Position numbers and translations under genes: made by a program. The notes beneath the pieces were generated by a model, which was not told the DNA's origin, ran no database searches, and worked only from the letters and a program-made list of their open reading frames with translations. DNA of 64,000 nt from Marivirga sericea (GTDB lineage Bacteria; Bacteroidota; Bacteroidia; Cytophagales; Cyclobacteriaceae). Shown one piece after another: positions 1 to 64,000 of the stretch. The stretch lies in the NCBI RefSeq assembly GCF_900177665.1, contig NZ_FXAW01000001.1, positions 496,001 through 560,000 on the forward strand. Reading direction: 5' to 3'. Every line of letters starts with the position of its first letter. The stretch's first letter is position 1.

Positions 1-327
1 ATCATTGCTTTTGGGGTATCTTATAATCGCGTTACCACCGAGGAAAAAGCACTATATTTTAATTCCTTGGGGGAGTTGGTAGATCAACTTCAAGGAATTG
101 ATGATGGATATTTAAAACCATTAGGCGCAAAAATGCTAGAAGTTGGGAAGCGAAGATACAATTGGAAATTGATTTCTCAGAAGTATAGACAACTTGTTTT
201 AGAAGCTTTATCTGCTCCAAAGAAGAAGTCAATACTTTCTAAATCTAATAAGTTGGACAAAGATGTCCTGTCAAAACTTGAACTTAACCATATTCTTAAT
301 CAAGAGACTTTTTATTCTAAACGCTAA
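1..327 (+). CDS. Glycosyltransferase, C-terminal end (5' truncated by window)
   Basis: The reading frame is open from the first base to the stop at 325-327, so this is the last 108 residues of a gene that begins before the window. The visible part has the look of the C-terminus of a GT-B (group 1/GT4) glycosyltransferase: the segment NRVTTEEKALYF, followed by a short-insert helix and the ending KLISQKYRQLVLEAL, which resembles the closing helix W..I...Y..L of these enzymes. The catalytic part is not in the window, so donor and acceptor cannot be named. The next gene, a polyprenyl-phosphate sugar-1-phosphate transferase, starts 5 bases downstream, which supports a role in cell-surface polysaccharide assembly (inference). 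Confidence 0.6.
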   Translation: MIAFGVSYNRVTTEEKALYFNSLGELVDQLQGIDDGYLKPLGAKMLEVGKRRYNWKLISQKYRQLVLEALSAPKKKSILSKSNKLDKDVLSKLELNHILNQETFYSKR

Positions 328-331
328 AACT

Positions 332-1423
332 ATGAATGCAATCCTTACTGCCCTGGCCCCCTATTTTTTCTCGGTTATATTTCCACTGATTATATTTTTA
401 TTGCTTAAACGACCTGCAATGGTTGTTGCCAATAGAATTGGTCTAGTTGATAATCCAAATGAGAGGAAGTTGCATATTGGTGCAATACCTTTAGTAGGTG
501 GAATACTTATTTTTTTATCCGTGTTTATCACCAATTTTCTTATCAGTAATATTGGCGAAGAGTGGGCGTTTTTTCAAAATTATTTCTTTGCTGGTGGATT
601 AATATTGCTCATGGGCTTGTTAGATGACAGGTTTGATGTAAGAGCAGTAATAAAGCTACTTTTTCAGCTTAGTTTAGCTTTATTTGCCTTTTATAATGGA
701 ATAAGAGTTGAATCTTTAAATGGAATTTTGGGGTTCTATGAAATCTCTTTTGTAGCACAGCTACTGATTACCGTCCTTGGGATTACAGGTTTTATAAATG
801 CATTTAATTTAATGGATGGGGTAGACGGTTTAGCATCTGGATTTGCTTTTTTGACCCTTTCATTATTTTTAATATTAAACTTAATTCTAGGTAATTATAC
901 GGAAATTTTGCTGCTGATAAGCCTGTGCACTGCATTAATTGTTTTTTTTAAATTCAATGTAGGTCCTAAGATATCGAAAATATTCTTAGGTGATGCTGGC
1001 TCATTGTTTTTGGGTTTTACAATAGTTTTAGCTGCAATATCTCTTTTAAATAGTGGTACTGTCTTAGAAAGCAATTTATACTTTGCATTGGTGATCGTTG
1101 CATTATCGATTCCTATGATAGATTCAATTCGTGTATATATATTCAGAATTAATAAAGGTAGAAGTCCTTTTAGAGCGGACCGGAGTCATTTTCATCATTT
1201 GATGGTGGAAGCTGGAGTGAAGCCGGTGAAAGCTTCAGCAATTATTATCGGCTACAGCTTTCTGATGATTTCCATTTCAATAATTCTAATCAACTACCTC
1301 AGCATTAACGCTTTTCTCATTGCACTGATAGTGTCATTCACTGTTTTCGTAATGCTCTTGAACTTTAATTTAAAGATTTCAATGTGGAAAGTTAGAATTA
1401 GAGAGATGGAGAATAAAACTTAA
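332..1423 (+). CDS. Polyprenyl-phosphate N-acetylhexosamine-1-phosphate transferase (MraY/WecA family)
   Basis: Predicted to transfer a sugar-1-phosphate from a UDP-sugar to undecaprenyl phosphate in the inner membrane, the first step of a surface glycan. The 363-residue protein is highly hydrophobic, with about ten membrane segments. It carries the family landmarks: LLDDRFD near residue 98 (the Asp pair), NAFNLMDGVDGLASG near 156-170, FLGDAGS near 218-224, and the HFHH motif near 286-289. A longer reading frame opens at 263 but overlaps the previous gene; the ATG at 332 directly precedes the first membrane helix and is preferred. It sits 5 bases after a glycosyltransferase end, as in a polysaccharide operon. 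WecA-like rather than MraY-like is favoured by the HFHH motif and that context, but the exact sugar is unknown. Confidence 0.85.
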   Translation: MNAILTALAPYFFSVIFPLIIFLLLKRPAMVVANRIGLVDNPNERKLHIGAIPLVGGILIFLSVFITNFLISNIGEEWAFFQNYFFAGGLILLMGLLDDRFDVRAVIKLLFQLSLALFAFYNGIRVESLNGILGFYEISFVAQLLITVLGITGFINAFNLMDGVDGLASGFAFLTLSLFLILNLILGNYTEILLLISLCTALIVFFKFNVGPKISKIFLGDAGSLFLGFTIVLAAISLLNSGTVLESNLYFALVIVALSIPMIDSIRVYIFRINKGRSPFRADRSHFHHLMVEAGVKPVKASAIIIGYSFLMISISIILINYLSINAFLIALIVSFTVFVMLLNFNLKISMWKVRIREMENKT

Positions 1424-1455
1424 TTACCTGCTTTTTTTGTTTTCGCGAATTCCTT

Positions 1456-2172
1456 CTACAAGTATTTAACTATAATTTCATTAATAGGAGAGGGCTTGGT
1501 CAAGGTCATCATGTGCGATCCTTCAACGATAACATGAGTAGGATTTACATTTCTTAATGGAATCGTATGATCTTTAGTGCCATGGATATGGATAATATTT
1601 TCTTTTGCAGTTTTTCTGTCCCAGTTGATAATCATTGCCACTGTCCTTTTCATGTATATAGGATCTTTGGCTGCCAGCATACTTTTAAACGTGGTTTTGT
1701 TGCTGTTCCTATCTGGTTCTACAATAGGTTGGAGCAGTTTGGCACCTGCCAACATTAATTTAGGAGGGACTATTCTGTATATAGGAATTACTTTTTGAAA
1801 TCTGTATCTGAATGGAAGCTCTGATCGTGTCTTAGCACTTGAAATGATGAAGGATTGTTGAGGGCTTAGAAAATCATTCAGCTCTGAAATTATCATTCCT
1901 CCTAAGGACACGCCAATAAAGATGTACTGACGAGAGGTATCTATCTGACTAGAAATTCTATGGGCATAATCTTTCACAGAACTTCCTTTTTCAGGAATAG
2001 GATATTTGATATGAACTATCTTAGTATGATTTTCGAATTTTAAGCTATCAAATAATCGCTCATCTGAACCTTGTCCAGGAAATAGATAGATAACGGGGAG
2101 ACTTTGGGAAAATGAGAAGCTTTGAATACCTATGCCAAAAACCGCTAGTATCAAAATGCGTTTAATTGTCAT
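1456..2172 (-). CDS. Secreted alpha/beta hydrolase
   Basis: A 238-residue alpha/beta-hydrolase with an N-terminal signal peptide (MTIKRILILAVFGIGIQSFS, cleavage probably after SFSQS). The nucleophile elbow is GVSLGG with Ser89; Asp201 in GTKDHTIP and His220 in GSHMM complete a plausible catalytic triad. The loop FPGQGSDERLF near residue 31 occupies the oxyanion position. The substrate cannot be inferred. Its ATG overlaps the last codons of the upstream pseudouridine synthase gene by 11 bases (2162-2172), so the two are probably co-transcribed and translationally coupled, although no functional link is evident. Confidence 0.75.
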   Translation of the reverse strand: MTIKRILILAVFGIGIQSFSFSQSLPVIYLFPGQGSDERLFDSLKFENHTKIVHIKYPIPEKGSSVKDYAHRISSQIDTSRQYIFIGVSLGGMIISELNDFLSPQQSFIISSAKTRSELPFRYRFQKVIPIYRIVPPKLMLAGAKLLQPIVEPDRNSNKTTFKSMLAAKDPIYMKRTVAMIINWDRKTAKENIIHIHGTKDHTIPLRNVNPTHVIVEGSHMMTLTKPSPINEIIVKYL

Positions 2173-2893
2173 GGGTTTTAGACGAATTATTCACCAGCTC
2201 ACTGATTCCTGTTAGTTCTACTTCGCTTAAATGCCTCCATTTTCCTTTGTCAGTATCTAAATTGACATTCATGATTCTAATTCGCTTCAAACCTGCTACT
2301 TTATAATCGAAATATTCGCACATTCTTCTAATTTGACGGTTTAGACCTTGCGTTAGAATGATTTTAAAGGAGCTTTTGCCTATTTGCTCAACAAAACATT
2401 TCTTAGTAACAGTATCTAAAATAGGAACTCCGTTTCCCATTTTTTCAATAAAATCTCCTTTGATAGGTTTATTTAAATGAACAATATATTCCTTTTCATG
2501 ATTATTTCGGGCTCTCAAGATCTTATTCACGATATCTCCATCATTAGTAAGAAATATTAAGCCTTCACTATATTTATCTAATCGTCCAATTGGAAAAATC
2601 CTTTCCGGGTAATTAATGAAGTCAATAATGTTATCTTTTTCCCTTCGTGTATCTGTAGTGCATACTATGCCTCTAGGTTTGTTAAAAGCGAGATAGATAA
2701 AATCAGATTTTGGTTCCGTTATCAACTCTCCATGAACCCTGACTTCGTCTTGTGCAGCTACTTTTGTTCCCATTTCAGGGATTTCCCCATTAATAGTAAC
2801 AGCCCCTTCCTCGATTAATTTATCAGCTGCTCTTCTGGAGCAATAGCCGGCTTCACTTAGAAATTTGTTGATTCTTTTCAATTTTGTATCCAA
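2162..2893 (-). CDS. rluF: 23S rRNA pseudouridine synthase, RluF/RsuA family
   Basis: A 243-residue enzyme that isomerises a uridine in rRNA to pseudouridine. An S4 RNA-binding domain occupies about residues 1-60 (KRINKFLSEAGYCSRRAADK). The RsuA-family catalytic motif GRLDKYSEGLIFLTNDGD has the essential aspartate at 106. The closing motif GLNRQIRRMCEYFDYKVAGL is strongly RluF-like. The length fits the short bacterial RluF/RsuA subgroup. It is the first gene of a two-gene minus-strand unit with the overlapping hydrolase at 1456-2172. The RluF assignment over RluB/RluE/RsuA rests on the C-terminal motif and is moderately sure. Confidence 0.82.
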   Translation of the reverse strand: MDTKLKRINKFLSEAGYCSRRAADKLIEEGAVTINGEIPEMGTKVAAQDEVRVHGELITEPKSDFIYLAFNKPRGIVCTTDTRREKDNIIDFINYPERIFPIGRLDKYSEGLIFLTNDGDIVNKILRARNNHEKEYIVHLNKPIKGDFIEKMGNGVPILDTVTKKCFVEQIGKSSFKIILTQGLNRQIRRMCEYFDYKVAGLKRIRIMNVNLDTDKGKWRHLSEVELTGISELVNNSSKTHDN

Positions 2894-2985
2894 TAATCCG
2901 GTAGTTTAAAATGCAATAGCTTGTATGTATCTATATGTCAAAGTTATTAAAATATCGATTGAAATATTCTAAGTTTGGAAACAAA

Positions 2986-3017
2986 AAAATCCTGGCCATT
3001 TTCATGAACAGGATTTT
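2986..3017 (-). terminator. Rho-independent terminator after rplY
   Basis: A perfect 9-bp stem (2986-2994 pairing with 3009-3017) with a 14-base loop. On the minus strand the stem is followed by a run of T residues, so it fits the end of the L25 transcript that stops at 3043. Confidence 0.75.
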
Positions 3018-3042
3018 AATAAAAATTTAGTATAAGGAAGAA

Positions 3043-3690
3043 TTAACTTTCTGCTTCTCCTCCTTCTTCTGGTGCTTCTGCTCCTTCTGCTTCAGCTCGT
3101 TCTTCTCCCTCGGTTTCTTCTTCATCATCAGTTGCTTTTCCTCTTAGTGCTCTTGGGATTTCGACAACAGCAATTGAAGCTTGTGGTGTGTCTAATATCT
3201 CACAATTTTCAACAGATACAGACTCTACTTTAATTGATTTACCAAAATCAAGTGCGCTAATGTCCAACGTAATATGCTCAGGCATATTTTTAGGTAAAGC
3301 TTTTACGAGAAGTGTTCTTCTTTTGTGAATTAAAGTACCCCCTTTGGTGACACCTGGTGCAGTTCCTTCCAAATGAACTGGAATTTCCATTTTAATATTC
3401 TTTCCTTTGTGAAGTTCTAAGAAATCAGCATGAAGGATGATTTCACTTACTGGATGGAAAGATACATCTTGCAAAATAGCTTGGTACTCATCGCCTTCAA
3501 TATTGATGTTAACGAAGTGTGCTTCAGAGGTAAATACTAGCGGGCGAAAAAGAATCATTGGCGCATAAAAGTGGATTTGCTCGTCACCACCGTACAATAC
3601 GGCAGGAACCATTGCTTCCGCTCTTAATCTTTTCGCCTCTTTTTTGCCAAGATTTGCTCTTTTATACCCTATAATCTCAACAGTTTTCAT
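3043..3690 (-). CDS. rplY: 50S ribosomal protein L25/general stress protein Ctc
   Basis: Binds 5S rRNA in the large ribosomal subunit. The 215-residue protein has the two-domain TL5/CTC layout: an N-terminal L25 domain (residues 1 to about 95, starting MKTVEIIGYKRANLGKKEAK and including the LYGG loop) and a C-terminal beta domain (about 100-185), followed by a Glu/Ala-rich acidic tail of about 30 residues as is common in Bacteroidota. It lies 33 bases downstream of prs on the same strand, a widely conserved order, and is followed by a clear terminator. Confidence 0.92.
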   Translation of the reverse strand: MKTVEIIGYKRANLGKKEAKRLRAEAMVPAVLYGGDEQIHFYAPMILFRPLVFTSEAHFVNINIEGDEYQAILQDVSFHPVSEIILHADFLELHKGKNIKMEIPVHLEGTAPGVTKGGTLIHKRRTLLVKALPKNMPEHITLDISALDFGKSIKVESVSVENCEILDTPQASIAVVEIPRALRGKATDDEEETEGEERAEAEGAEAPEEGGEAES

Positions 3691-3723
3691 AATATATATT
3701 TGTTAAAGTGAATAATTACTATC

Positions 3724-4650
3724 TTAAATAAACAATGAACTGATAGATTCATTGTCGTGAATTTTTCTTATTGCTTTGGCAAACATATCAGCTACCGAAA
3801 GCACTTTAATCTTATCAGATTTTTCTTTTAATGGTAAAGTATCTGTTGTAATTAATTCATCCAAAGTTGAATTGGCTATATTTTCATATGCTTTCCCTGA
3901 AAGAACAGGATGAGTTATGATAGCTCTTACTGATTTTGCCCCTTTGTCTTTTAGCATATCAGCGGCTTTACATAAGGTTCCTGCGGTATCCACTAAGTCA
4001 TCGAAAATAATAACATCTTTACCTTCTACATCTCCTATGACTTGCATGGAATCAATCTCATTGGCTTTTTTCCTTTGCTTGTCACAAACGACCATGTCGA
4101 GTTGAAAATGCTTAGCATATTTTCTTGCTCTTGCTGTTCCGCCAACATCTGGGGAAGCAAAAATTGTGTCAGGAGTTATACTTTCCTGTAGATAAGGAAC
4201 AAAAATAGCTGAAGCATCCATGTGATCAACAGGAATATTAAAGAAACCTTGGATTTGACCGGCATGTAAATCACAGGTAACGATTCTGTCTGCACCTGCT
4301 GCTTCAAAGATGTTAGCTAACATTTTTGCCCCAATAGCAACTCGTGGTTTGTCTTTTCTATCTTGCCTAGCATAACCGAAATAAGGAACCACTAATGTAA
4401 CTTTGTATGCACTTGCTCTCCTAGCTGCGTCAATCATCAAAAGTAATTCCATGATGTTGTCTGCAGGAGGAAAGGTCGATTGAATTAAAAATACATGATG
4501 TCCTCTGATTGATTCTGTAAAATAGGGAGAAAGTTCACCATCGCTGAATTTTTGCAATTCAACATCTCCTAAAGGTTTCCCATAGCTTGCAGCTATTCTT
4601 TCAGAAAGATATTTTGAAGCGGAACCGGAAAAAATTTTGACAGAGGACAT
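3724..4650 (-). CDS. prs: Ribose-phosphate pyrophosphokinase
   Basis: Makes PRPP from ribose 5-phosphate and ATP, feeding purine, pyrimidine, histidine and NAD synthesis in the cytoplasm. At 308 residues it is of normal bacterial length. Landmarks are PYFGYARQDRKDKPR (residues 89-103, ATP loop), DLHAGQIQGFF with the metal-binding His129, and the PRPP loop DDLVDTAGT at 217-225. It is followed by rplY on the same strand and preceded by tRNA-Gln with its own terminator, an arrangement often seen in Bacteroidota. Confidence 0.95.
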   Translation of the reverse strand: MSSVKIFSGSASKYLSERIAASYGKPLGDVELQKFSDGELSPYFTESIRGHHVFLIQSTFPPADNIMELLLMIDAARRASAYKVTLVVPYFGYARQDRKDKPRVAIGAKMLANIFEAAGADRIVTCDLHAGQIQGFFNIPVDHMDASAIFVPYLQESITPDTIFASPDVGGTARARKYAKHFQLDMVVCDKQRKKANEIDSMQVIGDVEGKDVIIFDDLVDTAGTLCKAADMLKDKGAKSVRAIITHPVLSGKAYENIANSTLDELITTDTLPLKEKSDKIKVLSVADMFAKAIRKIHDNESISSLFI

Positions 4651-4680
4651 GGTTTTTATTTTTTGCGCTTAAAATAAAAT

Positions 4681-4709
4681 ATCCCGTCCTATGTTGCTAT
4701 GGACGGGAT
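4681..4709 (-). terminator. Terminator downstream of tRNA-Gln
   Basis: A perfect 9-bp GC-rich stem (4681-4689 with 4701-4709) only 5 bases after the tRNA 3' end. On the minus strand it is followed by a T-rich tract at 4671-4680. It should separate tRNA-Gln from prs. Confidence 0.8.
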
Positions 4710-4714
4710 TTAGT

Positions 4715-4786
4715 TGCCCGACTAGGGCTCGAACCTAGACTCTTCTGTACCAAAAACAGACGTGTTGCCAGTTACACCATCGGGCA
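4715..4786 (-). tRNA. tRNA-Gln (anticodon UUG)
   Basis: A 72-nt cloverleaf on the minus strand. The acceptor stem pairs TGCCCGA with TCGGGCA, the T arm contains GGTTCGAGCC, and the anticodon stem CTGT/ACAG closes a 7-base loop TTTTGGT, giving anticodon TTG for Gln codon CAA. CCA is not encoded. U1-A72 is typical of glutamine tRNAs. A strong promoter lies 30 bases upstream and a terminator follows. Confidence 0.95.
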
Positions 4787-4815
4787 GTTTTGTTTGCCTT
4801 ATTGCTAAGGGAATA

Positions 4816-4846
4816 CAAAGGTAAAAACGGATTTATTATTTGCAAA
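4816..4846 (-). promoter_or_regulatory. Bacteroidota-type promoter of tRNA-Gln
   Basis: On the minus strand TTTG (4846-4843) is separated by 19 bases from TACCTTTG (4823-4816), an exact match to the primary-sigma pattern TTTG-N19-TAnnTTTG. It lies 29 bases before the mature tRNA 5' end. Confidence 0.8.
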
Positions 4847-4864
4847 CAAAGAGTAGAAAAAATA

Positions 4865-5422
4865 TTAATTATTTTTTGAATCTTCAGGCAAATAGGCATA
4901 GTTGTTTAAAATGCTTAAGACCGCAACTCGTACTTTACGTGGATCGTCAAATATATTTTCAGCATATAAGTCAGTCGTATATCCCTGCCAAATCATAGAG
5001 TTACTTGAGGCTTCTGTAAAATTGATGACTAAAGTACCATTATTGATATCTAAGTTTTTATTTTCATACTTCTCTTTTTCTTTATCGCTTTTATTTCTAA
5101 ACAAAATAAAATCATCCATTTTTGGCTGATCGTATCCGCGATATCTTAAGGAATCGGTATAGTACAAATAGTTCACATAAAAGCTTGGGTTATCCTCTTG
5201 ATAATCATAACCTAATAATTCCAAATGATTAATTATAGTGGCCTTCACCAGTTCGTTTTGAGAATCGGGTATTGTGCTCGCAGTAACGAAAAAAGCGAAA
5301 GAATTGTAGTTGTTAAAGTCTCCCAAAAAATTATAATCATATTCCACTGGGTATTCCTTGGTTATAAAACATCCGTTTGACAGAATTAAAGTAAGTAGTA
5401 GCAATTGAGATATTCTTTTCAT
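4865..5422 (-). CDS. DUF4136-like lipoprotein
   Basis: A 185-residue predicted lipoprotein: the signal peptide MKRISQLLLLTLILSNGC ends in a Cys that would be lipidated. The body starts with YDYNFLGDFNNYNSFAFF, resembling the D...DF..Y.TF.. opening of DUF4136 proteins, and ends with the conserved-looking block KVRVAVLSILNNYAYLPE, in which a helix precedes the end. Function is unknown. It reads towards the tRNA-Gln promoter, and purL begins upstream. A 9-bp palindrome abuts the start codon. Confidence 0.65.
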   Translation of the reverse strand: MKRISQLLLLTLILSNGCFITKEYPVEYDYNFLGDFNNYNSFAFFVTASTIPDSQNELVKATIINHLELLGYDYQEDNPSFYVNYLYYTDSLRYRGYDQPKMDDFILFRNKSDKEKEKYENKNLDINNGTLVINFTEASSNSMIWQGYTTDLYAENIFDDPRKVRVAVLSILNNYAYLPEDSKNN

Positions 5423-5440
5423 ATTGTTAATTTAACAATA
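5422..5440 (-). promoter_or_regulatory. Palindrome abutting the DUF4136-like start codon
   Basis: A perfect inverted repeat, tattgttaa/ttaacaata around a single central T, which touches the first base of the start codon at 5422. It could be an operator or could hide the initiation site in an mRNA hairpin. AT-rich palindromes also arise by chance, so the role is unproven. Confidence 0.3.
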
Positions 5441-5490
5441 ATATCTTAATTCTGTTTTTACATGACACAATATTTTAATAGAAGGTCTTA

Positions 5491-8400
5491 TCACAATACT
5501 TTTTCAACCCATTTTCTGGCATTTACCAAAGCTTCTACCCATGGAGAGATTTCATCAGATTTTGAATCAGTTGGATAGTTTGCCCAATTCCATGGAAAAA
5601 TACTTCGTTCCAAATGTGGCATAATGGCTAAATGTCTACCGTCTTTCGAACAAATTGCAGCGGTTTGGTAATCAGATCCATTAGGATTTCCAGGATACTG
5701 GTCAAAACTGTATTTTACTGGGATATCGTACTCTGACTCTTCTAGTGGCATTTCAAATTTACCTTCACCGTGTGCTACCCAAATCCCTAATTTGCTATTT
5801 TGAAGGTTGCTCAACATCACTGAATTATTCTCTTGAACATCCACATTCACAAAAGAACATTCAAACTTATGAGAATCATTATGAGCCATTTTAATTTTGT
5901 CTTTATGGTCTGGATAAATTAAATCTAATGCAACCATTAATTGACAGCCATTACAAACTCCCATACTTAAAGTATCTTCCCTTTTGTAGAAGTTTTCTAG
6001 TGCCTTTTTGGCATTTTCATTATATTTAAATGCTCCAGCCCATCCTTTAGCAGAGCCGAGTACATCGGAATTGGAAAAGCCTCCTGTAAATACGATAAAG
6101 TTTACATCAGACAAATCTTCAGCTCCGCTCATTAAATCCGTCATGTGAATATCTTTCACGTCAAAGCCAGCCATATACATCATATAGGCCATCTCACGCT
6201 CACTATTCACTCCCTTCTCACGAATAATGGCAGCTTTAATACCACTTTTAGTATTTCTATTAGGATTTAAACCTAAAGATTCGAAAGTGCCTTTAAATTG
6301 CTTAGGAAAATCATATGCTAAGGCTTGTTTTTTGTAATTTTCGAATCTAGATTTTGCTAAGTCCTTGCCACTTTGCTTTTCATCTAGCAAGTAAGAGGTT
6401 TCATACCATTCATCTCTTAAAGAAGGAATATCCAAACTTAAATGTTGTTCCTCATTTTTGATTTCGATTTTGTTTGAGGTGACAACATTTCCCAATAAGG
6501 TTATATCGATTCCTGCTTGCTTGAGTTCCTGAATTATTGCTTCGTTTTCAATTTGTAGTAATAAACCCGGTTGTTCACTAAATAGCAATCTCGTAAGGTC
6601 TTTTTCTGCGAACGAATTGAAATTCAATTCGAGACCTAAATTTTGATGGGGGAAAGTAATTTCTAGGATGGATGTAATTAATCCTCCTGAACCTATATCG
6701 TGGCCTGATAATACTTTGTCTGCTTTTATTAGTTTTTGAACTGCATCAAATGCTATCTTAAAATGCTCAGCTGATTTTATTTCTACTGTTTTTTCTCCCA
6801 AGGAAGCTTTCGTTTGAGCAAAAGCTGAACCGCCTAATTCAAAGCTTCCTTTACCCATATTGATATAAACCAATTGGGTCTTATCTTGGGGGACTAAAGC
6901 AGTTTCTAGCGTTTTTTTGATATCTGAAACTTCTCCTGCTGCAGAAATTATTACAGTACCAGGCGCATATACTTTTTCGCCTGAAGGATATTTTTGTACC
7001 ATGGAAAGCGAATCTTTTCCTGTGGGGATGTTAATACCCAATCCCACAGCAAAATCGCTTATAGCTTCTACAGCTTCGTATAATCTAGCATTTTCCCCTT
7101 CATTTTTAGCAGGCCACATCCAGTTTGCACTTAAGGAAATGCCTTTTAAGCCATCCTGAATAGGAGCGAATACAATATTGGTTAATGCTTCTGCAATGGA
7201 TAGTTCAGAACCTGCTTTAGGGTCAATTAGGGCACTGATCGGTGCATGACCAATAGAAGTTGCAATCCCTTTTTCGCCCTTGAAATCTAAAGCCATAACA
7301 GCTACATCATTCAGAGGTAATTGGATTGGACCTGTGCTTTGTTGTTTGGCTACTTTTCCGGTCACGCACCTATCCACTTTATTGGTCAACCAGTCCTTGC
7401 AGGCAACAGACTCCAATTTTAGTACATCTTTAACAGCGTTTTCGATTTCTTTTCGCTCATACTGCAAAGAGGTGAACTTTATAGTTTGTTTTTGATCAGC
7501 TAAAATGGTTTTAGGCGCGCTACCGAACATAGAAGCCAAAGGCCAGTCAACAGGGTTTTTACCACCTTTATTATCTTCAAAACTGAAGTGGTGATCTCCA
7601 GTGATTTCTCCTACTACATAGAATGGTGCCCTTTCACGTAAGGATACTTTTTCAAGTTTGGCTATATCCTTTTGTTTAATCACCAATCCCATTCTTTCTT
7701 GAGACTCATTGCCTACGATTTCTTTGGCAGATAGCGTACGATCACCAACAGGAAGTTTTCTTAAATCAATTTTTCCACCTGTATCTTCCACTAATTCAGA
7801 GAGGCAATTCAAGTGGCCCCCAGCTCCATGGTCATGAATAGATACGATAGGGTTTTCAGATGATTCAGCCATAGCACGAATAGCATTGGCCACTCTTTTC
7901 TGCATTTCTGGGTTGGCTCGCTGTACAGCATTTAATTCAATCTGATTTGCAAATGAGCCTGTATCCACAGAAGAAACTGCGCTTCCACCCATTCCTATGC
8001 GGTAGTTATCGCCACCCATCACCACAATTTTATCACCTTTTTGTGGAACGTCCTTTTTACTTTGATCCGCAACTCCGTAACCAATTCCTCCAGCCTGCAT
8101 GATTACTTTGTCATAGCCATATTTCTTACCGGCATGCTCATGTTCAAAGGTTAAGACTGAACCTGAAATTAAGGGCTGGCCGAATTTGTTTCCAAAATCT
8201 GAAGCACCATTGGAAGCTTTGATCAAGATATCTACCGGGCTTTGATATAACCACGGCCTTTCCTCCATATGATTTTCCCAAGGTCGGTTCCCTTTTAGCC
8301 GTGAGTAAGAAGTCATATAAACAGCAGTTCCAGCTAAAGGGATTCCTGCTTTTCCGCCTGCCATTCTATCTCGGATTTCTCCACCTGAGCCAGTAGCGGC

Positions 8401-9180
8401 ACCGTAGAAAGGCTCAACTGTTGTTGGAAAGTTGTGGGTTTCTGCTTTCAAAGAAATTACGGATTTGAACTTCTTTTTTTGGAAATAATCTGCTTTCTCA
8501 GGGTTTGGAGAAGAGAATTGCTCTACTTCAGGTCCTTCTACATAAGCTACATTATCCTTATATGCAGATACAATTCTATTGGGATTTTCTTTAGATGTTC
8601 TTTTAATCATCTGAAACAGTGTATGAGGCATTTCTTTACCATCAATTACGAAAGTTCCATTGAAGATCTTATGTCTACAATGTTCTGAATTGACTTGAGA
8701 GAATCCGAAAACCTCACTGTCAGTCAGTGGGCGGGCTAAGTCTCTGCTTACCTGTTCTAAATATTCAATTTCCTCACCGCTAAGTGCTAATCCTTCTTTT
8801 TCATTGTATTGAGCAATATCATCTATTAATTCAATGGAATCCGGTTCCTTATCAATAGTAAAAATATCTTCATTTAATCCTTGATATTTGGCTTGCAGCA
8901 TTGGATCGATGAGATCGGAGAGCTTCTCAATAGCTTCAAACATTTCAATTCTGAAGATGCCCTGCAGCCCCATTGTTTGGGTAATTTCTACGGCATTTGT
9001 ACTCCATGGACTTACCATTTCTTTCCGAGGTCCTACATAAATACTAGTCAATTCAGAAGAAGGGATGCTCTTTTTTGCATCTAAAAGCCAAAGGAGTTTT
9101 TCTGTGTCAGTTTCTGAAAATGAATTTTGATGTCCTAAGGCGTATATTTGATGATTGTTACCCTGAAAAAAGCTTAGCAT
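5491..9180 (-). CDS. purL: Phosphoribosylformylglycinamidine synthase, single-chain
   Basis: Catalyses the ATP- and glutamine-dependent conversion of FGAR to FGAM in purine synthesis. The 1229-residue chain is the large form: an N-terminal PurS-like part, two AIRS-type ATP-binding halves (PATVEPFYGAATGSGGEIRD-like loop near residue 260 reading TTVEPFYGAATGSGGEIRD, and SGHDIGSGGLITSILE in the second half), and a C-terminal class I glutamine amidotransferase domain with nucleophile Cys1076 in GVCNGCQ, and His1189 and Glu1191 in MPHLERS. No truncation or frameshift is visible. A -7 box lies 35 bases before the ATG. It is not beside other pur genes here. Confidence 0.96.
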   Translation of the reverse strand: MLSFFQGNNHQIYALGHQNSFSETDTEKLLWLLDAKKSIPSSELTSIYVGPRKEMVSPWSTNAVEITQTMGLQGIFRIEMFEAIEKLSDLIDPMLQAKYQGLNEDIFTIDKEPDSIELIDDIAQYNEKEGLALSGEEIEYLEQVSRDLARPLTDSEVFGFSQVNSEHCRHKIFNGTFVIDGKEMPHTLFQMIKRTSKENPNRIVSAYKDNVAYVEGPEVEQFSSPNPEKADYFQKKKFKSVISLKAETHNFPTTVEPFYGAATGSGGEIRDRMAGGKAGIPLAGTAVYMTSYSRLKGNRPWENHMEERPWLYQSPVDILIKASNGASDFGNKFGQPLISGSVLTFEHEHAGKKYGYDKVIMQAGGIGYGVADQSKKDVPQKGDKIVVMGGDNYRIGMGGSAVSSVDTGSFANQIELNAVQRANPEMQKRVANAIRAMAESSENPIVSIHDHGAGGHLNCLSELVEDTGGKIDLRKLPVGDRTLSAKEIVGNESQERMGLVIKQKDIAKLEKVSLRERAPFYVVGEITGDHHFSFEDNKGGKNPVDWPLASMFGSAPKTILADQKQTIKFTSLQYERKEIENAVKDVLKLESVACKDWLTNKVDRCVTGKVAKQQSTGPIQLPLNDVAVMALDFKGEKGIATSIGHAPISALIDPKAGSELSIAEALTNIVFAPIQDGLKGISLSANWMWPAKNEGENARLYEAVEAISDFAVGLGINIPTGKDSLSMVQKYPSGEKVYAPGTVIISAAGEVSDIKKTLETALVPQDKTQLVYINMGKGSFELGGSAFAQTKASLGEKTVEIKSAEHFKIAFDAVQKLIKADKVLSGHDIGSGGLITSILEITFPHQNLGLELNFNSFAEKDLTRLLFSEQPGLLLQIENEAIIQELKQAGIDITLLGNVVTSNKIEIKNEEQHLSLDIPSLRDEWYETSYLLDEKQSGKDLAKSRFENYKKQALAYDFPKQFKGTFESLGLNPNRNTKSGIKAAIIREKGVNSEREMAYMMYMAGFDVKDIHMTDLMSGAEDLSDVNFIVFTGGFSNSDVLGSAKGWAGAFKYNENAKKALENFYKREDTLSMGVCNGCQLMVALDLIYPDHKDKIKMAHNDSHKFECSFVNVDVQENNSVMLSNLQNSKLGIWVAHGEGKFEMPLEESEYDIPVKYSFDQYPGNPNGSDYQTAAICSKDGRHLAIMPHLERSIFPWNWANYPTDSKSDEISPWVEALVNARKWVEKVL

Positions 9181-9214
9181 AATGTGTTTTATGTAGGTGG
9201 AATTAATAAAGTCG

Positions 9215-9222
9215 CAAAGTTA
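9215..9222 (-). promoter_or_regulatory. -7 box for purL
   Basis: TAACTTTG on the minus strand matches TAnnTTTG and lies 35 bases upstream of the purL ATG. No clear -33 element was seen. No purine riboswitch fold was recognised in the leader. Confidence 0.45.
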
Positions 9223-9240
9223 GAAATTATCCATTATTTA

Positions 9241-9290
9241 ACCTAGAACCAAGAACCTAGAATCTAGAACCAAGAGCCAAGAATCAAGAT
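9241..9290. repeat. Degenerate purine-rich short tandem repeat
   Basis: About 50 bases made of variants of a 7-9 base unit resembling (a)acctagaa/accaagaa, between purL and the next gene. This kind of low-complexity spacer resembles the one at 16956-17030 in character, though its unit differs. No coding potential. Confidence 0.5.
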
Positions 9291-9382
9291 AATTTTGCTC
9301 TATCTTTAAATTCATGAAGATTTATTTCAAATTATTACCGCTATATTTCAATAATTGATTCTGCCCAGTTATCCCTTGGGGA

Positions 9383-10186
9383 TTAAGGGGCTGGGGCAAG
9401 ATGCTTAGCAGTATCAGCAATCAATGTATTATGTCCTGCTTCCAGTATTACATGTTCATATTCTTTCACATGTTTTAATAGATCCATCATATTTTCCGCA
9501 GTAATGATTTTGTCGTATTTACCAGTGAACATCTTCATGGGAATTTTATTTTGATTGATCAGGAAAGCAATCAATTTCAAATCAAATTTAAGATGTCGGA
9601 ATACAACCCAAGTCAGATATACTCTCCGTCTTTTTTCGCGAGTATTCATCTGTGTGTTGGCGAATTTTAATAAGCTTTTGTCTACTATTCCTAGTTTTTT
9701 GGTGGTCTTTAAAATTTGGTAAAAATATTTAGGTCTCACTATCATTGCTCTGAAGAATTTTCGAAATGAGGTGGGGTAGGTAGCCAAGCTGTACCATAAT
9801 GACGTTTTAATTCCGTCTGGAGCAATTAATTTAAATTCTTTAATCCTTCTCGGGAATAATTCTAAACTTGCTAGTGCAAATTTTCCACCCATGCTGTAAC
9901 CCACGACCGCAAAGTTTTCAATGTGATGTTTTTTAAGAAATGATGTTAGTATTTCTTCCCAATCTTGTTTTTCTAAGGCTTGATTCCTGTCTTTCCATTC
10001 ACTTTTACCGTGATAATAAATATCAAAGGCATAAACCGTATATTCATCACCTAGCAATTCATCAAATGGGTCATAGACTTCTTTAGATTGACCAAAGCCG
10101 TGAAATGCTAAAAGTGGGGTAGCCCCACGTCCTTTAACGGAATAGTGTAAAATATTTTCCCCAAATGTTATATGGTCAAGCGGCAT
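9383..10186 (-). CDS. Alpha/beta hydrolase, cytoplasmic
   Basis: A 267-residue alpha/beta hydrolase with no signal peptide. FHGFGQSKEVYDP near residue 28 is the oxyanion loop, GYSMGG carries Ser98, and Asp225 (TGKYDKII) and His252 (EAGHNTL) complete a triad. A basic, aromatic cap of about 75 residues lies between residues 125 and 200. The pattern fits a small esterase or acyl hydrolase; the substrate is unknown. It is divergently arranged from the tetR gene at 10406, with a 219-base spacer that probably holds promoters for both. Confidence 0.75.
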   Translation of the reverse strand: MPLDHITFGENILHYSVKGRGATPLLAFHGFGQSKEVYDPFDELLGDEYTVYAFDIYYHGKSEWKDRNQALEKQDWEEILTSFLKKHHIENFAVVGYSMGGKFALASLELFPRRIKEFKLIAPDGIKTSLWYSLATYPTSFRKFFRAMIVRPKYFYQILKTTKKLGIVDKSLLKFANTQMNTREKRRRVYLTWVVFRHLKFDLKLIAFLINQNKIPMKMFTGKYDKIITAENMMDLLKHVKEYEHVILEAGHNTLIADTAKHLAPAP

Positions 10187-10329
10187 CTATGCAATTGATT
10201 TAATCATAATAATAAGTATTAACAAAATTTTAAATCATAAACAGCGCTCGTTTTGAATACCTGCAACTATCTATAATCCAGTAATTTGTAAAATATTTTC
10301 AAATATTCTGAAAAATTATGAACAAAGAC

Positions 10330-10337
10330 TATCTTTG
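10330..10337 (+). promoter_or_regulatory. -7 box for the tetR efflux operon
   Basis: TATCTTTG matches TAnnTTTG exactly and lies about 70 bases upstream of the TetR start, just before a palindrome. The -33 side is weak. Confidence 0.5.
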
Positions 10338-10352
10338 CCCGTTGGAAACCGA

Positions 10353-10380
10353 GGAAACTTTCAAACAGCTTCAAGTTTCC
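10353..10380. promoter_or_regulatory. Candidate TetR operator (inverted repeat)
   Basis: ggaaactt and aagtttcc form perfect 8-base arms separated by 12 bases. The repeat lies 15 bases after the predicted -7 box and 25 bases before the TetR start, the usual position for an autoregulatory operator. A 5'-UTR hairpin is an alternative. Confidence 0.45.
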
Positions 10381-10405
10381 TAAGTGTAAATCGCAATATA
10401 ATAAT

Positions 10406-11020
10406 TTGAGTACAGAGAAAAACATATTAGAGGGAGCAAAAAACTTGTTTATGCAATTTGGCTTGAAATCCATTACTATGGATGATATAGCCAGAAAGGT
10501 TGGCGTAAGCAAAAAAACGATTTATCAATTCTTCAGTGATAAAAACAGTATTGTTTATAAATCAGTGCATGAACATTTTTCTGATCACAGATCGGAAATA
10601 GAGAAAGTATTAGATAATAGTAAGGATTCAATTGAAGCTATGTATCGCATTTCAAAATGTATGAAAATGCAGGTAGAAGCCATTAATCCAACTGTCTTAT
10701 ATGATTTACAGCGCTATTTCCCTAAAGCGTATAAAAGGTTTTTAGATTTTAAAAACACCTTTATGAGGGAACGCATGAAAATCATTTTAGAGAACGGAAT
10801 CAAATCAGGATACTTTAGAAAAGAGATCAATCCGGAAATATTAATCATTCAAAGAATCGAACAAGTCCAGTTGGCTTTTAATAATGATATTTTTCCGAGA
10901 GATAAATTTGATTTCAAGGAAATACATGAACAATTATTCGACCATTTTATTCATGGTCTGTTAACAAAAAAAGGAAAAGAAAAATATAATCAATATTTAA
11001 ATGAAGAGCACGATGCTTAA
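10406..11020 (+). CDS. TetR/AcrR-family transcriptional regulator
   Basis: A 204-residue one-component regulator. The N-terminal helix-turn-helix spans about residues 8-50 (ILEGAKNLFMQFGLKSITMD, then DIARKVGVSKKTIYQFFSDK), and the rest is the helical ligand-binding domain. The start is a TTG, chosen because it places the conserved first helix in full; the next ATG (10451) would cut into it. It overlaps the downstream TolC-like gene and heads a four-gene efflux operon, so it most likely represses that operon and is released by a pump substrate (inference). An inverted repeat at 10353-10380 is the likely binding site. Confidence 0.88.
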   Translation: MSTEKNILEGAKNLFMQFGLKSITMDDIARKVGVSKKTIYQFFSDKNSIVYKSVHEHFSDHRSEIEKVLDNSKDSIEAMYRISKCMKMQVEAINPTVLYDLQRYFPKAYKRFLDFKNTFMRERMKIILENGIKSGYFRKEINPEILIIQRIEQVQLAFNNDIFPRDKFDFKEIHEQLFDHFIHGLLTKKGKEKYNQYLNEEHDA

Positions 11021-12365
11021 CAAAATCAGAATTTTTTGTGTCTTGTTTGCTTTTATGCCTTTAGGCGCAATAGCGCAAGAGGAAATGAGCAAACCAATGA
11101 GTTTGGAAGAATGCGTGAATTACGCATTAGACAACAATCGTAATTTGAAATCAACCCGATTACAGGAAAATATAGCAGAAACTCAAGTTGGTGAAACGCG
11201 ATCGATGGGCCTTCCACAAGTGAAGTTTCAGACTGGATTAAATTATAATTACGAAGTTCAAAAGGCATTTCTACCAAACGAGATTTTGGGCAATCCTGAG
11301 CCTGGTTTTACACCAGTGCAATTTAGTCCTGAATATGATGGAAATGCCGCTTTTTCTATATCGCAACTGCTTTTTGATGGTTCTTACTTTGTTGGTCTCC
11401 AAGCAGCAAAAACTTTAAGGGAATTAAGGCAGAAGGAATCGAATCAATCGGAAGTGCAAACAGTAGAAGCTATTACAAAGGCTTACTACTTGGTGTTGAT
11501 TACCGAGGAACGTCTGAAATTATTAAATGCTAATCAGGAGCAGTTAGAACGAGTGCTCAATGAAACGAAAGCCTTATATGAAAATGGATTTGCAGAGAAA
11601 ATTGATGTTGACAGAATCAATGTAAATTATAATAATATTCAAACGGAAAACAATAAGGCCAAAAGGAGTTTTGATGTTTCGAAGGACATGTTAAAATTTC
11701 AAATGGGGATGCCCATCAACTCACCTTTAGAGCTTTCAGGCAGTATATCAAACCTCACATTAGAGGCGGAGGAATACATGAATAAATCAGAAAATTTCAA
11801 TTACAGAGAAAGAAGTGAATATTCTATACTACAAGTCAACCAAGACTTGGCAAATTTGGATTTGAGAAATAACAAAGCCACCCATCTCCCTAAGCTATAC
11901 GCAAATTTTAATTATGGATGGAACTCTGGAGTAAATGGTGCCAGTGAATTATTTGAGTTCAGTAATAATTGGTTAAGTTTTGGAGCTATTGGCGTGAGTC
12001 TTCAGTGGGATTTATTTACTGGATTGAATCGATCAAGTAAAATGGAGAAAAACAGAATTCAGATTGAGCAAATTGAAATACAAAAGGAACAATTGAAAAG
12101 CTCCATTGATATGGAAATCAAAAGAGCAAAAGATGATCTGACATCTGCCAAAGAAAGTATGGACGTGCAAAAGCAGAATATGGAGTTAGCTTTATCTGTT
12201 TACGAACAGATAGAAACTAAATATAAAAATGGCTTAGCAAGCAGTCGTGAATTATTAGATGCTGAAACCGCAAAAAAAGAAGCAGAAACAAATTATTACA
12301 GTTCTCTTTATGATGCTGTGATAGCTAAAATAGAATTAGAGAAAGCATTAGGTATATTGTATTGA
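11013..12365 (+). CDS. TolC-like outer membrane efflux channel
   Basis: Outer-membrane component of the RND tripartite pump. About 450 residues with a signal peptide (MLNKIRIFCVLFAFMPLGAI, then AQ) and two OEP repeats rich in coiled-coil helix: the first opens with MSLEECVNYALDNNRNLKS, and the second ends with YKNGLASSRELLDAETAKKE, the classic repeat signature. An ATG 12 bases earlier (11001) is also in frame, but the ATG at 11013 gives a cleaner signal peptide. It overlaps the end of tetR by 8 bases and is followed 10 bases later by the adaptor gene. Confidence 0.9.
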   Translation: MLNKIRIFCVLFAFMPLGAIAQEEMSKPMSLEECVNYALDNNRNLKSTRLQENIAETQVGETRSMGLPQVKFQTGLNYNYEVQKAFLPNEILGNPEPGFTPVQFSPEYDGNAAFSISQLLFDGSYFVGLQAAKTLRELRQKESNQSEVQTVEAITKAYYLVLITEERLKLLNANQEQLERVLNETKALYENGFAEKIDVDRINVNYNNIQTENNKAKRSFDVSKDMLKFQMGMPINSPLELSGSISNLTLEAEEYMNKSENFNYRERSEYSILQVNQDLANLDLRNNKATHLPKLYANFNYGWNSGVNGASELFEFSNNWLSFGAIGVSLQWDLFTGLNRSSKMEKNRIQIEQIEIQKEQLKSSIDMEIKRAKDDLTSAKESMDVQKQNMELALSVYEQIETKYKNGLASSRELLDAETAKKEAETNYYSSLYDAVIAKIELEKALGILY

Positions 12366-12375
12366 TTAGATAAAA

Positions 12376-13530
12376 ATGATAAGATTTATAAAAATGAGAA
12401 ATTTAGTTTTAATGATATCGCTAGCTGTTTTAATGAGCGCTTGCGGAGGAGATTCAGATGTAGCAAAACTGAAATCAAAGCTGGAAAGTATAGAGAAGGA
12501 TATTCAAGAGAAAACGATTGAAGCAGCAGAATTAGAAGAGAAAATTGCTAAGATGGATCCCGAATTTGCAAAAAAGACAGAGCAGTCGGTATTAATTAAG
12601 TCTGCAACGATAGCTAAGTCTGATTTTAAACATAAGATTCAAGTTCAAGGAGAAGTAGCCTCTCGTAAAAATATAACGATGGGTGCTGAAACCATGGGTA
12701 GGGTAATGCAAATTAATGTAACACCTGGAGACATGGTGAAGCGTAATCAACTCTTAGTAAAAATGGATGCTTCTACAACTGAAAATAGCATCAAAGAATT
12801 GAAAACTGCCTTAGATTTAGCTAGCACTATCTACAAAAAGCAAAAAAATCTGTGGGAGCAGGAGATAGGAACAGAGGTTCAATATCTGGAAGCTAAAAAC
12901 AGGAAGGAGACTTTAGAAAGACAATTAGCTACTGCCCAGTCGCAACTTAATATGGCCTACCTAAAGGCACCTTTTAATGGAAGGATCAATGATGTCAACG
13001 TAAATATGGGAGAGATGGTGCAGCCGGGAATGCCAGTATTGAGCATGGTGAGTCAAGAAGAGATGTATTTGAAAGCAGCTGTTTCCGAAGAGTACATCAA
13101 TGATTTCAGTCAAGGTGATTCAGTTGAGGTGTATTTACCGTCAATCAAAAAGTCATTTTCTACGGTGGTTAGCTCGGTGAGTTATGTCATTAATCCAGCT
13201 AATAGAACCTTTCAGTTAGAAGTGAAGGTCAATGAGTTTTTAGAAAACTTGAAACCTAATCAATTTGCTCGTTTGACACTTGTTGATTATGAGAACGAAA
13301 ATGCAATTGTTGTTCCTTCAGAAGTAGTGCAACAAGATAATGTGGGTGATTTTATCTACTTAGTAAAGACAAAGGACAATCAAAAGAAAGCTGAGAAGGT
13401 AAGAATTGAAAGAGGGAAGACCTTCAACGGAAAAACTGAAATTTTGAAAGGTATTGAGGCAGGTGACGTGATTATTTCTCAAGGATATAGAGAAGCTGTA
13501 AACGGTATTGCAGTTCGTTTAGCAAAATAA
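12376..13530 (+). CDS. RND efflux periplasmic adaptor (membrane fusion protein), lipoprotein
   Basis: Links the inner-membrane pump to the TolC-like channel. The 384-residue protein begins with a lipoprotein signal ending LMSAC, followed by a coiled-coil stretch at about residues 25-65, a split lipoyl/biotinyl domain (TMGRVMQINVTPGDMVKRNQ, later YLKAPFNGRINDVNVNMGEM), a helical hairpin between them, and a C-terminal beta-barrel and MP domain. An internal ATG at codon 7 could also serve as the start. Genes before and after are the channel and the pump, with spacings of 10 and 18 bases. Confidence 0.9.
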   Translation: MIRFIKMRNLVLMISLAVLMSACGGDSDVAKLKSKLESIEKDIQEKTIEAAELEEKIAKMDPEFAKKTEQSVLIKSATIAKSDFKHKIQVQGEVASRKNITMGAETMGRVMQINVTPGDMVKRNQLLVKMDASTTENSIKELKTALDLASTIYKKQKNLWEQEIGTEVQYLEAKNRKETLERQLATAQSQLNMAYLKAPFNGRINDVNVNMGEMVQPGMPVLSMVSQEEMYLKAAVSEEYINDFSQGDSVEVYLPSIKKSFSTVVSSVSYVINPANRTFQLEVKVNEFLENLKPNQFARLTLVDYENENAIVVPSEVVQQDNVGDFIYLVKTKDNQKKAEKVRIERGKTFNGKTEILKGIEAGDVIISQGYREAVNGIAVRLAK

Positions 13531-13548
13531 TTTTGAAATAGGATATTT

Positions 13549-16500
13549 ATGAGCGATCAAAATAAAAAGAAAGTAGAAAAGGAGTTTGGTTTAACTTCCT
13601 TGTCGGTGAATAACCGAACTACAGTTTATGTAATAGCTTTTCTGATTATTGCTTTAGGGATATATTCATATATTAATCTACCTAAAGAGAACTTTCCAGA
13701 AATAGCACAACCTACCATATATGTAGGTACTCCACATCCAGGAAACTCTCCTGCGGATATGGAAAAATTAATTACCCGTCCGTTGGAAAAGGAAATAAAT
13801 ACTATATCCTCGGTGGACAATATTCGATCTACCTCAGTTCAGGATTTTTCTACGATAATAATTGAGTTCACAACCGATACTGATGTTGATGAAGCCTTGC
13901 AGGAGGTGAGGGATAAAGTGGATCAGGCTAAATCTGAATTACCGTCTGATCTACAGGATGATCCGAATGTATTCGAATTGAACGTGTCGGAATTCCCGAT
14001 CATGAATATTAATCTTTCGGGGAATTATAGTGTAGAAACCCTTAATTCTTATGCTGAATATTTAGAAGAGGAGATGGAGAAATTTCCTGAGATGTCTAAA
14101 GCGGAGATAAGAGGCGTTGATGAAAAAGAGGTTCGAATTATGGTGGATCCTTTGGAAATGGAAGCTCGTAAGGTCAGCTTCAACGATATAGAAACAGCCG
14201 TGCAGCAGGAAAATATGACCATGTCCGGTGGTAATATTAAAATGGGTGATATCAGAAGGACTGTAGCGATTTCTGGTGAATATGAAAATCCGGAGGCTTT
14301 GGAAAACTTAATTGTTAAAAATGAAAAAGCCAATATTGTTTATTTAAAGGACATTGCTGAGATCGAGTTTGATTATAAGGAAAAGCAAAGTTTTGCTCGC
14401 CTTAATAATGAGGCCGTAGTAATGGTAGATGCTGTGAAGAGAAGTGGAGAAAACTTGCTAATCTTAACAGATAAGATTTTCGAAGTAGTGGAAGATGCTA
14501 AAAAGAATGTTTTTCCTGAGGATTTAGTAGTAACCATTACTAACGATCAGTCACAGCAAACGCGTGATCAGGTAAGCAGTTTGGAGAATAATATTATCTC
14601 CGGAGTAATCCTTGTAGTATTGGTACTTTTATTCTTCCTAGGTACACGTAATGCCTTGTTTGTAGGGATTGCTATTCCGATGTCGATGTTTATGGCATTT
14701 ATGATTTTAGGAGCCTTAGGCATTACAATTAATATGATTGTGCTTTTCTCTCTGATTATGGCACTAGGGATGTTAGTCGATAATGGGATTGTAGTAGTGG
14801 AGAACGTATATCGATTAATGGAAGAGGGGTATTCTCCAATAAAAGCTACTAAAATAGGTGTTGGAGAAGTAGCGCTTCCTATTATTTCTTCTACAGCAAC
14901 CACTTTAGCAGCATTCTTGCCTTTGGCTTTTTGGCCAGGTCTCATCGGAGAGTTCATGAAGTATTTGCCAATCACGCTGATTATTACTTTAGGGTCCTCA
15001 CTATTTGTAGCTTTAGTAATTAATCCGGTATTCATCGCGTCTTTCATGCGAATAGATGAAGGAGGGAAGCTTAATTACAAAAGGGTTTGGAGAATTGCAG
15101 GAATTTCTTTTGCAATTGGAGCACTTTTCATTGTATTCAAAGTTTATGCGATCGGAAATTTAGCAATTTTATTTGGTGCATTGGGATTACTCAATACCTA
15201 TATTTTGACGCCTCTTTCGAGGAAATTCCAAAAGAGCTTTTTGCCTGCAGTGGAAAGACTGTATTCGAGAACTTTGAAATTTGCAATTCGAGGCAGGAAT
15301 CCTTATTTCTTTTTGGGTGGAACAGTTGTGGCATTAATTGGCTCGGTGATGTTGTTAGGAGCATTCACACCTAGCGTTCTGTTTTTTCCTGAAAATGAGC
15401 CGAAATATGTGAATGTATTTGTAGAATTTCCTATAGGAACAGATGTTGAGCATACTAATGATTTTACTAAAGAAGTAGAAAAAGAGGTGAAAGAAGTCAT
15501 TGCACCCTACACTGATATAGTAGAGTCTGTAGTAGCCAATGTAGGCCGAGGAGCAAGTGATCCTAGTGACCCTACCGCTATGGGGCAATCAGACACTCCA
15601 AATAAAGCTCGAATTACTGTAAACTTTGTGGAATTCAAGTATAGAGAGGGAATTTCTACCTCAAAAGTAATGAATGAAATAAGGGATGCCGTCTCGGATA
15701 AATATGCGGGAGTTTCAATTACGGTAGATAAAGATCAGGCAGGACCTCCAACAGGAAAGCCGTTGAATATTGAAATCAGCGGTGAAGACTTTGATCAATT
15801 AACTCAGATTACAGAGGATTTGAAAGTTTTTATAAAAGATCAAGCTATTGGTGGAATAGAAGACCTCAAAGATGATTTAGAAACCGGAAAGCCGGAATTA
15901 ACGGTAAATATTGATCGTGAAAGTGCTAGAAGATTTGGATTAAGTACTGCAGTGATTGCCAATGAAATCAGAACGGGACTCTTCGGAAAAGAGATATCTA
16001 AATACAAAGAAGGAGAGGACGATTATGAGATTCAGCTAAGATATTCTGATGAATATAGATATGATATAGAAGCCTTGATTAATAAGAAGATTACTTATAG
16101 AGATCAGTCTTCAGGAAAAGTTAATCAGGTGCCCATTAGCTCTGTAGCAGATGTAGAATATACCAGTACTTATGGTTCTATTAACAGAAAAGAGTTGGAT
16201 AGAGTGGTAACAGTATATTCTAACATTTTAGATGGTTACAATGCCACTAATGTTAATAACCAATTAAAGGCAGCGATGAAAGAATTCGAAGTGCCTGCAG
16301 GATATGAAGTAAAATTTACTGGTGAGCAAGAAGAGCAAGCTGAAGAGTTAGAATTCTTAAGTATTGCTTTACTATTAGCGGTGTTCTTAATCTTCTTAAT
16401 TATTGTGGCACAGTTTAATAGGTTGACTGCGCCTTTCATTATTATGAGTTCTGTTATATTCAGTACTATCGGTGTATTTTTAGGATTGGTTGCTTTCCAA

Positions 16501-16953
16501 ATGGATTTTGTGATTGTAATGACCATGATTGGTATTATTTCTTTGGCAGGGATAGTGGTGAATAATGCAATTGTGTTGATTGACTTTATTGAAATAAGTA
16601 AATCTAACACCAAACTGAATCTTAAGGAAGGTGAGAGTATGACATATGAAATGGTGAAAGATGCCGTGATGCTAGCAGGAAAGACACGTTTACGACCTGT
16701 ATTGTTAACTGCGATCACGACTATCTTAGGTTTGATACCGCTTGCCATTGGATTCAATTTTGATTTTATCCAGTTGTTTACGAGCTATGATCCTGATTTC
16801 TACTTAGGTGGAGATTCAGTTATGTTCTGGGAGCCAATTTGTTGGACCATTATATTTGGTTTGTCATTTGCAACTTTCTTAACATTGGTAATCGTACCGG
16901 TTATGTATCTTATTGCGAATCAATTAAATGCTAAATTTGGGATAGGGAGATAA
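13549..16953 (+). CDS. RND-family efflux transporter permease
   Basis: The proton-driven inner-membrane pump of the operon, 1134 residues, with the RND layout: TM1 at about residues 28-46 (YVIAFLIIALGIYSYI), two large periplasmic loops, and TM2-6 and TM8-12 bundles. The TM4 motif reads LGMLVDNGIVVVENV, with a D-N pair where AcrB has D-D, and the TM10/11 region has LAGIVVNNAIVLIDF. A late insertion (FDFIQLFTSYDPDFYLGG) between TM11 and TM12 is typical of Bacteroidota pumps. It belongs to the HAE-type pumps; substrates cannot be deduced. TetR at the head of the operon is the probable regulator. Confidence 0.92.
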   Translation: MSDQNKKKVEKEFGLTSLSVNNRTTVYVIAFLIIALGIYSYINLPKENFPEIAQPTIYVGTPHPGNSPADMEKLITRPLEKEINTISSVDNIRSTSVQDFSTIIIEFTTDTDVDEALQEVRDKVDQAKSELPSDLQDDPNVFELNVSEFPIMNINLSGNYSVETLNSYAEYLEEEMEKFPEMSKAEIRGVDEKEVRIMVDPLEMEARKVSFNDIETAVQQENMTMSGGNIKMGDIRRTVAISGEYENPEALENLIVKNEKANIVYLKDIAEIEFDYKEKQSFARLNNEAVVMVDAVKRSGENLLILTDKIFEVVEDAKKNVFPEDLVVTITNDQSQQTRDQVSSLENNIISGVILVVLVLLFFLGTRNALFVGIAIPMSMFMAFMILGALGITINMIVLFSLIMALGMLVDNGIVVVENVYRLMEEGYSPIKATKIGVGEVALPIISSTATTLAAFLPLAFWPGLIGEFMKYLPITLIITLGSSLFVALVINPVFIASFMRIDEGGKLNYKRVWRIAGISFAIGALFIVFKVYAIGNLAILFGALGLLNTYILTPLSRKFQKSFLPAVERLYSRTLKFAIRGRNPYFFLGGTVVALIGSVMLLGAFTPSVLFFPENEPKYVNVFVEFPIGTDVEHTNDFTKEVEKEVKEVIAPYTDIVESVVANVGRGASDPSDPTAMGQSDTPNKARITVNFVEFKYREGISTSKVMNEIRDAVSDKYAGVSITVDKDQAGPPTGKPLNIEISGEDFDQLTQITEDLKVFIKDQAIGGIEDLKDDLETGKPELTVNIDRESARRFGLSTAVIANEIRTGLFGKEISKYKEGEDDYEIQLRYSDEYRYDIEALINKKITYRDQSSGKVNQVPISSVADVEYTSTYGSINRKELDRVVTVYSNILDGYNATNVNNQLKAAMKEFEVPAGYEVKFTGEQEEQAEELEFLSIALLLAVFLIFLIIVAQFNRLTAPFIIMSSVIFSTIGVFLGLVAFQMDFVIVMTMIGIISLAGIVVNNAIVLIDFIEISKSNTKLNLKEGESMTYEMVKDAVMLAGKTRLRPVLLTAITTILGLIPLAIGFNFDFIQLFTSYDPDFYLGGDSVMFWEPICWTIIFGLSFATFLTLVIVPVMYLIANQLNAKFGIGR

Positions 16954-16955
16954 GT

Positions 16956-17001
16956 TAGAAGTTGGGAGTAGGAAGCTTGAAGTTTCCGCTCCCAACTTCT
17001 A
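16956..17001. repeat. Inverted repeat within a purine/pyrimidine-rich spacer
   Basis: tagaagttgggag (16956-16968) and its reverse complement (16989-17001) form a perfect 13-bp stem with a 20-base loop; degenerate copies of the same unit run on to about 17030. It lies between the pump gene and the metallophosphoesterase gene. It lacks a T tract, so it reads as a dispersed palindromic repeat rather than a classic terminator. Confidence 0.55.
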
Positions 17002-17033
17002 GCTTCTAAACTTCTAACTTCCAACTCCTACTC

Positions 17034-18290
17034 ATGTCCAAAATCATTCTCATACCGCTAGCTGCTGTAATTTTCATTTTGATTGATCTATATGTCTTTC
17101 AAGCAGTGAAAATAGCTGTACAAAATTTTTCTCCTTTAGGAAAAAACATTGTTTTTGGCATCTATTGGGGCTTTACGGCCATTACGCTTCTAGGCTTTTT
17201 CCTTTATCATTTTACAAATCCTGATTTGTTTTCTAGAGTGGCAAGGCAGTTTATGCTAGTGATCGTATTTATGAATTACATCTCTAAAACCATTGCGCTA
17301 CTTGTTTTGCTCATAGGAGATGTCGTCAGATTTGGGCAATGGAGTTTTTACAAGATTACTGATCTTTTAAATAATTCAAAGAGTGATATTGAAGGACAAA
17401 AAATCACTCGATCAGCTTTTTTTGCCAAGTCAGCATTGGTTGCAGGAAGTTTACCATTGGCCGCCATGAGTTTTGGGATTATATCGGGAGCCCATGATTA
17501 CAGAATCCGAAGGAAATCAATTGTAATACCGAATCTTCCCAAAGCGTGGCACGGAGTAAAGGTTGCACAAGTCTCCGATATCCATAGCGGCAGTTTTTGG
17601 AATAAAGTCGCAGTGGAAGGCGGAGTAGATATGCTTTTAGCTGAAAAGCCTGATTTGATCTTTTTTACAGGAGATTTAGTCAATAATGAAGCGAATGAAG
17701 TGGAGAATTATATTCCTATTTTTTCCAATTTAAAGGCAGATTTGGGAGTGTATTCAATACTGGGTAATCATGATTACGGAGATTATAAAAATTGGCCTAG
17801 TGAAAAAGCCAAAAAACAAAATTTACAAAATGTGATTGATGCTCATGGTGTCATGGGATGGAATATACTATTGGATGAACACCGTGTATTGGAAGTTGAT
17901 AATGAGCCACTAGCCATTCTTGGGGTAGAAAATTGGGGAGCTGGGAGATTTGCAAAATATGGTGATATAAGCAAGGCTTATGCTGGAACTGCAGATTTAC
18001 CAGCTAAAATATTACTTTCCCACGATCCAAGCCATTGGGATGCTCAAATCAGAAAGGACTATCAAGACATTGACTTAATGCTAGCGGGCCACACCCATGG
18101 CTTTCAGTTTGGAGTAGAAATCCCTGGCTTCAAATGGAGTCCTTCGCAGTACGTCTACAAGCAGTGGGCTGGTCTTTACCAAGAAGACAATCAAAACTTA
18201 TATGTCAATAGGGGCTACGGTTATTTAGGATATCCCGGAAGGATAGGTATACCGCCAGAGATTACCATTTTGGAGTTGAGACAGAGTTGA
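17034..18290 (+). CDS. Membrane-anchored metallophosphoesterase
   Basis: A 418-residue calcineurin-like phosphoesterase. The first 150 residues hold about four hydrophobic segments, anchoring the protein in the inner membrane. The catalytic domain has the metal-binding motifs in order: SDIHSG (residues 181-186), FTGDLVNN (211-218), LGNHDYGD (243-250), LLSHDPSHWD near 323, and LAGHTHGFQFG near 345. The layout resembles YkuE/YpbG-type phosphoesterases, but neither substrate nor side of the membrane is certain. It starts 80 bases after the pump gene, across a palindromic spacer, so it is probably a separate unit. Confidence 0.85.
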   Translation: MSKIILIPLAAVIFILIDLYVFQAVKIAVQNFSPLGKNIVFGIYWGFTAITLLGFFLYHFTNPDLFSRVARQFMLVIVFMNYISKTIALLVLLIGDVVRFGQWSFYKITDLLNNSKSDIEGQKITRSAFFAKSALVAGSLPLAAMSFGIISGAHDYRIRRKSIVIPNLPKAWHGVKVAQVSDIHSGSFWNKVAVEGGVDMLLAEKPDLIFFTGDLVNNEANEVENYIPIFSNLKADLGVYSILGNHDYGDYKNWPSEKAKKQNLQNVIDAHGVMGWNILLDEHRVLEVDNEPLAILGVENWGAGRFAKYGDISKAYAGTADLPAKILLSHDPSHWDAQIRKDYQDIDLMLAGHTHGFQFGVEIPGFKWSPSQYVYKQWAGLYQEDNQNLYVNRGYGYLGYPGRIGIPPEITILELRQS

Positions 18291-18779
18291 TCTATTATAA
18301 TTCATACATCTCTGTATTCATGACTTGTTCGAATTTTGATACACTTTTGCAGTTAATAATTTCAACCACAGAGAATTTGCTACCTCTCGTTTTAAGAGAT
18401 TAGTTTCATTTATTCCGTCTGATACTTCATTTCAATCTGTAAGCCATACCGGAGTTAAAAATAGATTTTATTGTAGAAGAGTTTTGGTTTCAAAGAAGCA
18501 CCATGCTAGCAGCATTTGCTCCTTGGGGTAGATCAGAAAAATAAATGCTCAAGGTGCTTCTGGCTAAAAATATAGATAGTAACTTGGATCTACACTTTAG
18601 CAGCTTTTAATGTATTTAGTAAGCGAGAAATAAGTCAAAGATATTATGTATTTGGAACGGGAGATAATTGCACTGTATTTATATTTTTTATATTAAATAA
18701 AGATATTATATACTTTTTGAAATTTAAACTTGGTGATACTAATTATTACGTTTATTATTAAATAAAAATTTCAGCCAAA
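18291..18779. other. Intergenic region with an inverted repeat
   Basis: No gene is supported in these 489 bases. It contains a nested inverted repeat at 18494-18561 and, from about 18660, very AT-rich sequence leading to the next gene. No clear promoter box was found. Confidence 0.5.
18494..18561. repeat. Nested inverted repeat
   Basis: Outer arms agaagcacc (18494-18502) and ggtgcttct (18553-18561) are perfect. Inner arms agcattt (18511-18517) and aaatgct (18543-18549) also pair. This may be a dispersed palindrome or a structured leader. Confidence 0.45.
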
Positions 18780-21700
18780 ATGAAAAAAATCCTCCTTCTT
18801 TTAATCGGTTCTTTTTTCCTTTCGATTCAATTATTTGCTCAAATAAGTTTCCAGTCTGCCGATACGGTGCGATTCAATACAGAAGGATTAACCGATGCCG
18901 TCTTAGTAGATGTTGATGGTAATGGGGTTAAGGATTTGGTCTATCTATTAGACGATAGGATATATTCCATTGTTGGTTTTGAAGATAATTCAACGGCTAA
19001 TAAAAGTTTGATTTTTGAAGTTGAGAATGTAAACATTAGAAATTTCTCCAATTTTGTTGATTATAATGATGATGGGTTTTTAGATTTTGCTATTGTAACC
19101 TTTGAAAATCCAACTTCTTTCTTACCGTATGTTATATTTGTAAAAGGTTCGGAAGATGGCTTTGTTGAGGATTTTAGGCAGGAAATACCTTCGCTCTTTT
19201 ACACAAAATTTATTGATTACAATCAAGATGACTCTTTCGAATTCTTTTATTCTACTAGCGAAACATTTGGGTATGTGAGTAATTGGGAAAATGGAATTGA
19301 AGGTTTTGATATGGAATTCCAGCAAGAGTCTGTTAATGGAATTGAGGCTATTGATTACGATAATGATGATGAATTAGAGATAATCGGTGCTGGAACAAAT
19401 AGTTTTCATATCTATGACGTATCACAAAGCCAAGAAGTTGATCTTGTGTATTCTGCTATAACCGATTTTACTCCAAATACAATTTCTTACGGAGATATCA
19501 ATTTAAATGGCTTCACTGATTTTATTTATAGAAAACAGGATAATATATTCAGTTTGACTTACAATAATGGTGAATTTATTGAAAACAATCTTACTGAATC
19601 TCAAACGATATTTAATTTAAGGTCCCCACAATTAATAGATATTGATCAAAATAATACTTTAGATATAGTATTTAAAGATGCTCAAGATCGATTACGTTAT
19701 CTTAAAAATGAAAATGGTAATTTCAATCAATTTGAACTTATAGGGACTACTGGAATTAGATTTATTGCCAATCTCCTTTTTGATGATTTTAATCAAGATG
19801 GTTTCATCGATATTTTAAATTATTATGCAGGAGTGTATGATTTGATATACCTTGACCCAAATCAAGAAATAAATGAGATTTTCAGTGGAGAGTTTTACGA
19901 AGAAGTTAATGCTCTATCATCCTTTGATATGGATAATGATGGAACTGATGATTTAGTAGCTATTGCAAAATCTGGCTCCATGAATATAACCTATGATTAT
20001 AAAAACAACCTAACAGGAGAACCAATGAAATATCCCATCCAAAGAGATAGCGATAAGTTGAATGTTTTTGATGTAGATCAAGATGGTAAATTGGACATCA
20101 TTTATTACGAGCCAAATGTTTCTGCTGGGAATTCTGTTTTATACTTAATGACAGGGTTGGGAAATAGAGAGTTTGAAGAACCTATTCAATGGAAATTTAT
20201 ACCCAATGGTGATGTGATTTTCGAAACTGATTTAAATAGTGATGATAATTTAGAATATGTAACTTTTAGATCATTTAATGAAGAAATAGTCATGATCGAT
20301 CCCAATTCAGGAAATATTAATGATTATAATAATCCTGACAACGTAATAACGATCCAAAATGGCAGTGGAATTAAAGCAATTGATATAGGAGATTTAACTG
20401 GCGATGAGTCAGAAGATATTGTAACTGCAAATTTCCAATCTCAAAATATTTCAGTTTTGGTGAATGATGGATTTGGGATATTTGCAGAATCAAATATTGA
20501 CGTTGCGCAAAATATTAATGCTATCAAAATCTTTGATTATGATTTTGATGGCCATAATGATTTATTAATTACCACAGAAGATATAAATAGCGGAGCGGAG
20601 CATTTACAAGTTTATTTGAATGATGGGCAGGCTGGCTTTATGCTTACCCATGAATTTGAATTAGATGTTTTTCAGGCTGTAAATATAGATATACTTGATT
20701 TAGATAATGATGGAGACAATGATATTCTTGTTGGAGCATTCACCTATCTTGGCCAAGAAATATTTGAGAATAAAGAAGGAACTTTTGAATTGGTATCAGT
20801 TGAAATTGATAATCTTGGTCAAGTTTTAAGATTATTTGATGATATAAATGAAGATGGTAAAGTAGATTTCCTATCTGCAGATATTACTTTTGGAAATACA
20901 TTTATACACTATAATAATTCTGTTTCCAAACCCACATTCGATAATTTTAGTTTGGATATTCAAGAAATTGGATACGGAAACACAACTGTTGCCCAATCTG
21001 ATTTAACTGCTTCAGGCTACATAGTATTTTTAAAGGAAGACAGCAGTAGTACTTTAAATGAATTGCCTGGAGATAATTTATTTTATGCAGCCAATACTTC
21101 ATTTGGGAATGGCAGCGAACTTGATGGTGCATTTGTCGTGTATTCAGGAAATGATAATTCGTTTGAAATAACTGGTTTAAAGGCAAGCTCAAATTATAAA
21201 TTATTTGCCTTTCCTTACAATAGTAATTCGCCTAATAATACTTTAATACAATATACAGATAGTAATTTTTCATTAAGCTTCGCAACAGACTCTTCTATTT
21301 ATTTGCTACAAGATTTACCTAAAATAGAGATAGATGAAGATGGTTCTACTAGGTTGGATTTGACAGAATATGTTTTTGATGATGGAATTAACACCTACAC
21401 TGCTTTAGCTGACACAGCTGATGTCGAATTGATTTTTGAGGCAAATATTTTGAAAATAGAGTCTTTAAATGGCTTTCACGGAGATGTTGCAATAGAGATT
21501 TCTGTAGAAAATGACTATGAAGAAAGAAGCTATAATTTGGAACTGTTGGTTAATGCCGTTGAACCTGTTTTGAGTAATTTGACAGAGTTGGAAGGAATTA
21601 GGGTTTACCCAAATCCAGTTGCCGATAATTTATATTTTGAGGGTATTATTGAGGAAACAGCCTATACAATTTTTACTGCTGACGGTCAAATGATAATGGT

Positions 21701-21800
21701 TGGCACCTCTATTCCAGAGGTATTGAATATTAGTAGCTTAGCCGATGGTATTTACATTTTTGTTGCTAATAGCAAGCTGTATAAATTTGTAAAAAGATAA
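18780..21800 (+). CDS. FG-GAP/VCBS-repeat secreted protein with T9SS sorting domain
   Basis: A 1006-residue secreted protein. The signal peptide MKKILLLLIGSFFLSIQLFA is followed by many FG-GAP/VCBS-type blades, each with a calcium-binding D-x-D-x-D/N-G core (DVDGNGVKDLVY, DYNDDGFLDFA, DMDNDGTDDLV, DLDNDGDNDILVG), suggesting a beta-propeller. After a less regular region (about 715-920) the last 75 residues start with IRVYPNPVADNLYFEG and end in a Lys/Arg-rich FVKR, a type A Por secretion C-terminal sorting domain. The protein should therefore be exported by Sec and then sent to the surface by the type IX system. The ligand is unknown. Confidence 0.85.
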   Translation: MKKILLLLIGSFFLSIQLFAQISFQSADTVRFNTEGLTDAVLVDVDGNGVKDLVYLLDDRIYSIVGFEDNSTANKSLIFEVENVNIRNFSNFVDYNDDGFLDFAIVTFENPTSFLPYVIFVKGSEDGFVEDFRQEIPSLFYTKFIDYNQDDSFEFFYSTSETFGYVSNWENGIEGFDMEFQQESVNGIEAIDYDNDDELEIIGAGTNSFHIYDVSQSQEVDLVYSAITDFTPNTISYGDINLNGFTDFIYRKQDNIFSLTYNNGEFIENNLTESQTIFNLRSPQLIDIDQNNTLDIVFKDAQDRLRYLKNENGNFNQFELIGTTGIRFIANLLFDDFNQDGFIDILNYYAGVYDLIYLDPNQEINEIFSGEFYEEVNALSSFDMDNDGTDDLVAIAKSGSMNITYDYKNNLTGEPMKYPIQRDSDKLNVFDVDQDGKLDIIYYEPNVSAGNSVLYLMTGLGNREFEEPIQWKFIPNGDVIFETDLNSDDNLEYVTFRSFNEEIVMIDPNSGNINDYNNPDNVITIQNGSGIKAIDIGDLTGDESEDIVTANFQSQNISVLVNDGFGIFAESNIDVAQNINAIKIFDYDFDGHNDLLITTEDINSGAEHLQVYLNDGQAGFMLTHEFELDVFQAVNIDILDLDNDGDNDILVGAFTYLGQEIFENKEGTFELVSVEIDNLGQVLRLFDDINEDGKVDFLSADITFGNTFIHYNNSVSKPTFDNFSLDIQEIGYGNTTVAQSDLTASGYIVFLKEDSSSTLNELPGDNLFYAANTSFGNGSELDGAFVVYSGNDNSFEITGLKASSNYKLFAFPYNSNSPNNTLIQYTDSNFSLSFATDSSIYLLQDLPKIEIDEDGSTRLDLTEYVFDDGINTYTALADTADVELIFEANILKIESLNGFHGDVAIEISVENDYEERSYNLELLVNAVEPVLSNLTELEGIRVYPNPVADNLYFEGIIEETAYTIFTADGQMIMVGTSIPEVLNISSLADGIYIFVANSKLYKFVKR

Positions 21801-22156
21801 GATTTTATCCAGCTATTTCTAGGGTTGCCATGGAATCAGCTTTATCTGTCCCGCTATCCTAATCGTGAATCTTAAATGCGCTTCTGGTATCAAATCAGCT
21901 AAGAGGTGTATGAAAATAATATCTTGAAAATTATGAATTTATGCCTGGGAATTAAATAAGTTGGAAGTTAATGATGGCAGTTTTTTTAGGACTGTTATTC
22001 TAATAGTTTTCATAAAATTGTTTTCTGCTTTATTGGAATTTTAGTTTGCCTATTTTTTGACGATATAAGCATAGAACATAAACATTCAGCCGTCATTCAG
22101 GAAGAAAAAGCTATTACCTTTTTGCGCTCGAAGTTTTAAGTAGGATGACTGTTGGC
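21801..22156. other. Intergenic spacer at the left edge of the Rhs island
   Basis: No intact gene. At 22107-22119 the sequence aaagctattacct matches bases 23540-23552 inside the second Rhs fragment, so a remnant of an earlier core segment begins here before the frame is lost. Confidence 0.4.
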
Positions 22157-23092
22157 ATGTCGCAGCACTACAGCTACCAAAGGGAGTTGAGCAAGAAGCA
22201 GCGCTAAACCTACAACGGCAAGGAATCCATCACGGATCTGGATTTGGGCTGGCTTGATTTTGGCGCAAGGATGTGCCAGGCAGACTTAGGCAGGTGGTTT
22301 AATGTGGATCCGATGGCAGAGAAATACCATGACATGACGCCCTACAAATACTGGCTCAATAATCCCATGGCCTATACTGACCCTACAGGTATGACGGAAG
22401 TTTATGGAGTGGACATGGATCTGGGGGCTACGGGTTCGGTGCAGAATGTTTTTGTATCTAGATCTAGTGGTGGGGAAGAGGAGAAGAAAAATAAAGGAGG
22501 TTGTGGAGGGGCTGGACAACAGCCTTGCCCTAATGGAATGGAGCAAGAACCTGATTTGATGCCAGAAGGTGCCCTATCTTATTTGGATGTTGTCCCAAGT
22601 GCCAAGGACAGGGTTGGGGTTGGTAAAGGAGATGATGTAACCAGCGAGGGTTCTTCATTAGTTCTGGGACAAGATTTGTCAGAATTTGATTGGCTTAATC
22701 TAGCATCAGCAGAAGGCGCCATCTGGGCAGGAGCTACATCAATTGCAACTAATAGTTCTAAACCTAAATTTACAAGTTCAAAGTCATGGGCAAAACAAGT
22801 TAAAATTGGCACTAAATTAGGTAGAGGATTAGGCGTAGTAGGGCTTGGATTTACTGTAATTAATATGCGAATGAATGGTATCAATTTAAGTAATAGTCTT
22901 GATGCCACATTTGGTGTTATAGGATTTTTTGGAGCTCCTGGAGCAGCTATTTCAGGCACATATTTTATAGGGAATTTGGTTACATATGGGGTAACAGGTC
23001 AGACAATTGGAGAACATATTAACAATTATTATTGGATTCCAAGCCCAGGAGGTATTGGGTTTATTCCGATTGATAAAAAGTCAGGAAGATGA
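22157..23092 (+). pseudogene. Orphan Rhs core with pore-forming-type C-terminal tip (5' broken)
   Basis: Encodes the end of an Rhs core (GWLDFGARM, DLGRWFNVDPMAEKY, NNPMAYTDPTGM) followed by a variable tip of about 230 residues. The same frame runs from 22157 but is stopped by TAA at 22205-22207, where the homologous copy at 23516 has TAT (Tyr); the region open from 22244 could only start at TTG. The tip ends with a glycine-rich hydrophobic segment (LGRGLGVVGLGFTVINM and the region to IGEHINNYY), as in membrane-active toxin tips. The next gene starts in an ATGA overlap and encodes a multi-pass membrane protein, as expected for immunity against a pore former. No complete rhs gene lies upstream, so this is an orphan module. 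Confidence 0.7.
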
Positions 23093-23475
23093 TGGAGCTA
23101 TCTAATTATATTTACTACAGGATTTACGGTTTCTTTTTGTCACGAAAAGACAATGTTCCTGAAACAACAGGTTGGATGTTGTTATCTTTAATGCAATTCC
23201 TTACTATAGTCGATATTATATTTATAATGGAACTGATATATAGTTTTCCAATTCCTTCCAAATATGGATTTTTACCATTGCTGATAGTGCTTGGGGTATT
23301 TAATTGGTACAGATATGAACACAAATTTCAGATTGAAAGCTTTGATGAGCAGTGGAAAGATGAAGAAGAAAAGAAGAAAATAAGGAATGGGTGGTTAATA
23401 GGAATGTATCTGTTAATATCATTACTTTTTCCTGTGGTTTTGGGGATACTTGATCATAATCTTGGAATGATATAA
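23089..23475 (+). CDS. Candidate membrane immunity protein
   Basis: A 128-residue protein with three hydrophobic segments (about 27-48, 57-72 and 103-123) and a charged loop containing DEQWKDEEEKKKIRN. Its ATG overlaps the stop of the preceding Rhs tip as ATGA, implying translational coupling. Being directly downstream of a hydrophobic, glycine-rich Rhs tip, it is best read as the cognate immunity protein; colicin-type pore formers also have membrane immunity proteins. No family is recognised. The frame is intact although the toxin ORF is broken upstream. Confidence 0.55.
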   Translation: MMELSNYIYYRIYGFFLSRKDNVPETTGWMLLSLMQFLTIVDIIFIMELIYSFPIPSKYGFLPLLIVLGVFNWYRYEHKFQIESFDEQWKDEEEKKKIRNGWLIGMYLLISLLFPVVLGILDHNLGMI

Positions 23476-23515
23476 TGAATACTTTTATTACTAAGTAGCA
23501 GTCAAAACAGAAATA

Positions 23516-24469
23516 ATGAAGCTATTCGATTTCGGAGAAAGCTATTACCTCTTCGGCATGTCGCAGCACTACAGCTACCAAAGGGAGTTGAGCAAGAAAC
23601 AGCACTATACCTACAACGGTAAGGCATCCATCACAGATTTGGATTTTGGCTGGCTTGATTTTGGCGCAAGGATGTACCAAGCGGATTTAGGCAGGTGGTT
23701 TAAAGTGGACCCAATGGCAGAGGACCGTGATTGGTTATCTCCATATAATTACGTGCAGAATAATCCGATGATAAGAATTGACCCTGATGGAGCATTGGAT
23801 GCCCCTATTTATGATACTGCCGGTGAATTTTTAGGAACAGATAATGAAGGATTACAAGGTAAAGCTATTGTGATGGATAAAGATAATTTTACACAAGGAA
23901 TGTCTCACCAAGATGCTTTAACAAAGAACAAAGGTGCTGAAGGTTTAAATAGTACAGAGGCAGGATCGAAGCTGGTGAATCATTATGATGGTCTAAAAGA
24001 TAGACCTGATTATGATGGGGTAGTGACTCCAAGTGAGGGAAGAGCATGGGCAAAATCTCACCCAAACTTAAGAGCTAATGCTAATGACGATGAATTTAAA
24101 AATGCCACTGCTAATGATAAACTTTACTTAGATGCATCAAAAATGGATTTTGGCACATTATCTACATCTGAATTTTCTGGGAATGGCGATATTAAAAATA
24201 TTAATTTATTCAGAGTCTTTAATACGTATACAAATGATGCTACAGTTCGAGCCACTACTTACGCTTTAGGTAGGACAAGAATTCAATTGATAAATAAGAA
24301 AACTAGGGAAGTACGAGTAATAAATGGTAAGTGGAATGCGTACGATTAGAATACTGGAGGCAGCTGGGTTAGAGATAGAATGATTAGAATCGATAGATCT
24401 ATAAATGGATTAAATGATAGCCATGGTGTTCCAGTTTCTGTATATGGAGTTGGTAAACTAAATTGGTAA
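23516..24469 (+). pseudogene. Orphan Rhs core and C-terminal toxin tip interrupted by one TAG
   Basis: The core part (YYLFGMSQHYSYQRELSKKQ, then GWLDFGARMYQADLGRW, ending RIDPDGA) is intact for about 100 residues. The tip follows: TAGEFLGTDNEG, GVVTPSEGRAWAKSHP, NLFRVFNTYTNDATVRATTY, and a tail NGKWNAYD. A TAG at 24347-24349 stops translation, but the same frame continues for 39 codons as NTGGSWVRDR...GLNDSHGVPVSVYGVGKLNW to TAA at 24467-24469. The pattern NDSHGxPVxxYGxG is, from memory, a common ending of Bacteroidota Rhs tips of this class, so the stop probably truncates the toxin. A lipoprotein gene starts 6 bases after the ancestral stop. Confidence 0.72.
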
Positions 24470-24475
24470 TTTAAA

Positions 24476-24880
24476 ATGTTAAAATTTTATAAAGAGTATC
24501 TGGTAATCTCATTTTTCTGCTTTTTGTGTAGTTGTGGGAGCACAACCGATGAAAGTCTTGGTGATGATTTTTATTATTATCAAGAAAGTAGGAATAGTTT
24601 TATAGTTCTATTCTGCACTTCAAAGGGGCTATTTGAATGTAATTCTGGAATTCAAGTTATTCCTTCCGATATTGAGTTGATCAATTATAATGAGGATTAT
24701 ATAATTGCAAAGACAAAAACAAAAGATGGAGATCAGTTTTGGCTTGTAGATAAAAAGAAGTTTATCAATAAATCAAATAATAAAAACTCTGTTTTTAAAT
24801 ATTCAAATCATATTGATTTTCAAAATGATAAGGCAAAGTTTGGAGTTAATTTAGACTTGAAAAGTCCAGAGAATATTTAA
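24476..24880 (+). CDS. Candidate immunity lipoprotein, DUF3997-like (copy 1)
   Basis: A 134-residue predicted lipoprotein with signal ending FLCSCG. The body contains VIPSDIELINYNEDYIIAKT and DQFWLVDKKK, which align with VPPVVLAYDFNDNYIIAKSQ and NQYWVIDKSK in the protein at 25007; this layout resembles DUF3997 proteins. It starts 6 bases after the original end of the Rhs tip, the usual place for an immunity gene. A periplasm-facing lipoprotein would fit an incoming toxin that is neutralised before or at the inner membrane (inference). Confidence 0.55.
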   Translation: MLKFYKEYLVISFFCFLCSCGSTTDESLGDDFYYYQESRNSFIVLFCTSKGLFECNSGIQVIPSDIELINYNEDYIIAKTKTKDGDQFWLVDKKKFINKSNNKNSVFKYSNHIDFQNDKAKFGVNLDLKSPENI

Positions 24881-25006
24881 TTAATAGAATCCGTTTTTGT
24901 AGTCTTGGAAATCAAAAAAGTCATAAACTTATGACAAGTTCAATCATATTTAGGTTAATTTCACATTAAGGATAAATAGACCACTATTGGATGATCTAAT
25001 TGGATT

Positions 25007-25384
25007 ATGAAAAAAATAATATGGTTGATATTAATTTCCAGTTCGTGCGTATTCAGCAGAATGGATGATAGCATTGATTTAGGTGAGAAATATAGATATA
25101 TTCAAGATTACCCTCAGGTAATTATTTATTACAAAACCCCTGAATATCAAGGTGGAGGGGTTAATATTGTTCCACCAGTTGTTTTAGCGTATGATTTCAA
25201 CGATAATTACATTATTGCAAAATCTCAGGTAGATGATCCTTACAGCAAAAAAGTTAAACCAAACCAATACTGGGTCATAGATAAAAGTAAAAATGGAGAT
25301 ACAGTAGAGCCAATGGATTCATTAACTTTTTTCAATAGGTTAAAGGAATTAAACCTTGATTTAGATTTTACTGGTAAAGAATAG
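25007..25384 (+). CDS. Candidate immunity lipoprotein, DUF3997-like (copy 2)
   Basis: A 125-residue paralogue of the protein at 24476, with signal MKKIIWLILISSSC and the same core (YDFNDNYIIAKS ... QYWVIDKSK). It is not preceded by a toxin gene of its own; the nearest is the previous Rhs pair 126 bases upstream, and a new Rhs-core fragment starts 10 bases downstream. It is probably an orphan immunity gene left by an earlier tip replacement (inference). Confidence 0.55.
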   Translation: MKKIIWLILISSSCVFSRMDDSIDLGEKYRYIQDYPQVIIYYKTPEYQGGGVNIVPPVVLAYDFNDNYIIAKSQVDDPYSKKVKPNQYWVIDKSKNGDTVEPMDSLTFFNRLKELNLDLDFTGKE

Positions 25385-25394
25385 GTTTGCTCAA

Positions 25395-25694
25395 TTGGAT
25401 TTGGGCTGGCTTGATTTTGGCGCAAGGATGTACCAAGCCGACTTGGGCAGGTGGTTTAATGTGGATCCGATGGCTGAGAAATACCCGGACATGACGCCCT
25501 ACAAATATGGGCTCAACAATCCCATGGCCTATACCGACCCCAATGTTATGACCGAAATTTATGGAGTGGATATGGGGGCTAAGGGCTCGGTGCAGAATGT
25601 TTTTGATGCATCTCGTAATGTAATGTAATGTAAAAATCGTTACGAAAGCTATGATGATTGGGTTGAACAGGTGGGGAAAGATTGTGTAGAATAA
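25395..25694 (+). pseudogene. Decapitated Rhs core fragment with tip remnant
   Basis: Open from a TTG at 25395 to TAA at 25626-25628, encoding only the end of an Rhs core (DLGWLDFGARMYQADLGRW, then AYTDPNVMTEIYGVDMG) very like the copy at 22244. The first 10 bases after the lipoprotein gene are already core sequence, so the 5' part is missing. After the stop the same frame gives CKNRYESYDDWVEQVGKDC, which resembles the start of another Rhs tip, then a second stop near 25694. It is a remnant, not a functional gene. Confidence 0.6.
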
Positions 25695-25780
25695 ATTACA
25701 CTGAAGGTTGAATAATCCGATTCAGAATGATGATCCGATAGCCAAAACAAATTTAGTGGAGACCAGAATTTATGCTTTAC

Positions 25781-26166
25781 TATGCCATCTTTACTTTAGA
25801 AATAACTATATCTAGCTTCGCAATTATCATTTAAAGGAAGGATTCCTATTTTTCAATAGTTCCAGTCCGTTCGCAAAGCTTCAATAACGCTTATAGAATA
25901 AAGATTGTACCAAGTTTGGTTACAGGTATCAAATAAAAGGGTATTGGGTAAATTAGTTTTTCAATTAACCAATGATATAAAAATCTAAGTTGAAAAAGGA
26001 CATTTTCAAGCCCTATGGTAGTGACACTAAATGGCTGAAAATCTACAACCTGAGGGAAGTCTAGTACCTTGCAGGTCACCGCTACATCAGCAGCACGGAA
26101 AGTTATTTAGAAAACGATATGGAAGGTTTACAGGAAGAAGTACAGCAGTTCCATCCGTTGGGGTAA
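25781..26166 (+). repeat. Cassette repeat L, copy 1, ending in a tyrosine recombinase C-terminus
   Basis: 386 bases that recur at 31812-32214. The last 150 bases encode the C-terminus of a tyrosine recombinase: IFKPYGSDTKWLKIYNLREV, stop, YLAGHRYISSTESYLENDME, then EEVQQFHPLG and TAA at 26164. The HR of AGHR and the Tyr of STESY match the catalytic H-x-x-(R) and nucleophile region of the family. TAG at 26062-26064 interrupts the frame, and the N-terminal two thirds are absent, so it is non-functional. HicA starts 46 bases after the stop. Confidence 0.75.
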
Positions 26167-26175
26167 GGAAATAAA

Positions 26176-26207
26176 TTTGCAAATTGCAACTAAATATAGT
26201 TACTTTG
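26176..26207 (+). promoter_or_regulatory. Promoter of the HicAB operon
   Basis: TTTG at 26176-26179, 20 bases, then TTACTTTG at 26200-26207, seven of eight matches to the TAnnTTTG pattern. The box ends only 4 bases before the HicA ATG, so the transcript may be leaderless or nearly so. Confidence 0.5.
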
Positions 26208-26211
26208 AGTT

Positions 26212-26454
26212 ATGTCTAAAAAGCAGAAATTAATTGACAGGTTTTTGAGTATGCCAGCTGATTTTCATTATGATGAGATGGCTAAACTACTTGGGTATTT
26301 TGGTTTTGAGGAAGTAAAGATAGGAAAGACCTCGGGTTCGAGGGTAAAGTTTGAGAATAGTGAAGGGGTTCCCATTATGCTTCATAAACCACATCCAAGC
26401 GGCATTATGAAAAAATATCAAATGAAACAAGTAAAAGAAACATTGGGGCTATGA
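26212..26454 (+). CDS. hicA: HicA-family mRNA interferase toxin
   Basis: An 80-residue protein of HicA size. After a helical start (KQKLIDRFLSMPADFHYDEM) it has the dsRBD-like core EVKIGKTSGSRVKFENSEG, and the conserved catalytic-type histidine in MLHKPHPSGIMKKYQMKQV (HxPHP-like). HicA toxins cleave mRNA during stress. The ATG is followed by the antitoxin gene with a 4-base overlap (26451-26454), toxin first, as is usual for HicAB. It is the payload of the first L-R cassette. Confidence 0.85.
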   Translation: MSKKQKLIDRFLSMPADFHYDEMAKLLGYFGFEEVKIGKTSGSRVKFENSEGVPIMLHKPHPSGIMKKYQMKQVKETLGL

Positions 26455-26792
26455 AATATTTGGGATATAAAGGTTACACAGGAAGCATAGAGTACAGTCA
26501 GGAAGATAATTTACTTTATGGAAAGGTATTAGGTATTAAAGGGCTGATCTCTTATGAAGGAGAAACAGGGCATCTTTTAGAAGCTGATTTTAAAGAGGCT
26601 ATTGATGTTTATTTAGCCGATTGCAAAGCAGCGGGAAAAACACCTGAGAAACCGTTTAAAGGAAGTTTTAATGTACGTATACCAGCTACATTGCATCAAA
26701 AGGCTGCTCTTTTAGCCATGGAAACAAAGACCTCGCTTAACAACCTTGTTGCAGAAGCAATCAGGTCAAGGGTAACGAAGGAAAGTGCATAA
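26451..26792 (+). CDS. hicB: HicB-family antitoxin
   Basis: A 113-residue antitoxin. The N-terminal partial RNase-H-like HicB domain (GYTGSIEYSQEDNLLYGKVL, GLISYEGET) is followed by a C-terminal ribbon-helix-helix DNA-binding part (FNVRIPATLHQKAALLAMET, SLNNLVAEAI). It neutralises HicA and probably represses the operon. It overlaps hicA by 4 bases and ends 18 bases before repeat R. Confidence 0.85.
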   Translation: MKYLGYKGYTGSIEYSQEDNLLYGKVLGIKGLISYEGETGHLLEADFKEAIDVYLADCKAAGKTPEKPFKGSFNVRIPATLHQKAALLAMETKTSLNNLVAEAIRSRVTKESA

Positions 26793-26810
26793 CAGCTCAT
26801 CCAGAAGCTA

Positions 26811-27481
26811 AGACAGGGCAGTAGTTGGCCGCTTATGGCGGCCATGTTGAGAGTGGTGCAATACGAGAGTGAGCAATTTATTGTTCCTTCCCCATCGAGG
26901 GGTCGGAACAATACTTGGTGAAGCGGTGTGTATGTGGTGCGTTGCTAAGACTGTTGTCTGGAAAAATTCAAACCTGCCTGCCGGCAAAGGCAGGTCCTCC
27001 CGCCTTAAACCGCTCCACAAGTAAAAGGATACCGTGATGGTTTAATGATGTTTTGCACTGCTGAAAAAGCAGAGCAGAATCGGAATCACCATATCCTTTT
27101 ACTTGTTCCACTATTTAGCCCACGCACGTGCCGATTTGCATTTTCCTCCCTTTGCTTGCCATCCGCTCCTCGCCACGGCTGTTCCTTTTTGCTTTTTTAA
27201 TGAGTTTAATCCCTGCGGGGCTATGGCAAAAAAACAAAACCTCAGCCCGAGTTAGTGCGGGCCTGCGACCACCGCCAGACACTGCCAGGCGTGCTCGTTC
27301 CTCACACTCCTCCTGGCAGGCTGGACGGTGGTACCCGCAGGGGCCCGCAGAGCAGACAGTGCAGGACGGGAAAGTGAAGTGGTTCCAGCAAATTGTTGTG
27401 GTCGTTTTACTGAGTGGAAAGCTTACCGCGCTCTGTTGGCTTTTTTACTTTTAATGGGGTGCAGTAGTTCGCTTGGATCAT
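26811..27481. repeat. Cassette repeat R, copy 1 (structured non-coding element)
   Basis: About 670 bases after hicB, matching 32858-33242 at both ends; copy 2 lacks the middle part (about 27080-27370). It contains three hairpins shared with copy 2: tggccgc/gcggcca (26826-26844), attgttcc/ggaacaat around cccc/gggg (26880-26912), and acctgcct/aggcaggt in the block near 26973-26996. The sequence is distinctly richer in G+C than its surroundings. A frame open at 27128-27454 has no support as a gene. It could be a recombination site, an RNA or both. Confidence 0.7.
27257..27348. repeat. 92-base imperfect hairpin in R copy 1
   Basis: Three nested arms pair: gcgggcctgc with gcaggggcccgc, ccaccgccag with ctggacggtgg, and ctgccagg (27282-27289) with cctggcag (27312-27319). 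It lies in the G+C-rich part of R that is missing from copy 2. Confidence 0.6.
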
Positions 27482-28016
27482 CCCGATAAAAACCAAATGG
27501 CAGGACAGGAAGTGCTTAACAAAAAAGTGAAATGATGCCATTTCCTTTTTTCCGGGACGTTTTACCTTCCATTCTGTCCGCTAAAAAAGTGCCTTAAAAT
27601 GTAGGAAACGGTCTTGTCTAAATACTGATAAGCCTTTAAATGATTTAGAGCTCTATTTTGCTCTATTTTTGTGTCCTCTGATATAAACCAAAGCTACCAT
27701 AACTTTACAATAATGCTACATGAGATATAGCTAGAAGGATGAAAAAGATAAAAAGTAGGTAGTGGTATTATAGGTTGTTAATCAGTTGTTTATATTGTTT
27801 TGAACTCACGAAAATCCTTTGCATTATTATCGAAATCCGATGAAATAATCACGTCCTAAAATAAGATATAAGGACTTAGTAATTTTGAAAGTAAGGAGTA
27901 AGAAAAGAGTTCCAGAATAGGAAGAAGTAACAAGTAAGGAAATAATAAATGGCTTTTGCCAAACCATTTTATCAGTAAGTGGAAAGGGAAAACTCATTTA
28001 TCTAAAGGAAAAAGAT
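27482..28016. other. Non-coding stretch within the island
   Basis: No gene is supported here. Base composition drops back to AT-rich after about 27600. A few short palindromes (for example aaatgg/ccattt near 27948-27970) are unremarkable. Confidence 0.4.
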
Positions 28017-28187
28017 ATGGGGATTTTTACAATAGGTTTTTTTGGATGGTTTATCGTAACATTTTTACTACTGATGATATGCCCAAAAGATAGAATACCA
28101 TTAATAAGAGAGTTTTTTGAAAGGATTTTCCCAAGGTTACCAATAACTGGGATCATAAAAGCTATCAAAAGAAGAAGAAAGCCTTAG
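28017..28187 (+). CDS. Small hydrophobic protein of unknown function
   Basis: A 56-residue frame: MGIFTIGFFGWFIVTFLLLM forms one membrane helix, followed by CPKDRIPLIREFFERIFPRL and a basic tail KAIKRRRKP. A single helix plus a positively charged cytoplasmic tail is a plausible small membrane or type I toxin-like protein, but no family is recognised. It lies between repeat R and the next Rhs fragment. Confidence 0.3.
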   Translation: MGIFTIGFFGWFIVTFLLLMICPKDRIPLIREFFERIFPRLPITGIIKAIKRRRKP

Positions 28188-28243
28188 ACTTATTTAGTGG
28201 TTCAGATGGATTATTATAAACAAAAAACTATCTTGAAAGCTGA

Positions 28244-29218
28244 ATGGGCTGTTTAAAATTATCATACCGACAGCCGGGGGAAGGCATAGGCAAAACCGCA
28301 TTTTTTTCAGTGGGGAGACTGGAAAAAAAAGAGTGTGCGCTAAAAAATCGCTATAATTACTATCCCTTCGGGCTAACTTTTAACTCCTATCAGAGAAGCT
28401 ACAGCAAGGCGAACAATTACAAGTACAATGGTTTTGAGGAGCAAGTGGAATGGGGCGTTTACGACTATCAGGCAAGGTATTATGATGCGGCTTTAGGCAG
28501 GTTCTTGAATGTTGACCCTGCAGCTGATTTAATGAGAAGGCACTCACCTTACAATTATGCTTTTGACAACCCGATCAGGTTTATTGACCCCGATGGTATG
28601 ATGCCATCTGATGTAGTTGATCCCGATCCACCTTCTAAGGCAAATAGAACGCTTAGTGATGTTGGGGAAGGGTTTAGCATGCTTTTAAAAATAACGACAG
28701 GTAAAGATGCTTCAGAAATATATCAAGGTCTAAGTGACGGGCTTCAATACATGTAAGACAAATTAATAACAGAAAATCAAGTTAAGGATGTAGCTGATAA
28801 TCCCGAAAAAACTGAATTATCAGGTTCTGCATTGATAGGAAATATGAATGGGGATGGTGCAGCAATTGAGGGGTACGGAGCTGCGAATGAGATAGATGTT
28901 TCAATTATGCAGAATTTATTAGGTGTAAGTATGCCAGGAGGAGCACCTGAAGCATTAGGTGAAAGAATTAGTACTGCTGTATCTGGAGCGGAAAAGCTGG
29001 TAGAAGGGGCTATTCAAACCTACAATGAAATTGGCAAGAGTGTTCAAACTAAACCTATTGAAACATCATCAACACCTGGTCGAGCAGTCACATATCCTTT
29101 TATGAAAGATGGTGATTCTTCCACTGCTGTTATTAAAACTTACTTGTCACCCCAAAGAGGAAGGTCATATTTTAGAAGTGATACTGTTGAATTAAAATAT
29201 AATAATAATGAGAAATAA
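28244..29218 (+). pseudogene. Orphan Rhs (MGCLKL type) with tip interrupted by TAA
   Basis: Starts with MGCLKLSYRQ, a familiar opening of orphan Rhs cassettes in Bacteroidota, followed by the core (NRYNYYPFGLTFNSYQRSYS, NGFEEQVEWGVYDYQARYYD, LGRFLNVDPAADLMRRHSPY, NPIRFIDPDGMMPSD). The tip runs to GLSDGLQYM, where TAA at 28754-28756 stops it; the same frame then stays open for 153 codons to TAA at 29216-29218, encoding NMNGDGAAIEGYGAANEIDV and a C-terminus with SPQRGRSYFRSD. A single in-frame stop is more likely a mutation than two genes. The tip resembles no toxin family I can name. The immunity candidate overlaps its end. Confidence 0.68.
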
Positions 29219-29870
29219 ACCTGTTATTCTAATAGCCTTTGTGTTTTTACTGGGTTGTTATACTGAGTCCGAAAAACAAAAAAAATATTACGAGACTGGA
29301 GAATTAATGATTGAAGAATTTACCCAAAATGATACTTTGTTTTATCAAGAATATAATAAAAATGGCAATTTAAGTAAACAAAGGCAATCATTTAATAAAT
29401 TTAATTTAGTAAGAAAATTTAATGATGAAGCTCCACAGCAATTAATGTACAAATTTGCCAGGATGAATGACACAATCACATACGCAGTTAAATATGATGA
29501 AGCCGGTTATAAGATTGATTCTTTAGTTAAGAGTAAATTAAATATTAATATTACTTCGGATGTAGATACTTACAGTGTAGGTGATACTGCTAATATAAAA
29601 ATAAAAATGATCGACCGTAATTATGATGATCAATCAATAAATCTGGTTGAAGATTTTAATGTAAATAGTTTATTTTCTTTTGAAAATTATAGGTCACGCG
29701 ACCATGAAATAGATCTTGAATTTTTATGTGATTCTAAAGGTGAAAATATATTAAGAATAATTTACTATGACACGTCTTTTGAAATGGTAGAACAACTAGG
29801 AGATTCTGCTTTTTATGGCTACAGATATGGATTGTTCGATTTTATTGAATACTCTTATATTGTAGAATAA
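29208..29870 (+). CDS. Candidate immunity lipoprotein
   Basis: A 220-residue predicted lipoprotein (signal MRNKPVILIAFVFLLGC). The N-terminal part has KYYETGELMIEEFTQND and EYNKNGNLSKQ, similar to the Y.NG.L..... MORN-like repeats; the rest is beta-rich, with no recognised domain. Its ATG lies 11 bases inside the end of the Rhs reading frame, indicating translational coupling, and the gene is intact. It is read as the immunity partner of the interrupted tip. A terminator follows at 29919-29950. Confidence 0.55.
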   Translation: MRNKPVILIAFVFLLGCYTESEKQKKYYETGELMIEEFTQNDTLFYQEYNKNGNLSKQRQSFNKFNLVRKFNDEAPQQLMYKFARMNDTITYAVKYDEAGYKIDSLVKSKLNINITSDVDTYSVGDTANIKIKMIDRNYDDQSINLVEDFNVNSLFSFENYRSRDHEIDLEFLCDSKGENILRIIYYDTSFEMVEQLGDSAFYGYRYGLFDFIEYSYIVE

Positions 29871-29877
29871 TATCCCT

Positions 29878-29950
29878 GTTCCCGCCATGTTTTACATGTT
29901 GGTAATTAAGAAATAGCGAAACCCCAAGCTTTTAGAGAGGCTTGGGGTTT
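29878..29950. repeat. Short dispersed repeat with terminator hairpin, copy A
   Basis: Begins gttcccgccatgttttacat and ends in a hairpin; a diverged copy B occurs at 31532-31612 with the same opening 20 bases and the same loop (cttttagagaggctt). Confidence 0.6.
29919..29950 (+). terminator. Terminator after the immunity lipoprotein gene
   Basis: Perfect 10-bp stem (29919-29928 with 29941-29950), extended by one C-G pair, 10-12-base loop, then T-rich tttatatttt. It ends the Rhs-immunity transcript and may work in both directions. Confidence 0.7.
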
Positions 29951-30116
29951 ATATTTTAAGAAGCTTTAAGGGCAGATGAGATGTTTTAGCAATATCTTTT
30001 ATCCCGCCTGACATATTGATTTTATCGTGCCATGTTTTTTCTTGTACGACCCTTATGCTTAAGAAGTAATTAATGCCTAATAAAATATGGCTGATTATTG
30101 CCATTGGCAACGGCAT
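29949..30116 (-). CDS. Short hydrophobic frame, possible remnant
   Basis: A 55-codon frame on the minus strand, MPLPMAIISHILLGINYFLS followed by VVQEKTWHDKINMSGG and a Lys-rich end. One membrane helix plus a WHDKI motif recalls the end of RDD-type membrane proteins, so it may be the tail of a lost gene. A stop codon 8 codons upstream of the ATG limits it. Confidence 0.25.
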   Translation of the reverse strand: MPLPMAIISHILLGINYFLSIRVVQEKTWHDKINMSGGIKDIAKTSHLPLKLLKI

Positions 30117-30213
30117 AAGATGCTGTATTGGAAACCATACTTAAGCTTTATCTTTTGGGTGGAGCTTTTTTTGTGGATGATAGATTAAGTTGGGTGATGG
30201 TATAGAGGGAGAG

Positions 30214-30264
30214 TTGTTGCTGTAATAGCATGGTGCCTCCGGCACCATGGCCTGATTGCAACAA
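30214..30264. repeat. Palindromic repeat, copy 1
   Basis: Inner stem catggtgcc/ggcaccatg (30229-30237 and 30241-30249) around tcc, outer stem ttgttgc/gcaacaa (30214-30220 and 30258-30264). The same arms, without interruption, form the palindrome at 31379-31427. Confidence 0.6.
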
Positions 30265-30377
30265 AGTGGCAATGTATTGTGTACCTAATATAAGACATCA
30301 ATAATATTTTTGATGTAGGTTTATGAATTTAGATGCTCACAATGTTGGTTTTGTATATGCAATAATATATGTTTGTA

Positions 30378-30571
30378 AAAGAAAAAGGGCTTTAAGCCCT
30401 CTTTCGTTCTCTAATTTTGCTTCGACCTAAAGAATAAGAACACTTCCCATATAAAGTGTATTATTCCTAGAGCCAAAGCACATTCATCTGTGCTCATAGG
30501 CGTTTGGGTTTAGGTAAAACATTTATAAAATGGAGCTAGGTTAAGTATTGCCGTACTTGACCTTTTTCTTT
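30378..30571 (-). ncRNA. Candidate structured RNA with closing stem and terminator
   Basis: The ends pair over 11 bp (30378-30388 with 30561-30571). Inside are a 7-bp helix (30425-30431 with 30509-30515), an extended hairpin (30432-30437/30461-30466 and 30440-30445/30454-30459) and a 6-bp hairpin (30477-30482/30489-30494). On the minus strand TAAATTTG, an exact -7 pattern, lies at 30577-30584, and the 3' end is a G+C stem followed by a T tract. The predicted transcript is about 190-200 nt, similar in size and end-pairing to 6S RNA, but homology was not tested. A small mobile element with 11-bp terminal repeats is the alternative. Confidence 0.4.
30386..30400 (-). terminator. Terminator of the candidate RNA
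   Basis: Stem agggc/gccct with a 5-base loop; on the minus strand followed by TTTTCTTTT. No gene upstream on that strand explains it except the RNA candidate. Confidence 0.5.
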
Positions 30572-31378
30572 GTACCAAATTTAATAAATAAAACTGCTAC
30601 TTCTAATAAGGAACATTTATTTACAGAGGTCTGTGGATAACTTCATATAGTATTAGTAGACAGTTACTTACGTGTCTTTTCTTGATTTGTACTTAGGCTT
30701 AGAGTTACGTAGAATGAGGTTGAAAATAAATGTAAAAACTTTTAAACAGTCCTAAGCAGCAAAACTTTGCACTTATTCAAGAATGTGAGGCGTTTAATGC
30801 TTATTTAGATATTAACTATAGCTTCTTGGATGTTTAACTAAGAGTTTTTTTTAGGAACAATAAGTTCTTATATTTCAAGCAAGGCAAGCGTTTAAAGCAA
30901 GCAAAGTAAGCGATTAATAGCTTATTACTGAATTTAAGGATATATTTAAGAGTTTTATGCTTGTTTTTTTCATTCATTTATATGAGATATGCTTGCATCT
31001 ATAAAATATCGAAAAACTACCTTATAAGTGTATTAGCGTGCAAAATAAATATATGATAAATACAATAGTTGAATTATTTATATGTCATAATATGCTCTAA
31101 TACCATAAAATAATTATCAACATCGAAATAAGCGTTATTCAAGGCATGTTCCAGAAATGAATGAATTAGGAATGGATGTTGTAAATTAAAACTACTGATC
31201 ATTAATAATGATATGCTGAGATACGATAGAATACTAGCCAACGCCATAGCCATTAAGCTAAAGCTCCAGTATGGACAGGAGTTAACTGCTCAGCATATGG
31301 CATATCTCGAATGAGTAAGGAAGATATGCAAAGGCGATAGAAGACTGAGATAGAACATTCAGTCATGGTTTTATGGTA

Positions 31379-31427
31379 ATGTTGCTGTGGGTCATGGTGC
31401 CGGAGGCACCATGACCCACAGCAACAT
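31379..31427. repeat. 49-base palindrome with 23-bp perfect arms
   Basis: 31379-31401 is the exact reverse complement of 31405-31427, with a 3-base centre (gga). Its inner sequence catggtgcc/ggcaccatg is shared with 30229-30249. Confidence 0.75.
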
Positions 31428-31531
31428 GTACTACTAGATAATACCCAGCTCATAATAGTCGTTTGTTTCCTTCACGAAGTGTAGAATTCCTTCACGTTTC
31501 ATCATCTGATACTCTGCTTCATTCATCCCCC

Positions 31532-31612
31532 GTTCCCGCCATGTTTTACATAGTGGTGATAAATGCATTAAGAAATAACCAAACCCCTTGCTTTTAGAGA
31601 GGCTTGGGTGTT
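31532..31612. repeat. Short dispersed repeat, copy B
   Basis: Diverged copy of 29878-29950, starting gttcccgccatgttttacat and ending in the same loop. The hairpin arms have several mismatches here, so it is probably not a working terminator. Confidence 0.55.
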
Positions 31613-31619
31613 TTATTGA

Positions 31620-31814
31620 TTAAGCATGGTCTTGCCTGATTTGCCGTTCAATCAAGCTTATAATAAAATCATGATTACCCACCCGTTTCTGTTGATTACA
31701 CTCTGGGTCAGAACAGAGCCAGTCATTTGCTGATTGAAATTTAGTTAGCATCAAATCATGAATGGAACAATAAAGGGCACATTCTTCATTATTACGATTG
31801 GTGTTTAGAGTTAT
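31620..31814 (-). pseudogene. C-terminal gene remnant with Cys pairs
   Basis: A minus-strand frame without a start codon that ends at 31620 and is open to the edge of repeat L. It encodes NEECALYCSIHDLMLTKFQS, then NDWLCSDPECNQQKRVGNHD and a helical end SLIERQIRQDHA. CxxxC and CxxxxC patterns hint at a small zinc-binding fold. It is cut off by the junction with repeat L copy 2, so it is likely a gene truncated by cassette insertion. Confidence 0.3.
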
Positions 31815-32214
31815 ACCATCTTTACTTTAGAAATAACTATATCTAGCTTCGCAATTATCATTTAAAGGAAGAACTCCTATTGTTTCAATAGTTCCAGTCC
31901 GTTCGCAAAGCTTCGATAACACCTATAGAATAAAGATTGTACTAAGTAAAGATTGTACTAAGTTTGGTTACAGGTATCAAATAAAAGGGTACTGAATAAG
32001 ATAATTTTTCAACTATCTAATGATATAAAGAGCCAAGTTGCACAAGGGCATTTTCAAGCCCTATGGTAGTGACACTAAATGGCTGAAAATCTACAACCTG
32101 CGGGAAGTCCAATACCTTGCAGGTCACCGCTGCATCAGCGGTACAGAAAGCTATTTACAGAATGATATGGAAGGCTTGCAGGAAGAAGTACAGCAGTTCC
32201 ATCCAATGGGATGA
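31812..32214 (+). repeat. Cassette repeat L, copy 2, ending in a tyrosine recombinase C-terminus
   Basis: 403 bases matching 25781-26166; the 17-base excess is a tandem duplication (aaagattgtactaagt twice). The end encodes GIFKPYGSDTKWLKIYNLRE, VQYLAGHRCISGTESYLQND, then EEVQQFHPMG and TGA at 32212. Here the VQ position is intact where copy 1 has TAG. As in copy 1, the recombinase core is absent and a toxin-antitoxin operon follows, 30 bases after the stop. Confidence 0.75.
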
Positions 32215-32235
32215 ATCAATTACAAAAATAAATCG

Positions 32236-32243
32236 TTACTTTG
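32236..32243 (+). promoter_or_regulatory. -7 box of the second toxin-antitoxin operon
   Basis: TTACTTTG, identical to the box before hicA, 1 base before the antitoxin ATG. Transcription would start within or just before the first codons, so translation may begin at the ATG 18 bases further on (32263) or the mRNA is leaderless. Confidence 0.45.
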
Positions 32244-32244
32244 T

Positions 32245-32499
32245 ATGAAAATAATATCAATTATGGGAGCACCTAAGATCAAAGAAGAACTCTACCATTT
32301 TATTGAAGAAGGAGATGCTAAGCTTATAAAAATGCTTTACGCTGTAGCTAAAGAGTATACCAAAGATGATTATACTTTATCGGGCAAACCTATGACGGCA
32401 AATCAATTAAAAACAAGGGTCAGGGATGCCAAAGCAAGAATAGCGAAAGGTCAATATACTACCCAAGATGATCTTGAAAAAGAGATGCAGGAATGGTAA
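32245..32499 (+). CDS. Antitoxin of a RelE/ParE-type pair
   Basis: An 84-residue, strongly charged helical protein with the C-terminal block TANQLKTRVRDAKARIAKGQ, then YTTQDDLEKEMQEW, typical of antitoxins that wrap around RelE/ParE-fold toxins (the 'ARIAKGQ.TTQEDLEKE' ending is recurrent in these families). It precedes and overlaps the toxin gene by 7 bases. Initiation at codon 7 (ATG at 32263) is possible given the promoter position. It is the payload of the second L-R cassette. Confidence 0.75.
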   Translation: MKIISIMGAPKIKEELYHFIEEGDAKLIKMLYAVAKEYTKDDYTLSGKPMTANQLKTRVRDAKARIAKGQYTTQDDLEKEMQEW

Positions 32500-32813
32500 A
32501 GAAAAAGTTGGATATTATCTGGGATGATGAAGCAAAAAAATCATTAAGAAGTATTTACAGCTACATTAAAAAAAGAGAATCCATTGACGTAGCCAAGAAA
32601 GTCAGAAATGAAATAGTTGCACGATCTAAGTCCTTGAGCGATTTTCCTGAGAAATTTGAAGAAGAGCCAAATTTAAAGGATGAACTTGGTAATTATCGTT
32701 ATAAAGTAATATGGAGCTATAAAATAATTTACGAGATTACCAGTAAAGCAATCTTAATCCTTGATATTTTTCATACAAGCAGAGACCCCTCAAATATTAA
32801 GAAAAGGAAATAA
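32493..32813 (+). CDS. RelE/ParE-family toxin
   Basis: A 106-residue RelE/ParE-superfamily protein: IIWDDEAKKSLRSIYSYIKK (first helix pair), VAKKVRNEIVARSKSLSDFP, then NYRYKVIWSYKIIYEITSKA and the end ILDIFHTSRDPSNI, where the conserved H-x-x-R-D-P pattern of this fold sits. RelE members cut ribosome-bound mRNA and ParE members poison gyrase; sequence alone does not decide. It overlaps the antitoxin by 7 bases and is followed 44 bases later by repeat R. Confidence 0.82.
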   Translation: MVKKKLDIIWDDEAKKSLRSIYSYIKKRESIDVAKKVRNEIVARSKSLSDFPEKFEEEPNLKDELGNYRYKVIWSYKIIYEITSKAILILDIFHTSRDPSNIKKRK

Positions 32814-32857
32814 CCCCTAGTGAAAATCTTTGAATCAACTCCACCAAAAAGAAGTTA

Positions 32858-33242
32858 GGACAGGGCAGTAGTTGTTCCCGCACGGGCGGGATCATGCCGT
32901 GAGTGGTTCAATACGAGAGTGAGCAATTTATTGTTCCTTCCCCATCGAGGGGTCGGAAAAATACTTGGTGAAGCGGTGTGTTGCTAAGACTGTTGTCTGG
33001 AAAAATTCAAACCTGCCTGCCGGCAAAGGCAGGTCCTCCCGCCTTAAACCGCTCCACAATTAAAAGAATACCATGATGGTTTAATGATGTTTTGCACTGC
33101 TGAAAAGGCAGAGCTGAAAGCGCACGTTAGGAAAGTGAAGTGGTTCCAGTAAATTGTTGTGGTTGTTTTATTGATCAGAATACTTACTGCGCTCTGACAA
33201 ATTTCTTACATTTAATAAAGGGGTGCAGTTCACTTGGATCAT
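32858..33242. repeat. Cassette repeat R, copy 2
   Basis: About 385 bases matching 26811-27481 except for a middle part of nearly 290 bases that is reduced here to about 15. The first hairpin (tcccgc/gcggga, 32876-32891) has a different sequence from copy 1 but the same position and size, while flanking bases are identical, which is a sign of structural constraint. The second hairpin has one mismatch (ggaaaaat). Confidence 0.7.
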
Positions 33243-33257
33243 TTTTTTGAAGAGCAA

Positions 33258-33434
33258 ATGCCCTACAAATCCCACGCACGTCCAAAGCTTTTATCCTCCG
33301 AAAAAACGTCAAGAATTTTTGTAAATCGGAGTATTAAAAAATTGTCTTCCGAAATTAAAACCCCTCATCATACCTTTGAATTGCTTAAAAAGCAAAAAAG
33401 AAGTGACTTTATGGAAATGATTAAAAGCCTATAA
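33258..33434 (+). CDS. Small basic hypothetical protein
   Basis: A 58-residue frame from ATG at 33258: MPYKSHARPKLLSSEKTSRI, then KKLSSEIKTPHHTFELLKKQ and a short helical end. Lys-rich with no recognised motif. It lies immediately downstream of repeat R copy 2. Could be a genuine small gene or a chance frame. Confidence 0.25.
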   Translation: MPYKSHARPKLLSSEKTSRIFVNRSIKKLSSEIKTPHHTFELLKKQKRSDFMEMIKSL

Positions 33435-33915
33435 GAATCCATCTTCTGTAAAAGGAAAAAGGGCGAAACCCCTTTTGGCAGAATGAAGCCCTTTAGGGCA
33501 AAACAAACATTTATTGTGATGGGAAAAGAAGAACGAATACGAATCAGAGTGCTTTGGATGAGCTTTGAAATTAATAACCGTGGAAAACAAAACATCAAGA
33601 TTTTAGCCCTCTTGTTAGGGTTTTAGCTTACAGTTATGGCATTACTAAAACATTAAAACTATCTTGAAAGCTTAAATGGAATGCTTTTAGAAATTTTTAT
33701 TGCTTTACAGACACTTCATTACTTAGTGTTTATTCTGTGACTGAGCAACGATATGAAAAATACGATTGCTGAATATGGAGAATTTTTTGAAAAAAGATCA
33801 TCCGAAATTTAAATAGAATTTAAAATATAGCGCAAAATTAAAGGCTGTCCGTTTCGAAGGCAGCCTTTTTTATAGATATTCCATAAAAATACTATTTAGG
33901 GTTGAAAATCAAACT
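33435..33915. other. Non-coding stretch
   Basis: No supported gene. At 33655-33672 aaaactatcttgaaagct is identical to the 18 bases before the Rhs start at 28244 and is followed by ATGGAATGC..., a possible scar of an Rhs cassette start. Small palindromes (for example gccctttagggc near 33490) occur. A terminator sits at 33841-33867. Confidence 0.4.
33841..33867 (+). terminator. Terminator-like hairpin
   Basis: aaggctg/cagcctt, 7 bp, followed by six T on the plus strand. No strong plus-strand gene precedes it; it may also serve the minus-strand gene ending at 33916. Confidence 0.55.
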
Positions 33916-34281
33916 TTAGAATACTTTGTAGAAACTTTTGTTTCCTGAAGCCATAATGAAATCCGCTTTTGTCATTAGTCTAGTTAAGAAGGCATTATTC
34001 TCATCTTCTATTTGATGACTTCCTTGGTATACAACTTCATCGTCTTCTCCCAAAACAACTATAATTTCAGTATTTGCACATTCCAAAATTCCTTCATCTC
34101 TTAATGTGCTTTCAATTTTGCTGAATTCTGAATCTAATTCGATCAATGTATATAGCTCTATATCAGCATAATAAGGGTTTTCAGGTGACTTTTCAGTACT
34201 TGCAAAGGCTGTAACATTGGTTGCAATGCTCATTACTAATGTTAAAGCAATCATTTTGGCGGTGGTCTTAATCGTTTTCAT
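33916..34281 (-). CDS. Small secreted protein of unknown function
   Basis: A 121-residue protein with a clear signal peptide (MKTIKTTAKMIALTLVMSIA, then TNVTAFAS). The mature part has ADIELYTLIELDSEFSKIES, a hydrophobic strand TEIIVVLGEDDEVVYQGSHQ and an end with LTRLMTKADFIMASGNKSFY. One Cys (CANTE). No recognised domain. It stands alone, on the strand opposite the island genes. Confidence 0.6.
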   Translation of the reverse strand: MKTIKTTAKMIALTLVMSIATNVTAFASTEKSPENPYYADIELYTLIELDSEFSKIESTLRDEGILECANTEIIVVLGEDDEVVYQGSHQIEDENNAFLTRLMTKADFIMASGNKSFYKVF

Positions 34282-34795
34282 TTTTCTAGATTTTTTGTTA
34301 AAATATTATTTAGTTATTGTTTCTATAGCTAAGATGCTGCCAGAAATTAATTAGTTGCAGATAGGCCTTTGAAGTGCTTAAAGGCAGTATTTGAAATGTA
34401 GATTAAAACTCAATGTTCACTAATGAACACTATTTTATCCACTTTCGGACAAAATCATACATAATTATGTGGATTGTTCTTCAAGGAAACATGATATCCA
34501 TTGCTGAATAAATTTAAATACATTAATAAAGCGTAAATAAGATCTAGGGCTATTCTCTTTTTTGAGTAGTGAATTAGTTTGCATTAGAATTTATTAAATA
34601 GCATAGTGAAGCGCTTATTTTTTCGTTACTGCATCCTTATACTAAAAAATGTCAGCTCGTCTTCGTTTGTAACGAGAATGCTTAAACCAAGCATTTGCAA
34701 TGCTTACAAGGAATAATTTATTTAAACGTAGTAGCTGTTTCTCAAAAATCATTTCTTTGTGGGATAAACTAACAGGCAGATAATTAATCAAAACT
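34282..34795. other. Non-coding stretch before the RAYT gene
   Basis: No supported gene. It contains the left RAYT-associated palindrome (ctcgt...acgag near 34655-34676) and the left inverted-repeat arm at 34663-34673. The rest is AT-rich. Confidence 0.4.
34663..34673. repeat. RAYT left inverted-repeat arm
   Basis: tcgtttgtaac, the reverse complement of 35389-35399. It sits inside a hairpin with ctcgt/acgag arms, as in REP sequences next to RAYT genes. Confidence 0.5.
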
Positions 34796-35365
34796 ATGTC
34801 TGGCGACCGATATAAAACAACAGATCAAAATGCTTTATATTTTGTAACATTCACAGTGGTAAATTGGATAGTTCTGTTTACCAGAAGAAATTATAAAATT
34901 AAAGTAGTAAATTCATTTAATTACTGTATTCAACAGAAAAGATTAAAAGTATATGCTAGGTGTTTGATGAGTAATCATCCCGATTAGTCGGGACAGGTAA
35001 TCCATTTAATAGTAGCTGCAAATAAAGGATTTCAATTATCTGATCTTATCAGAGATTTCAAGAAATTAAGTGCCAAGCGTATCCTAAAGATGATAGAAAC
35101 CGAAGCTGAAAGCAGAAGAGAATGGATGCTGCAACAGTTTAATTTTGAAGGCTTTAAATTGCAAAGAATCAAGAAGTACAAGTTTTGGAAAGACGATAAT
35201 CACGCTATAGAATTAACAACCAAAATGATAGAAAGGAGAGTTGTATATAGTAAACAGAATCCTGTAAAAGCTTTAATTGTTGATCTTGCAGAAGATTATG
35301 TATATAGTTCAGCAAGAGATTATTCTGGAAGGACAGGCCTAGTACAGATTAGCTTTTTGAGTTGA
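34796..35365 (+). pseudogene. REP-associated tyrosine transposase (RAYT/IS200-like Y1), HUH motif interrupted
   Basis: Starts with DRYKTTDQNALYFVTFTVVN, has RLKVYARCLMSNH, and after the break IHLIVAANKGFQLSDLIRDF, EAESRREWMLQQF, KKYKFWKDDNHAIEL, and EDYVYSSARDYSGRTG, the standard layout of a Bacteroidota RAYT. The expected HUH motif (SNHVHLI) is split by an in-frame insertion of about 7 codons at 34977-34999 that contains a palindrome (cccga/tcggg) and TAG at 34985-34987. The frame resumes and stays open to 35365, so only this insertion inactivates the gene. RAYTs mobilise REP palindromes; both flanks carry REP-like arms. Confidence 0.78.
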
Positions 35366-35388
35366 AAACTCATAGTTTAGGAATCCTG

Positions 35389-35399
35389 GTTACAAACGA
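35389..35399. repeat. RAYT right inverted-repeat arm
   Basis: gttacaaacga, the exact reverse complement of 34663-34673, about 24 bases after the transposase stop. Confidence 0.5.
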
Positions 35400-35442
35400 G
35401 GACTAATAAGAGTAAGGTGGTACCCAGAAAAATATTAATTAT

Positions 35443-35634
35443 ATGGATAGATATTCAATTATAAAATTAATTAGCACGATTTCTTTTATTGGAATTGCAG
35501 TTACAGTGGTTTTAAGTGTTTTTTTTAAAGCAAATGTAAGTAGTACTATAAATAGTTTAATAACATTTTTATTAGTAGTTTTTTTGGTAACGGCAGGTGT
35601 CAGTGAATTATTAATCAGAAAAATAAAAAAATGA
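35443..35634 (+). CDS. Small two-helix membrane protein
   Basis: A 63-residue frame with two hydrophobic segments (about 7-28, KLISTISFIGIAVTVVLSVF, and 37-55, SLITFLLVVFLVTAGVSELL) and a Lys-rich end. No recognised family. It follows the RAYT right flank and may be an island cargo gene. Confidence 0.35.
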   Translation: MDRYSIIKLISTISFIGIAVTVVLSVFFKANVSSTINSLITFLLVVFLVTAGVSELLIRKIKK

Positions 35635-36322
35635 GGTCTTTTATTGGTAAAGTAGCATATCATTCTTGTTAAATTATTAGAATATTATTTGTTGTCATTT
35701 TATCTTTCCTAGCATTGTCACATGATTTTATTTTTTAAGAAGGTAATATTCCTGTACTAATAATTTATTTTGGTTAATCACTGGTATGTATATTGGATAT
35801 ATAATTGCATGTTATTCTTTTAAATTCCTTAACAGTAAAAGTATTAAGAATTATTTACCCCTAAATTGATTTTTAAAAGTCAAAAATCAGTTTAGAATTA
35901 TACTATATGAAAATACTTCGCCAAGGAGTTTACACTTTTCTTTAAGCTCGATTTAAATCTGTTGAAATAATTGAAGTTTTTCAATCGAAAAGAGTCCTTC
36001 CTTATGTGCTATAATTCTACCTATAGCAAAATTAATTTTACAATTGAAGTGGGGTTAAAACTGAAAAGCTAAGCGGGCAATAGGATCGGGCCAATAAGTA
36101 GTAAATAATTTATTTTTACGAAAGCTGTAGATTTAGGAGTAATGCATGTAGCGACACGGAAACACGGTAAATAACCCTCTTAAACCGATCAAAATAGCAT
36201 AGATCTATTCATCTGTAAAGGATGTTGATACATCTAAAATCATTCATGACAAATTTTCCTCTTTTATCAGAATTATGTAATTAAAACTAAAAATAGGTAT
36301 TTTTTAGAATGATAGATTTACT
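35635..36322. other. Non-coding stretch with a possible gene remnant
   Basis: No supported gene. A frame without a start, around 35755-35868, encodes FWLITGMYIGYIIACYSFKF and a Lys-rich end, and may be the tail of a lost membrane protein. The rest shows nothing recognisable until the promoter of the next gene. Confidence 0.4.
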
Positions 36323-36330
36323 TATGTTTG
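36323..36330 (+). promoter_or_regulatory. -7 box for the Kelch/T9SS gene
   Basis: TATGTTTG matches TAnnTTTG exactly, 20 bases before the ATG at 36351. The -33 element is not clear. Confidence 0.45.
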
Positions 36331-36350
36331 CCGTTTGATATAAACATTTT

Positions 36351-39300
36351 ATGAAGACAACATTACTCTCGTTACTAATTGCAATTTTTACTTTTGTTAA
36401 TACTTTATCAGGCCAGGTTCAAGAATGGCAAGATGTAAGTCCATTTCCAGGTGCTGGCCGCGATGGTTCAGTCAGCTTTGTGATTGGAGAGACAGCTTAT
36501 GTTGGTCTGGGAGTTATATATGATACTTACAGTACTTATCAGAACGATTTTTATAAGTACGATGTCCAGAACGATGAATGGACTGCAATTGCTGATTTTC
36601 CTGGTGCAGCGAGAGCTAGTGCAGTAGCATTTGTAGCTAATGATAAAGCCTATGTAGGAACTGGATACGATGCGGATAATAGCTTTGCTGATTTTTATGA
36701 GTACGATCCTGCTACAAACAGTTGGAATCCTATTGCGAGTATTCCAGAAGCTAGAAGATCAGCATCTTCCTTCACGATTGATAATACAGGTTATGTTGGT
36801 TTAGGTAGTGGTAGCAGCAGTCAGTTAAGCGATTTTTATAAATATGATGCCATTTCAGATCAATGGACTCCCATAACTGGAGTTGGAGTTGGAATGGAGA
36901 GGGTAGGCGCCATAGGTTTTGCAGCTAATGGAAAAGGATACATATCTTCGGGTCAAAGATTTGACGGGGGAACATTCGTTTATCAAGATATTCTTTCTTA
37001 TGATCCCAATTCTGATACTTGGGTCGAAGAATTGGATTATAATATTAACCTAAGCAGCTTGATGTCTAACACAGCTTATGTGGATGAAGATGGTTTAGTA
37101 CATGTTTTAAAGTCAAGTTCAAGCAATTCGGAAGTGATTATTAATCTATCTGATTTTTCTGTCAGGAGTGAAGATTATTATTTCACAGACGATCGTGACG
37201 ACCCTATTGTTTTATATATCAATAATGAGGTGATAGCAGGTTTGGGTGCAACAGGGAATATCTTTGATCCTGTTTATCAAACATCATTTCAAAAGTTGGT
37301 CACTATAGAACCTCCTTTGCCACCTGTTTTAAATAGTGCAGCATATGAGTCCACTACTGCTGGAGAATCAATAAAGATTAAATGGACAAATAATGATACT
37401 GATCACGATGGAAATTTAATTTATGCAAAGAGCGAATACGATACCAAATTTCAATTAATTGATGAGGTGGAAGCAAACTTTACTGAATATAGTATTTCCA
37501 ATAATAAACTGTCTCCTAACAATCGGTATTTGGTCAAGGTTGTGGCACATAATGGACTTGCTGAAGCGCCCTCTAATCAATTAAGTTTTTATTCGATCTT
37601 TAGAAACGGGCGAATGAATACGCCTGACATTGTATCAATTACAGCTAATGACTCATTTCAAATGAAAGAAATGAAAATTATAAATCACGACTTGCCGGCA
37701 AGTGTTATACTAGAAAGAAGAATTAATGATTCTCCTTTTTCAGAAGTCGATACTCTGGGTGTAGCAGAAGGGTTTTCAAAGAGTACTACATTTAGTTTTT
37801 CTGATACTTATTTTGGCAATGCTAATACAGTAGATTATAGAATAAGATTGTTTGATGAATCGGGTGTAAGAAGCCCTTCTTTTGTTTCGGAGCATGTCAG
37901 CTTGGATTTAAGTGGACTATCACCTTCCATATATGATTTTAATGTTTCTGAAGTCAATGCTTCTGATCGATCTTTTGCTGTTAAATTCAATGCTGTCAGT
38001 TTTATAAACATTGATAATTTAATTGTGCAGCACAGAAATTTTGGCGATTCAGCTTTTATAAATGATACGATTGAAAACAATGATTTGCGAATATATTTAG
38101 AGGAAGAAATGGATTCTATTGAAGCGCGAGTAATTGGTTCTAATGAGTTTGGATCTGATACAACTGATTTGCTTCCGGTCTATACCACCTTGTTGGTTCC
38201 GTATGGTTTAGAGCAATCATATTCCTCAGTAAATACAATTGGATTCAGTTTTAATAATAGGGGTCGAGTACAAGATGGAGTACTTGTGGAACGTTCTATT
38301 AATGGTGGCAGTTTCGAATCATATGATTCCATAACGGCAACCAGTGAGGTTTACTATGATGAAAATGTGGAGGAAGGAAATAGCTATTCGTACAGATTAT
38401 TTAACTACAATAAAGATGTCACCTCCAAGAAGTCAAGTTCATTAACGCTTAAGGCTAGCAATATGGGGGTATGGAAGAAATTTAATGGGGATGGGTTGAA
38501 AACTGAAATAGACTCGTTAGTTAGATTCTCTATGAATTACAAGGTATTTGACGGCGGTAATATATATTTTCTAAGCACAGATTCTCAAAAATTATACAAA
38601 TACAATTTGGATGACTTAACCTTAACAAGTTTAGAGGATCTTCCAGATAATGAATATTTTAATATCCAGCCACCTGTAATTCATAATGGAAAAATATACA
38701 TTTTCATAAGACAAAATGCTAATTACGAAATTGTTGAAGATGTTCTTGTTTATGATATAGAAAATAACATCTGGACAACTGATTTTACACATCCCTTTAA
38801 AGGTTATGTAGTAAATTCTACTACAAGTATAGATGATAAGTTGTATTTAACGATGTCATCAACTGATTCAAAGCTAGCTATTGGAAGTTTTAATTCTTTC
38901 ACTAGTAAATGGAATAAAACCGACTATGAAACTAATAGTAGTACTGCTGATTTTGTTACGTACAAGGGCGATTCATTAATAATTTTTCATGGTTTTTATG
39001 ACGGAAGAACTGCTTATCATTTTGAAACTAAAGAAATTACCATCGATAAAGAGATTTATGGTTATAATTCAAATTCCTCTTTAAGGTTTGAATCAACTGC
39101 TATTACCACTTATAATAATGAATTAGTGCAATTCAAAGGTGATAATATTTATAGAATAGATGCCAATACAGCTCCCTTTTTGTTTAAAGGGGAATATTTT
39201 CCAGCAGCGCAGGATAAAAGAAATTCGAGTGATCCGACATATGCATTTACGTACAATAATAAATTATTTTATGGTCTTTCACGTATCTCGGTATCTAAAA

Positions 39301-40484
39301 GCATCGATGGTGAGTGGAATAGGTATATTTCATCGGATTTATTGTATTTTAGAGATAATACTGCACCTTTAGAACCTGCAAATCTCAAGGTGGATAGTCT
39401 AGGTATTACAGATGCCAAAATATCATGGATTGACTCTCCTAATGATGATGGATATTATTTAGAGTTTTCTTCCTATGACAGTATTTATGTTACTGATACA
39501 TTATCTAAAGATCAGATTCAGTATGAAGTGACTGGTTTGGATCCAGATAGAAATTGGAGTGTGAAATTAAAGGCAATTAGGGATGGTATTGAAGGAAATC
39601 CAGTGCTATTGTCGTTCAAGACGAAAAGAGGTCGTCCATATCGTCCTAAAAACTTTGAATCTGAAGCCGTTTCATCATCTGAAATTTTATATACATGGGA
39701 TCCTATTGACACTACTGAAATACCAGTAGATTCATTAGTGTTCATAGATTATAATGCTGACAAATATGTATTAAATATTTCTGATACCTCATTTTTATAT
39801 ACTGGTTTAGAAGAAAATTCAACACCATCTGTTGATTTATATGTTAAAAATATCTATGGTTCAGAAAGTGCATGGTGGAGTAATAGAGCAAGAACCTTTT
39901 TGAATAGCCCTTTTATTAAGAATGTGGAGATTCATCAAACGGAAGAGTATTATGACCTAATCTTTGAAGATAGATCGAGGTATGAAAACTATTATATGAT
40001 TTATAGAAAGTCTCCTTCCGACACTTCATTTGTGAAAATAGATTCGATAAGTACAGAGTACAATACCATTGCTGAAGAAGGCCTCAACTATGAAGACAAA
40101 AATGCAGATTTAAGTATTCAATATGAATATTATCTAGTCGCTGAATATCAGGGAGTTGATGAGTTTACTGATACCACTTATTACTATACATATGTATCCT
40201 TACCATCTGAGAATTATTCAACAGAAAATGCGGTTTTGTCTGTTAATCCATATCTAGATGCGAATATTTCTTTTTATCCAAACCCAACTGAGCATGAGTT
40301 CTTTATACAATTGGAAAGTGATGTAGTAATTAGGAGAATTGAAGTGCTCAATGTAAACGGAAGTTTGTTAAAAAGCTTTGAAGTAAATACTTCTTATACG
40401 ATTTCCGATTTAAATGATGGCTTATATTTTATAAAAATTTACACGGATCAAGGCGAAACCACTAAGAAACTAATTAGGCGATAA
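36351..40484 (+). CDS. Kelch-repeat and fibronectin III secreted protein with T9SS sorting domain
   Basis: A 1377-residue surface or secreted protein. Signal peptide MKTTLLSLLIAIFTFVNTLS, then Kelch-type blades at about 20-310 (YKYDVQNDEWTAIADFPGAA, YEYDPATNSWNPIASIPEAR, YKYDAISDQWTPI), FnIII-like beta domains at about 320-700, a second Kelch-like propeller at about 700-1010, FnIII-like domains again (APLEPANLKVDSLGITDAKI), and a C-terminal type A Por sorting domain starting FYPNPTEHEFFIQLESD and ending KKLIRR. Expected export is Sec followed by the type IX system. Probable role is adhesion or binding, not proven. It ends before a strong two-way terminator. Confidence 0.85.
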   Translation: MKTTLLSLLIAIFTFVNTLSGQVQEWQDVSPFPGAGRDGSVSFVIGETAYVGLGVIYDTYSTYQNDFYKYDVQNDEWTAIADFPGAARASAVAFVANDKAYVGTGYDADNSFADFYEYDPATNSWNPIASIPEARRSASSFTIDNTGYVGLGSGSSSQLSDFYKYDAISDQWTPITGVGVGMERVGAIGFAANGKGYISSGQRFDGGTFVYQDILSYDPNSDTWVEELDYNINLSSLMSNTAYVDEDGLVHVLKSSSSNSEVIINLSDFSVRSEDYYFTDDRDDPIVLYINNEVIAGLGATGNIFDPVYQTSFQKLVTIEPPLPPVLNSAAYESTTAGESIKIKWTNNDTDHDGNLIYAKSEYDTKFQLIDEVEANFTEYSISNNKLSPNNRYLVKVVAHNGLAEAPSNQLSFYSIFRNGRMNTPDIVSITANDSFQMKEMKIINHDLPASVILERRINDSPFSEVDTLGVAEGFSKSTTFSFSDTYFGNANTVDYRIRLFDESGVRSPSFVSEHVSLDLSGLSPSIYDFNVSEVNASDRSFAVKFNAVSFINIDNLIVQHRNFGDSAFINDTIENNDLRIYLEEEMDSIEARVIGSNEFGSDTTDLLPVYTTLLVPYGLEQSYSSVNTIGFSFNNRGRVQDGVLVERSINGGSFESYDSITATSEVYYDENVEEGNSYSYRLFNYNKDVTSKKSSSLTLKASNMGVWKKFNGDGLKTEIDSLVRFSMNYKVFDGGNIYFLSTDSQKLYKYNLDDLTLTSLEDLPDNEYFNIQPPVIHNGKIYIFIRQNANYEIVEDVLVYDIENNIWTTDFTHPFKGYVVNSTTSIDDKLYLTMSSTDSKLAIGSFNSFTSKWNKTDYETNSSTADFVTYKGDSLIIFHGFYDGRTAYHFETKEITIDKEIYGYNSNSSLRFESTAITTYNNELVQFKGDNIYRIDANTAPFLFKGEYFPAAQDKRNSSDPTYAFTYNNKLFYGLSRISVSKSIDGEWNRYISSDLLYFRDNTAPLEPANLKVDSLGITDAKISWIDSPNDDGYYLEFSSYDSIYVTDTLSKDQIQYEVTGLDPDRNWSVKLKAIRDGIEGNPVLLSFKTKRGRPYRPKNFESEAVSSSEILYTWDPIDTTEIPVDSLVFIDYNADKYVLNISDTSFLYTGLEENSTPSVDLYVKNIYGSESAWWSNRARTFLNSPFIKNVEIHQTEEYYDLIFEDRSRYENYYMIYRKSPSDTSFVKIDSISTEYNTIAEEGLNYEDKNADLSIQYEYYLVAEYQGVDEFTDTTYYYTYVSLPSENYSTENAVLSVNPYLDANISFYPNPTEHEFFIQLESDVVIRRIEVLNVNGSLLKSFEVNTSYTISDLNDGLYFIKIYTDQGETTKKLIRR

Positions 40485-40501
40485 TTGGAGCTGTGAAATT
40501 G

Positions 40502-40533
40502 AAAATGCCACTGATTTATTTCAGTGGCATTTT
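40502..40533. terminator. Bidirectional terminator between convergent genes
   Basis: 13-bp perfect stem (40502-40514 with 40521-40533), 6-base loop, with A-rich left and T-rich right flanks. It ends the Kelch gene (+) and the cyclophilin gene (-). Confidence 0.85.
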
Positions 40534-40555
40534 TTGATTACGATTTTTAAAATTC

Positions 40556-40993
40556 TTACTCTTCTGTAATCGTTACCTTCTCCATTACATCCCCCTGACG
40601 AATTTCATCAATAATGTCCAAACCTTCATATACTTTTCCGAAGGCCGTGTGCTTTCCATCTAAGTGCTGAGTATTTTGCCTACTGTGGCAGATAAAGAAT
40701 TGAGAACCGCCTGTGTTTTTTCCAGCATGTGCCATAGATAAAACACCCTTTTCGTGGTACTGCTTATCTCCATCAGTTTCGCAATCTATAGAATAGCCAG
40801 GGCCACCTGCTCCCGTGCCATCAGGACAGCCACCTTGCACTACGAAATCAGGTATAACTCTATGAAATGTTAAACCATCATAGAATCCGTCTTTCGCTAG
40901 TTTATGAAAATTCTTTACGGTATTAGGCGTTGCATCATCATAAAATTCAATTTTTAATGTGCCCTTTTTAGTTACTATTTCTGCTTTGCTCAT
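40556..40993 (-). CDS. Peptidyl-prolyl cis-trans isomerase, cyclophilin type
   Basis: A 145-residue single-domain cyclophilin with no signal peptide, so cytoplasmic. The fold signature is complete: [69 protein letters not shown] and [20 protein letters not shown]. The catalytic Arg in FHRVI and the FFI strand are present. It assists folding around proline. It sits alone on the minus strand, convergent with the Kelch gene. Confidence 0.95.
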
Positions 40994-41045
40994 ATTTATA
41001 AAATGTTAATTGTAATGAAATTCGTTGAAGAAAGTAAAAGTTCAA

Positions 41046-41912
41046 TTAAATGCTATTTCTTTGCCAAACCAGCTGCTGAGTATCGGCCATTTCAGTAATG
41101 ATATTTGCGGCTTTTAGTGTGTAAACAACATTTTTTAGCATTTTATTGCTAACCCATCCATCAGTTGCCCACTCTGTAGCATGATACCATTTTGCAGCAT
41201 CTTCTTTTTTAATATTAAATCTTTCACTCACCATATCTACAGCCTCTTCGTTTTCCATAAACATGGCCGATGTACGCTGGATTTGTCTCAATACTCTTGA
41301 AATATCTTTTGGTCTTTCATTAATAATATCCTGGTGCGCTGCTAGTACAAAACAAGGCCATGGTGTTACGTATTCGCCAATTCTTTTCAGTTCGCCTCTT
41401 TCGACATAGGGTTTAGTGGTATACTTTTCCCAATAGAAAACATCGGTTTCTTGATTTTGAAGTGAATTTAGAGCAGTTTTTAGGTTATTGATTATATGAA
41501 ATTGAGATTCCTCAATCTTTTTGTCATTGTTTAAAGCATCTACTATAGGCATTAAGTGTGAGCCTGAACCGAATCTGCTTATAGCGAATCGTTTATCATA
41601 AATCTCTTTATGGTCTCTGATTGGATTTTCAGTTCCGCTATGAATTCCCCAAATTAAAGGACTTTTTACATATCCACTTATGATTTTAGCAGGAACTCCT
41701 TGTAAGATGCCACTCACGATTCCTTCCGTAAGAATAGCACAAATATCCACTTCATTATTGATGAGCGCTTCCCTCATTTCTCCTGTTCCGCCTTCAAAAG
41801 TTTTCCACTCCACTTTTAGGCCTTCATTTTCTATAGCACCTGATTCGATCGCTAAATGAATAGGGGTGTTATAATGCTCGGGTACTCCACCAATTCTTAT
41901 TGTTTTACTCAC
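41046..41912 (-). CDS. Substrate-binding-like protein (NMT1/ABC transporter fold), no signal peptide
   Basis: A protein of about 288 residues of the type 2 periplasmic-binding fold: SKTIRIGGVPEHYNTPIHLA, VEWKTFEGGTGEMREALINN, VDICAILTEGIVSGILQG and TPWPCFVLAAHQDIINERPK. The GTG at 41912 is preferred because conservation-like sequence begins there; an ATG at 42002 adds 30 non-conserved residues. Neither start gives a signal peptide or lipobox, and no ABC permease or ATPase gene is near, so it may be a cytoplasmic enzyme or ligand sensor rather than a transporter part (inference). Confidence 0.72.
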   Translation of the reverse strand: MSKTIRIGGVPEHYNTPIHLAIESGAIENEGLKVEWKTFEGGTGEMREALINNEVDICAILTEGIVSGILQGVPAKIISGYVKSPLIWGIHSGTENPIRDHKEIYDKRFAISRFGSGSHLMPIVDALNNDKKIEESQFHIINNLKTALNSLQNQETDVFYWEKYTTKPYVERGELKRIGEYVTPWPCFVLAAHQDIINERPKDISRVLRQIQRTSAMFMENEEAVDMVSERFNIKKEDAAKWYHATEWATDGWVSNKMLKNVVYTLKAANIITEMADTQQLVWQRNSI

Positions 41913-42064
41913 AACTTCATTCTTTTTTTGAGTGTACAAACATACAATCTTTCTGTTTTGAAATAATGGAAAATTGAAGCTTTTGTTCAAATTTCCATTC
42001 ATATTGACATTTATGTTACACTTTTTAATACGATTTTCCGTTCTTCGCAGGATAATTCATTCGC

Positions 42065-44380
42065 ATGCCAAAAAAGAAGAAAAGAAAAACTTTTAAAAGT
42101 AAGATCATTAAATATTTATCCCTGATTCTGGTAGCAGGAATATTACTGGTGATTCTATTTTTTTACGGTGTTAAGGCAGGCCTATTCGGAAAATTGCCGG
42201 ATGAAAAATTGTTGTCTAATATAAAAAATGCTCAAGCCTCCGAAATCCTGGATGAGAATGATGAAAATATTGGTTTTTTATATCGCAGCTATCGCTCAAG
42301 TGTAGAATATGAAGACTTACCTCAGCATTTGATAGATGCTTTGGTAGCTACGGAGGATGCTCGCTTTTTTGAACATTCTGGTATTGATTATAGAAGTGTT
42401 TTTAGAGTTTTAGTTAAAACGATTATTTTGCAGGACCGATCAGCTGGGGGAGGTAGTACACTATCGCAGCAGCTTGTAAAGAATTTATTTCCGCGAGAGT
42501 ATGATCACAAATTCGAGATCTTAATTATAAAAATAAAAGAGTCCATTGTTGCACAAAGGTTGGAGGAGATTTATTCGAAGGAAGAGTTACTCGCCTTATA
42601 CTTGAATACAGTTAGTTTTCCTGATAATACTTTTGGAATAGAAGCGGCCTCTCAAACTTTTTTTAATAAGCATGTGAGCAAATTGTCGATAGATGAAGCT
42701 GCTGTTTTAGTAGGAAGTCTGAAGGCAACTTATACTTACAATCCCAGAATATTTCCTGAGAATAGTTTTCAAAGGAGAAATGTAGTGCTCTCTCAGATGC
42801 ATAAATATGATAAAATTGATCAAGAAACCTATGAAAACACTATTAAGAAGAAAATAGCGCTTGAGTATCAACCCATCAAGTCGGATAAGGGAATAGCTCC
42901 TTACTTTAGAGAGCAAGTTAGACAAGAATTAGTAAAGTGGGCTGAGAGATACGAGAAAGAAACGGGAGAATCGATCGATATTTACGGAGATGGTCTAAAA
43001 ATTCATACTACTCTCAATAAAAAAATGCAATTATATGCAGAATCCGCAATGAGGACCCATATGCAGGATTTGCAAAAGGCTTTTGAAGACAATTGGGGTA
43101 ATCTAGCTCCGTGGAAGAAAAAGGCTATTTATGGGGAGTATATCAAGAGATCTCATCATTTCCAAGCATTGAAAAAGCAAGGTAAAACGGCCGAAGAAAT
43201 ACAGATAATTCTAAATCAAAAGAAAGAAATGCAGGTGTTTGATTGGTCTGGGTCAGATGTGCAGACTATGAGCGTGATCGATAGTATTCAACATGCTTTA
43301 AAAACCTTACAAGCAGGATTCTTGGTTATGGAACCTGGATCTGGAGCTATCAAGGCATGGGTAGGAGGGATTGATTTTGAATACTTTAAATATGATCATG
43401 TTAAGCAAAGTAAGCGACAAGTAGGTTCGACTTTCAAACCTTTGGTTTATATGGCTGCTTTAGAACATGGAGTGGAACCATGTGATTATTTTCCGGCAAA
43501 AGCAGTTTCTTATGAAAATCTAGAAGGTTGGAAGCCGACTAATAGTGATGATGAAGATTATGATTACATAAATGTAAGCATGCAAGAGGCTTTAAGGAAA
43601 TCAATGAATACTGTTTCAGTAAAGATTTTGGAACAGACGGGGATTCCTTCTGTGATCGATTTGGCCAAAGCAATGGGTATCAAATCGCAAATACCCGAAG
43701 TGGCCTCTTTAGCGCTAGGAACTGCCGAACTTAGTATGCTGGAATTAGCAACGGCTTATTCGTCTTTTTTGAATAATGGGATAGCATCTGAGCCAATTAT
43801 TATAGAGAAAATTACAGATGGATCTGGCAAAGTTTTAGCTGATTTCAATGCTAACAATCAGTATGAAAAAGCTTTTTCATCATTAAACCAGGAACTAATG
43901 CTGGAGATGATGCAGGAAGTTGTGAATTCGGGAACGGCATCTCGCTTAAGATGGAAGTACAAACTGAAGAATGACATAGCTGGTAAGACAGGCACGACCC
44001 AAAATAATCGTGATGGCTGGTTTGTGGGCTTGCTACCTAATTTGGTAACACTTAGCTGGACTGGTTCTGATAACGGAAGTATTGGCTTTAGAAGTACATC
44101 TATTGGACAAGGAGCTAATTCAGCCTTGCCAATATTTGGGCTTTGGATGCAGAAAGTGAATGCAGATGCGAGCTTGAATAGTTATAGCCGAAGCCAATTT
44201 AGTCCATTAACTGAGAAAGCCTCAAAATTATTAGACTGCCCACCAATTAAAGAAGATGGATTCTTCAAAAAATTATTCACTAATCCTGATAAAGAGAAAA
44301 GCAAGAATTTTGATGAAGACGGAAAAGAGAAAAAAGGACTTTTTAATAAAATCAAGAAATTATTTAAAAAGGACGATTAA
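42065..44380 (+). CDS. Penicillin-binding protein 1A, bifunctional transglycosylase/transpeptidase
   Basis: Builds and cross-links peptidoglycan at the outer face of the inner membrane. The 771-residue protein has a membrane anchor (about 15-37), a GT51 domain with EDARFFEHSGIDYRS and GGGSTLSQQLVKNL, and a penicillin-binding transpeptidase domain with Ser455 in GSTFKP, SMN of KSMNTVS, and KTG at 641-643 (AGKTGTTQ). The tail is Lys-rich (KKGLFNKIKKLFKKDD), a feature of class A PBPs in Bacteroidota. It is divergent from the substrate-binding-like gene. Confidence 0.93.
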   Translation: MPKKKKRKTFKSKIIKYLSLILVAGILLVILFFYGVKAGLFGKLPDEKLLSNIKNAQASEILDENDENIGFLYRSYRSSVEYEDLPQHLIDALVATEDARFFEHSGIDYRSVFRVLVKTIILQDRSAGGGSTLSQQLVKNLFPREYDHKFEILIIKIKESIVAQRLEEIYSKEELLALYLNTVSFPDNTFGIEAASQTFFNKHVSKLSIDEAAVLVGSLKATYTYNPRIFPENSFQRRNVVLSQMHKYDKIDQETYENTIKKKIALEYQPIKSDKGIAPYFREQVRQELVKWAERYEKETGESIDIYGDGLKIHTTLNKKMQLYAESAMRTHMQDLQKAFEDNWGNLAPWKKKAIYGEYIKRSHHFQALKKQGKTAEEIQIILNQKKEMQVFDWSGSDVQTMSVIDSIQHALKTLQAGFLVMEPGSGAIKAWVGGIDFEYFKYDHVKQSKRQVGSTFKPLVYMAALEHGVEPCDYFPAKAVSYENLEGWKPTNSDDEDYDYINVSMQEALRKSMNTVSVKILEQTGIPSVIDLAKAMGIKSQIPEVASLALGTAELSMLELATAYSSFLNNGIASEPIIIEKITDGSGKVLADFNANNQYEKAFSSLNQELMLEMMQEVVNSGTASRLRWKYKLKNDIAGKTGTTQNNRDGWFVGLLPNLVTLSWTGSDNGSIGFRSTSIGQGANSALPIFGLWMQKVNADASLNSYSRSQFSPLTEKASKLLDCPPIKEDGFFKKLFTNPDKEKSKNFDEDGKEKKGLFNKIKKLFKKDD

Positions 44381-44407
44381 TAGCTTATTTCTATTTGTAA
44401 TCTAACC

Positions 44408-44415
44408 TAACTTTG
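44408..44415 (+). promoter_or_regulatory. Possible -7 box upstream of the ATP-grasp gene
   Basis: TAACTTTG matches TAnnTTTG but lies 209 bases before the ATG, so it would give a long leader. No -33 match was found. Weak support. Confidence 0.3.
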
Positions 44416-44623
44416 ACCTAAAAAACGAAGTTTTTAATTATTAAATGCTGCTTTGTGAACTGTGAACACCCAAAAGGAGGATTTGCTGAAGCTGCTATTA
44501 AGTAGAATATGCCTATTTTTTCATCCTATTCATATTTGTAGATAACATAGTACTATATCGCACTAGGTATTTTTATAGTTTATATAAGGTAATTACTAAA
44601 ATTTAAACTAAACTATAATAACT

Positions 44624-45844
44624 ATGGCTAAATGCTTTGCACTAATGGGTTGGAGTTTACCCGTAATTGAAAGTATGCAAAAACTCAATAAACCTTATGT
44701 GGTTGTATCATTTCCAGATTTCGAAAATTATGCTAAAGAGCATGATATTCCCTTCGTTTCTTATCAATTTGATGAATGGAGTGATACGTCCAATTCAATA
44801 GATTTGCATGAGAAATTAAAGCCTTTTGACGTAGATGTAGCTGTTCCATTATTTGAGGAAACAGTTGAATGGGCTGGTGCTTTAAATTCTATTTATAGAG
44901 ATGATCCTCGAGTTTTGAACCGCGCTTTCTTATTTAGAAATAAAGCGATGATGAAGCGGAAAGCATTAATTGGAGGTCTTAGAGTTGGCCTTTTTGAAGA
45001 AGTTTACAATAAGGAAGGCGTTAAAGCCTTTATGAAAAGATTAAATCAAGCTAATCTTCAAATAGAAAATGAAGAAGATAGTTGGGTACATGTTAAACCC
45101 TTTGCTTCAGCAGGAACAGTGGGACACAGATTATTACGTTCCATGAGTGATGTTGATGAAAAATGTCAAGAAGAAGATTTCCCTTGTTTAGCAGAAAGTC
45201 ACTTGCCTGGAAAAGAGTTTTCTTGCGAAGCCTACATTCACAAAGGAAAAATCAGGTTTTTAAACATCACCGAGTATGTGAAATTAGGATATTCTAATTT
45301 TATACCTGAAGGTAACCACCTACACACGAAGCGCGATAGAATCATGAAGGAGATGCAGAAGTTGGTTGATTTATTCGGTATAGAGTATGGAATGATTCAT
45401 CCAGAGTGGTTCTTGACCGAAGATGATACCTTGAGTTTTGGTGAGGTAGCTTGTCGTATTCCAGGCGGCCACATATTGGAACTTGCAGGGAAGGCGTACG
45501 ATTTTGACGCTCTAGGGGCATTTGTTTTATGCCATGATCCTAACATTACAGAAGAGGAATTAGATGAAATATTACCTCCTTTGGATGCAAGGCCTAAAAA
45601 CTTCTATGGAAACGTAATGATCTATCCTCATAAAAAGCAGATTTCTAAATTAGAAATACCTGACGAGTTGAAAGAGGAGCCTTATTTCTTAGATCACAAT
45701 TTGGTACCACCAATGAGCGGTCAAAAAATAAGTGATAGAGATGGTTTCGGTAACCATTTTGGTACAGTGAACTTTAAGGGAGAAGATCCCGATAGAATGG
45801 AGGAATTATTATTGCATTATGAGAATGTAGATTTCTACCATTAA
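44624..45844 (+). CDS. ATP-grasp family ligase-like protein
   Basis: A 406-residue ATP-grasp enzyme, expected to couple ATP hydrolysis to formation of an acyl-phosphate and then an amide or thioester. N-terminal domain up to about 110 (FALMGWSLPVIESMQKL, VAVPLFEETVEWAGALN), ATP-binding lysine in WVHVKPFASAGTVGHRLL, the grasp loop ESHLPGKEFSCEAYI, and the metal-binding end GEVACRIPGGHILELAG (E-x-x-x-R-x-PGG). The pattern is that of amino-acid or peptide ligases of the carbamoyl-phosphate-synthase-like class; the substrate is unknown. A terminator follows, but the genes next to it (papain-like protein, alanine racemase) suggest an amino-acid related role. Confidence 0.78.
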   Translation: MAKCFALMGWSLPVIESMQKLNKPYVVVSFPDFENYAKEHDIPFVSYQFDEWSDTSNSIDLHEKLKPFDVDVAVPLFEETVEWAGALNSIYRDDPRVLNRAFLFRNKAMMKRKALIGGLRVGLFEEVYNKEGVKAFMKRLNQANLQIENEEDSWVHVKPFASAGTVGHRLLRSMSDVDEKCQEEDFPCLAESHLPGKEFSCEAYIHKGKIRFLNITEYVKLGYSNFIPEGNHLHTKRDRIMKEMQKLVDLFGIEYGMIHPEWFLTEDDTLSFGEVACRIPGGHILELAGKAYDFDALGAFVLCHDPNITEEELDEILPPLDARPKNFYGNVMIYPHKKQISKLEIPDELKEEPYFLDHNLVPPMSGQKISDRDGFGNHFGTVNFKGEDPDRMEELLLHYENVDFYH

Positions 45845-45872
45845 AAATTATTATAGCATGTAGAATACAAAT

Positions 45873-45895
45873 GGCGCAAGCGTTAAGCTTGTGCC
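45873..45895 (+). terminator. Terminator after the ATP-grasp gene
   Basis: ggcgcaagc/gcttgtgcc, 9 pairs with one G-U, 5-base loop, then ttttgttg. It separates the ATP-grasp gene from the next unit. Confidence 0.6.
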
Positions 45896-45979
45896 TTTTG
45901 TTGTTCAGTACTTTTTTAAAATTTCATTATTTGTAACGTGATAATGGAAGCGAAAGAGCATTAACGTTTGCCAGATTTT

Positions 45980-45987
45980 TAACTTTG
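45980..45987 (+). promoter_or_regulatory. -7 box for the papain-like/alr operon
   Basis: TAACTTTG matches TAnnTTTG, 30 bases before the ATG at 46017. With the terminator at 45873 it marks a new transcription unit. Confidence 0.45.
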
Positions 45988-46016
45988 GCAATAAATCTTT
46001 AAATTTTTAGTATTCC

Positions 46017-48011
46017 ATGGGGAATCCAACATTAACAGAAAATAGTAGTCAGAAACTAATAGAACTCTTAGAAGAGTTCAAATCCGCCACGTCTTTAACT
46101 AAGCCTGAAAAAGCCAATAGACTAATGGGGCAAATTGATATCTTATGCGATTCTGTAGACGGATTGGGTGTGATTTACAATTTAATTGAGGAGATTTCTG
46201 AAGGAGGTATTTTCAACGAAACTCCCTGGGCAGACCCCTCTAAATTAGTTGCAGGCTTAGTACATTGGACATTGAAAAGTGGTCATCCAAATTCTACTAT
46301 AGAGCTTTTAAGTGAGCTGAGACTGATGGCAATCGCTAAGGGTGATTATAAAACTCCAAGTATTACAGCTGCAGAAGCAGATTCTTTTATTCAAGAGGTC
46401 TTAGTCGGAAATTTAGAATTTGTGTTCAATGACCCAGTAGAGGAGACTCGCTTGACAATGAGTGAACACGAACTTAGCAAAGTGCATAATTTGTTTAAAT
46501 TCTTGTCTAATCATATCCATTTAGATGACGTAAAAGATACTTTAGCAGAAGAGTTAACGCTAATTTGTGAACAGCGTCCGGTCGTAACCGAGAAGCAAAG
46601 AAAGATCATCGCTTTAGTAAAGGAAAAGATCGAATTGGACCCTAACAAGGAGGGTGATCAAAAGCTTTTGAGCTTCCAACGCAGTATTTATCGTCCTGCG
46701 CATCGCACCATAAATGTAGATGTGGCTGACTACAGAGCCGTACTTGAAAAATTAAATAATACTGAGCTGTATCTTGAATCTCAAGAAATGGGAGAATCGA
46801 TGTTGCGCTATGGCCTAGTAAGTGCATATCATGCAGTGTTGCTAAAATACTTGATTGAAAAGGAGTATTTTCGAACTGTACCGATCTGTCTAGGTCTTTC
46901 GCCAGTAGGTGAGAGTCGTTGGCAAGAACATACGTCTTACCTCAGTAAATTAATCCTAAGTACCGTTCATGTTGCAAATTCACAATGTATCTACGGACTT
47001 GCGAAAATGTTAGAAAACGGAATCATAGCTAGACAAGCCGTTCGTTCAGGTCTTTCGAATCTGGGAGAGATTAAACTGAATTCAGAAGTTGAAGAAAGAA
47101 TTTTAAAGTCATCCAATGACCCTAGACATGAGGTGACTGCAAGACAATATTTGATCGGTGCACTCTTTAGGATTCTAGGTCAACCACTAGGCGTAGGTCA
47201 AGGTAATAACCCAACTTGCCAAAGTGCAAGGGGCATCAGCATGTGGAGTCAGCATGCACCAGCAAAATTAATCAACATGGTGCAAACTGCTGCTGTTACA
47301 AATGATATTACTTTCCGTTTTGAGGGACAGGAAATTAAAGCCTCTACTACCGGTAAAGGTTTAGTACAAAACTTGGATTATAATCTGGATGCCGTTTCAG
47401 TTACATTGGTCCCTATGTTGGACCGAATATATAATGAAATGATGTTAAGAGGTTCGGGAAGAGCGGAAGACCCACATAAATGGGTTAACCCAGCACTATA
47501 TGGTCAGTGGATTCAGATTGGTTTTGCTTCAGCTTATGACTATTTATCTAACGCAATTGTTGATTTTGATGGTTTTGTTCGTGTTTTCTATGCGATGTGC
47601 CATCCAGACTATAACGGAAATCACAGATTGATTTATCCTAATCCGGTCGGTATATTTATTACAAGTTCAAAGGGTGATATGCTTGGATTCCATGCTGTCT
47701 CTTTATTAAGAGTAGATAAAGATCCTTCAGGTGAATACAGAGCTTACTTTTTGAATCCAAACAATGAAGGTAGACAGGATTGGGGGCAAGGAGTAAAGCC
47801 ATCGGTATATGGAAACGGAGAAAAGCATGGTGAATCGTCATTACCTATTCATCACTTTGCAGCTCGTACTTACGCCTTCCATTTTAATGACTTAGAAGCT
47901 GAGCTTTTAGTAGATAATGTACCGGCAAAAGAAGTAGAAAAAGTTAGAACATTAGCAAAAGATAGCTGGGGGAAATCTTATACCTGGTTGGAAACAAAGA
48001 AAAAATGGTAA
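46017..48011 (+). CDS. Uncharacterised 664-residue protein with papain-like Cys/His/Asn signature
   Basis: No named family is recognised. The first 390 residues are mostly helical. From about 390 the sequence LGVGQGNNPTCQSARGIS puts Gln395 six residues before Cys401, as in papain (Gln19/Cys25); GFHAVSLLRV gives His559 followed by strands, and YFLNPNNEGRQDWG gives Asn580 before a D-W-G turn, like the N-S-W-G of papain. The order Q-C-H-N and the local context argue for a papain-like cysteine peptidase or transacylase domain. No signal peptide is seen. The last 7 bases overlap the start of alr, so both are co-translated. Confidence 0.55.
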   Translation: MGNPTLTENSSQKLIELLEEFKSATSLTKPEKANRLMGQIDILCDSVDGLGVIYNLIEEISEGGIFNETPWADPSKLVAGLVHWTLKSGHPNSTIELLSELRLMAIAKGDYKTPSITAAEADSFIQEVLVGNLEFVFNDPVEETRLTMSEHELSKVHNLFKFLSNHIHLDDVKDTLAEELTLICEQRPVVTEKQRKIIALVKEKIELDPNKEGDQKLLSFQRSIYRPAHRTINVDVADYRAVLEKLNNTELYLESQEMGESMLRYGLVSAYHAVLLKYLIEKEYFRTVPICLGLSPVGESRWQEHTSYLSKLILSTVHVANSQCIYGLAKMLENGIIARQAVRSGLSNLGEIKLNSEVEERILKSSNDPRHEVTARQYLIGALFRILGQPLGVGQGNNPTCQSARGISMWSQHAPAKLINMVQTAAVTNDITFRFEGQEIKASTTGKGLVQNLDYNLDAVSVTLVPMLDRIYNEMMLRGSGRAEDPHKWVNPALYGQWIQIGFASAYDYLSNAIVDFDGFVRVFYAMCHPDYNGNHRLIYPNPVGIFITSSKGDMLGFHAVSLLRVDKDPSGEYRAYFLNPNNEGRQDWGQGVKPSVYGNGEKHGESSLPIHHFAARTYAFHFNDLEAELLVDNVPAKEVEKVRTLAKDSWGKSYTWLETKKKW

Positions 48012-49162
48012 AACACTCTTCAAGAATCGAATTAAAACAATCTGCTTTAGAAGCAAATGTAAATTTCATAAAAAATATCATTGGCAAGGATGTTATTTTC
48101 TCTTCCGTGGTGAAGGCTAATGCATATGGTCATGGTATTAAAGAATTTGTACAAATAGCTGAAAAAAGTGGCGTTCGTCATTTTTCTGTGGCATCCTCTT
48201 TTGAGGCGGAAGAAGTGCTCGAGGCAACAGATGGTAAAAGCACCATAATGTTGATGGGTATTATCTATACAGATGACATCCCTTGGGCCATAGAGCATGA
48301 TATCGAGTTTTTTGTCTATAATTTTGAAAGATTGCCCGAAGCAGTAGAAGCGTCAAAAAAAGTCGGAAAGAAAGCCAAGGTCCATATTGAAGTGGAGACA
48401 GGGTCTAACCGTACGGGCATGCATAAAAAGGAGTTTCCTAAAGCACTTTCCTTTTTAAAGGATAATCAGGAACATCTCATATTTCAAGGATTATGCACAC
48501 ACTTAGGTGGAGCGGAGAGCCCAAGTAATCAATTTAAAATTGATGATCAGAAAAAACGGTATAAAGCATTTTTAGAAATCTGTCAGGAGAATGGAATCGA
48601 ACCTAATATCCGTCATATAGCGTGTTCAGCCGCAGCCATAGCCATGCCTGATACCTTCTATGATTTGGTAAGAGTAGGAGTGGCGCAATATGGTTTTTGG
48701 CCTAGCCCAGAGATTCATTATCAGTATTTAAGTGAGCACGGAAAGCAAGAAGAAGATCCGTTAAAGAGAATCTTCTCATGGAAAACTGATATAATGGATA
48801 TACGGGAAGTGCCAGAGGGCGATTATATCGGCTATGGAACAGTCTTTCAAGCTAGCCATGCGATGAAAATTGCAGTAATGCCATTAGGTTATTCTAATGG
48901 ATATCCAAGAGCCCTTTCCAATCGAGGCTATGTCTTGATCGGAGGAAAGAAAGCACCCATTGTTGGATTGATCAATATGAATTTATTTATGGTGGATATT
49001 ACTCAGATTCCCGATGCAAAAGTAGGAGATGAGGTTGTTTTAATAGGAAAGCAAGAAAACGAAGTAATTAACGTGAGCAGCTTTACGGATTCAACACAAT
49101 TATTGAATAACGAAATGATGAGTAGATTACCTGCTGCAATTCCTAGAACTATTGTAAGATAA
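48005..49162 (+). CDS. alr: Alanine racemase
   Basis: PLP-dependent interconversion of L- and D-alanine for peptidoglycan precursors. At 385 residues it has normal length. Lys37 in VVKANAYGHG binds PLP, VHIEVETGSNRTGMH is the second barrel motif, CTHLGGAESP follows, Tyr277 in YIGYGTVF is the second catalytic base, and the C-terminal beta domain ends with NNEMMSRLPAAIPRTIVR. It overlaps the upstream gene by 7 bases (ATGGTAA), an unusual partner for alr that is the main clue to a shared pathway. A dedicated role, other than the housekeeping supply of D-Ala, is possible. Confidence 0.92.
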   Translation: MVKHSSRIELKQSALEANVNFIKNIIGKDVIFSSVVKANAYGHGIKEFVQIAEKSGVRHFSVASSFEAEEVLEATDGKSTIMLMGIIYTDDIPWAIEHDIEFFVYNFERLPEAVEASKKVGKKAKVHIEVETGSNRTGMHKKEFPKALSFLKDNQEHLIFQGLCTHLGGAESPSNQFKIDDQKKRYKAFLEICQENGIEPNIRHIACSAAAIAMPDTFYDLVRVGVAQYGFWPSPEIHYQYLSEHGKQEEDPLKRIFSWKTDIMDIREVPEGDYIGYGTVFQASHAMKIAVMPLGYSNGYPRALSNRGYVLIGGKKAPIVGLINMNLFMVDITQIPDAKVGDEVVLIGKQENEVINVSSFTDSTQLLNNEMMSRLPAAIPRTIVR

Positions 49163-49179
49163 TAAATGAATGGAGAAGT

Positions 49180-49947
49180 ATGAACTACACAAATTATGAA
49201 CATACCGTCATAAAAGAGCTCGAGAAGAGGGCGGGAGATGTTTTATATTTGAAAGATGTAGCCCCGTATTTTATTTCTAAGAGCTGTTTGCAAATTTCTA
49301 CCTATACGCAGACTGCTTACATTCAAGTGGGTGATAATATGCAAGCTGCATTGTCTGAGTATTTTCAAATGTTAGTTTTTTTGAAGAAGTTAGAGGAAAA
49401 TGGTTCTTGTTTTTCCATTCCCTATACTCCCCTAGAAGACAACTTAGTGCAATTTGGAAACAGTGACTATTGTGAGTTTCAGCAAAATACCATTGCTGAT
49501 GGGGATTTATTAATTCAATTATTTCAATACGCGAATAAAAAATATGTGATAGCACCGAACGCTTCGGATCAATTTAACCTGTCCCCAAAAAAATCTAAAA
49601 TCAATTTCATTATTCCAAGTTTTATTCTCTTGCTTCTATTTATATTTATTGGGTCAATTGCTTATCAATCTTACTTGGATAGTAATAGACTTAAGCTACA
49701 GCAACAAGCTGTAGAAGCTAATTTGAAGGAGCAAACATTAAAAATTGGTTTGCTTTCTGATCAAATTCAAGTTCAGAAAGAGCTACAAAATGAAAGCTTG
49801 AGAGCATTTCAAAGCAAAATTGATATCATTAATTCTTCTCTCGAAAACCAGAATAAGACTTTGCGGATTATTAACTATTGGAATCAAAAGCAGTCTGTTC
49901 AAATAGCAGATTTGCTAGAAGTTATACGTTATGATTCCTTACAATGA
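49180..49947 (+). CDS. Single-pass membrane protein with coiled coil
   Basis: A 255-residue protein with no recognised domain. The first 140 residues have KELEKRAGDVLYLKDVAPYF and YEC-type strands (FGNSDYCEFQQNT); a membrane helix at about residues 143-165 (FIIPSFILLLLFIFIGSIAY) is followed by a long coiled coil (LKLQQQAVEANLKEQTLKIG, LRAFQSKIDIINSSLENQNK). It starts 17 bases after alr and is probably in the same operon. Without a signal peptide the N-terminal domain is expected in the cytoplasm and the coiled coil in the periplasm. Confidence 0.6.
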   Translation: MNYTNYEHTVIKELEKRAGDVLYLKDVAPYFISKSCLQISTYTQTAYIQVGDNMQAALSEYFQMLVFLKKLEENGSCFSIPYTPLEDNLVQFGNSDYCEFQQNTIADGDLLIQLFQYANKKYVIAPNASDQFNLSPKKSKINFIIPSFILLLLFIFIGSIAYQSYLDSNRLKLQQQAVEANLKEQTLKIGLLSDQIQVQKELQNESLRAFQSKIDIINSSLENQNKTLRIINYWNQKQSVQIADLLEVIRYDSLQ

Positions 49948-50026
49948 TTTTTAATGTACTACTTTAATTGCTTTAAATAGAATACTTATTAACTTTCCTA
50001 CCAATTAATCATAACCCATTGTAACT

Positions 50027-50287
50027 ATGAAAATTTTAGAAAAATTCAAACCCTTAAGTTTAGTGGCTTTAGCAGCTTTATTCTTTTTTTCTACTACATT
50101 GATTTCTTGTGGTGACAGTAAGAAAGAAGGTTCTTCTGAAGAGAGTGAAACAGAAGAAGTAATGATGGATGAAGCTGAGGGAGAACACCCTTCTGATGGA
50201 GATCATGAACACCCTAGCAGCGAAGAAGAATCGGATTCAACGAAAGAAGAACATCCATCAGGAGGTGGTGAGCATCCTAGTAACTAA
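50027..50287 (+). CDS. Small acidic lipoprotein with EHPS repeats
   Basis: An 86-residue predicted lipoprotein (MKILEKFKPLSLVALAALFF, lipobox ending LISCG). The mature part is rich in Glu, Asp, Ser and His and contains EHPS four times (GEHPSD, HEHPSS, EEHPSG, GEHPSN). Regular histidines in an acidic chain suggest weak metal binding, for example zinc or nickel, but this is inference. A terminator follows at 50312-50336. Confidence 0.65.
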   Translation: MKILEKFKPLSLVALAALFFFSTTLISCGDSKKEGSSEESETEEVMMDEAEGEHPSDGDHEHPSSEEESDSTKEEHPSGGGEHPSN

Positions 50288-50311
50288 TTTTAGATACTAT
50301 TTTTGATAAAG

Positions 50312-50336
50312 AGCCTGGAATTGAATGTTCTGGGCT
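50312..50336 (+). terminator. Terminator after the EHPS lipoprotein gene
   Basis: Nine paired positions including two G-U pairs (agcctggaa with ttctgggct) followed by tttttta. Confidence 0.6.
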
Positions 50337-50356
50337 TTTTTATGATAGTTTCATTT

Positions 50357-51718
50357 TTAAATCTCTTCAGCTGCTATTCTCTGAAAACTAAAGGTAGCAT
50401 TACTCACAATGCTTTGACCGTCAACTTCAAAAATTGGGTATGCCATAAATTTTACAGGACTTGAATTTGGAGCTGGTTCAAATTCCAAATCTCTACCTTT
50501 TGTAAATTCAATCCTGTTTGCAGGATGTCTACCGAAGTAGTATGTTGCCAAGGCTGTGTATTTGTTCCCTTCACTTATATCTACTGGCCACCATTTATCT
50601 TCTGCATAGAATTCTGCCCAGCAATGATAGCCATTGATACCACCTTCATTTCTGTCAGACGGAATAGCTGCACCAATTGCAAAACGAGCAGGAATACTGG
50701 CTGTTCTTGCTAAAGAAATAAAAAGCGAATGGAACTCCGTACAATTTCCTGTTTTGGAATCACAGGCGTAGACGGCATCACCAGTACCATATTTCACATT
50801 TTTGGCATAACGCATATTATCTATGATGTAATCGTAAATAGCGCGGGCTTGAATGAGCTTATTATCATTTTCCATTCCAGCCGTGGCTTCTGCCACTATC
50901 TCTTTGAAGCGCTGTGTTCCCACAGGCATCAGTACATTTTCATTCAAATATTTTGTCAGTTGGGGGTTTTGTTCCGAGTACGCACTCTTTTCTATCCTTT
51001 TTACGTGGTAAGTAATCTTTATATTTTTGTTACTGTGCTTTGGCCCTAATTGAAGAAATAATATTTTATTACCATATTCTTTTTCAAGTATCATCTGATC
51101 TTGACCGGAGATTTGCATACTTTTTATTTCAATATCTTGAAACTGATCAGTTTGTGCAATGGGTATCCAAACTTTTGCCTTTTCTTCTATTGCCGGCAAA
51201 GTTGTTTCATAGTAGAATTCAAATTCATCCTGGCCTTCTATTACGCCAAGTAGTTCGTTCGAAGCGGATTCAATAGGCACTCTATGCCAGGTTTTATCTT
51301 TTTTTTGTTTCCAACTATAGAAAGGTTTTCCGTTTAGTTTGTGAACTGTTGTTTGGGTTACATCCATTGCTCCTGATTTACCGTCCATGAAGAAATCAAC
51401 ATCGTAAACATCTCCCGACTCATCTGCTAAATCCACGCACGCAAAGTGGCGATTCGGACCAAGATTAGAAAGGTATTCAGTATGAACTCTCACCAGCTTT
51501 AGCCTTAGCTCTTTATTGTCATCTTTCACATGAAAGTATCCGTCAGCTTCCTTAGTTTTATTAGCTATGTAGGCTTTAATTCCAGATTCTATATCTGCTA
51601 TATTAACAGTAGGGACTGATTTCGAATCTTCTTTAGTGCTACTTTCTTTCTTTTCGCTAGGTTGGCAAGACAGTAATAGAAATGAAAAGAAGAGTAGGAA
51701 TGATGTAGTTTTAAGCAT
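50357..51718 (-). CDS. Transglutaminase-like lipoprotein
   Basis: A 453-residue lipoprotein (MLKTTSFLLFFSFLLLSC). An N-terminal beta-rich part precedes a transglutaminase-like fold at about 285-400: Cys in SKTGNCTEFHSLFISLART, His in GYHCWAEFYAEDKWWP and Asp in PVDISEGN form the Cys-His-Asp triad. Such domains act as cysteine peptidases or acyl transferases in the periplasm. Linker peptides Gly/Asn-rich follow. No link to the neighbours is evident; it reads towards the EHPS gene. Confidence 0.8.
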   Translation of the reverse strand: MLKTTSFLLFFSFLLLSCQPSEKKESSTKEDSKSVPTVNIADIESGIKAYIANKTKEADGYFHVKDDNKELRLKLVRVHTEYLSNLGPNRHFACVDLADESGDVYDVDFFMDGKSGAMDVTQTTVHKLNGKPFYSWKQKKDKTWHRVPIESASNELLGVIEGQDEFEFYYETTLPAIEEKAKVWIPIAQTDQFQDIEIKSMQISGQDQMILEKEYGNKILFLQLGPKHSNKNIKITYHVKRIEKSAYSEQNPQLTKYLNENVLMPVGTQRFKEIVAEATAGMENDNKLIQARAIYDYIIDNMRYAKNVKYGTGDAVYACDSKTGNCTEFHSLFISLARTASIPARFAIGAAIPSDRNEGGINGYHCWAEFYAEDKWWPVDISEGNKYTALATYYFGRHPANRIEFTKGRDLEFEPAPNSSPVKFMAYPIFEVDGQSIVSNATFSFQRIAAEEI

Positions 51719-51780
51719 TAAATTTGTTTAATTATTTAATAGTTAATGATTCCAAATTGAATATTCAATAAAAGGGTTTG

Positions 51781-54102
51781 TTATTTTTTGCCTTTTAGTT
51801 TATCTAATTCCTTTTGAAGTTTTTCTTTATCTTCTTGAGCTTTTTTGAGTTCAGTAATATCTTTTGAGACTGTAGAAACTCCGATAACTTCACCTTTATC
51901 ATTTGTAATAGGTTCGCACCGAGTTTCAATTGATAAATTACCAGTCTGAAGCTCCCTAACTTCCTCTATTCGTAGTTTTTCTCCAGCTAAAGCCCTGTCA
52001 TATCGTGCTTTCCATTTTTCTAATTGGTCCTTCGGTAAGATTGTTAATATACTTAACCCTGGTTTCAGTTCGATTCCGGATTGTTTAAATCGATTTTTCA
52101 GGACATCATTTACTACTAAAATTTCATAGTCAGTATTAATAGCAAAATAAGTGTCTTCCGTATTATTAATCATACCGTTCAGCACAAACCCTCTTTGTGC
52201 CAGCTTTTCGGCATTCTCCTCTCTTTGCAATTCCAGCTGCTTTTCTTTGGTGATATCTCTAGAGAAGACGGATGCCCCTGATATGGCACCATCTTTTTGT
52301 TTGATCGGATGAATGTCGTAATGACGATACGTATCTTCACCTTTTACGCTACTTTTGATAGTAAACGAAAGAATCTCTCCTCTAAATACGCGATCATAAT
52401 ATCCTTTCCATTCATCTCTGACATCTCCAAGCATATCTAACGCATTGCTGCCTTCCTTCATTTTTTCGTACTGAGTGCCCTTATATCGATTTTTAATAAC
52501 ATCATTCATCAAAATAATTTTGTAATCGGTGTTAATCAAAATTATAGAATCTGTTGTATTATTAATTAAGGCATTGAGGTTGGCTTCTTTTTCTGCCATC
52601 TCCGTTTGAGCTCGTCCCATTTCTTCTTGGGTAGCCTCCATTTCCTCCATATTTTGACGCATTTCTTCTTCCTGAGAACGCATCTGCTCAGTCATTTCCT
52701 GTGATTCACTTAAGAGTTTCTTGGTTCGTTCATTGGTTTTGGCACTGGCAATAGTAGAAGCAATATTCTCTCCTAATTTCTCTACAAACTCAATTTTATA
52801 TTCAGCTATGTCTTGAATTGAGGCAATTTCAACCACTCCCTTGATTTCTTCATTAATTTTCAAAGGAACAATTAAAACGCACCTAGGAAGAGTTTCTCCC
52901 AAGCCAGACTTGATTTCTACGTAATCTTCAGGGACTTCAGTGAGGTAAATCCGATCACCTTCTTGCACTGCTTGTCCTACTAAACCTTCCCCTACGGCAA
53001 TTTCCTTTTTCAATCTTTTTCTACGTTCGTAGGCATAGGCCGATTCTAATATAATCTTAGCTTCTTCATCTTCATCTTCCGGCTCAGTCAAAACAAACAA
53101 TGCCCCTTGGTTGGCATCCATGAATTTCACTAAATTGGAAACAATCTGATAGGATAATTCCTCAATATTGTCATTATTGTTTCTCAGAATATCTGCAAAT
53201 TTTGCTAAACCTTCATTTACCCAACTGCGCTCTTTATCGGCTTTTGCAGAATCTTGCATCTTAGCACGCATTTGGAGTAGGGAGGATGCTAAAGAATTAT
53301 CATGATCTTTTTCCAATCCTTTATAATCAGCGTCTAATTGACCTTCACCAATTTTCGTGGTGAAATCCGTAGCATTCTCTAAAATCTCGGCCATTGAGTT
53401 AATATTTTGAGCAATATAACCCAACTCATTTTTGCTATTATAGTCAATTTTTTCTGTTAAATTTCCTTTTGACAATTCTCTAGCTGAAAGTGAGATTTTG
53501 TAGATCGGGTTAAGAATTAAATATTTTACAATACAGTAAATAAAAGAACTTAGTAAAAAAATATAAAGGTAGAGGAGAATCATATACAGGGATTGAGCCT
53601 CTTGTTCTTCTTCATTTATACGATCTATCAATGTCTTTATTTTGGCATGCTTTGCAACAAATGCATTGTATTTTTTCTCCAGGCTTTGTTTTGCTTCCTG
53701 AATGGTCTTTTCACCATCTTGTATGTTGTAAAGCTCTTCTTTTAATGGAGTCCAATAGACCATTAAATCTTCAATTTCTGCTTTCAACTTATGATTGACT
53801 TCAACTTCTATAGTTTCTTCACCTAATTGACCCCCTTTGGTGTATGCAAAGAGAATTCTTTCCACTGCTCTAATGTTGGAACCGATGTTTTCTTTATTTT
53901 CACTTATATATTGGGGTGCTAGAGGAGAGCTAATATTGTCTAAACTACCGATGCTTTTTGATCTTAGTAAACTTTGTTGATTAATACCAGTGTTCATAAT
54001 GACCAGATAGATCGCAATTGCAAGCAGAAATATTCCCACGCCCATAGAATAGGCCAAATTTCTAATTTTCCAATCACAAAGGTTTCTTCTCCAGTTTGCC
54101 AT
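51781..54102 (-). CDS. HAMP/GAF/PAS sensor protein without a kinase domain
   Basis: A 773-residue membrane sensor. TM1 at about 17-37 and TM2 at about 172-195 enclose a periplasmic helical domain. A HAMP domain (about 195-250; LILNPIYKISLSARELSKGN) is followed by a GAF domain (about 310-460), a coiled coil rich in Glu/Met (TEQMRSQEEEMRQNMEEMEA), two PAS domains (about 505-625 and 645-760; ITKEKQ and ITELKK ends) and a short coiled-coil tail. There is no HisKA, HATPase, GGDEF or methyl-accepting signature, so output must come from a partner. The closing coil DKEKLQKELDKLKGKK is short. Confidence 0.75.
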   Translation of the reverse strand: MANWRRNLCDWKIRNLAYSMGVGIFLLAIAIYLVIMNTGINQQSLLRSKSIGSLDNISSPLAPQYISENKENIGSNIRAVERILFAYTKGGQLGEETIEVEVNHKLKAEIEDLMVYWTPLKEELYNIQDGEKTIQEAKQSLEKKYNAFVAKHAKIKTLIDRINEEEQEAQSLYMILLYLYIFLLSSFIYCIVKYLILNPIYKISLSARELSKGNLTEKIDYNSKNELGYIAQNINSMAEILENATDFTTKIGEGQLDADYKGLEKDHDNSLASSLLQMRAKMQDSAKADKERSWVNEGLAKFADILRNNNDNIEELSYQIVSNLVKFMDANQGALFVLTEPEDEDEEAKIILESAYAYERRKRLKKEIAVGEGLVGQAVQEGDRIYLTEVPEDYVEIKSGLGETLPRCVLIVPLKINEEIKGVVEIASIQDIAEYKIEFVEKLGENIASTIASAKTNERTKKLLSESQEMTEQMRSQEEEMRQNMEEMEATQEEMGRAQTEMAEKEANLNALINNTTDSIILINTDYKIILMNDVIKNRYKGTQYEKMKEGSNALDMLGDVRDEWKGYYDRVFRGEILSFTIKSSVKGEDTYRHYDIHPIKQKDGAISGASVFSRDITKEKQLELQREENAEKLAQRGFVLNGMINNTEDTYFAINTDYEILVVNDVLKNRFKQSGIELKPGLSILTILPKDQLEKWKARYDRALAGEKLRIEEVRELQTGNLSIETRCEPITNDKGEVIGVSTVSKDITELKKAQEDKEKLQKELDKLKGKK

Positions 54103-54141
54103 GATAGATTAATGGTATAGCGTTAAAAAAATATTAGTTCT

Positions 54142-54519
54142 CTATTGTACTTTTTGAATATTGAAATCGACTGCTTGATCTAGCGAATTGAAGCGAATAT
54201 ATAAAGCTTTTATATAACCTTCTGTATATTGTGTGCAATTTTCGTTCGGCTCTACATAATAGATGAAGAATTTCTGACTTCTTTCATATAATTGATGCTT
54301 ATCTGCAGTACCTAAAAGATTGATCATTTCATTTTGCGATAATCCTCTTAATTTATCCTTCTGACTTAATAAATCATCCACTACGCCAATTCGATATTCA
54401 TTGCAGGCATTTTTATCCTCTTTCCATTTCTTCAAGTCTATATTTTCCAATTGAGGAACTTCTCCACAGCTAAAACAAATTAGAAAAATTATAAAGGGTA
54501 TCAGTTGGGTTGTTTTCAT
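54142..54519 (-). CDS. Small lipoprotein of unknown function
   Basis: A 125-residue predicted lipoprotein (MKTTQLIPFIIFLICFSC). The mature part has WKEDKNACNEYRIGVVDDLL, QNEMINLLGTADKHQLYERS and a strand FFIYYVEPNENC, resembling SmpA/BamE-like lipoproteins (helix then two strands) in outline only. Co-directional with the sensor gene 39 bases downstream, and they may be co-transcribed. Confidence 0.6.
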   Translation of the reverse strand: MKTTQLIPFIIFLICFSCGEVPQLENIDLKKWKEDKNACNEYRIGVVDDLLSQKDKLRGLSQNEMINLLGTADKHQLYERSQKFFIYYVEPNENCTQYTEGYIKALYIRFNSLDQAVDFNIQKVQ

Positions 54520-54603
54520 ACTTATATGTTTATGCTTTTGGGGTTTCCTATAAATCGATTCAGATTTGATTTAATCATTGATTATTACAGCTTTATGACC
54601 AGT

Positions 54604-55848
54604 TCAAGAAATTGTTTTTGAAGAAGCTTGAGCTACGGTCGAAAAAGATTTTTTGATAAAAATCAGTGCAGTAAATGAAATGACTCCATAAGCTAAAACT
54701 GCTGCTGTAACTAGAGATCCAACATTCGGAATCAGAACGAAGACTACGACAACTGGAGTAAGTAGGACTCTAAATATCTCTAATCCAAAAGAGTACTTCT
54801 TTTCTTCCAATATGACACCGGCCCCTGTAACTCCTAAAATAATCAAAGAAACAGCTAGAGCTTGTTGCCAGATATTAAAATTATCAGCATTAAAAAGAAA
54901 TAGAGCGGTTCCGGCAAGGATTATAATGTATTGAATCAAAACGTATAGACTGAATGCGCCTGATGTTTGCTTATCGTATTTTCGGTCATTTTTAGGATCG
55001 ATTTCTGGTATAGGTAATTGTCCCCCCATTTCTTTAGGTTGCCAACCAGGACGGTAGAAAATATACTTTAGTTTATTTTTAAAACCTTTCATGAGTTTAA
55101 TGCCTTGTCCCATTTCAATGTAGTGCTGAAAATTTACCCAAACAGGATTCCAGCTGGCAGTTTGTTTTGTAATTCCATAAGTAGGTCTTTCTTCTTCCTC
55201 TTGAAAGGTGCCAAACATTTTATCCCATATGATAAATACCCCAGCATGATTTTTATCTATATATTTAGGGTTTCTCCCGTGATGCACCCGATGATGGGAA
55301 GGCGTATTGAAGAACCATTCAATCGGGCCTAACTTTCCAATCGTTTCAGTGTGAATCCAAAACTGATAAACTGTTACCAAGCCAGACATCAGAACAAAGC
55401 TTAACGTATCAAAGCCAATGAAAGCTAAAGGAAAATAGAAGAAGAAAGTCCAAATAATCTGAAAAGACCCTTGCCTTAAAGCAACAGAGAAGTTATAATC
55501 CTCACTTTGATGGTGCACAACATGCCCACCCCAAAATAGATTAATCTCATGACTTTTTCTATGAGCCCAGTAATAGAAAAAATCTGCTAAGACGAAAAGT
55601 ATTATAAGATTGTACCAAGTAGGAGTGATGGAAAATAATGCAAAATTTTCAAATACCCATTGATAAGCTGCTACGCTTAGTATTTTAAAAAAAATTCCGG
55701 TTACTTGCTGTGTAATTCCGCAACTTATATTAGTGATAGCATCGTTCAATCTGTAAATTCTATATCTTTTTACTGCTTGAATAAGCAATTCAATTCCGAT
55801 CAGAGCGAAATAAATAGGAATTGATAAAATTATAGGGTTAAAATCCAT
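54604..55848 (-). CDS. Fatty acid hydroxylase/sterol desaturase family membrane enzyme
   Basis: A 414-residue integral membrane di-iron enzyme. The histidine clusters of the family occur in order: HRKSH near residue 98, HVVHHQSEDYN near 110-120, HTETIG near 166 and HHRVHHGRNPKY near 180-192. Four or five hydrophobic segments precede and surround them, and a further hydrophobic C-terminal third follows. These enzymes hydroxylate or desaturate lipids; the substrate is not determined here. Confidence 0.87.
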   Translation of the reverse strand: MDFNPIILSIPIYFALIGIELLIQAVKRYRIYRLNDAITNISCGITQQVTGIFFKILSVAAYQWVFENFALFSITPTWYNLIILFVLADFFYYWAHRKSHEINLFWGGHVVHHQSEDYNFSVALRQGSFQIIWTFFFYFPLAFIGFDTLSFVLMSGLVTVYQFWIHTETIGKLGPIEWFFNTPSHHRVHHGRNPKYIDKNHAGVFIIWDKMFGTFQEEEERPTYGITKQTASWNPVWVNFQHYIEMGQGIKLMKGFKNKLKYIFYRPGWQPKEMGGQLPIPEIDPKNDRKYDKQTSGAFSLYVLIQYIIILAGTALFLFNADNFNIWQQALAVSLIILGVTGAGVILEEKKYSFGLEIFRVLLTPVVVVFVLIPNVGSLVTAAVLAYGVISFTALIFIKKSFSTVAQASSKTIS

Positions 55849-55956
55849 TTGTAACTATTTAAGCTATAAACAAGACGAATCATCCGTTCGTTTCGAAATA
55901 TAACATTTTGAATAAAAACTTCCTTGAAAAAATGCTGAAATACTCATGAATAAATT

Positions 55957-55964
55957 TAATTTTG
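55957..55964 (+). promoter_or_regulatory. -7 box for the four-helix membrane protein gene
   Basis: TAATTTTG matches TAnnTTTG and ends 16 bases before the ATG at 55981. The -33 side is not obvious. Confidence 0.35.
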
Positions 55965-55980
55965 CGTGTAAATAAAAATT

Positions 55981-56442
55981 ATGGACAGAATCTCAAGAGC
56001 TTTTTTGATTGGTACGAGTATAGCTTACATAGCTGTTTTGTTTTACACTTATGCCTATTTTGCAGAGTTATCAGTTGTGAAAATCAAGCTGTTAGATAAT
56101 CAGATTCAATTTAGTAATAATACGTTATTTTACACTGGTTTGATTATTCCTATTGTAATTGTACTTATCTGTGTTGCTCTTGCTGTAGTGATCAAAAGTC
56201 AACCCATTGGTCCTAAATTTTATTTTAAGAATGAAAAAGTAAAAAACACTTTAGCTTCTTGGGCTAGAAGTTTGGCAGGTACTTTCAATCTGTTTTTTGC
56301 CAGCCTCTTAACGGTTTTTATTTTTGTTAATAATGAGGAAGGTATGACTCAGAGTGGCTATTTACCACTCGTTATTGTTAGTATATTAGTTATCTTTTTT
56401 TGGGTCCTTTGGCTCCCATTTATTCTGAGAAGAAATAAATAA
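55981..56442 (+). CDS. Four-helix membrane protein of unknown function
   Basis: A 153-residue protein with four hydrophobic segments: about 8-27, 47-71, 96-115 and 125-146 (PLVIVSILVIFFWVLWLPFI), and a basic end RRNK. No family is recognised. A box TAATTTTG matching TAnnTTTG is located at 55957-55964, 16 bases before the ATG. Confidence 0.6.
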   Translation: MDRISRAFLIGTSIAYIAVLFYTYAYFAELSVVKIKLLDNQIQFSNNTLFYTGLIIPIVIVLICVALAVVIKSQPIGPKFYFKNEKVKNTLASWARSLAGTFNLFFASLLTVFIFVNNEEGMTQSGYLPLVIVSILVIFFWVLWLPFILRRNK

Positions 56443-56664
56443 ATTTTTACTTTTTTTTTCTTGGAGATTGAGGCCTTAATTCTATGGCTTTAATCAACTC
56501 ATATTCAAATATTTTATTGGCTCTGCTTGATGTAAGACTTCATCTCTTTTGATGTCTTTCTATGCCTGAAATAGAATAGAGGGATTCCTAAAAAGCTTTA
56601 CAATTAGAAAAAGCTTTGTAATTTTAAAATTTGAGTAGCTAAAACTTTCAATCCAACAAACACT

Positions 56665-58524
56665 ATGGCGGAATTTCAATATGATGAGGATAGTATAAAA
56701 TCACTGGATTGGCGGGAGCATATTCGTATGCGTCCTGGTATGTATATCGGTAAATTAGGAGATGGTTCTTCTCCAGATGATGGAATATATGTATTAGTAA
56801 AGGAAGTGATTGATAACTCCATTGATGAGCACATGATGGGGTTTGGTAAAACAATAGAAATTAAAATCACCGATCAAAGAGTAGAGGTGAGAGACTATGG
56901 GAGAGGAATCCCGCTTGGCAAAGTAGTGGATTGTGTCTCTAAGATCAACACAGGTGGAAAATATGATACTGGAGCTTTCCAAAAGTCTGTTGGATTAAAT
57001 GGAGTAGGTACAAAAGCAGTCAATGCCCTTTCTAATTATTTTAAAGTTCAAGCGTTTCGAGATGGACAAACAAAAGTTGCAGAATTTCAAAAAGGGGTAA
57101 TTAGCAATGATTCGAAAGTAGCCTCTTCAAGCGGTAGAAATGGTACTTTGATAGCTTTTGAGCCCGATGAAACGGTTTTTAAAAACTATCATTACATTCC
57201 TGGATTTTTGGAAGAGCAAATGTGGAATTATGCATTTCTTAATGCTGGTTTGACCATCAATTTTAATGGTGAGAAATTCCATTCTGCTAATGGATTGAAA
57301 GATCTGTTGGATCGTAAAACTGATGAAGAAACCAATCGCTACCCAATCGTTCATTTGAAGGGTGAAGATATTGAAATGGCCATGACTCACGCGAATCAGT
57401 ACGGTGAAGAATATTATTCTTTCGTAAATGGTCAAAATACCACTCAGGGGGGTACACACCTAGTGGCTTTCAAAGAGGCTATCGTAAAAACTGTTCGTGA
57501 TTTTTACGGTAAAAATTATGATCCTTCCGATATCAGGCAGGCCATAGTTGCAGCAATTTCAGTGCGGGTACAAGAACCTGTTTTTGAATCCCAAACGAAA
57601 ACAAAGTTAGGGTCTCAAAATGTGGCTCCTGATGGCCCCACCATGCGAACATTCATCAGTGATTTTGTAAAGAAAGCATTGGATGATTTTCTGCATAGAA
57701 ACCCTCAAACTGCTGAGGCGATTCAAAAAAGAATAATGCAGTCGGAGCGAGAACGCAAGGATATGGCAGGTATTAAGAAATTAGCTAACGAAAGAGCCAA
57801 GAAAGCTAATCTTCATAATAAGAAATTAAGAGATTGCCGTGTGCATTATGACGATCCTAAGCATGATAGAAAGGATGATACTATGATTTTCATCACAGAG
57901 GGAGACTCCGCCTCAGGTTCTATCACCAAATCTCGTGACGTGCAGACGCAAGCTGTGTTTAGTTTAAGGGGTAAACCGTTGAATTGCTATGGTAAAACCA
58001 AGAAATTGGTGTATGAAAATGAGGAATTCAATCTTTTGCAGCATGCCTTGAACATTGAGGAAGGTCTTGAAGGGCTTCGTTACCGAAAAGTAATTATTGC
58101 CACGGATGCTGATGTAGACGGAATGCATATTCGATTACTTTTAATGACCTTCTTTCTGCAATTCTTTCCTGATTTAGTTCGAGACGGGCACCTGTATATT
58201 TTGGATACCCCTTTGTTTAGGGTGCGAAATAAAAAGGAAACTATCTATTGCTATTCGGATGAAGAAAGAAGAAGAGCTATTGAAAAGATTGGGAAAGCAG
58301 CGGAAATCACCCGATTTAAAGGTTTAGGTGAAATTTCACCTGAGGAATTTGGAGAATTCATCAATGAAAATATCAAACTGGATCCAATTATTTTAAATAA
58401 TCAAACAAAAATAAAGGATCTCTTGACGTTCTATATGGGGACTAATACCATGGAAAGACAACAGTTTATTATTGACAAATTAAGAGTTGAGAAGGATTTG
58501 GAAGAAGAATTGGCTGAATCTTAA
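56665..58524 (+). CDS. parE: DNA topoisomerase IV subunit B
   Basis: ATPase subunit of a type IIA topoisomerase that decatenates chromosomes. The 619-residue protein has the GHKL ATPase domain ([54 protein letters not shown]), the transducer domain, and a TOPRIM domain with the EGDSASGS Glu motif and the DADVD metal site ([15 protein letters not shown]). The length matches ParE rather than longer GyrB. It is followed by the A subunit after 106 bases. Confidence 0.92.
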
Positions 58525-58630
58525 CTTATTTTAGGATACTTACAGGAGCTGAATTATTGTAATTGCAATACAGTGAATCGGTGTGTATTTGAGTAAAAAA
58601 TCATCAAAATATCGTCTTTGATTAATTCAA

Positions 58631-61234
58631 ATGGAAGAAAATAACGAAAATAGCGAACCAAAAAACAACCAAAACGGAGAGGATAAGGATAAATTACATA
58701 ACGTGATTGCGGTATCTGGTATGTACGAAAACTGGTTTTTGGATTATGCTTCTTACGTAATCCTTGAGCGGGCGGTACCTGCAAACGAGGACGGATTTAA
58801 GCCTGTTCAGAGACGTATCATGCACGCCATGAAGGAAATGGATGATGGTCGCTTTAATAAGGTTGCTAACATTATTGGCCAGACGATGCAATATCACCCA
58901 CATGGTGATGCTTCTATTGGAGATGCCATGGTGAATATGGGCCAAAAAGATATCCTCATTGAAACGCAAGGGAATTGGGGGGACATCAGGACAGGCGATA
59001 GTTCAGCCGCACCTCGTTATATTGAAGCCAGACTTTCCAAATTTGCTTTGGATGTAGTTTTTAATCCGCAAACCACTGAGTGGCAATTATCTTATGATGG
59101 CCGTAAAAAGGAACCCGTTACATTACCTGTAAAATTTCCATTGCTACTAGCGCAAGGGGTTGAAGGAATTGCAGTAGGCCTTTCCACTAAAATTCTTCCG
59201 CATAACTTTTGTGAATTGATTCAAGCATGTATCAATGTATTAAAGAAGAAAAAGGTAGAAATCTATCCTGACTTTCCGACAGGAGGAATGGCAGATTTTT
59301 CTGACTATAATCAAGGCTTAAGAGGTGGCAAAATAAGGGTAAGAGCAAAAATTGAAGAAGGCGAGAAGCGTACCCTTTTAATCAAGAATATTCCCTTTGG
59401 TACCACCACAACAGGCTTGATAGAATCCATCATTAAAGCGAATGATAAAGGGAAAATCAAAGTAAAGAAAGTGGTCGACAATACCGCGAAAGATGTTGAA
59501 ATTGAAGTGCAATTGGCAGCAGGGCAATCTCCTGATATCACGATAGATGCATTGTATGCCTTTACAGATTGTGAAGTGTCCATTTCTCCCAATGCTTGTG
59601 TAATTATTGAGGACAAACCGATTTTCTTACCTGTAAATGAAATTTTAGATAAGAATGTTGAGGATACCGTTCAGCTTTTAGAGCGTGAATTGGAAATCCG
59701 TAAAGGGGAGTTAATGGAGAAAATCTTATTCTCCTCTTTGGAAAAAATATTTATTGAAAACAGAATATACCGCAACATAGAAGAATGTGAAACTTGGGAA
59801 GCAGTTTTAGAAACAATTGACAAGGGCTTAGAGCCATTCAAACCGCAATTCTACAGAGAAATTACGCAGGATGACATTATCCGCTTAACGGAAATCAAAA
59901 TCAAGAGAATTTCTAAATTTGATAAGTTCAAGGCAGATGAATTGATGCGTAAGCTGGAAGATGAGTTGGCTCAGGTTGAGCATCACTTAAAGAACCTGAC
60001 CGAATATGCCATCGATTATTACAAAGGTCTACTAGAGAAATACGGTAAAGGAAGAGAGCGTAAGACTGAAATCAAAAGCTTCGATAATATTCAAGCACAC
60101 ACTGTGGCTGCGAATAATCAAAAATTGTATGTAAACAGACAAGAAGGGTTTATTGGGTATGGGATGAAGAAAGACGAATTCGTGTCTGACTGCTCCGATT
60201 TAGATGACGTGATCGCTTTTAAGCGAGATGGGACTTATAAAGTCGTGCGAATTGATGAGAAAGTTTTTGTAGGAAAGGATATTATTCATGTTGATATTTT
60301 CCGTAAAAATGATGAGAGAAGAGTATACAATGCTGCTTATCTTGATGGGAAATCTGGGCGAACAATGGTGAAAAGATTTCAAGTCTTGTCAGTCACCAGA
60401 GATAGGGATTATGACCTGACCAAAGGAGCTAAAGGATCCAAAGTATTGTATTTGGAAGCTCGTCCGAATGGGGAGTCAGAAGTTATTAATGTAAAATTAT
60501 CAAATTCATGCAGGGCAAGAGTCAAAGTATTCGATTTCGACTTTGCTGAATTGGAAATCAAAGGTAGAGGAGCAGGAGGGAATATTTTAACCAAATACCC
60601 TGTAAAGAAAGTAGAGTTTAAATTGCTAGGCGAAAGTAGTTTTGGAGGCCTGAAGATATATTATGACCAGTCTGTTGGAAAGTTGAATACAGACGAGAGA
60701 GGTAAATTGATCGGCTCTTTTCATGGTGATGATACTATTTTAGTTGTTTACAAAGAGGGTTCTTATGAATTGCGTAACTATGAATTGACCAACCGATTTG
60801 AAGGAGAAAAAGTACAGCTAATTCAGAAATTTGATCCAAATAGTGTGATCTCAAGCGTGTACTTTGACGGTGCATCCAAAAATTATTTTGTAAAACGTTT
60901 CCAAATCGAAACGAGAACGCTGAATAAACCTTTTCTATTCATCTCAGAGCATAAAAAATCAACTTTAACGGTGGTGAGCACCGACAAAGATCCTCAATTG
61001 GAGATAGAATTCCGTAAGGGGAAAGACCGAGAAAAGGAATCGGCAACTTATGATTTTGATATGTTGATAGATGTCAAGGGTTGGAAAGCAATAGGGAACA
61101 AGCTTTCTCAGTATGATGTCACCAAGGTAAAATTATTAGAAAGTAAAAAGGAGGAGAAAGAGAAGGAATATAAATCAGGTGATTCTGTAGACTTTGAGGT
61201 TGATGACGATAAAGAGCAATTGGGTTTATTCTAA
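58631..61234 (+). CDS. parC: DNA topoisomerase IV subunit A
   Basis: Breaks and rejoins DNA together with the B subunit. The 867-residue protein carries the winged-helix catalytic domain with Tyr130 in SSAAPRYIEARL, GFKPVQRRIMHAM and YHPHGDASIGDAM, a tower and coiled-coil region (residues about 350-480), and a C-terminal beta-pinwheel of degenerate repeats (about 540-830) with an acidic tail DSVDFEVDDDKEQLGLF. The pinwheel lacks a clear GyrA box, which agrees with ParC. It is followed by the SpoU gene after 5 bases. Confidence 0.92.
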   Translation: MEENNENSEPKNNQNGEDKDKLHNVIAVSGMYENWFLDYASYVILERAVPANEDGFKPVQRRIMHAMKEMDDGRFNKVANIIGQTMQYHPHGDASIGDAMVNMGQKDILIETQGNWGDIRTGDSSAAPRYIEARLSKFALDVVFNPQTTEWQLSYDGRKKEPVTLPVKFPLLLAQGVEGIAVGLSTKILPHNFCELIQACINVLKKKKVEIYPDFPTGGMADFSDYNQGLRGGKIRVRAKIEEGEKRTLLIKNIPFGTTTTGLIESIIKANDKGKIKVKKVVDNTAKDVEIEVQLAAGQSPDITIDALYAFTDCEVSISPNACVIIEDKPIFLPVNEILDKNVEDTVQLLERELEIRKGELMEKILFSSLEKIFIENRIYRNIEECETWEAVLETIDKGLEPFKPQFYREITQDDIIRLTEIKIKRISKFDKFKADELMRKLEDELAQVEHHLKNLTEYAIDYYKGLLEKYGKGRERKTEIKSFDNIQAHTVAANNQKLYVNRQEGFIGYGMKKDEFVSDCSDLDDVIAFKRDGTYKVVRIDEKVFVGKDIIHVDIFRKNDERRVYNAAYLDGKSGRTMVKRFQVLSVTRDRDYDLTKGAKGSKVLYLEARPNGESEVINVKLSNSCRARVKVFDFDFAELEIKGRGAGGNILTKYPVKKVEFKLLGESSFGGLKIYYDQSVGKLNTDERGKLIGSFHGDDTILVVYKEGSYELRNYELTNRFEGEKVQLIQKFDPNSVISSVYFDGASKNYFVKRFQIETRTLNKPFLFISEHKKSTLTVVSTDKDPQLEIEFRKGKDREKESATYDFDMLIDVKGWKAIGNKLSQYDVTKVKLLESKKEEKEKEYKSGDSVDFEVDDDKEQLGLF

Positions 61235-61239
61235 AATAC

Positions 61240-61932
61240 ATGGAAGCAGATTTAGTTGATTTTCTAACGCAAAAATTTGGTGATTTTCTCTCTGATGAAA
61301 GAAAGCAGTTTATTGAAACTGTTTTAGATAATCGGACGGATTTTATTAGAGTTGTGCTCGAAGATATTCGAGATCCTCATAATGCCAATGCGATCATCCG
61401 CTCTGGGGAATGCTTAGGAATTCAGCATTATCACATCATTGAAAATGAAAACGTATTCAAGCTCGGTAGAGGAGTTAGCAGGGGAGCTATAAAATGGGTC
61501 GATGTTCATCAATATCCTGAAAGCAAAACTCCTACTGCCGATGTCCTCCAAGATTTGAAGTCAAAAGGATACAAAATTGTGGTAACTAGTCCAAATGAGG
61601 AGGCTTGCGAACCTAAAGATTTATCCTTAGATCAGCCGATTGCTGTTGTCATGGGCAATGAGCGAGATGGAATAAGTGATGAAGCTAAAGCTATGGCAGA
61701 TGATTTTATACGCTTACCGATGCATGGATTTACCGAAAGTTATAATGTTTCAGTCGCGTCAGGAATAACATTCTATAGTTTGATTAGCAGATTAAGACAA
61801 TCAGTGGATAAATGGCAATTTGATCAGCACACTAAAGCCGATTATCGCTTGCGCTGGTATAAAAAATGTATGGCTAGACCTGACGATTACGAGAAATTTT
61901 TCGTTAAGGCATTTGAACCAGAAAAAACATAA
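61240..61932 (+). CDS. SpoU/TrmH-family 2'-O-ribose RNA methyltransferase
   Basis: SAM-dependent methyltransferase with a knotted fold. Motif 1 is RSGECLGIQHYHIIEN (residues about 57-72), motif 2 VVMGNERDGISDEA (about 135-150), motif 3 RLPMHGFTESYNVSVASGI (about 161-179), the N/S-V-S loop forming the SAM pocket. The TrmH (tRNA Gm18) type is likely from length (230 residues) and motif 3. It begins 5 bases after parC, and the next ATG overlaps its stop. Confidence 0.85.
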   Translation: MEADLVDFLTQKFGDFLSDERKQFIETVLDNRTDFIRVVLEDIRDPHNANAIIRSGECLGIQHYHIIENENVFKLGRGVSRGAIKWVDVHQYPESKTPTADVLQDLKSKGYKIVVTSPNEEACEPKDLSLDQPIAVVMGNERDGISDEAKAMADDFIRLPMHGFTESYNVSVASGITFYSLISRLRQSVDKWQFDQHTKADYRLRWYKKCMARPDDYEKFFVKAFEPEKT

Positions 61933-62555
61933 TGATTAAGTTCTTCATTCGCCTTGGCTTATTTGTAGTAATAGCAGCGATCGTATTTGCTCTTTTTTCC
62001 AATGTATTCATCATTTCGCAAACCAGTGACTACATTTATGCAAATATTGACTCCATCCCGGAAAAAGAAATAGCCTTGGTTTTAGGGACTAGTAAGCGGA
62101 ATGTCAAAGGTGAAGCGAATAGTTTCTTTGATAATAGGATGGAAGCAGCTGCTAAGCTGTTTCATAAAGGAAAAGTGAAAGGCTTACTTCTTAGTGGGGA
62201 TAATAGAACTCGCTATTATGACGAGCCTAGCGATATGAAGAAGGCATTAATGTTGAAAGGTGTACCAGAAAGTGCTATTTCAATTGATACTGCTGGCCTT
62301 AGCACTATAGAAAGCGTTTACCGCTGCAAAGAACTTTTTAAACATGAAGATGTCACGATTATCACCCAGCAATTTCATGCTTATAGAGCCTTATATATTA
62401 GTAGGCACTATGATATGGATGCAATAGCTTTTCCTGCAGAGGAAGTACCTGTTTATTCTTCAACGAAAGTGACCATAAGGGAATTTTTTGCCCGTCCGAA
62501 AGCGTTGCTTGACTTATATTTACCTAATAAACTTATGGGGATTACGCAGCTTTGA
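61932..62555 (+). CDS. DUF218/SanA-like envelope protein
   Basis: A 207-residue protein with one N-terminal membrane helix (about 5-25) and a DUF218 domain: IALVLGTSKRNVKGEANSFF, VKGLLLSGDNRTRYYDEPSD, AGLSTIESVYRCKELF and ITQQFHAYRALYISRH. SanA/YdcF-type proteins of this kind act at the envelope; SanA affects vancomycin sensitivity in E. coli. The ATG shares one base with the stop of the methyltransferase gene (TAATG). Confidence 0.8.
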   Translation: MIKFFIRLGLFVVIAAIVFALFSNVFIISQTSDYIYANIDSIPEKEIALVLGTSKRNVKGEANSFFDNRMEAAAKLFHKGKVKGLLLSGDNRTRYYDEPSDMKKALMLKGVPESAISIDTAGLSTIESVYRCKELFKHEDVTIITQQFHAYRALYISRHYDMDAIAFPAEEVPVYSSTKVTIREFFARPKALLDLYLPNKLMGITQL

Positions 62556-62592
62556 ATTAACCTTTTCGACCAATTTTTTTTGAACCACATTT

Positions 62593-64000
62593 ATGAACCA
62601 ATTTAAGCACTATTTCATAGTTCTATTAATTTTTACCACCCTGGCTGCTAGAGCTCAAACAGAGGTTTTCGGTACTGTTACCGATGCTAAAACGGGAGAG
62701 GTGCTCCCATTTGTAAATGTGTATTTTTCAGGCACTCAAAATGGAATTACCACTGATATAAAAGGTTTTTATGAACTGACATCAAGTGCTTCACTTGATA
62801 CTTTAGTAGTAAGTTATATTGGTTACGTGACCGAAAGAATACCTCTAAAAAGAGGAGGGATTAATGAAGTGGATGTTTCATTGGGTCAAGATGTGATGAC
62901 TTTAAATGAAGTAATTGTTCGACCGGGAGAGAATCCGGCCTTCAGAGTAATGAGAAAAGTAATCGCTAAGAAAGAAGAGTACGATCCACGGAACATTGAT
63001 TATTATAAAGTGGAAAGCTATAACAAAATTGAGGGATATATTGATAAGATGAATAAGGGGTTGGAGGAGCGAAAGATCATACAAAAAATTGTTGCCGCTG
63101 TGGACAGCGTTCAGCCCCTAAGAAATAAGAAAGGGCAAAAAATGATTCCTGTTTTCTTCTCCGAAAGTATATCAAATGTCTATAACAATACTAATCCCAA
63201 GCACAGTAAAGAAGAAGTGATTAACAGCAATATCAAAGGGATCATGGTAGATGACAATTCTATTGCGCAACAATTTGTCGGTTCAGCATTTCAAGAGTAT
63301 AATTTTTATGATAATTGGATGGATTTGTTCGGAAAGCAATTTGTTTCACCTTTAGCTGATTCCTGGAAAATGTATTATGAATATGAGCTTACTGATTCAT
63401 TCAAAGTAGCTGATCAAATTCATTATCAAATTGAGTTTGAACCGAAGAATAAGCAGAATTTAGCCTTTATCGGAACGATGCTTATTGAGAAAAATAGCTG
63501 GGCCCTAAAGAATATAAGCGCGAATATTACCGAAAATACGAATATCAATTATTTGTCAGGGCTTCAAATCTTTCAGGAAATGAAGTACTTCCCTGAACGA
63601 AATGTACTGCTGCCTGAAAAAGTTGATGTGAAGTTAGATGTGGATCCTATTTTAGGAGTATATCCGGGCATGTATGCTGTTTTTAATCTCTCTTATTCAG
63701 ACTTTGTTTTTGATCGTCCGATGCCAATTGCTTTTTATGATATACCAGTAAAAGTATTACCTAAACCAAGTAATGATAATTTTTGGGTAGAAAAGAGGCA
63801 TCAACCCTTAAATGAAAGTAATCAACAGATTGCTACAATGATTGATGATATAAGAGATATTGGGGCTGTTCGAGCTTACGAAGATCTACTATATTTTGCG
63901 ATCACTGGCTATTTTGAATTAGGAAAGTTTGATATTGGGCCCTATCCAAATATCTATACTTTTAATGATGTAGAAGGACATCGATTTCAGCTTGGGGGAA
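62593..64000 (+). CDS. Carboxypeptidase-regulatory-like/DUF5686 outer-membrane protein (3' truncated by window)
   Basis: ATG at 62593 opens a frame that runs to the last base, so it is incomplete. The signal peptide (MNQFKHYFIVLLIFTTLAAR, then AQ) is followed by a CarboxypepD_reg-like domain (TEVFGTVTDAKTGEVLPFVN, TTDIKGFYELTSSASLD) and a long N-terminal DUF5686-type region (NPAFRVMRKVIAKKEEYDPR, FSESISNVYNN, EKNSWALKNISANITEN), which in Bacteroidota continues into an outer-membrane beta barrel. The barrel would lie beyond the window. Confidence 0.82.
   Translation, partial: MNQFKHYFIVLLIFTTLAARAQTEVFGTVTDAKTGEVLPFVNVYFSGTQNGITTDIKGFYELTSSASLDTLVVSYIGYVTERIPLKRGGINEVDVSLGQDVMTLNEVIVRPGENPAFRVMRKVIAKKEEYDPRNIDYYKVESYNKIEGYIDKMNKGLEERKIIQKIVAAVDSVQPLRNKKGQKMIPVFFSESISNVYNNTNPKHSKEEVINSNIKGIMVDDNSIAQQFVGSAFQEYNFYDNWMDLFGKQFVSPLADSWKMYYEYELTDSFKVADQIHYQIEFEPKNKQNLAFIGTMLIEKNSWALKNISANITENTNINYLSGLQIFQEMKYFPERNVLLPEKVDVKLDVDPILGVYPGMYAVFNLSYSDFVFDRPMPIAFYDIPVKVLPKPSNDNFWVEKRHQPLNESNQQIATMIDDIRDIGAVRAYEDLLYFAITGYFELGKFDIGPYPNIYTFNDVEGHRFQLGG

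Follow-up and report, generated by a model that had tools for sequence, protein, structure and literature searches.

The 664-residue protein studied here is encoded in a 64,000-nucleotide stretch of Marivirga sericea DNA (hereafter the window, meaning the whole of that stretch). We read it, with our confidence evenly balanced, as a cytosolic papain-superfamily enzyme which, together with the ATP-grasp ligase encoded upstream, would produce a small peptide or amide derived from ornithine. The fold class, the invariant residues, the strict pairing with the ligase, the co-occurrence with ArgJ and the altered residues of the neighbouring racemase were all computed. Its presumable role is shifted from that of a protease to that of a biosynthetic enzyme by three features absent from the first-pass annotation, namely its obligate ATP-grasp partner, its link to ornithine and the altered racemase. 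The features discussed below are listed in Table 1.

Table 1. Coordinates of the genes and putative catalytic residues in the window
Feature	Position	Strand	Remarks
ATP-grasp amino-acid ligase, 406 aa	44624..45844	+	172 bases upstream of the 664-aa gene; PF13535
Papain-fold protein, 664 aa	46017..48011	+	ATG start; residues 1–380 helical, 381–664 papain-like, as modelled
Gln395, putative oxyanion-hole residue	47199..47201	+	invariant in 64/64 and 25/25; role inferred
Cys401, putative nucleophile	47217..47219	+	opens helix 401–413 in the model; invariant in 64/64 and 25/25
His559, putative general base	47691..47693	+	in model strand 555–568; invariant in 64/64 and 25/25
Asn580, putative third triad residue	47754..47756	+	directly past model strand 574–579; invariant in 64/64 and 25/25
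Alanine-racemase-family PLP enzyme, 385 aa	48005..49162	+	PF01168/PF00842, TIGR00492

Gene and protein

The reading frame and its 664 residues are as the first-pass annotation had described them, and Gln395, Cys401, His559 and Asn580 stand at the positions and in the sequence contexts given there. Stop codons abound in the complementary frame, and the Marivirga sericea genome holds one copy of the gene. The same annotation had the gene overlapping that of an alanine racemase; the next reading frame indeed begins at 48005, so that 7 nucleotides are shared. No hydrophobic N-terminal stretch or signal peptide is visible by eye in the protein, and on that ground it is presumably cytosolic.

When the whole protein was compared with Pfam, NCBIfam and the sequences of the PDB, only chance-level matches were obtained. 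A PDB search with a profile of the family found none, and single members of the family alignment (A2, 58 sequences) gave scattered weak matches in Pfam, the best at E 0.0014, with nothing papain-like among the 25 of 41 families listed. The N-terminal part had been called unlike any known family, and it falls into no Pfam or NCBIfam family, its sole Pfam match (E 2) being at chance level.

Fold of the C-terminal domain

AlphaFold2 gave confident models, with a mean pLDDT of 90.2 for the whole protein and of 89.5 for residues 352–664 folded alone. The N-terminal part is all-helical in the model. In the C-terminal part, Cys401 at the start of a helix, His559 in a long strand and Asn580 past the next strand follow one another in the order seen in papain. 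A comparison with papain-like folds had been proposed as a check on the first reading, and the domain alone matches papain-superfamily structures with both VIA and Foldseek.

All 50 of the VIA matches listed for the domain alone are papain-superfamily structures by title or, for a few such as 6a0q and 8ssk, by our own assignment, with Z from 7.8 to 4.5. The calpain cores listed lie mostly at Z 6.5–7.8, a C39 peptidase at 6.9, and the staphopains and phytochelatin synthase Alr0975 at about 6, while ZUFSP, bleomycin hydrolase and cathepsin B are listed as well. The best structural neighbour listed is a calpain core (C2), with Z 7.8 over 197 aligned residues, an rmsd of 4.4 and an identity of 12%. 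Foldseek places the calpain II core first for the domain, at E 8.8e-4, and 45 of the 50 matches listed are papain-like by our reading, the other five being at E 0.2 or worse. For the whole model, calpain cores rank first in VIA (Z 7.0), and Foldseek gave nothing below E 0.001, with helical-repeat proteins and others that are unrelated at the head of its list.

The Z values are below 8 for both the whole model and the domain, which is modest by VIA's own scale; despite this, the papain-superfamily fold was accepted because the VIA list is so uniform. The assignment of the C-terminal domain to the papain-like superfamily (clan CA fold) is thus supported by the model, as a fold class only, and on this modelled fold the 664-aa proteins form a family of the papain superfamily that is matched by nothing in the Pfam and NCBIfam collections searched. 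For the helical N-terminal half, the whole-model VIA matches are mostly to helical-repeat proteins at Z 4.6–6.4, too weak for a named fold to be given to it.

Conservation of the catalytic residues

The four residues are unchanged in each of the 64 selected sequences, with the window's own and two tandem second copies from Bacilli included. This set came mostly from a scan with the patterns DPHKWVN and GQG[NL]NPTC, and it is biased by the second pattern, which itself holds Gln395 and Cys401. All four are still kept in the 24 of the 64 sequences that have the DPHKWVN pattern only and in the 2 that have neither pattern, and likewise in 25 of 25 homologues obtained by profile or whole-protein search without use of the patterns (5 loci being shared with the 64). 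As judged from these alignments, the conservation of the four residues is beyond chance.

In the A2 alignment, 47 of the 664 positions are invariant, and 38 of these lie past residue 380. Cys401 is the sole invariant cysteine, and His487, His559 and His622 are the sole invariant histidines. The mean column identity is 69% in the catalytic half versus 50% in the N-terminal part.

Comparison with other papain-fold enzymes

The substrate of phytochelatin synthase (C83) is built by amino-acid ligases, and in the butirosin pathway the ATP-grasp enzyme BtrJ acts alongside BtrH. Both phytochelatin synthase and BtrH are papain-fold enzymes in non-proteolytic use, according to PMC10318531 and PMC2922099, in which BtrH is a papain-fold acyltransferase of butirosin synthesis. 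Phytochelatin synthase carries out acyl-enzyme chemistry on a small peptide (PMC10318531), and the same is proposed here for the 664-aa protein.

The papain fold may be common to the 664-aa protein and phytochelatin synthase Alr0975 (VIA Z 5.7–6.0 over 148–154 residues); for 2bu3, the comparison with the domain gives Z 6.0 over 148 residues with an rmsd of 4.2, equal to the staphopains. PF05023 (C83) has no match in the protein at E up to 10, and no glutathione context was seen. Unlike phytochelatin synthase, the 664-aa protein possesses a large helical N-terminal domain and is strictly paired with an ATP-grasp enzyme. In this latter respect it is the butirosin system that the unit of the two genes resembles, with a papain-fold acyltransferase (BtrH_N, PF14399) and the ATP-grasp ligase BtrJ in one pathway. 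PF14399 again has no match in the protein at E up to 10, and, different from BtrH, the 664-aa gene has near it no recurring cluster of small proteins suggestive of an acyl carrier protein (ORFs of at least 90 aa were clustered).

The ATP-grasp ligase partner

The ligase matches PF13535 at E 1.8e-5 and 24.8 bits, slightly below the cut-off of 27. Its profile (A3) picks up structures of L-amino acid ligases, namely 4wd3 (E 3.6e-11, A3 positions 61–311) and 3vot (E 1.5e-4). The partner ligase is similar to these enzymes and differs from them in having a strict papain-fold partner.

Among 344 genomes, 25 have both genes and 319 have neither, and there is not a single genome (0) with one alone, as counted irrespective of linkage with E up to 1e-3 for the 664-aa family and up to 1e-40 for the ligase. 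Both genes are found in 3 of the 194 genomes of the window's order and in 22 of the 150 genomes of the order of Rossellomorea vietnamensis (G577). In one genome (G093) both are present on separate contigs. The ligase gene accompanies the 664-aa homologue in 80 of 86 loci, on the same strand in 79 of the 80 and with a gap of less than 250 bases in 72. As for the six loci without it, L006, L036, L047 and L052 start at a contig end, and L003 and L060 are one and the same contig, from a genome that carries the ligase on a different contig. The pairwise distances of the ligase and of the 664-aa protein are correlated over 77 loci (r 0.85), and 0 of 999 permutations gave a value as high. Given the strict pairing, the linkage, the correlation of distances and the similarity found with A3, the 664-aa protein very probably works together with an amino-acid ligase.

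Proposed ornithine supply and other neighbours

ArgJ yields free ornithine, whereas many Bacteroidota make arginine via acylated intermediates, with no free ornithine. For a consumer of free ornithine in such organisms, a dedicated ArgJ set would therefore be required. Of the 27 Bacteroidota examined that bear the unit, 21 have a full-length ArgJ and two more (G746 and G294) have fragments of it; the other four, which are the window's own genome (G000), G739, G754 and G755, gave no match. In the unit-free genomes of the window's order the count is 0 of 51. The association of ArgJ with the unit has a Fisher p of 5e-14, a value inflated by the relatedness of the genomes, which are not independent; the 27 were hand-picked from the loci, and three of them come from the phylum outside the window's order. 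The contrast is also seen within families, ArgJ being present in G093 and absent from G001, G021 and G037 in one of them (f2), and present in G009 and absent from G028 in another (f10). Since the window's own genome is without ArgJ, ornithine there would need another source.

In several loci, the argB, argD, argC and argJ genes, as far as they are in view, stand beside the unit on the same strand (L002 and L137, from one genome, L021, L022, L029, L032, L035 and G411). They lie upstream or downstream of the unit depending on the locus, with gaps down to about 30 bases. L022 has no argB match, and in L032 argC and argJ alone are in view. Matches above the NCBIfam cut-off were obtained for argB, argD and argC of L021 and for the ArgJ of L035, the ArgJ of L021 being cut by the end of the locus. 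In G738, G583 and G737, which bear the unit as well, argD-argC-argJ is located elsewhere in the genome, with argB in two of them and no argG match adjoining, and all three have a second, lower-scoring ArgC. The argC, argG and argD genes beside the Cyclobacterium units (8 loci) were discounted, as they come from one genus, lie on the opposite strand and include argG.

In Bacilli, Bacillus subtilis, a control genome, has ArgJ, and every one of the five Bacilli genomes G574–G578 gave one or more strong racemase matches. It would fit with both that the unit in Bacilli is a bare pair of genes. The 10 neighbouring proteins scanned around Bacilli units are unrelated housekeeping, transport and other proteins. 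Leaving aside the arg genes, any one cluster of neighbours occurs in at most 10 of 87 loci, and there is accordingly no transporter or regulator in recurrent company of the unit to hint at its role.

The racemase

The racemase scores 285.8 bits against TIGR00492, above the cut-off of 168 for that family profile. The PLP lysine, Lys37, is kept in all 54 full-length racemases of these cassettes. The positions that follow are given in the numbering of the Geobacillus alanine racemase and were read from an alignment of the cassette enzymes to a pair of Bacilli racemases, which we took as ordinary alanine racemases. In all 54, Glu stands at the equivalent of Lys129, Thr at that of Leu137 and Asn at that of Asp313 (the replaced aspartate being, as we assume, Asp313 of the Geobacillus enzyme). 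At the gate, the equivalent of Tyr354 is Asn in 53 and Ala in 1, and hence the tyrosine is lost in 54 of 54.

What do these replacements mean for the substrate? According to PMC3485190, the inner tyrosines Tyr265 and Tyr354 (Geobacillus) confine alanine racemase to alanine; racemases that prefer lysine carry Thr or Ala at the site of Tyr354 and have nothing equivalent to Lys129, whereas the serine racemase VanT carries Asn at the Tyr354 site. The same paper reports that a tyrosine put into Lyr altered its Lys/Arg preference little and that in Bar it abolished the activity on Arg. The gate residue alone cannot, therefore, fix the substrate, given how little the Lyr mutant was changed. As far as that source describes them, the broad-specificity, lysine and VanT racemases have lost the gate tyrosine and the carbamylated lysine just as the cassette racemases have, and VanT also shares with the latter the Asn at the gate. 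Lyr and Bar have Asn beside a conserved Arg, whereas the cassette racemases have Thr there. The window racemase gives 243.6 bits with the VanT-G model, for which the cut-off is 460. Going by these active-site residues, the substrate of the cassette racemase would be larger than alanine.

In Bacteroidota the racemase gene usually comes next after the 664-aa gene. It is found in 56 of 86 loci, always on the strand of the 664-aa gene, and the 7-nt overlap between the two recurs in 23 of the 56 (the window's locus counted, and near-duplicates being among the loci). Thirty of the 86 loci are without it, including 17 of 17 Bacilli loci, and some of the others are cut by contig ends. The Gemmatimonadetes loci also lack it, some of them ending soon past the 664-aa homologue. 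With the gene absent from 30 of 86 loci, the racemase is not essential to the core unit. The window's genome holds two further strong racemase matches, in frames of 609 and 396 aa. The 609-aa frame, at a contig end, is perhaps a MurF fusion, and both racemases could serve the cell wall.

Proposed pathway

We propose that the ligase, by way of an acyl-phosphate as its family would suggest, links ornithine with a second amino acid. The product of the ligase would then form an acyl-enzyme on Cys401, with His559 and Asn580 acting as the base and Gln395 lying in the oxyanion hole, and the acyl group might be passed on to an amine, either by transpeptidation or by cyclisation to a lactam. In Bacteroidota, the racemase may provide an amino acid in the D-form; this would probably be D-ornithine, or else some other residue that exceeds alanine in size. 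The free ornithine may be provided by the argB-argD-argC-argJ genes. From the computed features we infer which reaction is carried out on which substrates, and what the product and its role are.

Among the papers listed in literature searches, none describes the ligase–papain unit in its title or in the opening of its abstract; a survey of amidoligases that Iyer and others published in 2009, outside that scope, may bear on it. A ligase–papain pathway tied to ornithine is apparently undescribed. It might even be widespread, probably in hundreds of bacterial species of several phyla. In that case the ligase and a papain-fold transferase would convert ornithine, racemised in Bacteroidota by the racemase with the altered gate, to a peptide-like solute abundant inside the cell, which might serve bacteria of marine, saline and soda-lake habitats as a compatible solute, and a dedicated argBDCJ operon would be kept solely as its feeder; this larger picture is tentative, and we would call it possible rather than probable. 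The role as an osmolyte is attractive in view of saline and soda-lake habitats, as read from organism names. Co-occurrence with ectoine synthase in Bacilli gave it no support: in the order of Rossellomorea vietnamensis, the synthase is found in 8 of the 22 genomes with the unit and in 36 of the 128 without it (p 0.45), some of these 44 matches being fragments and one lying below the cut-off.

Being half of an obligate ligase–papain pair with a predicted precursor, the protein makes a new metabolite searchable in the culturable Cyclobacterium, Belliella, Marivirga and Planococcus. The proposed role also predicts why some Cytophagales have ArgJ, which is absent in the 51 unit-free genomes examined, and the cassette racemase offers a probable new specificity.

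Alternative interpretations

The main alternative is a pair in which the two enzymes work against each other: the ligase would form a peptide bond, whether on a metabolite or at the tail of a protein, and the partner with the papain fold would hydrolyse that same bond, for a reversible modification or for turnover of the product. Such a writer and eraser would be paired just as strictly, papain-superfamily enzymes are mostly hydrolases, and the helical N-terminal domain could bind a protein; no feature of the sequence tells a transferase from a hydrolase. However, the greater identity of the catalytic half (69% versus 50%) suggests one small substrate, the ligase resembles those that act on free amino acids, and the ornithine-supply genes and the racemase are better suited to synthesis. 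We consider this interpretation unlikely, while taking it seriously. The protein might also be a general cytosolic peptidase, from a new family of the papain superfamily, with metabolic bystanders for neighbours. This would agree with proteases being the nearest solved folds, but its presence and absence track those of the ligase in 344 of 344 genomes, and 47 invariant positions over 58 sequences seem to exceed what a broad protease needs, which makes the proposal improbable. There is hardly any probability left for membership of peptidase family C1, of the papain or bleomycin hydrolase type. The protein has in common with these peptidases the Gln/Cys/His/Asn set, the Q-x5-C spacing and the contexts of the His and Asn, and a motif-length hhalign match with 12 C1-type sequences of the phylum is in register with the C1 cysteine. 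That match covers 18 columns with a probability of 1.4% (P 0.035), though, and another, with 11 C1-type sequences of the phylum, covers 15 columns with 2.3% (P 0.021); PF00112 has no match in the protein at E up to 10 and none in its own genome at E 0.001, and no signal peptide is seen by eye. Profile-level similarity to C1 is thus confined to the motif, and with PF00112 absent and hhalign insignificant beyond the motifs we regard C1 membership as unsupported. What endures of the papain-like signature noted at first is the fold, from the structure comparison of the domain, together with the invariance of the residues, and the likeness to C1 peptidases goes no further than the motif by either hhalign or Pfam.

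The remaining alternative concerns the racemase and ornithine. The former could be an ordinary alanine racemase, bringing D-alanine into the product, in which case ornithine would be no substrate and ArgJ would co-occur with the unit through shared ancestry or lifestyle. The score above the TIGR00492 cut-off speaks for such a racemase, and the four unit-bearing genomes from which ArgJ is missing speak against ornithine as the substrate. Against this, the equivalents of Lys129, Leu137, Asp313 and Tyr354 are all replaced, the two further strong racemase matches of the genome could take care of the cell wall, and the arg genes are linked to the unit in several lineages. An ordinary alanine racemase with incidental ArgJ is in our opinion rather unlikely, and the synthesis of an ornithine-derived product is the reading that we prefer.

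Distribution

A scan of GTDB species genomes gave at least 592 matching stretches, in which one gene may count twice because two patterns were used. The best 80 of these at least 592 were kept by similarity, so that the locus counts favour Bacteroidota; the 86 loci include the window, the two copies of one contig (L003 and L060) and near-duplicates. Among the best 80 loci, the Bacteroidota are represented by Marivirga, Belliella, Cyclobacterium and Fulvivirga; the others include Balneolaceae, Gemmatimonadetes, Bacillaceae, Planococcus and a planctomycete MAG. The distribution is patchy: the 664-aa family occurs in 3 of the 194 genomes from the window's order, in 5 of the 395 from its phylum (the window's genome being counted in both, and one of the five, G231, being marginal at 18.3 bits) and in 22 of the 150 from the order to which Rossellomorea vietnamensis belongs. 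The family had no match in phages, and among plasmids one Halomonas replicon, unannotated, carries a copy.

Neighbouring genes and ArgJ as a possible marker

ArgJ, the enzyme that yields free ornithine, was found in none of the 51 genomes examined that belong to the window's order and lack the unit, and therefore may itself be a marker of the ligase-papain pathway in that order.

The gene of a 255-aa protein begins 17 bases after the racemase gene. A Pfam scan of this protein returned no match; close relatives occur at loci L004 and L006, and weak ones (21 and 26 bits) adjoin the units of L021 and L029. The protein lies outside the wider ligase-papain unit. The transglutaminase-core protein presents another papain-related fold only a few kilobases from the papain-fold gene, and is shared by just L004, L006 and L034 among the loci compared, which are mostly the best 80 of at least 592 matching stretches. 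No kinase domain was matched in the domain scan of the HAMP-GAF-PAS protein.

Features near the unit and at other loci
Feature	Location	Strand	Remark
255-aa protein	49180-49947	+	one likely membrane segment and coiled-coil-like tail, judged by eye
Transglutaminase-core protein	50357-51718	-	PF01841
HAMP-GAF-PAS protein	51781-54102	-	domain matches
Further pair of racemase-family matches	G000:C24:137500-142000 (L135)		window's own genome; frames of 396 aa and 373 aa
Papain-fold copy, Halomonas sp. PA16-9	NZ_CP040452.1:1205988-1223820 (L108)		on 1.8-Mb replicon
Tandem second papain-fold copy, Bacilli	L067:8271-10145		
Tandem second papain-fold copy, Bacilli	L069:7338-9158		

Additional family members

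In the further racemase-family pair, the longer frame possesses an NYE motif that resembles the usual gate Tyr, and a similar pair is found in genome G009. The Halomonas papain-fold copy shows 37.5% identity across 91% of the query. Both tandem second copies in Bacilli are somewhat shorter and retain the catalytic residues, and further Bacilli genomes carry a second copy located elsewhere.
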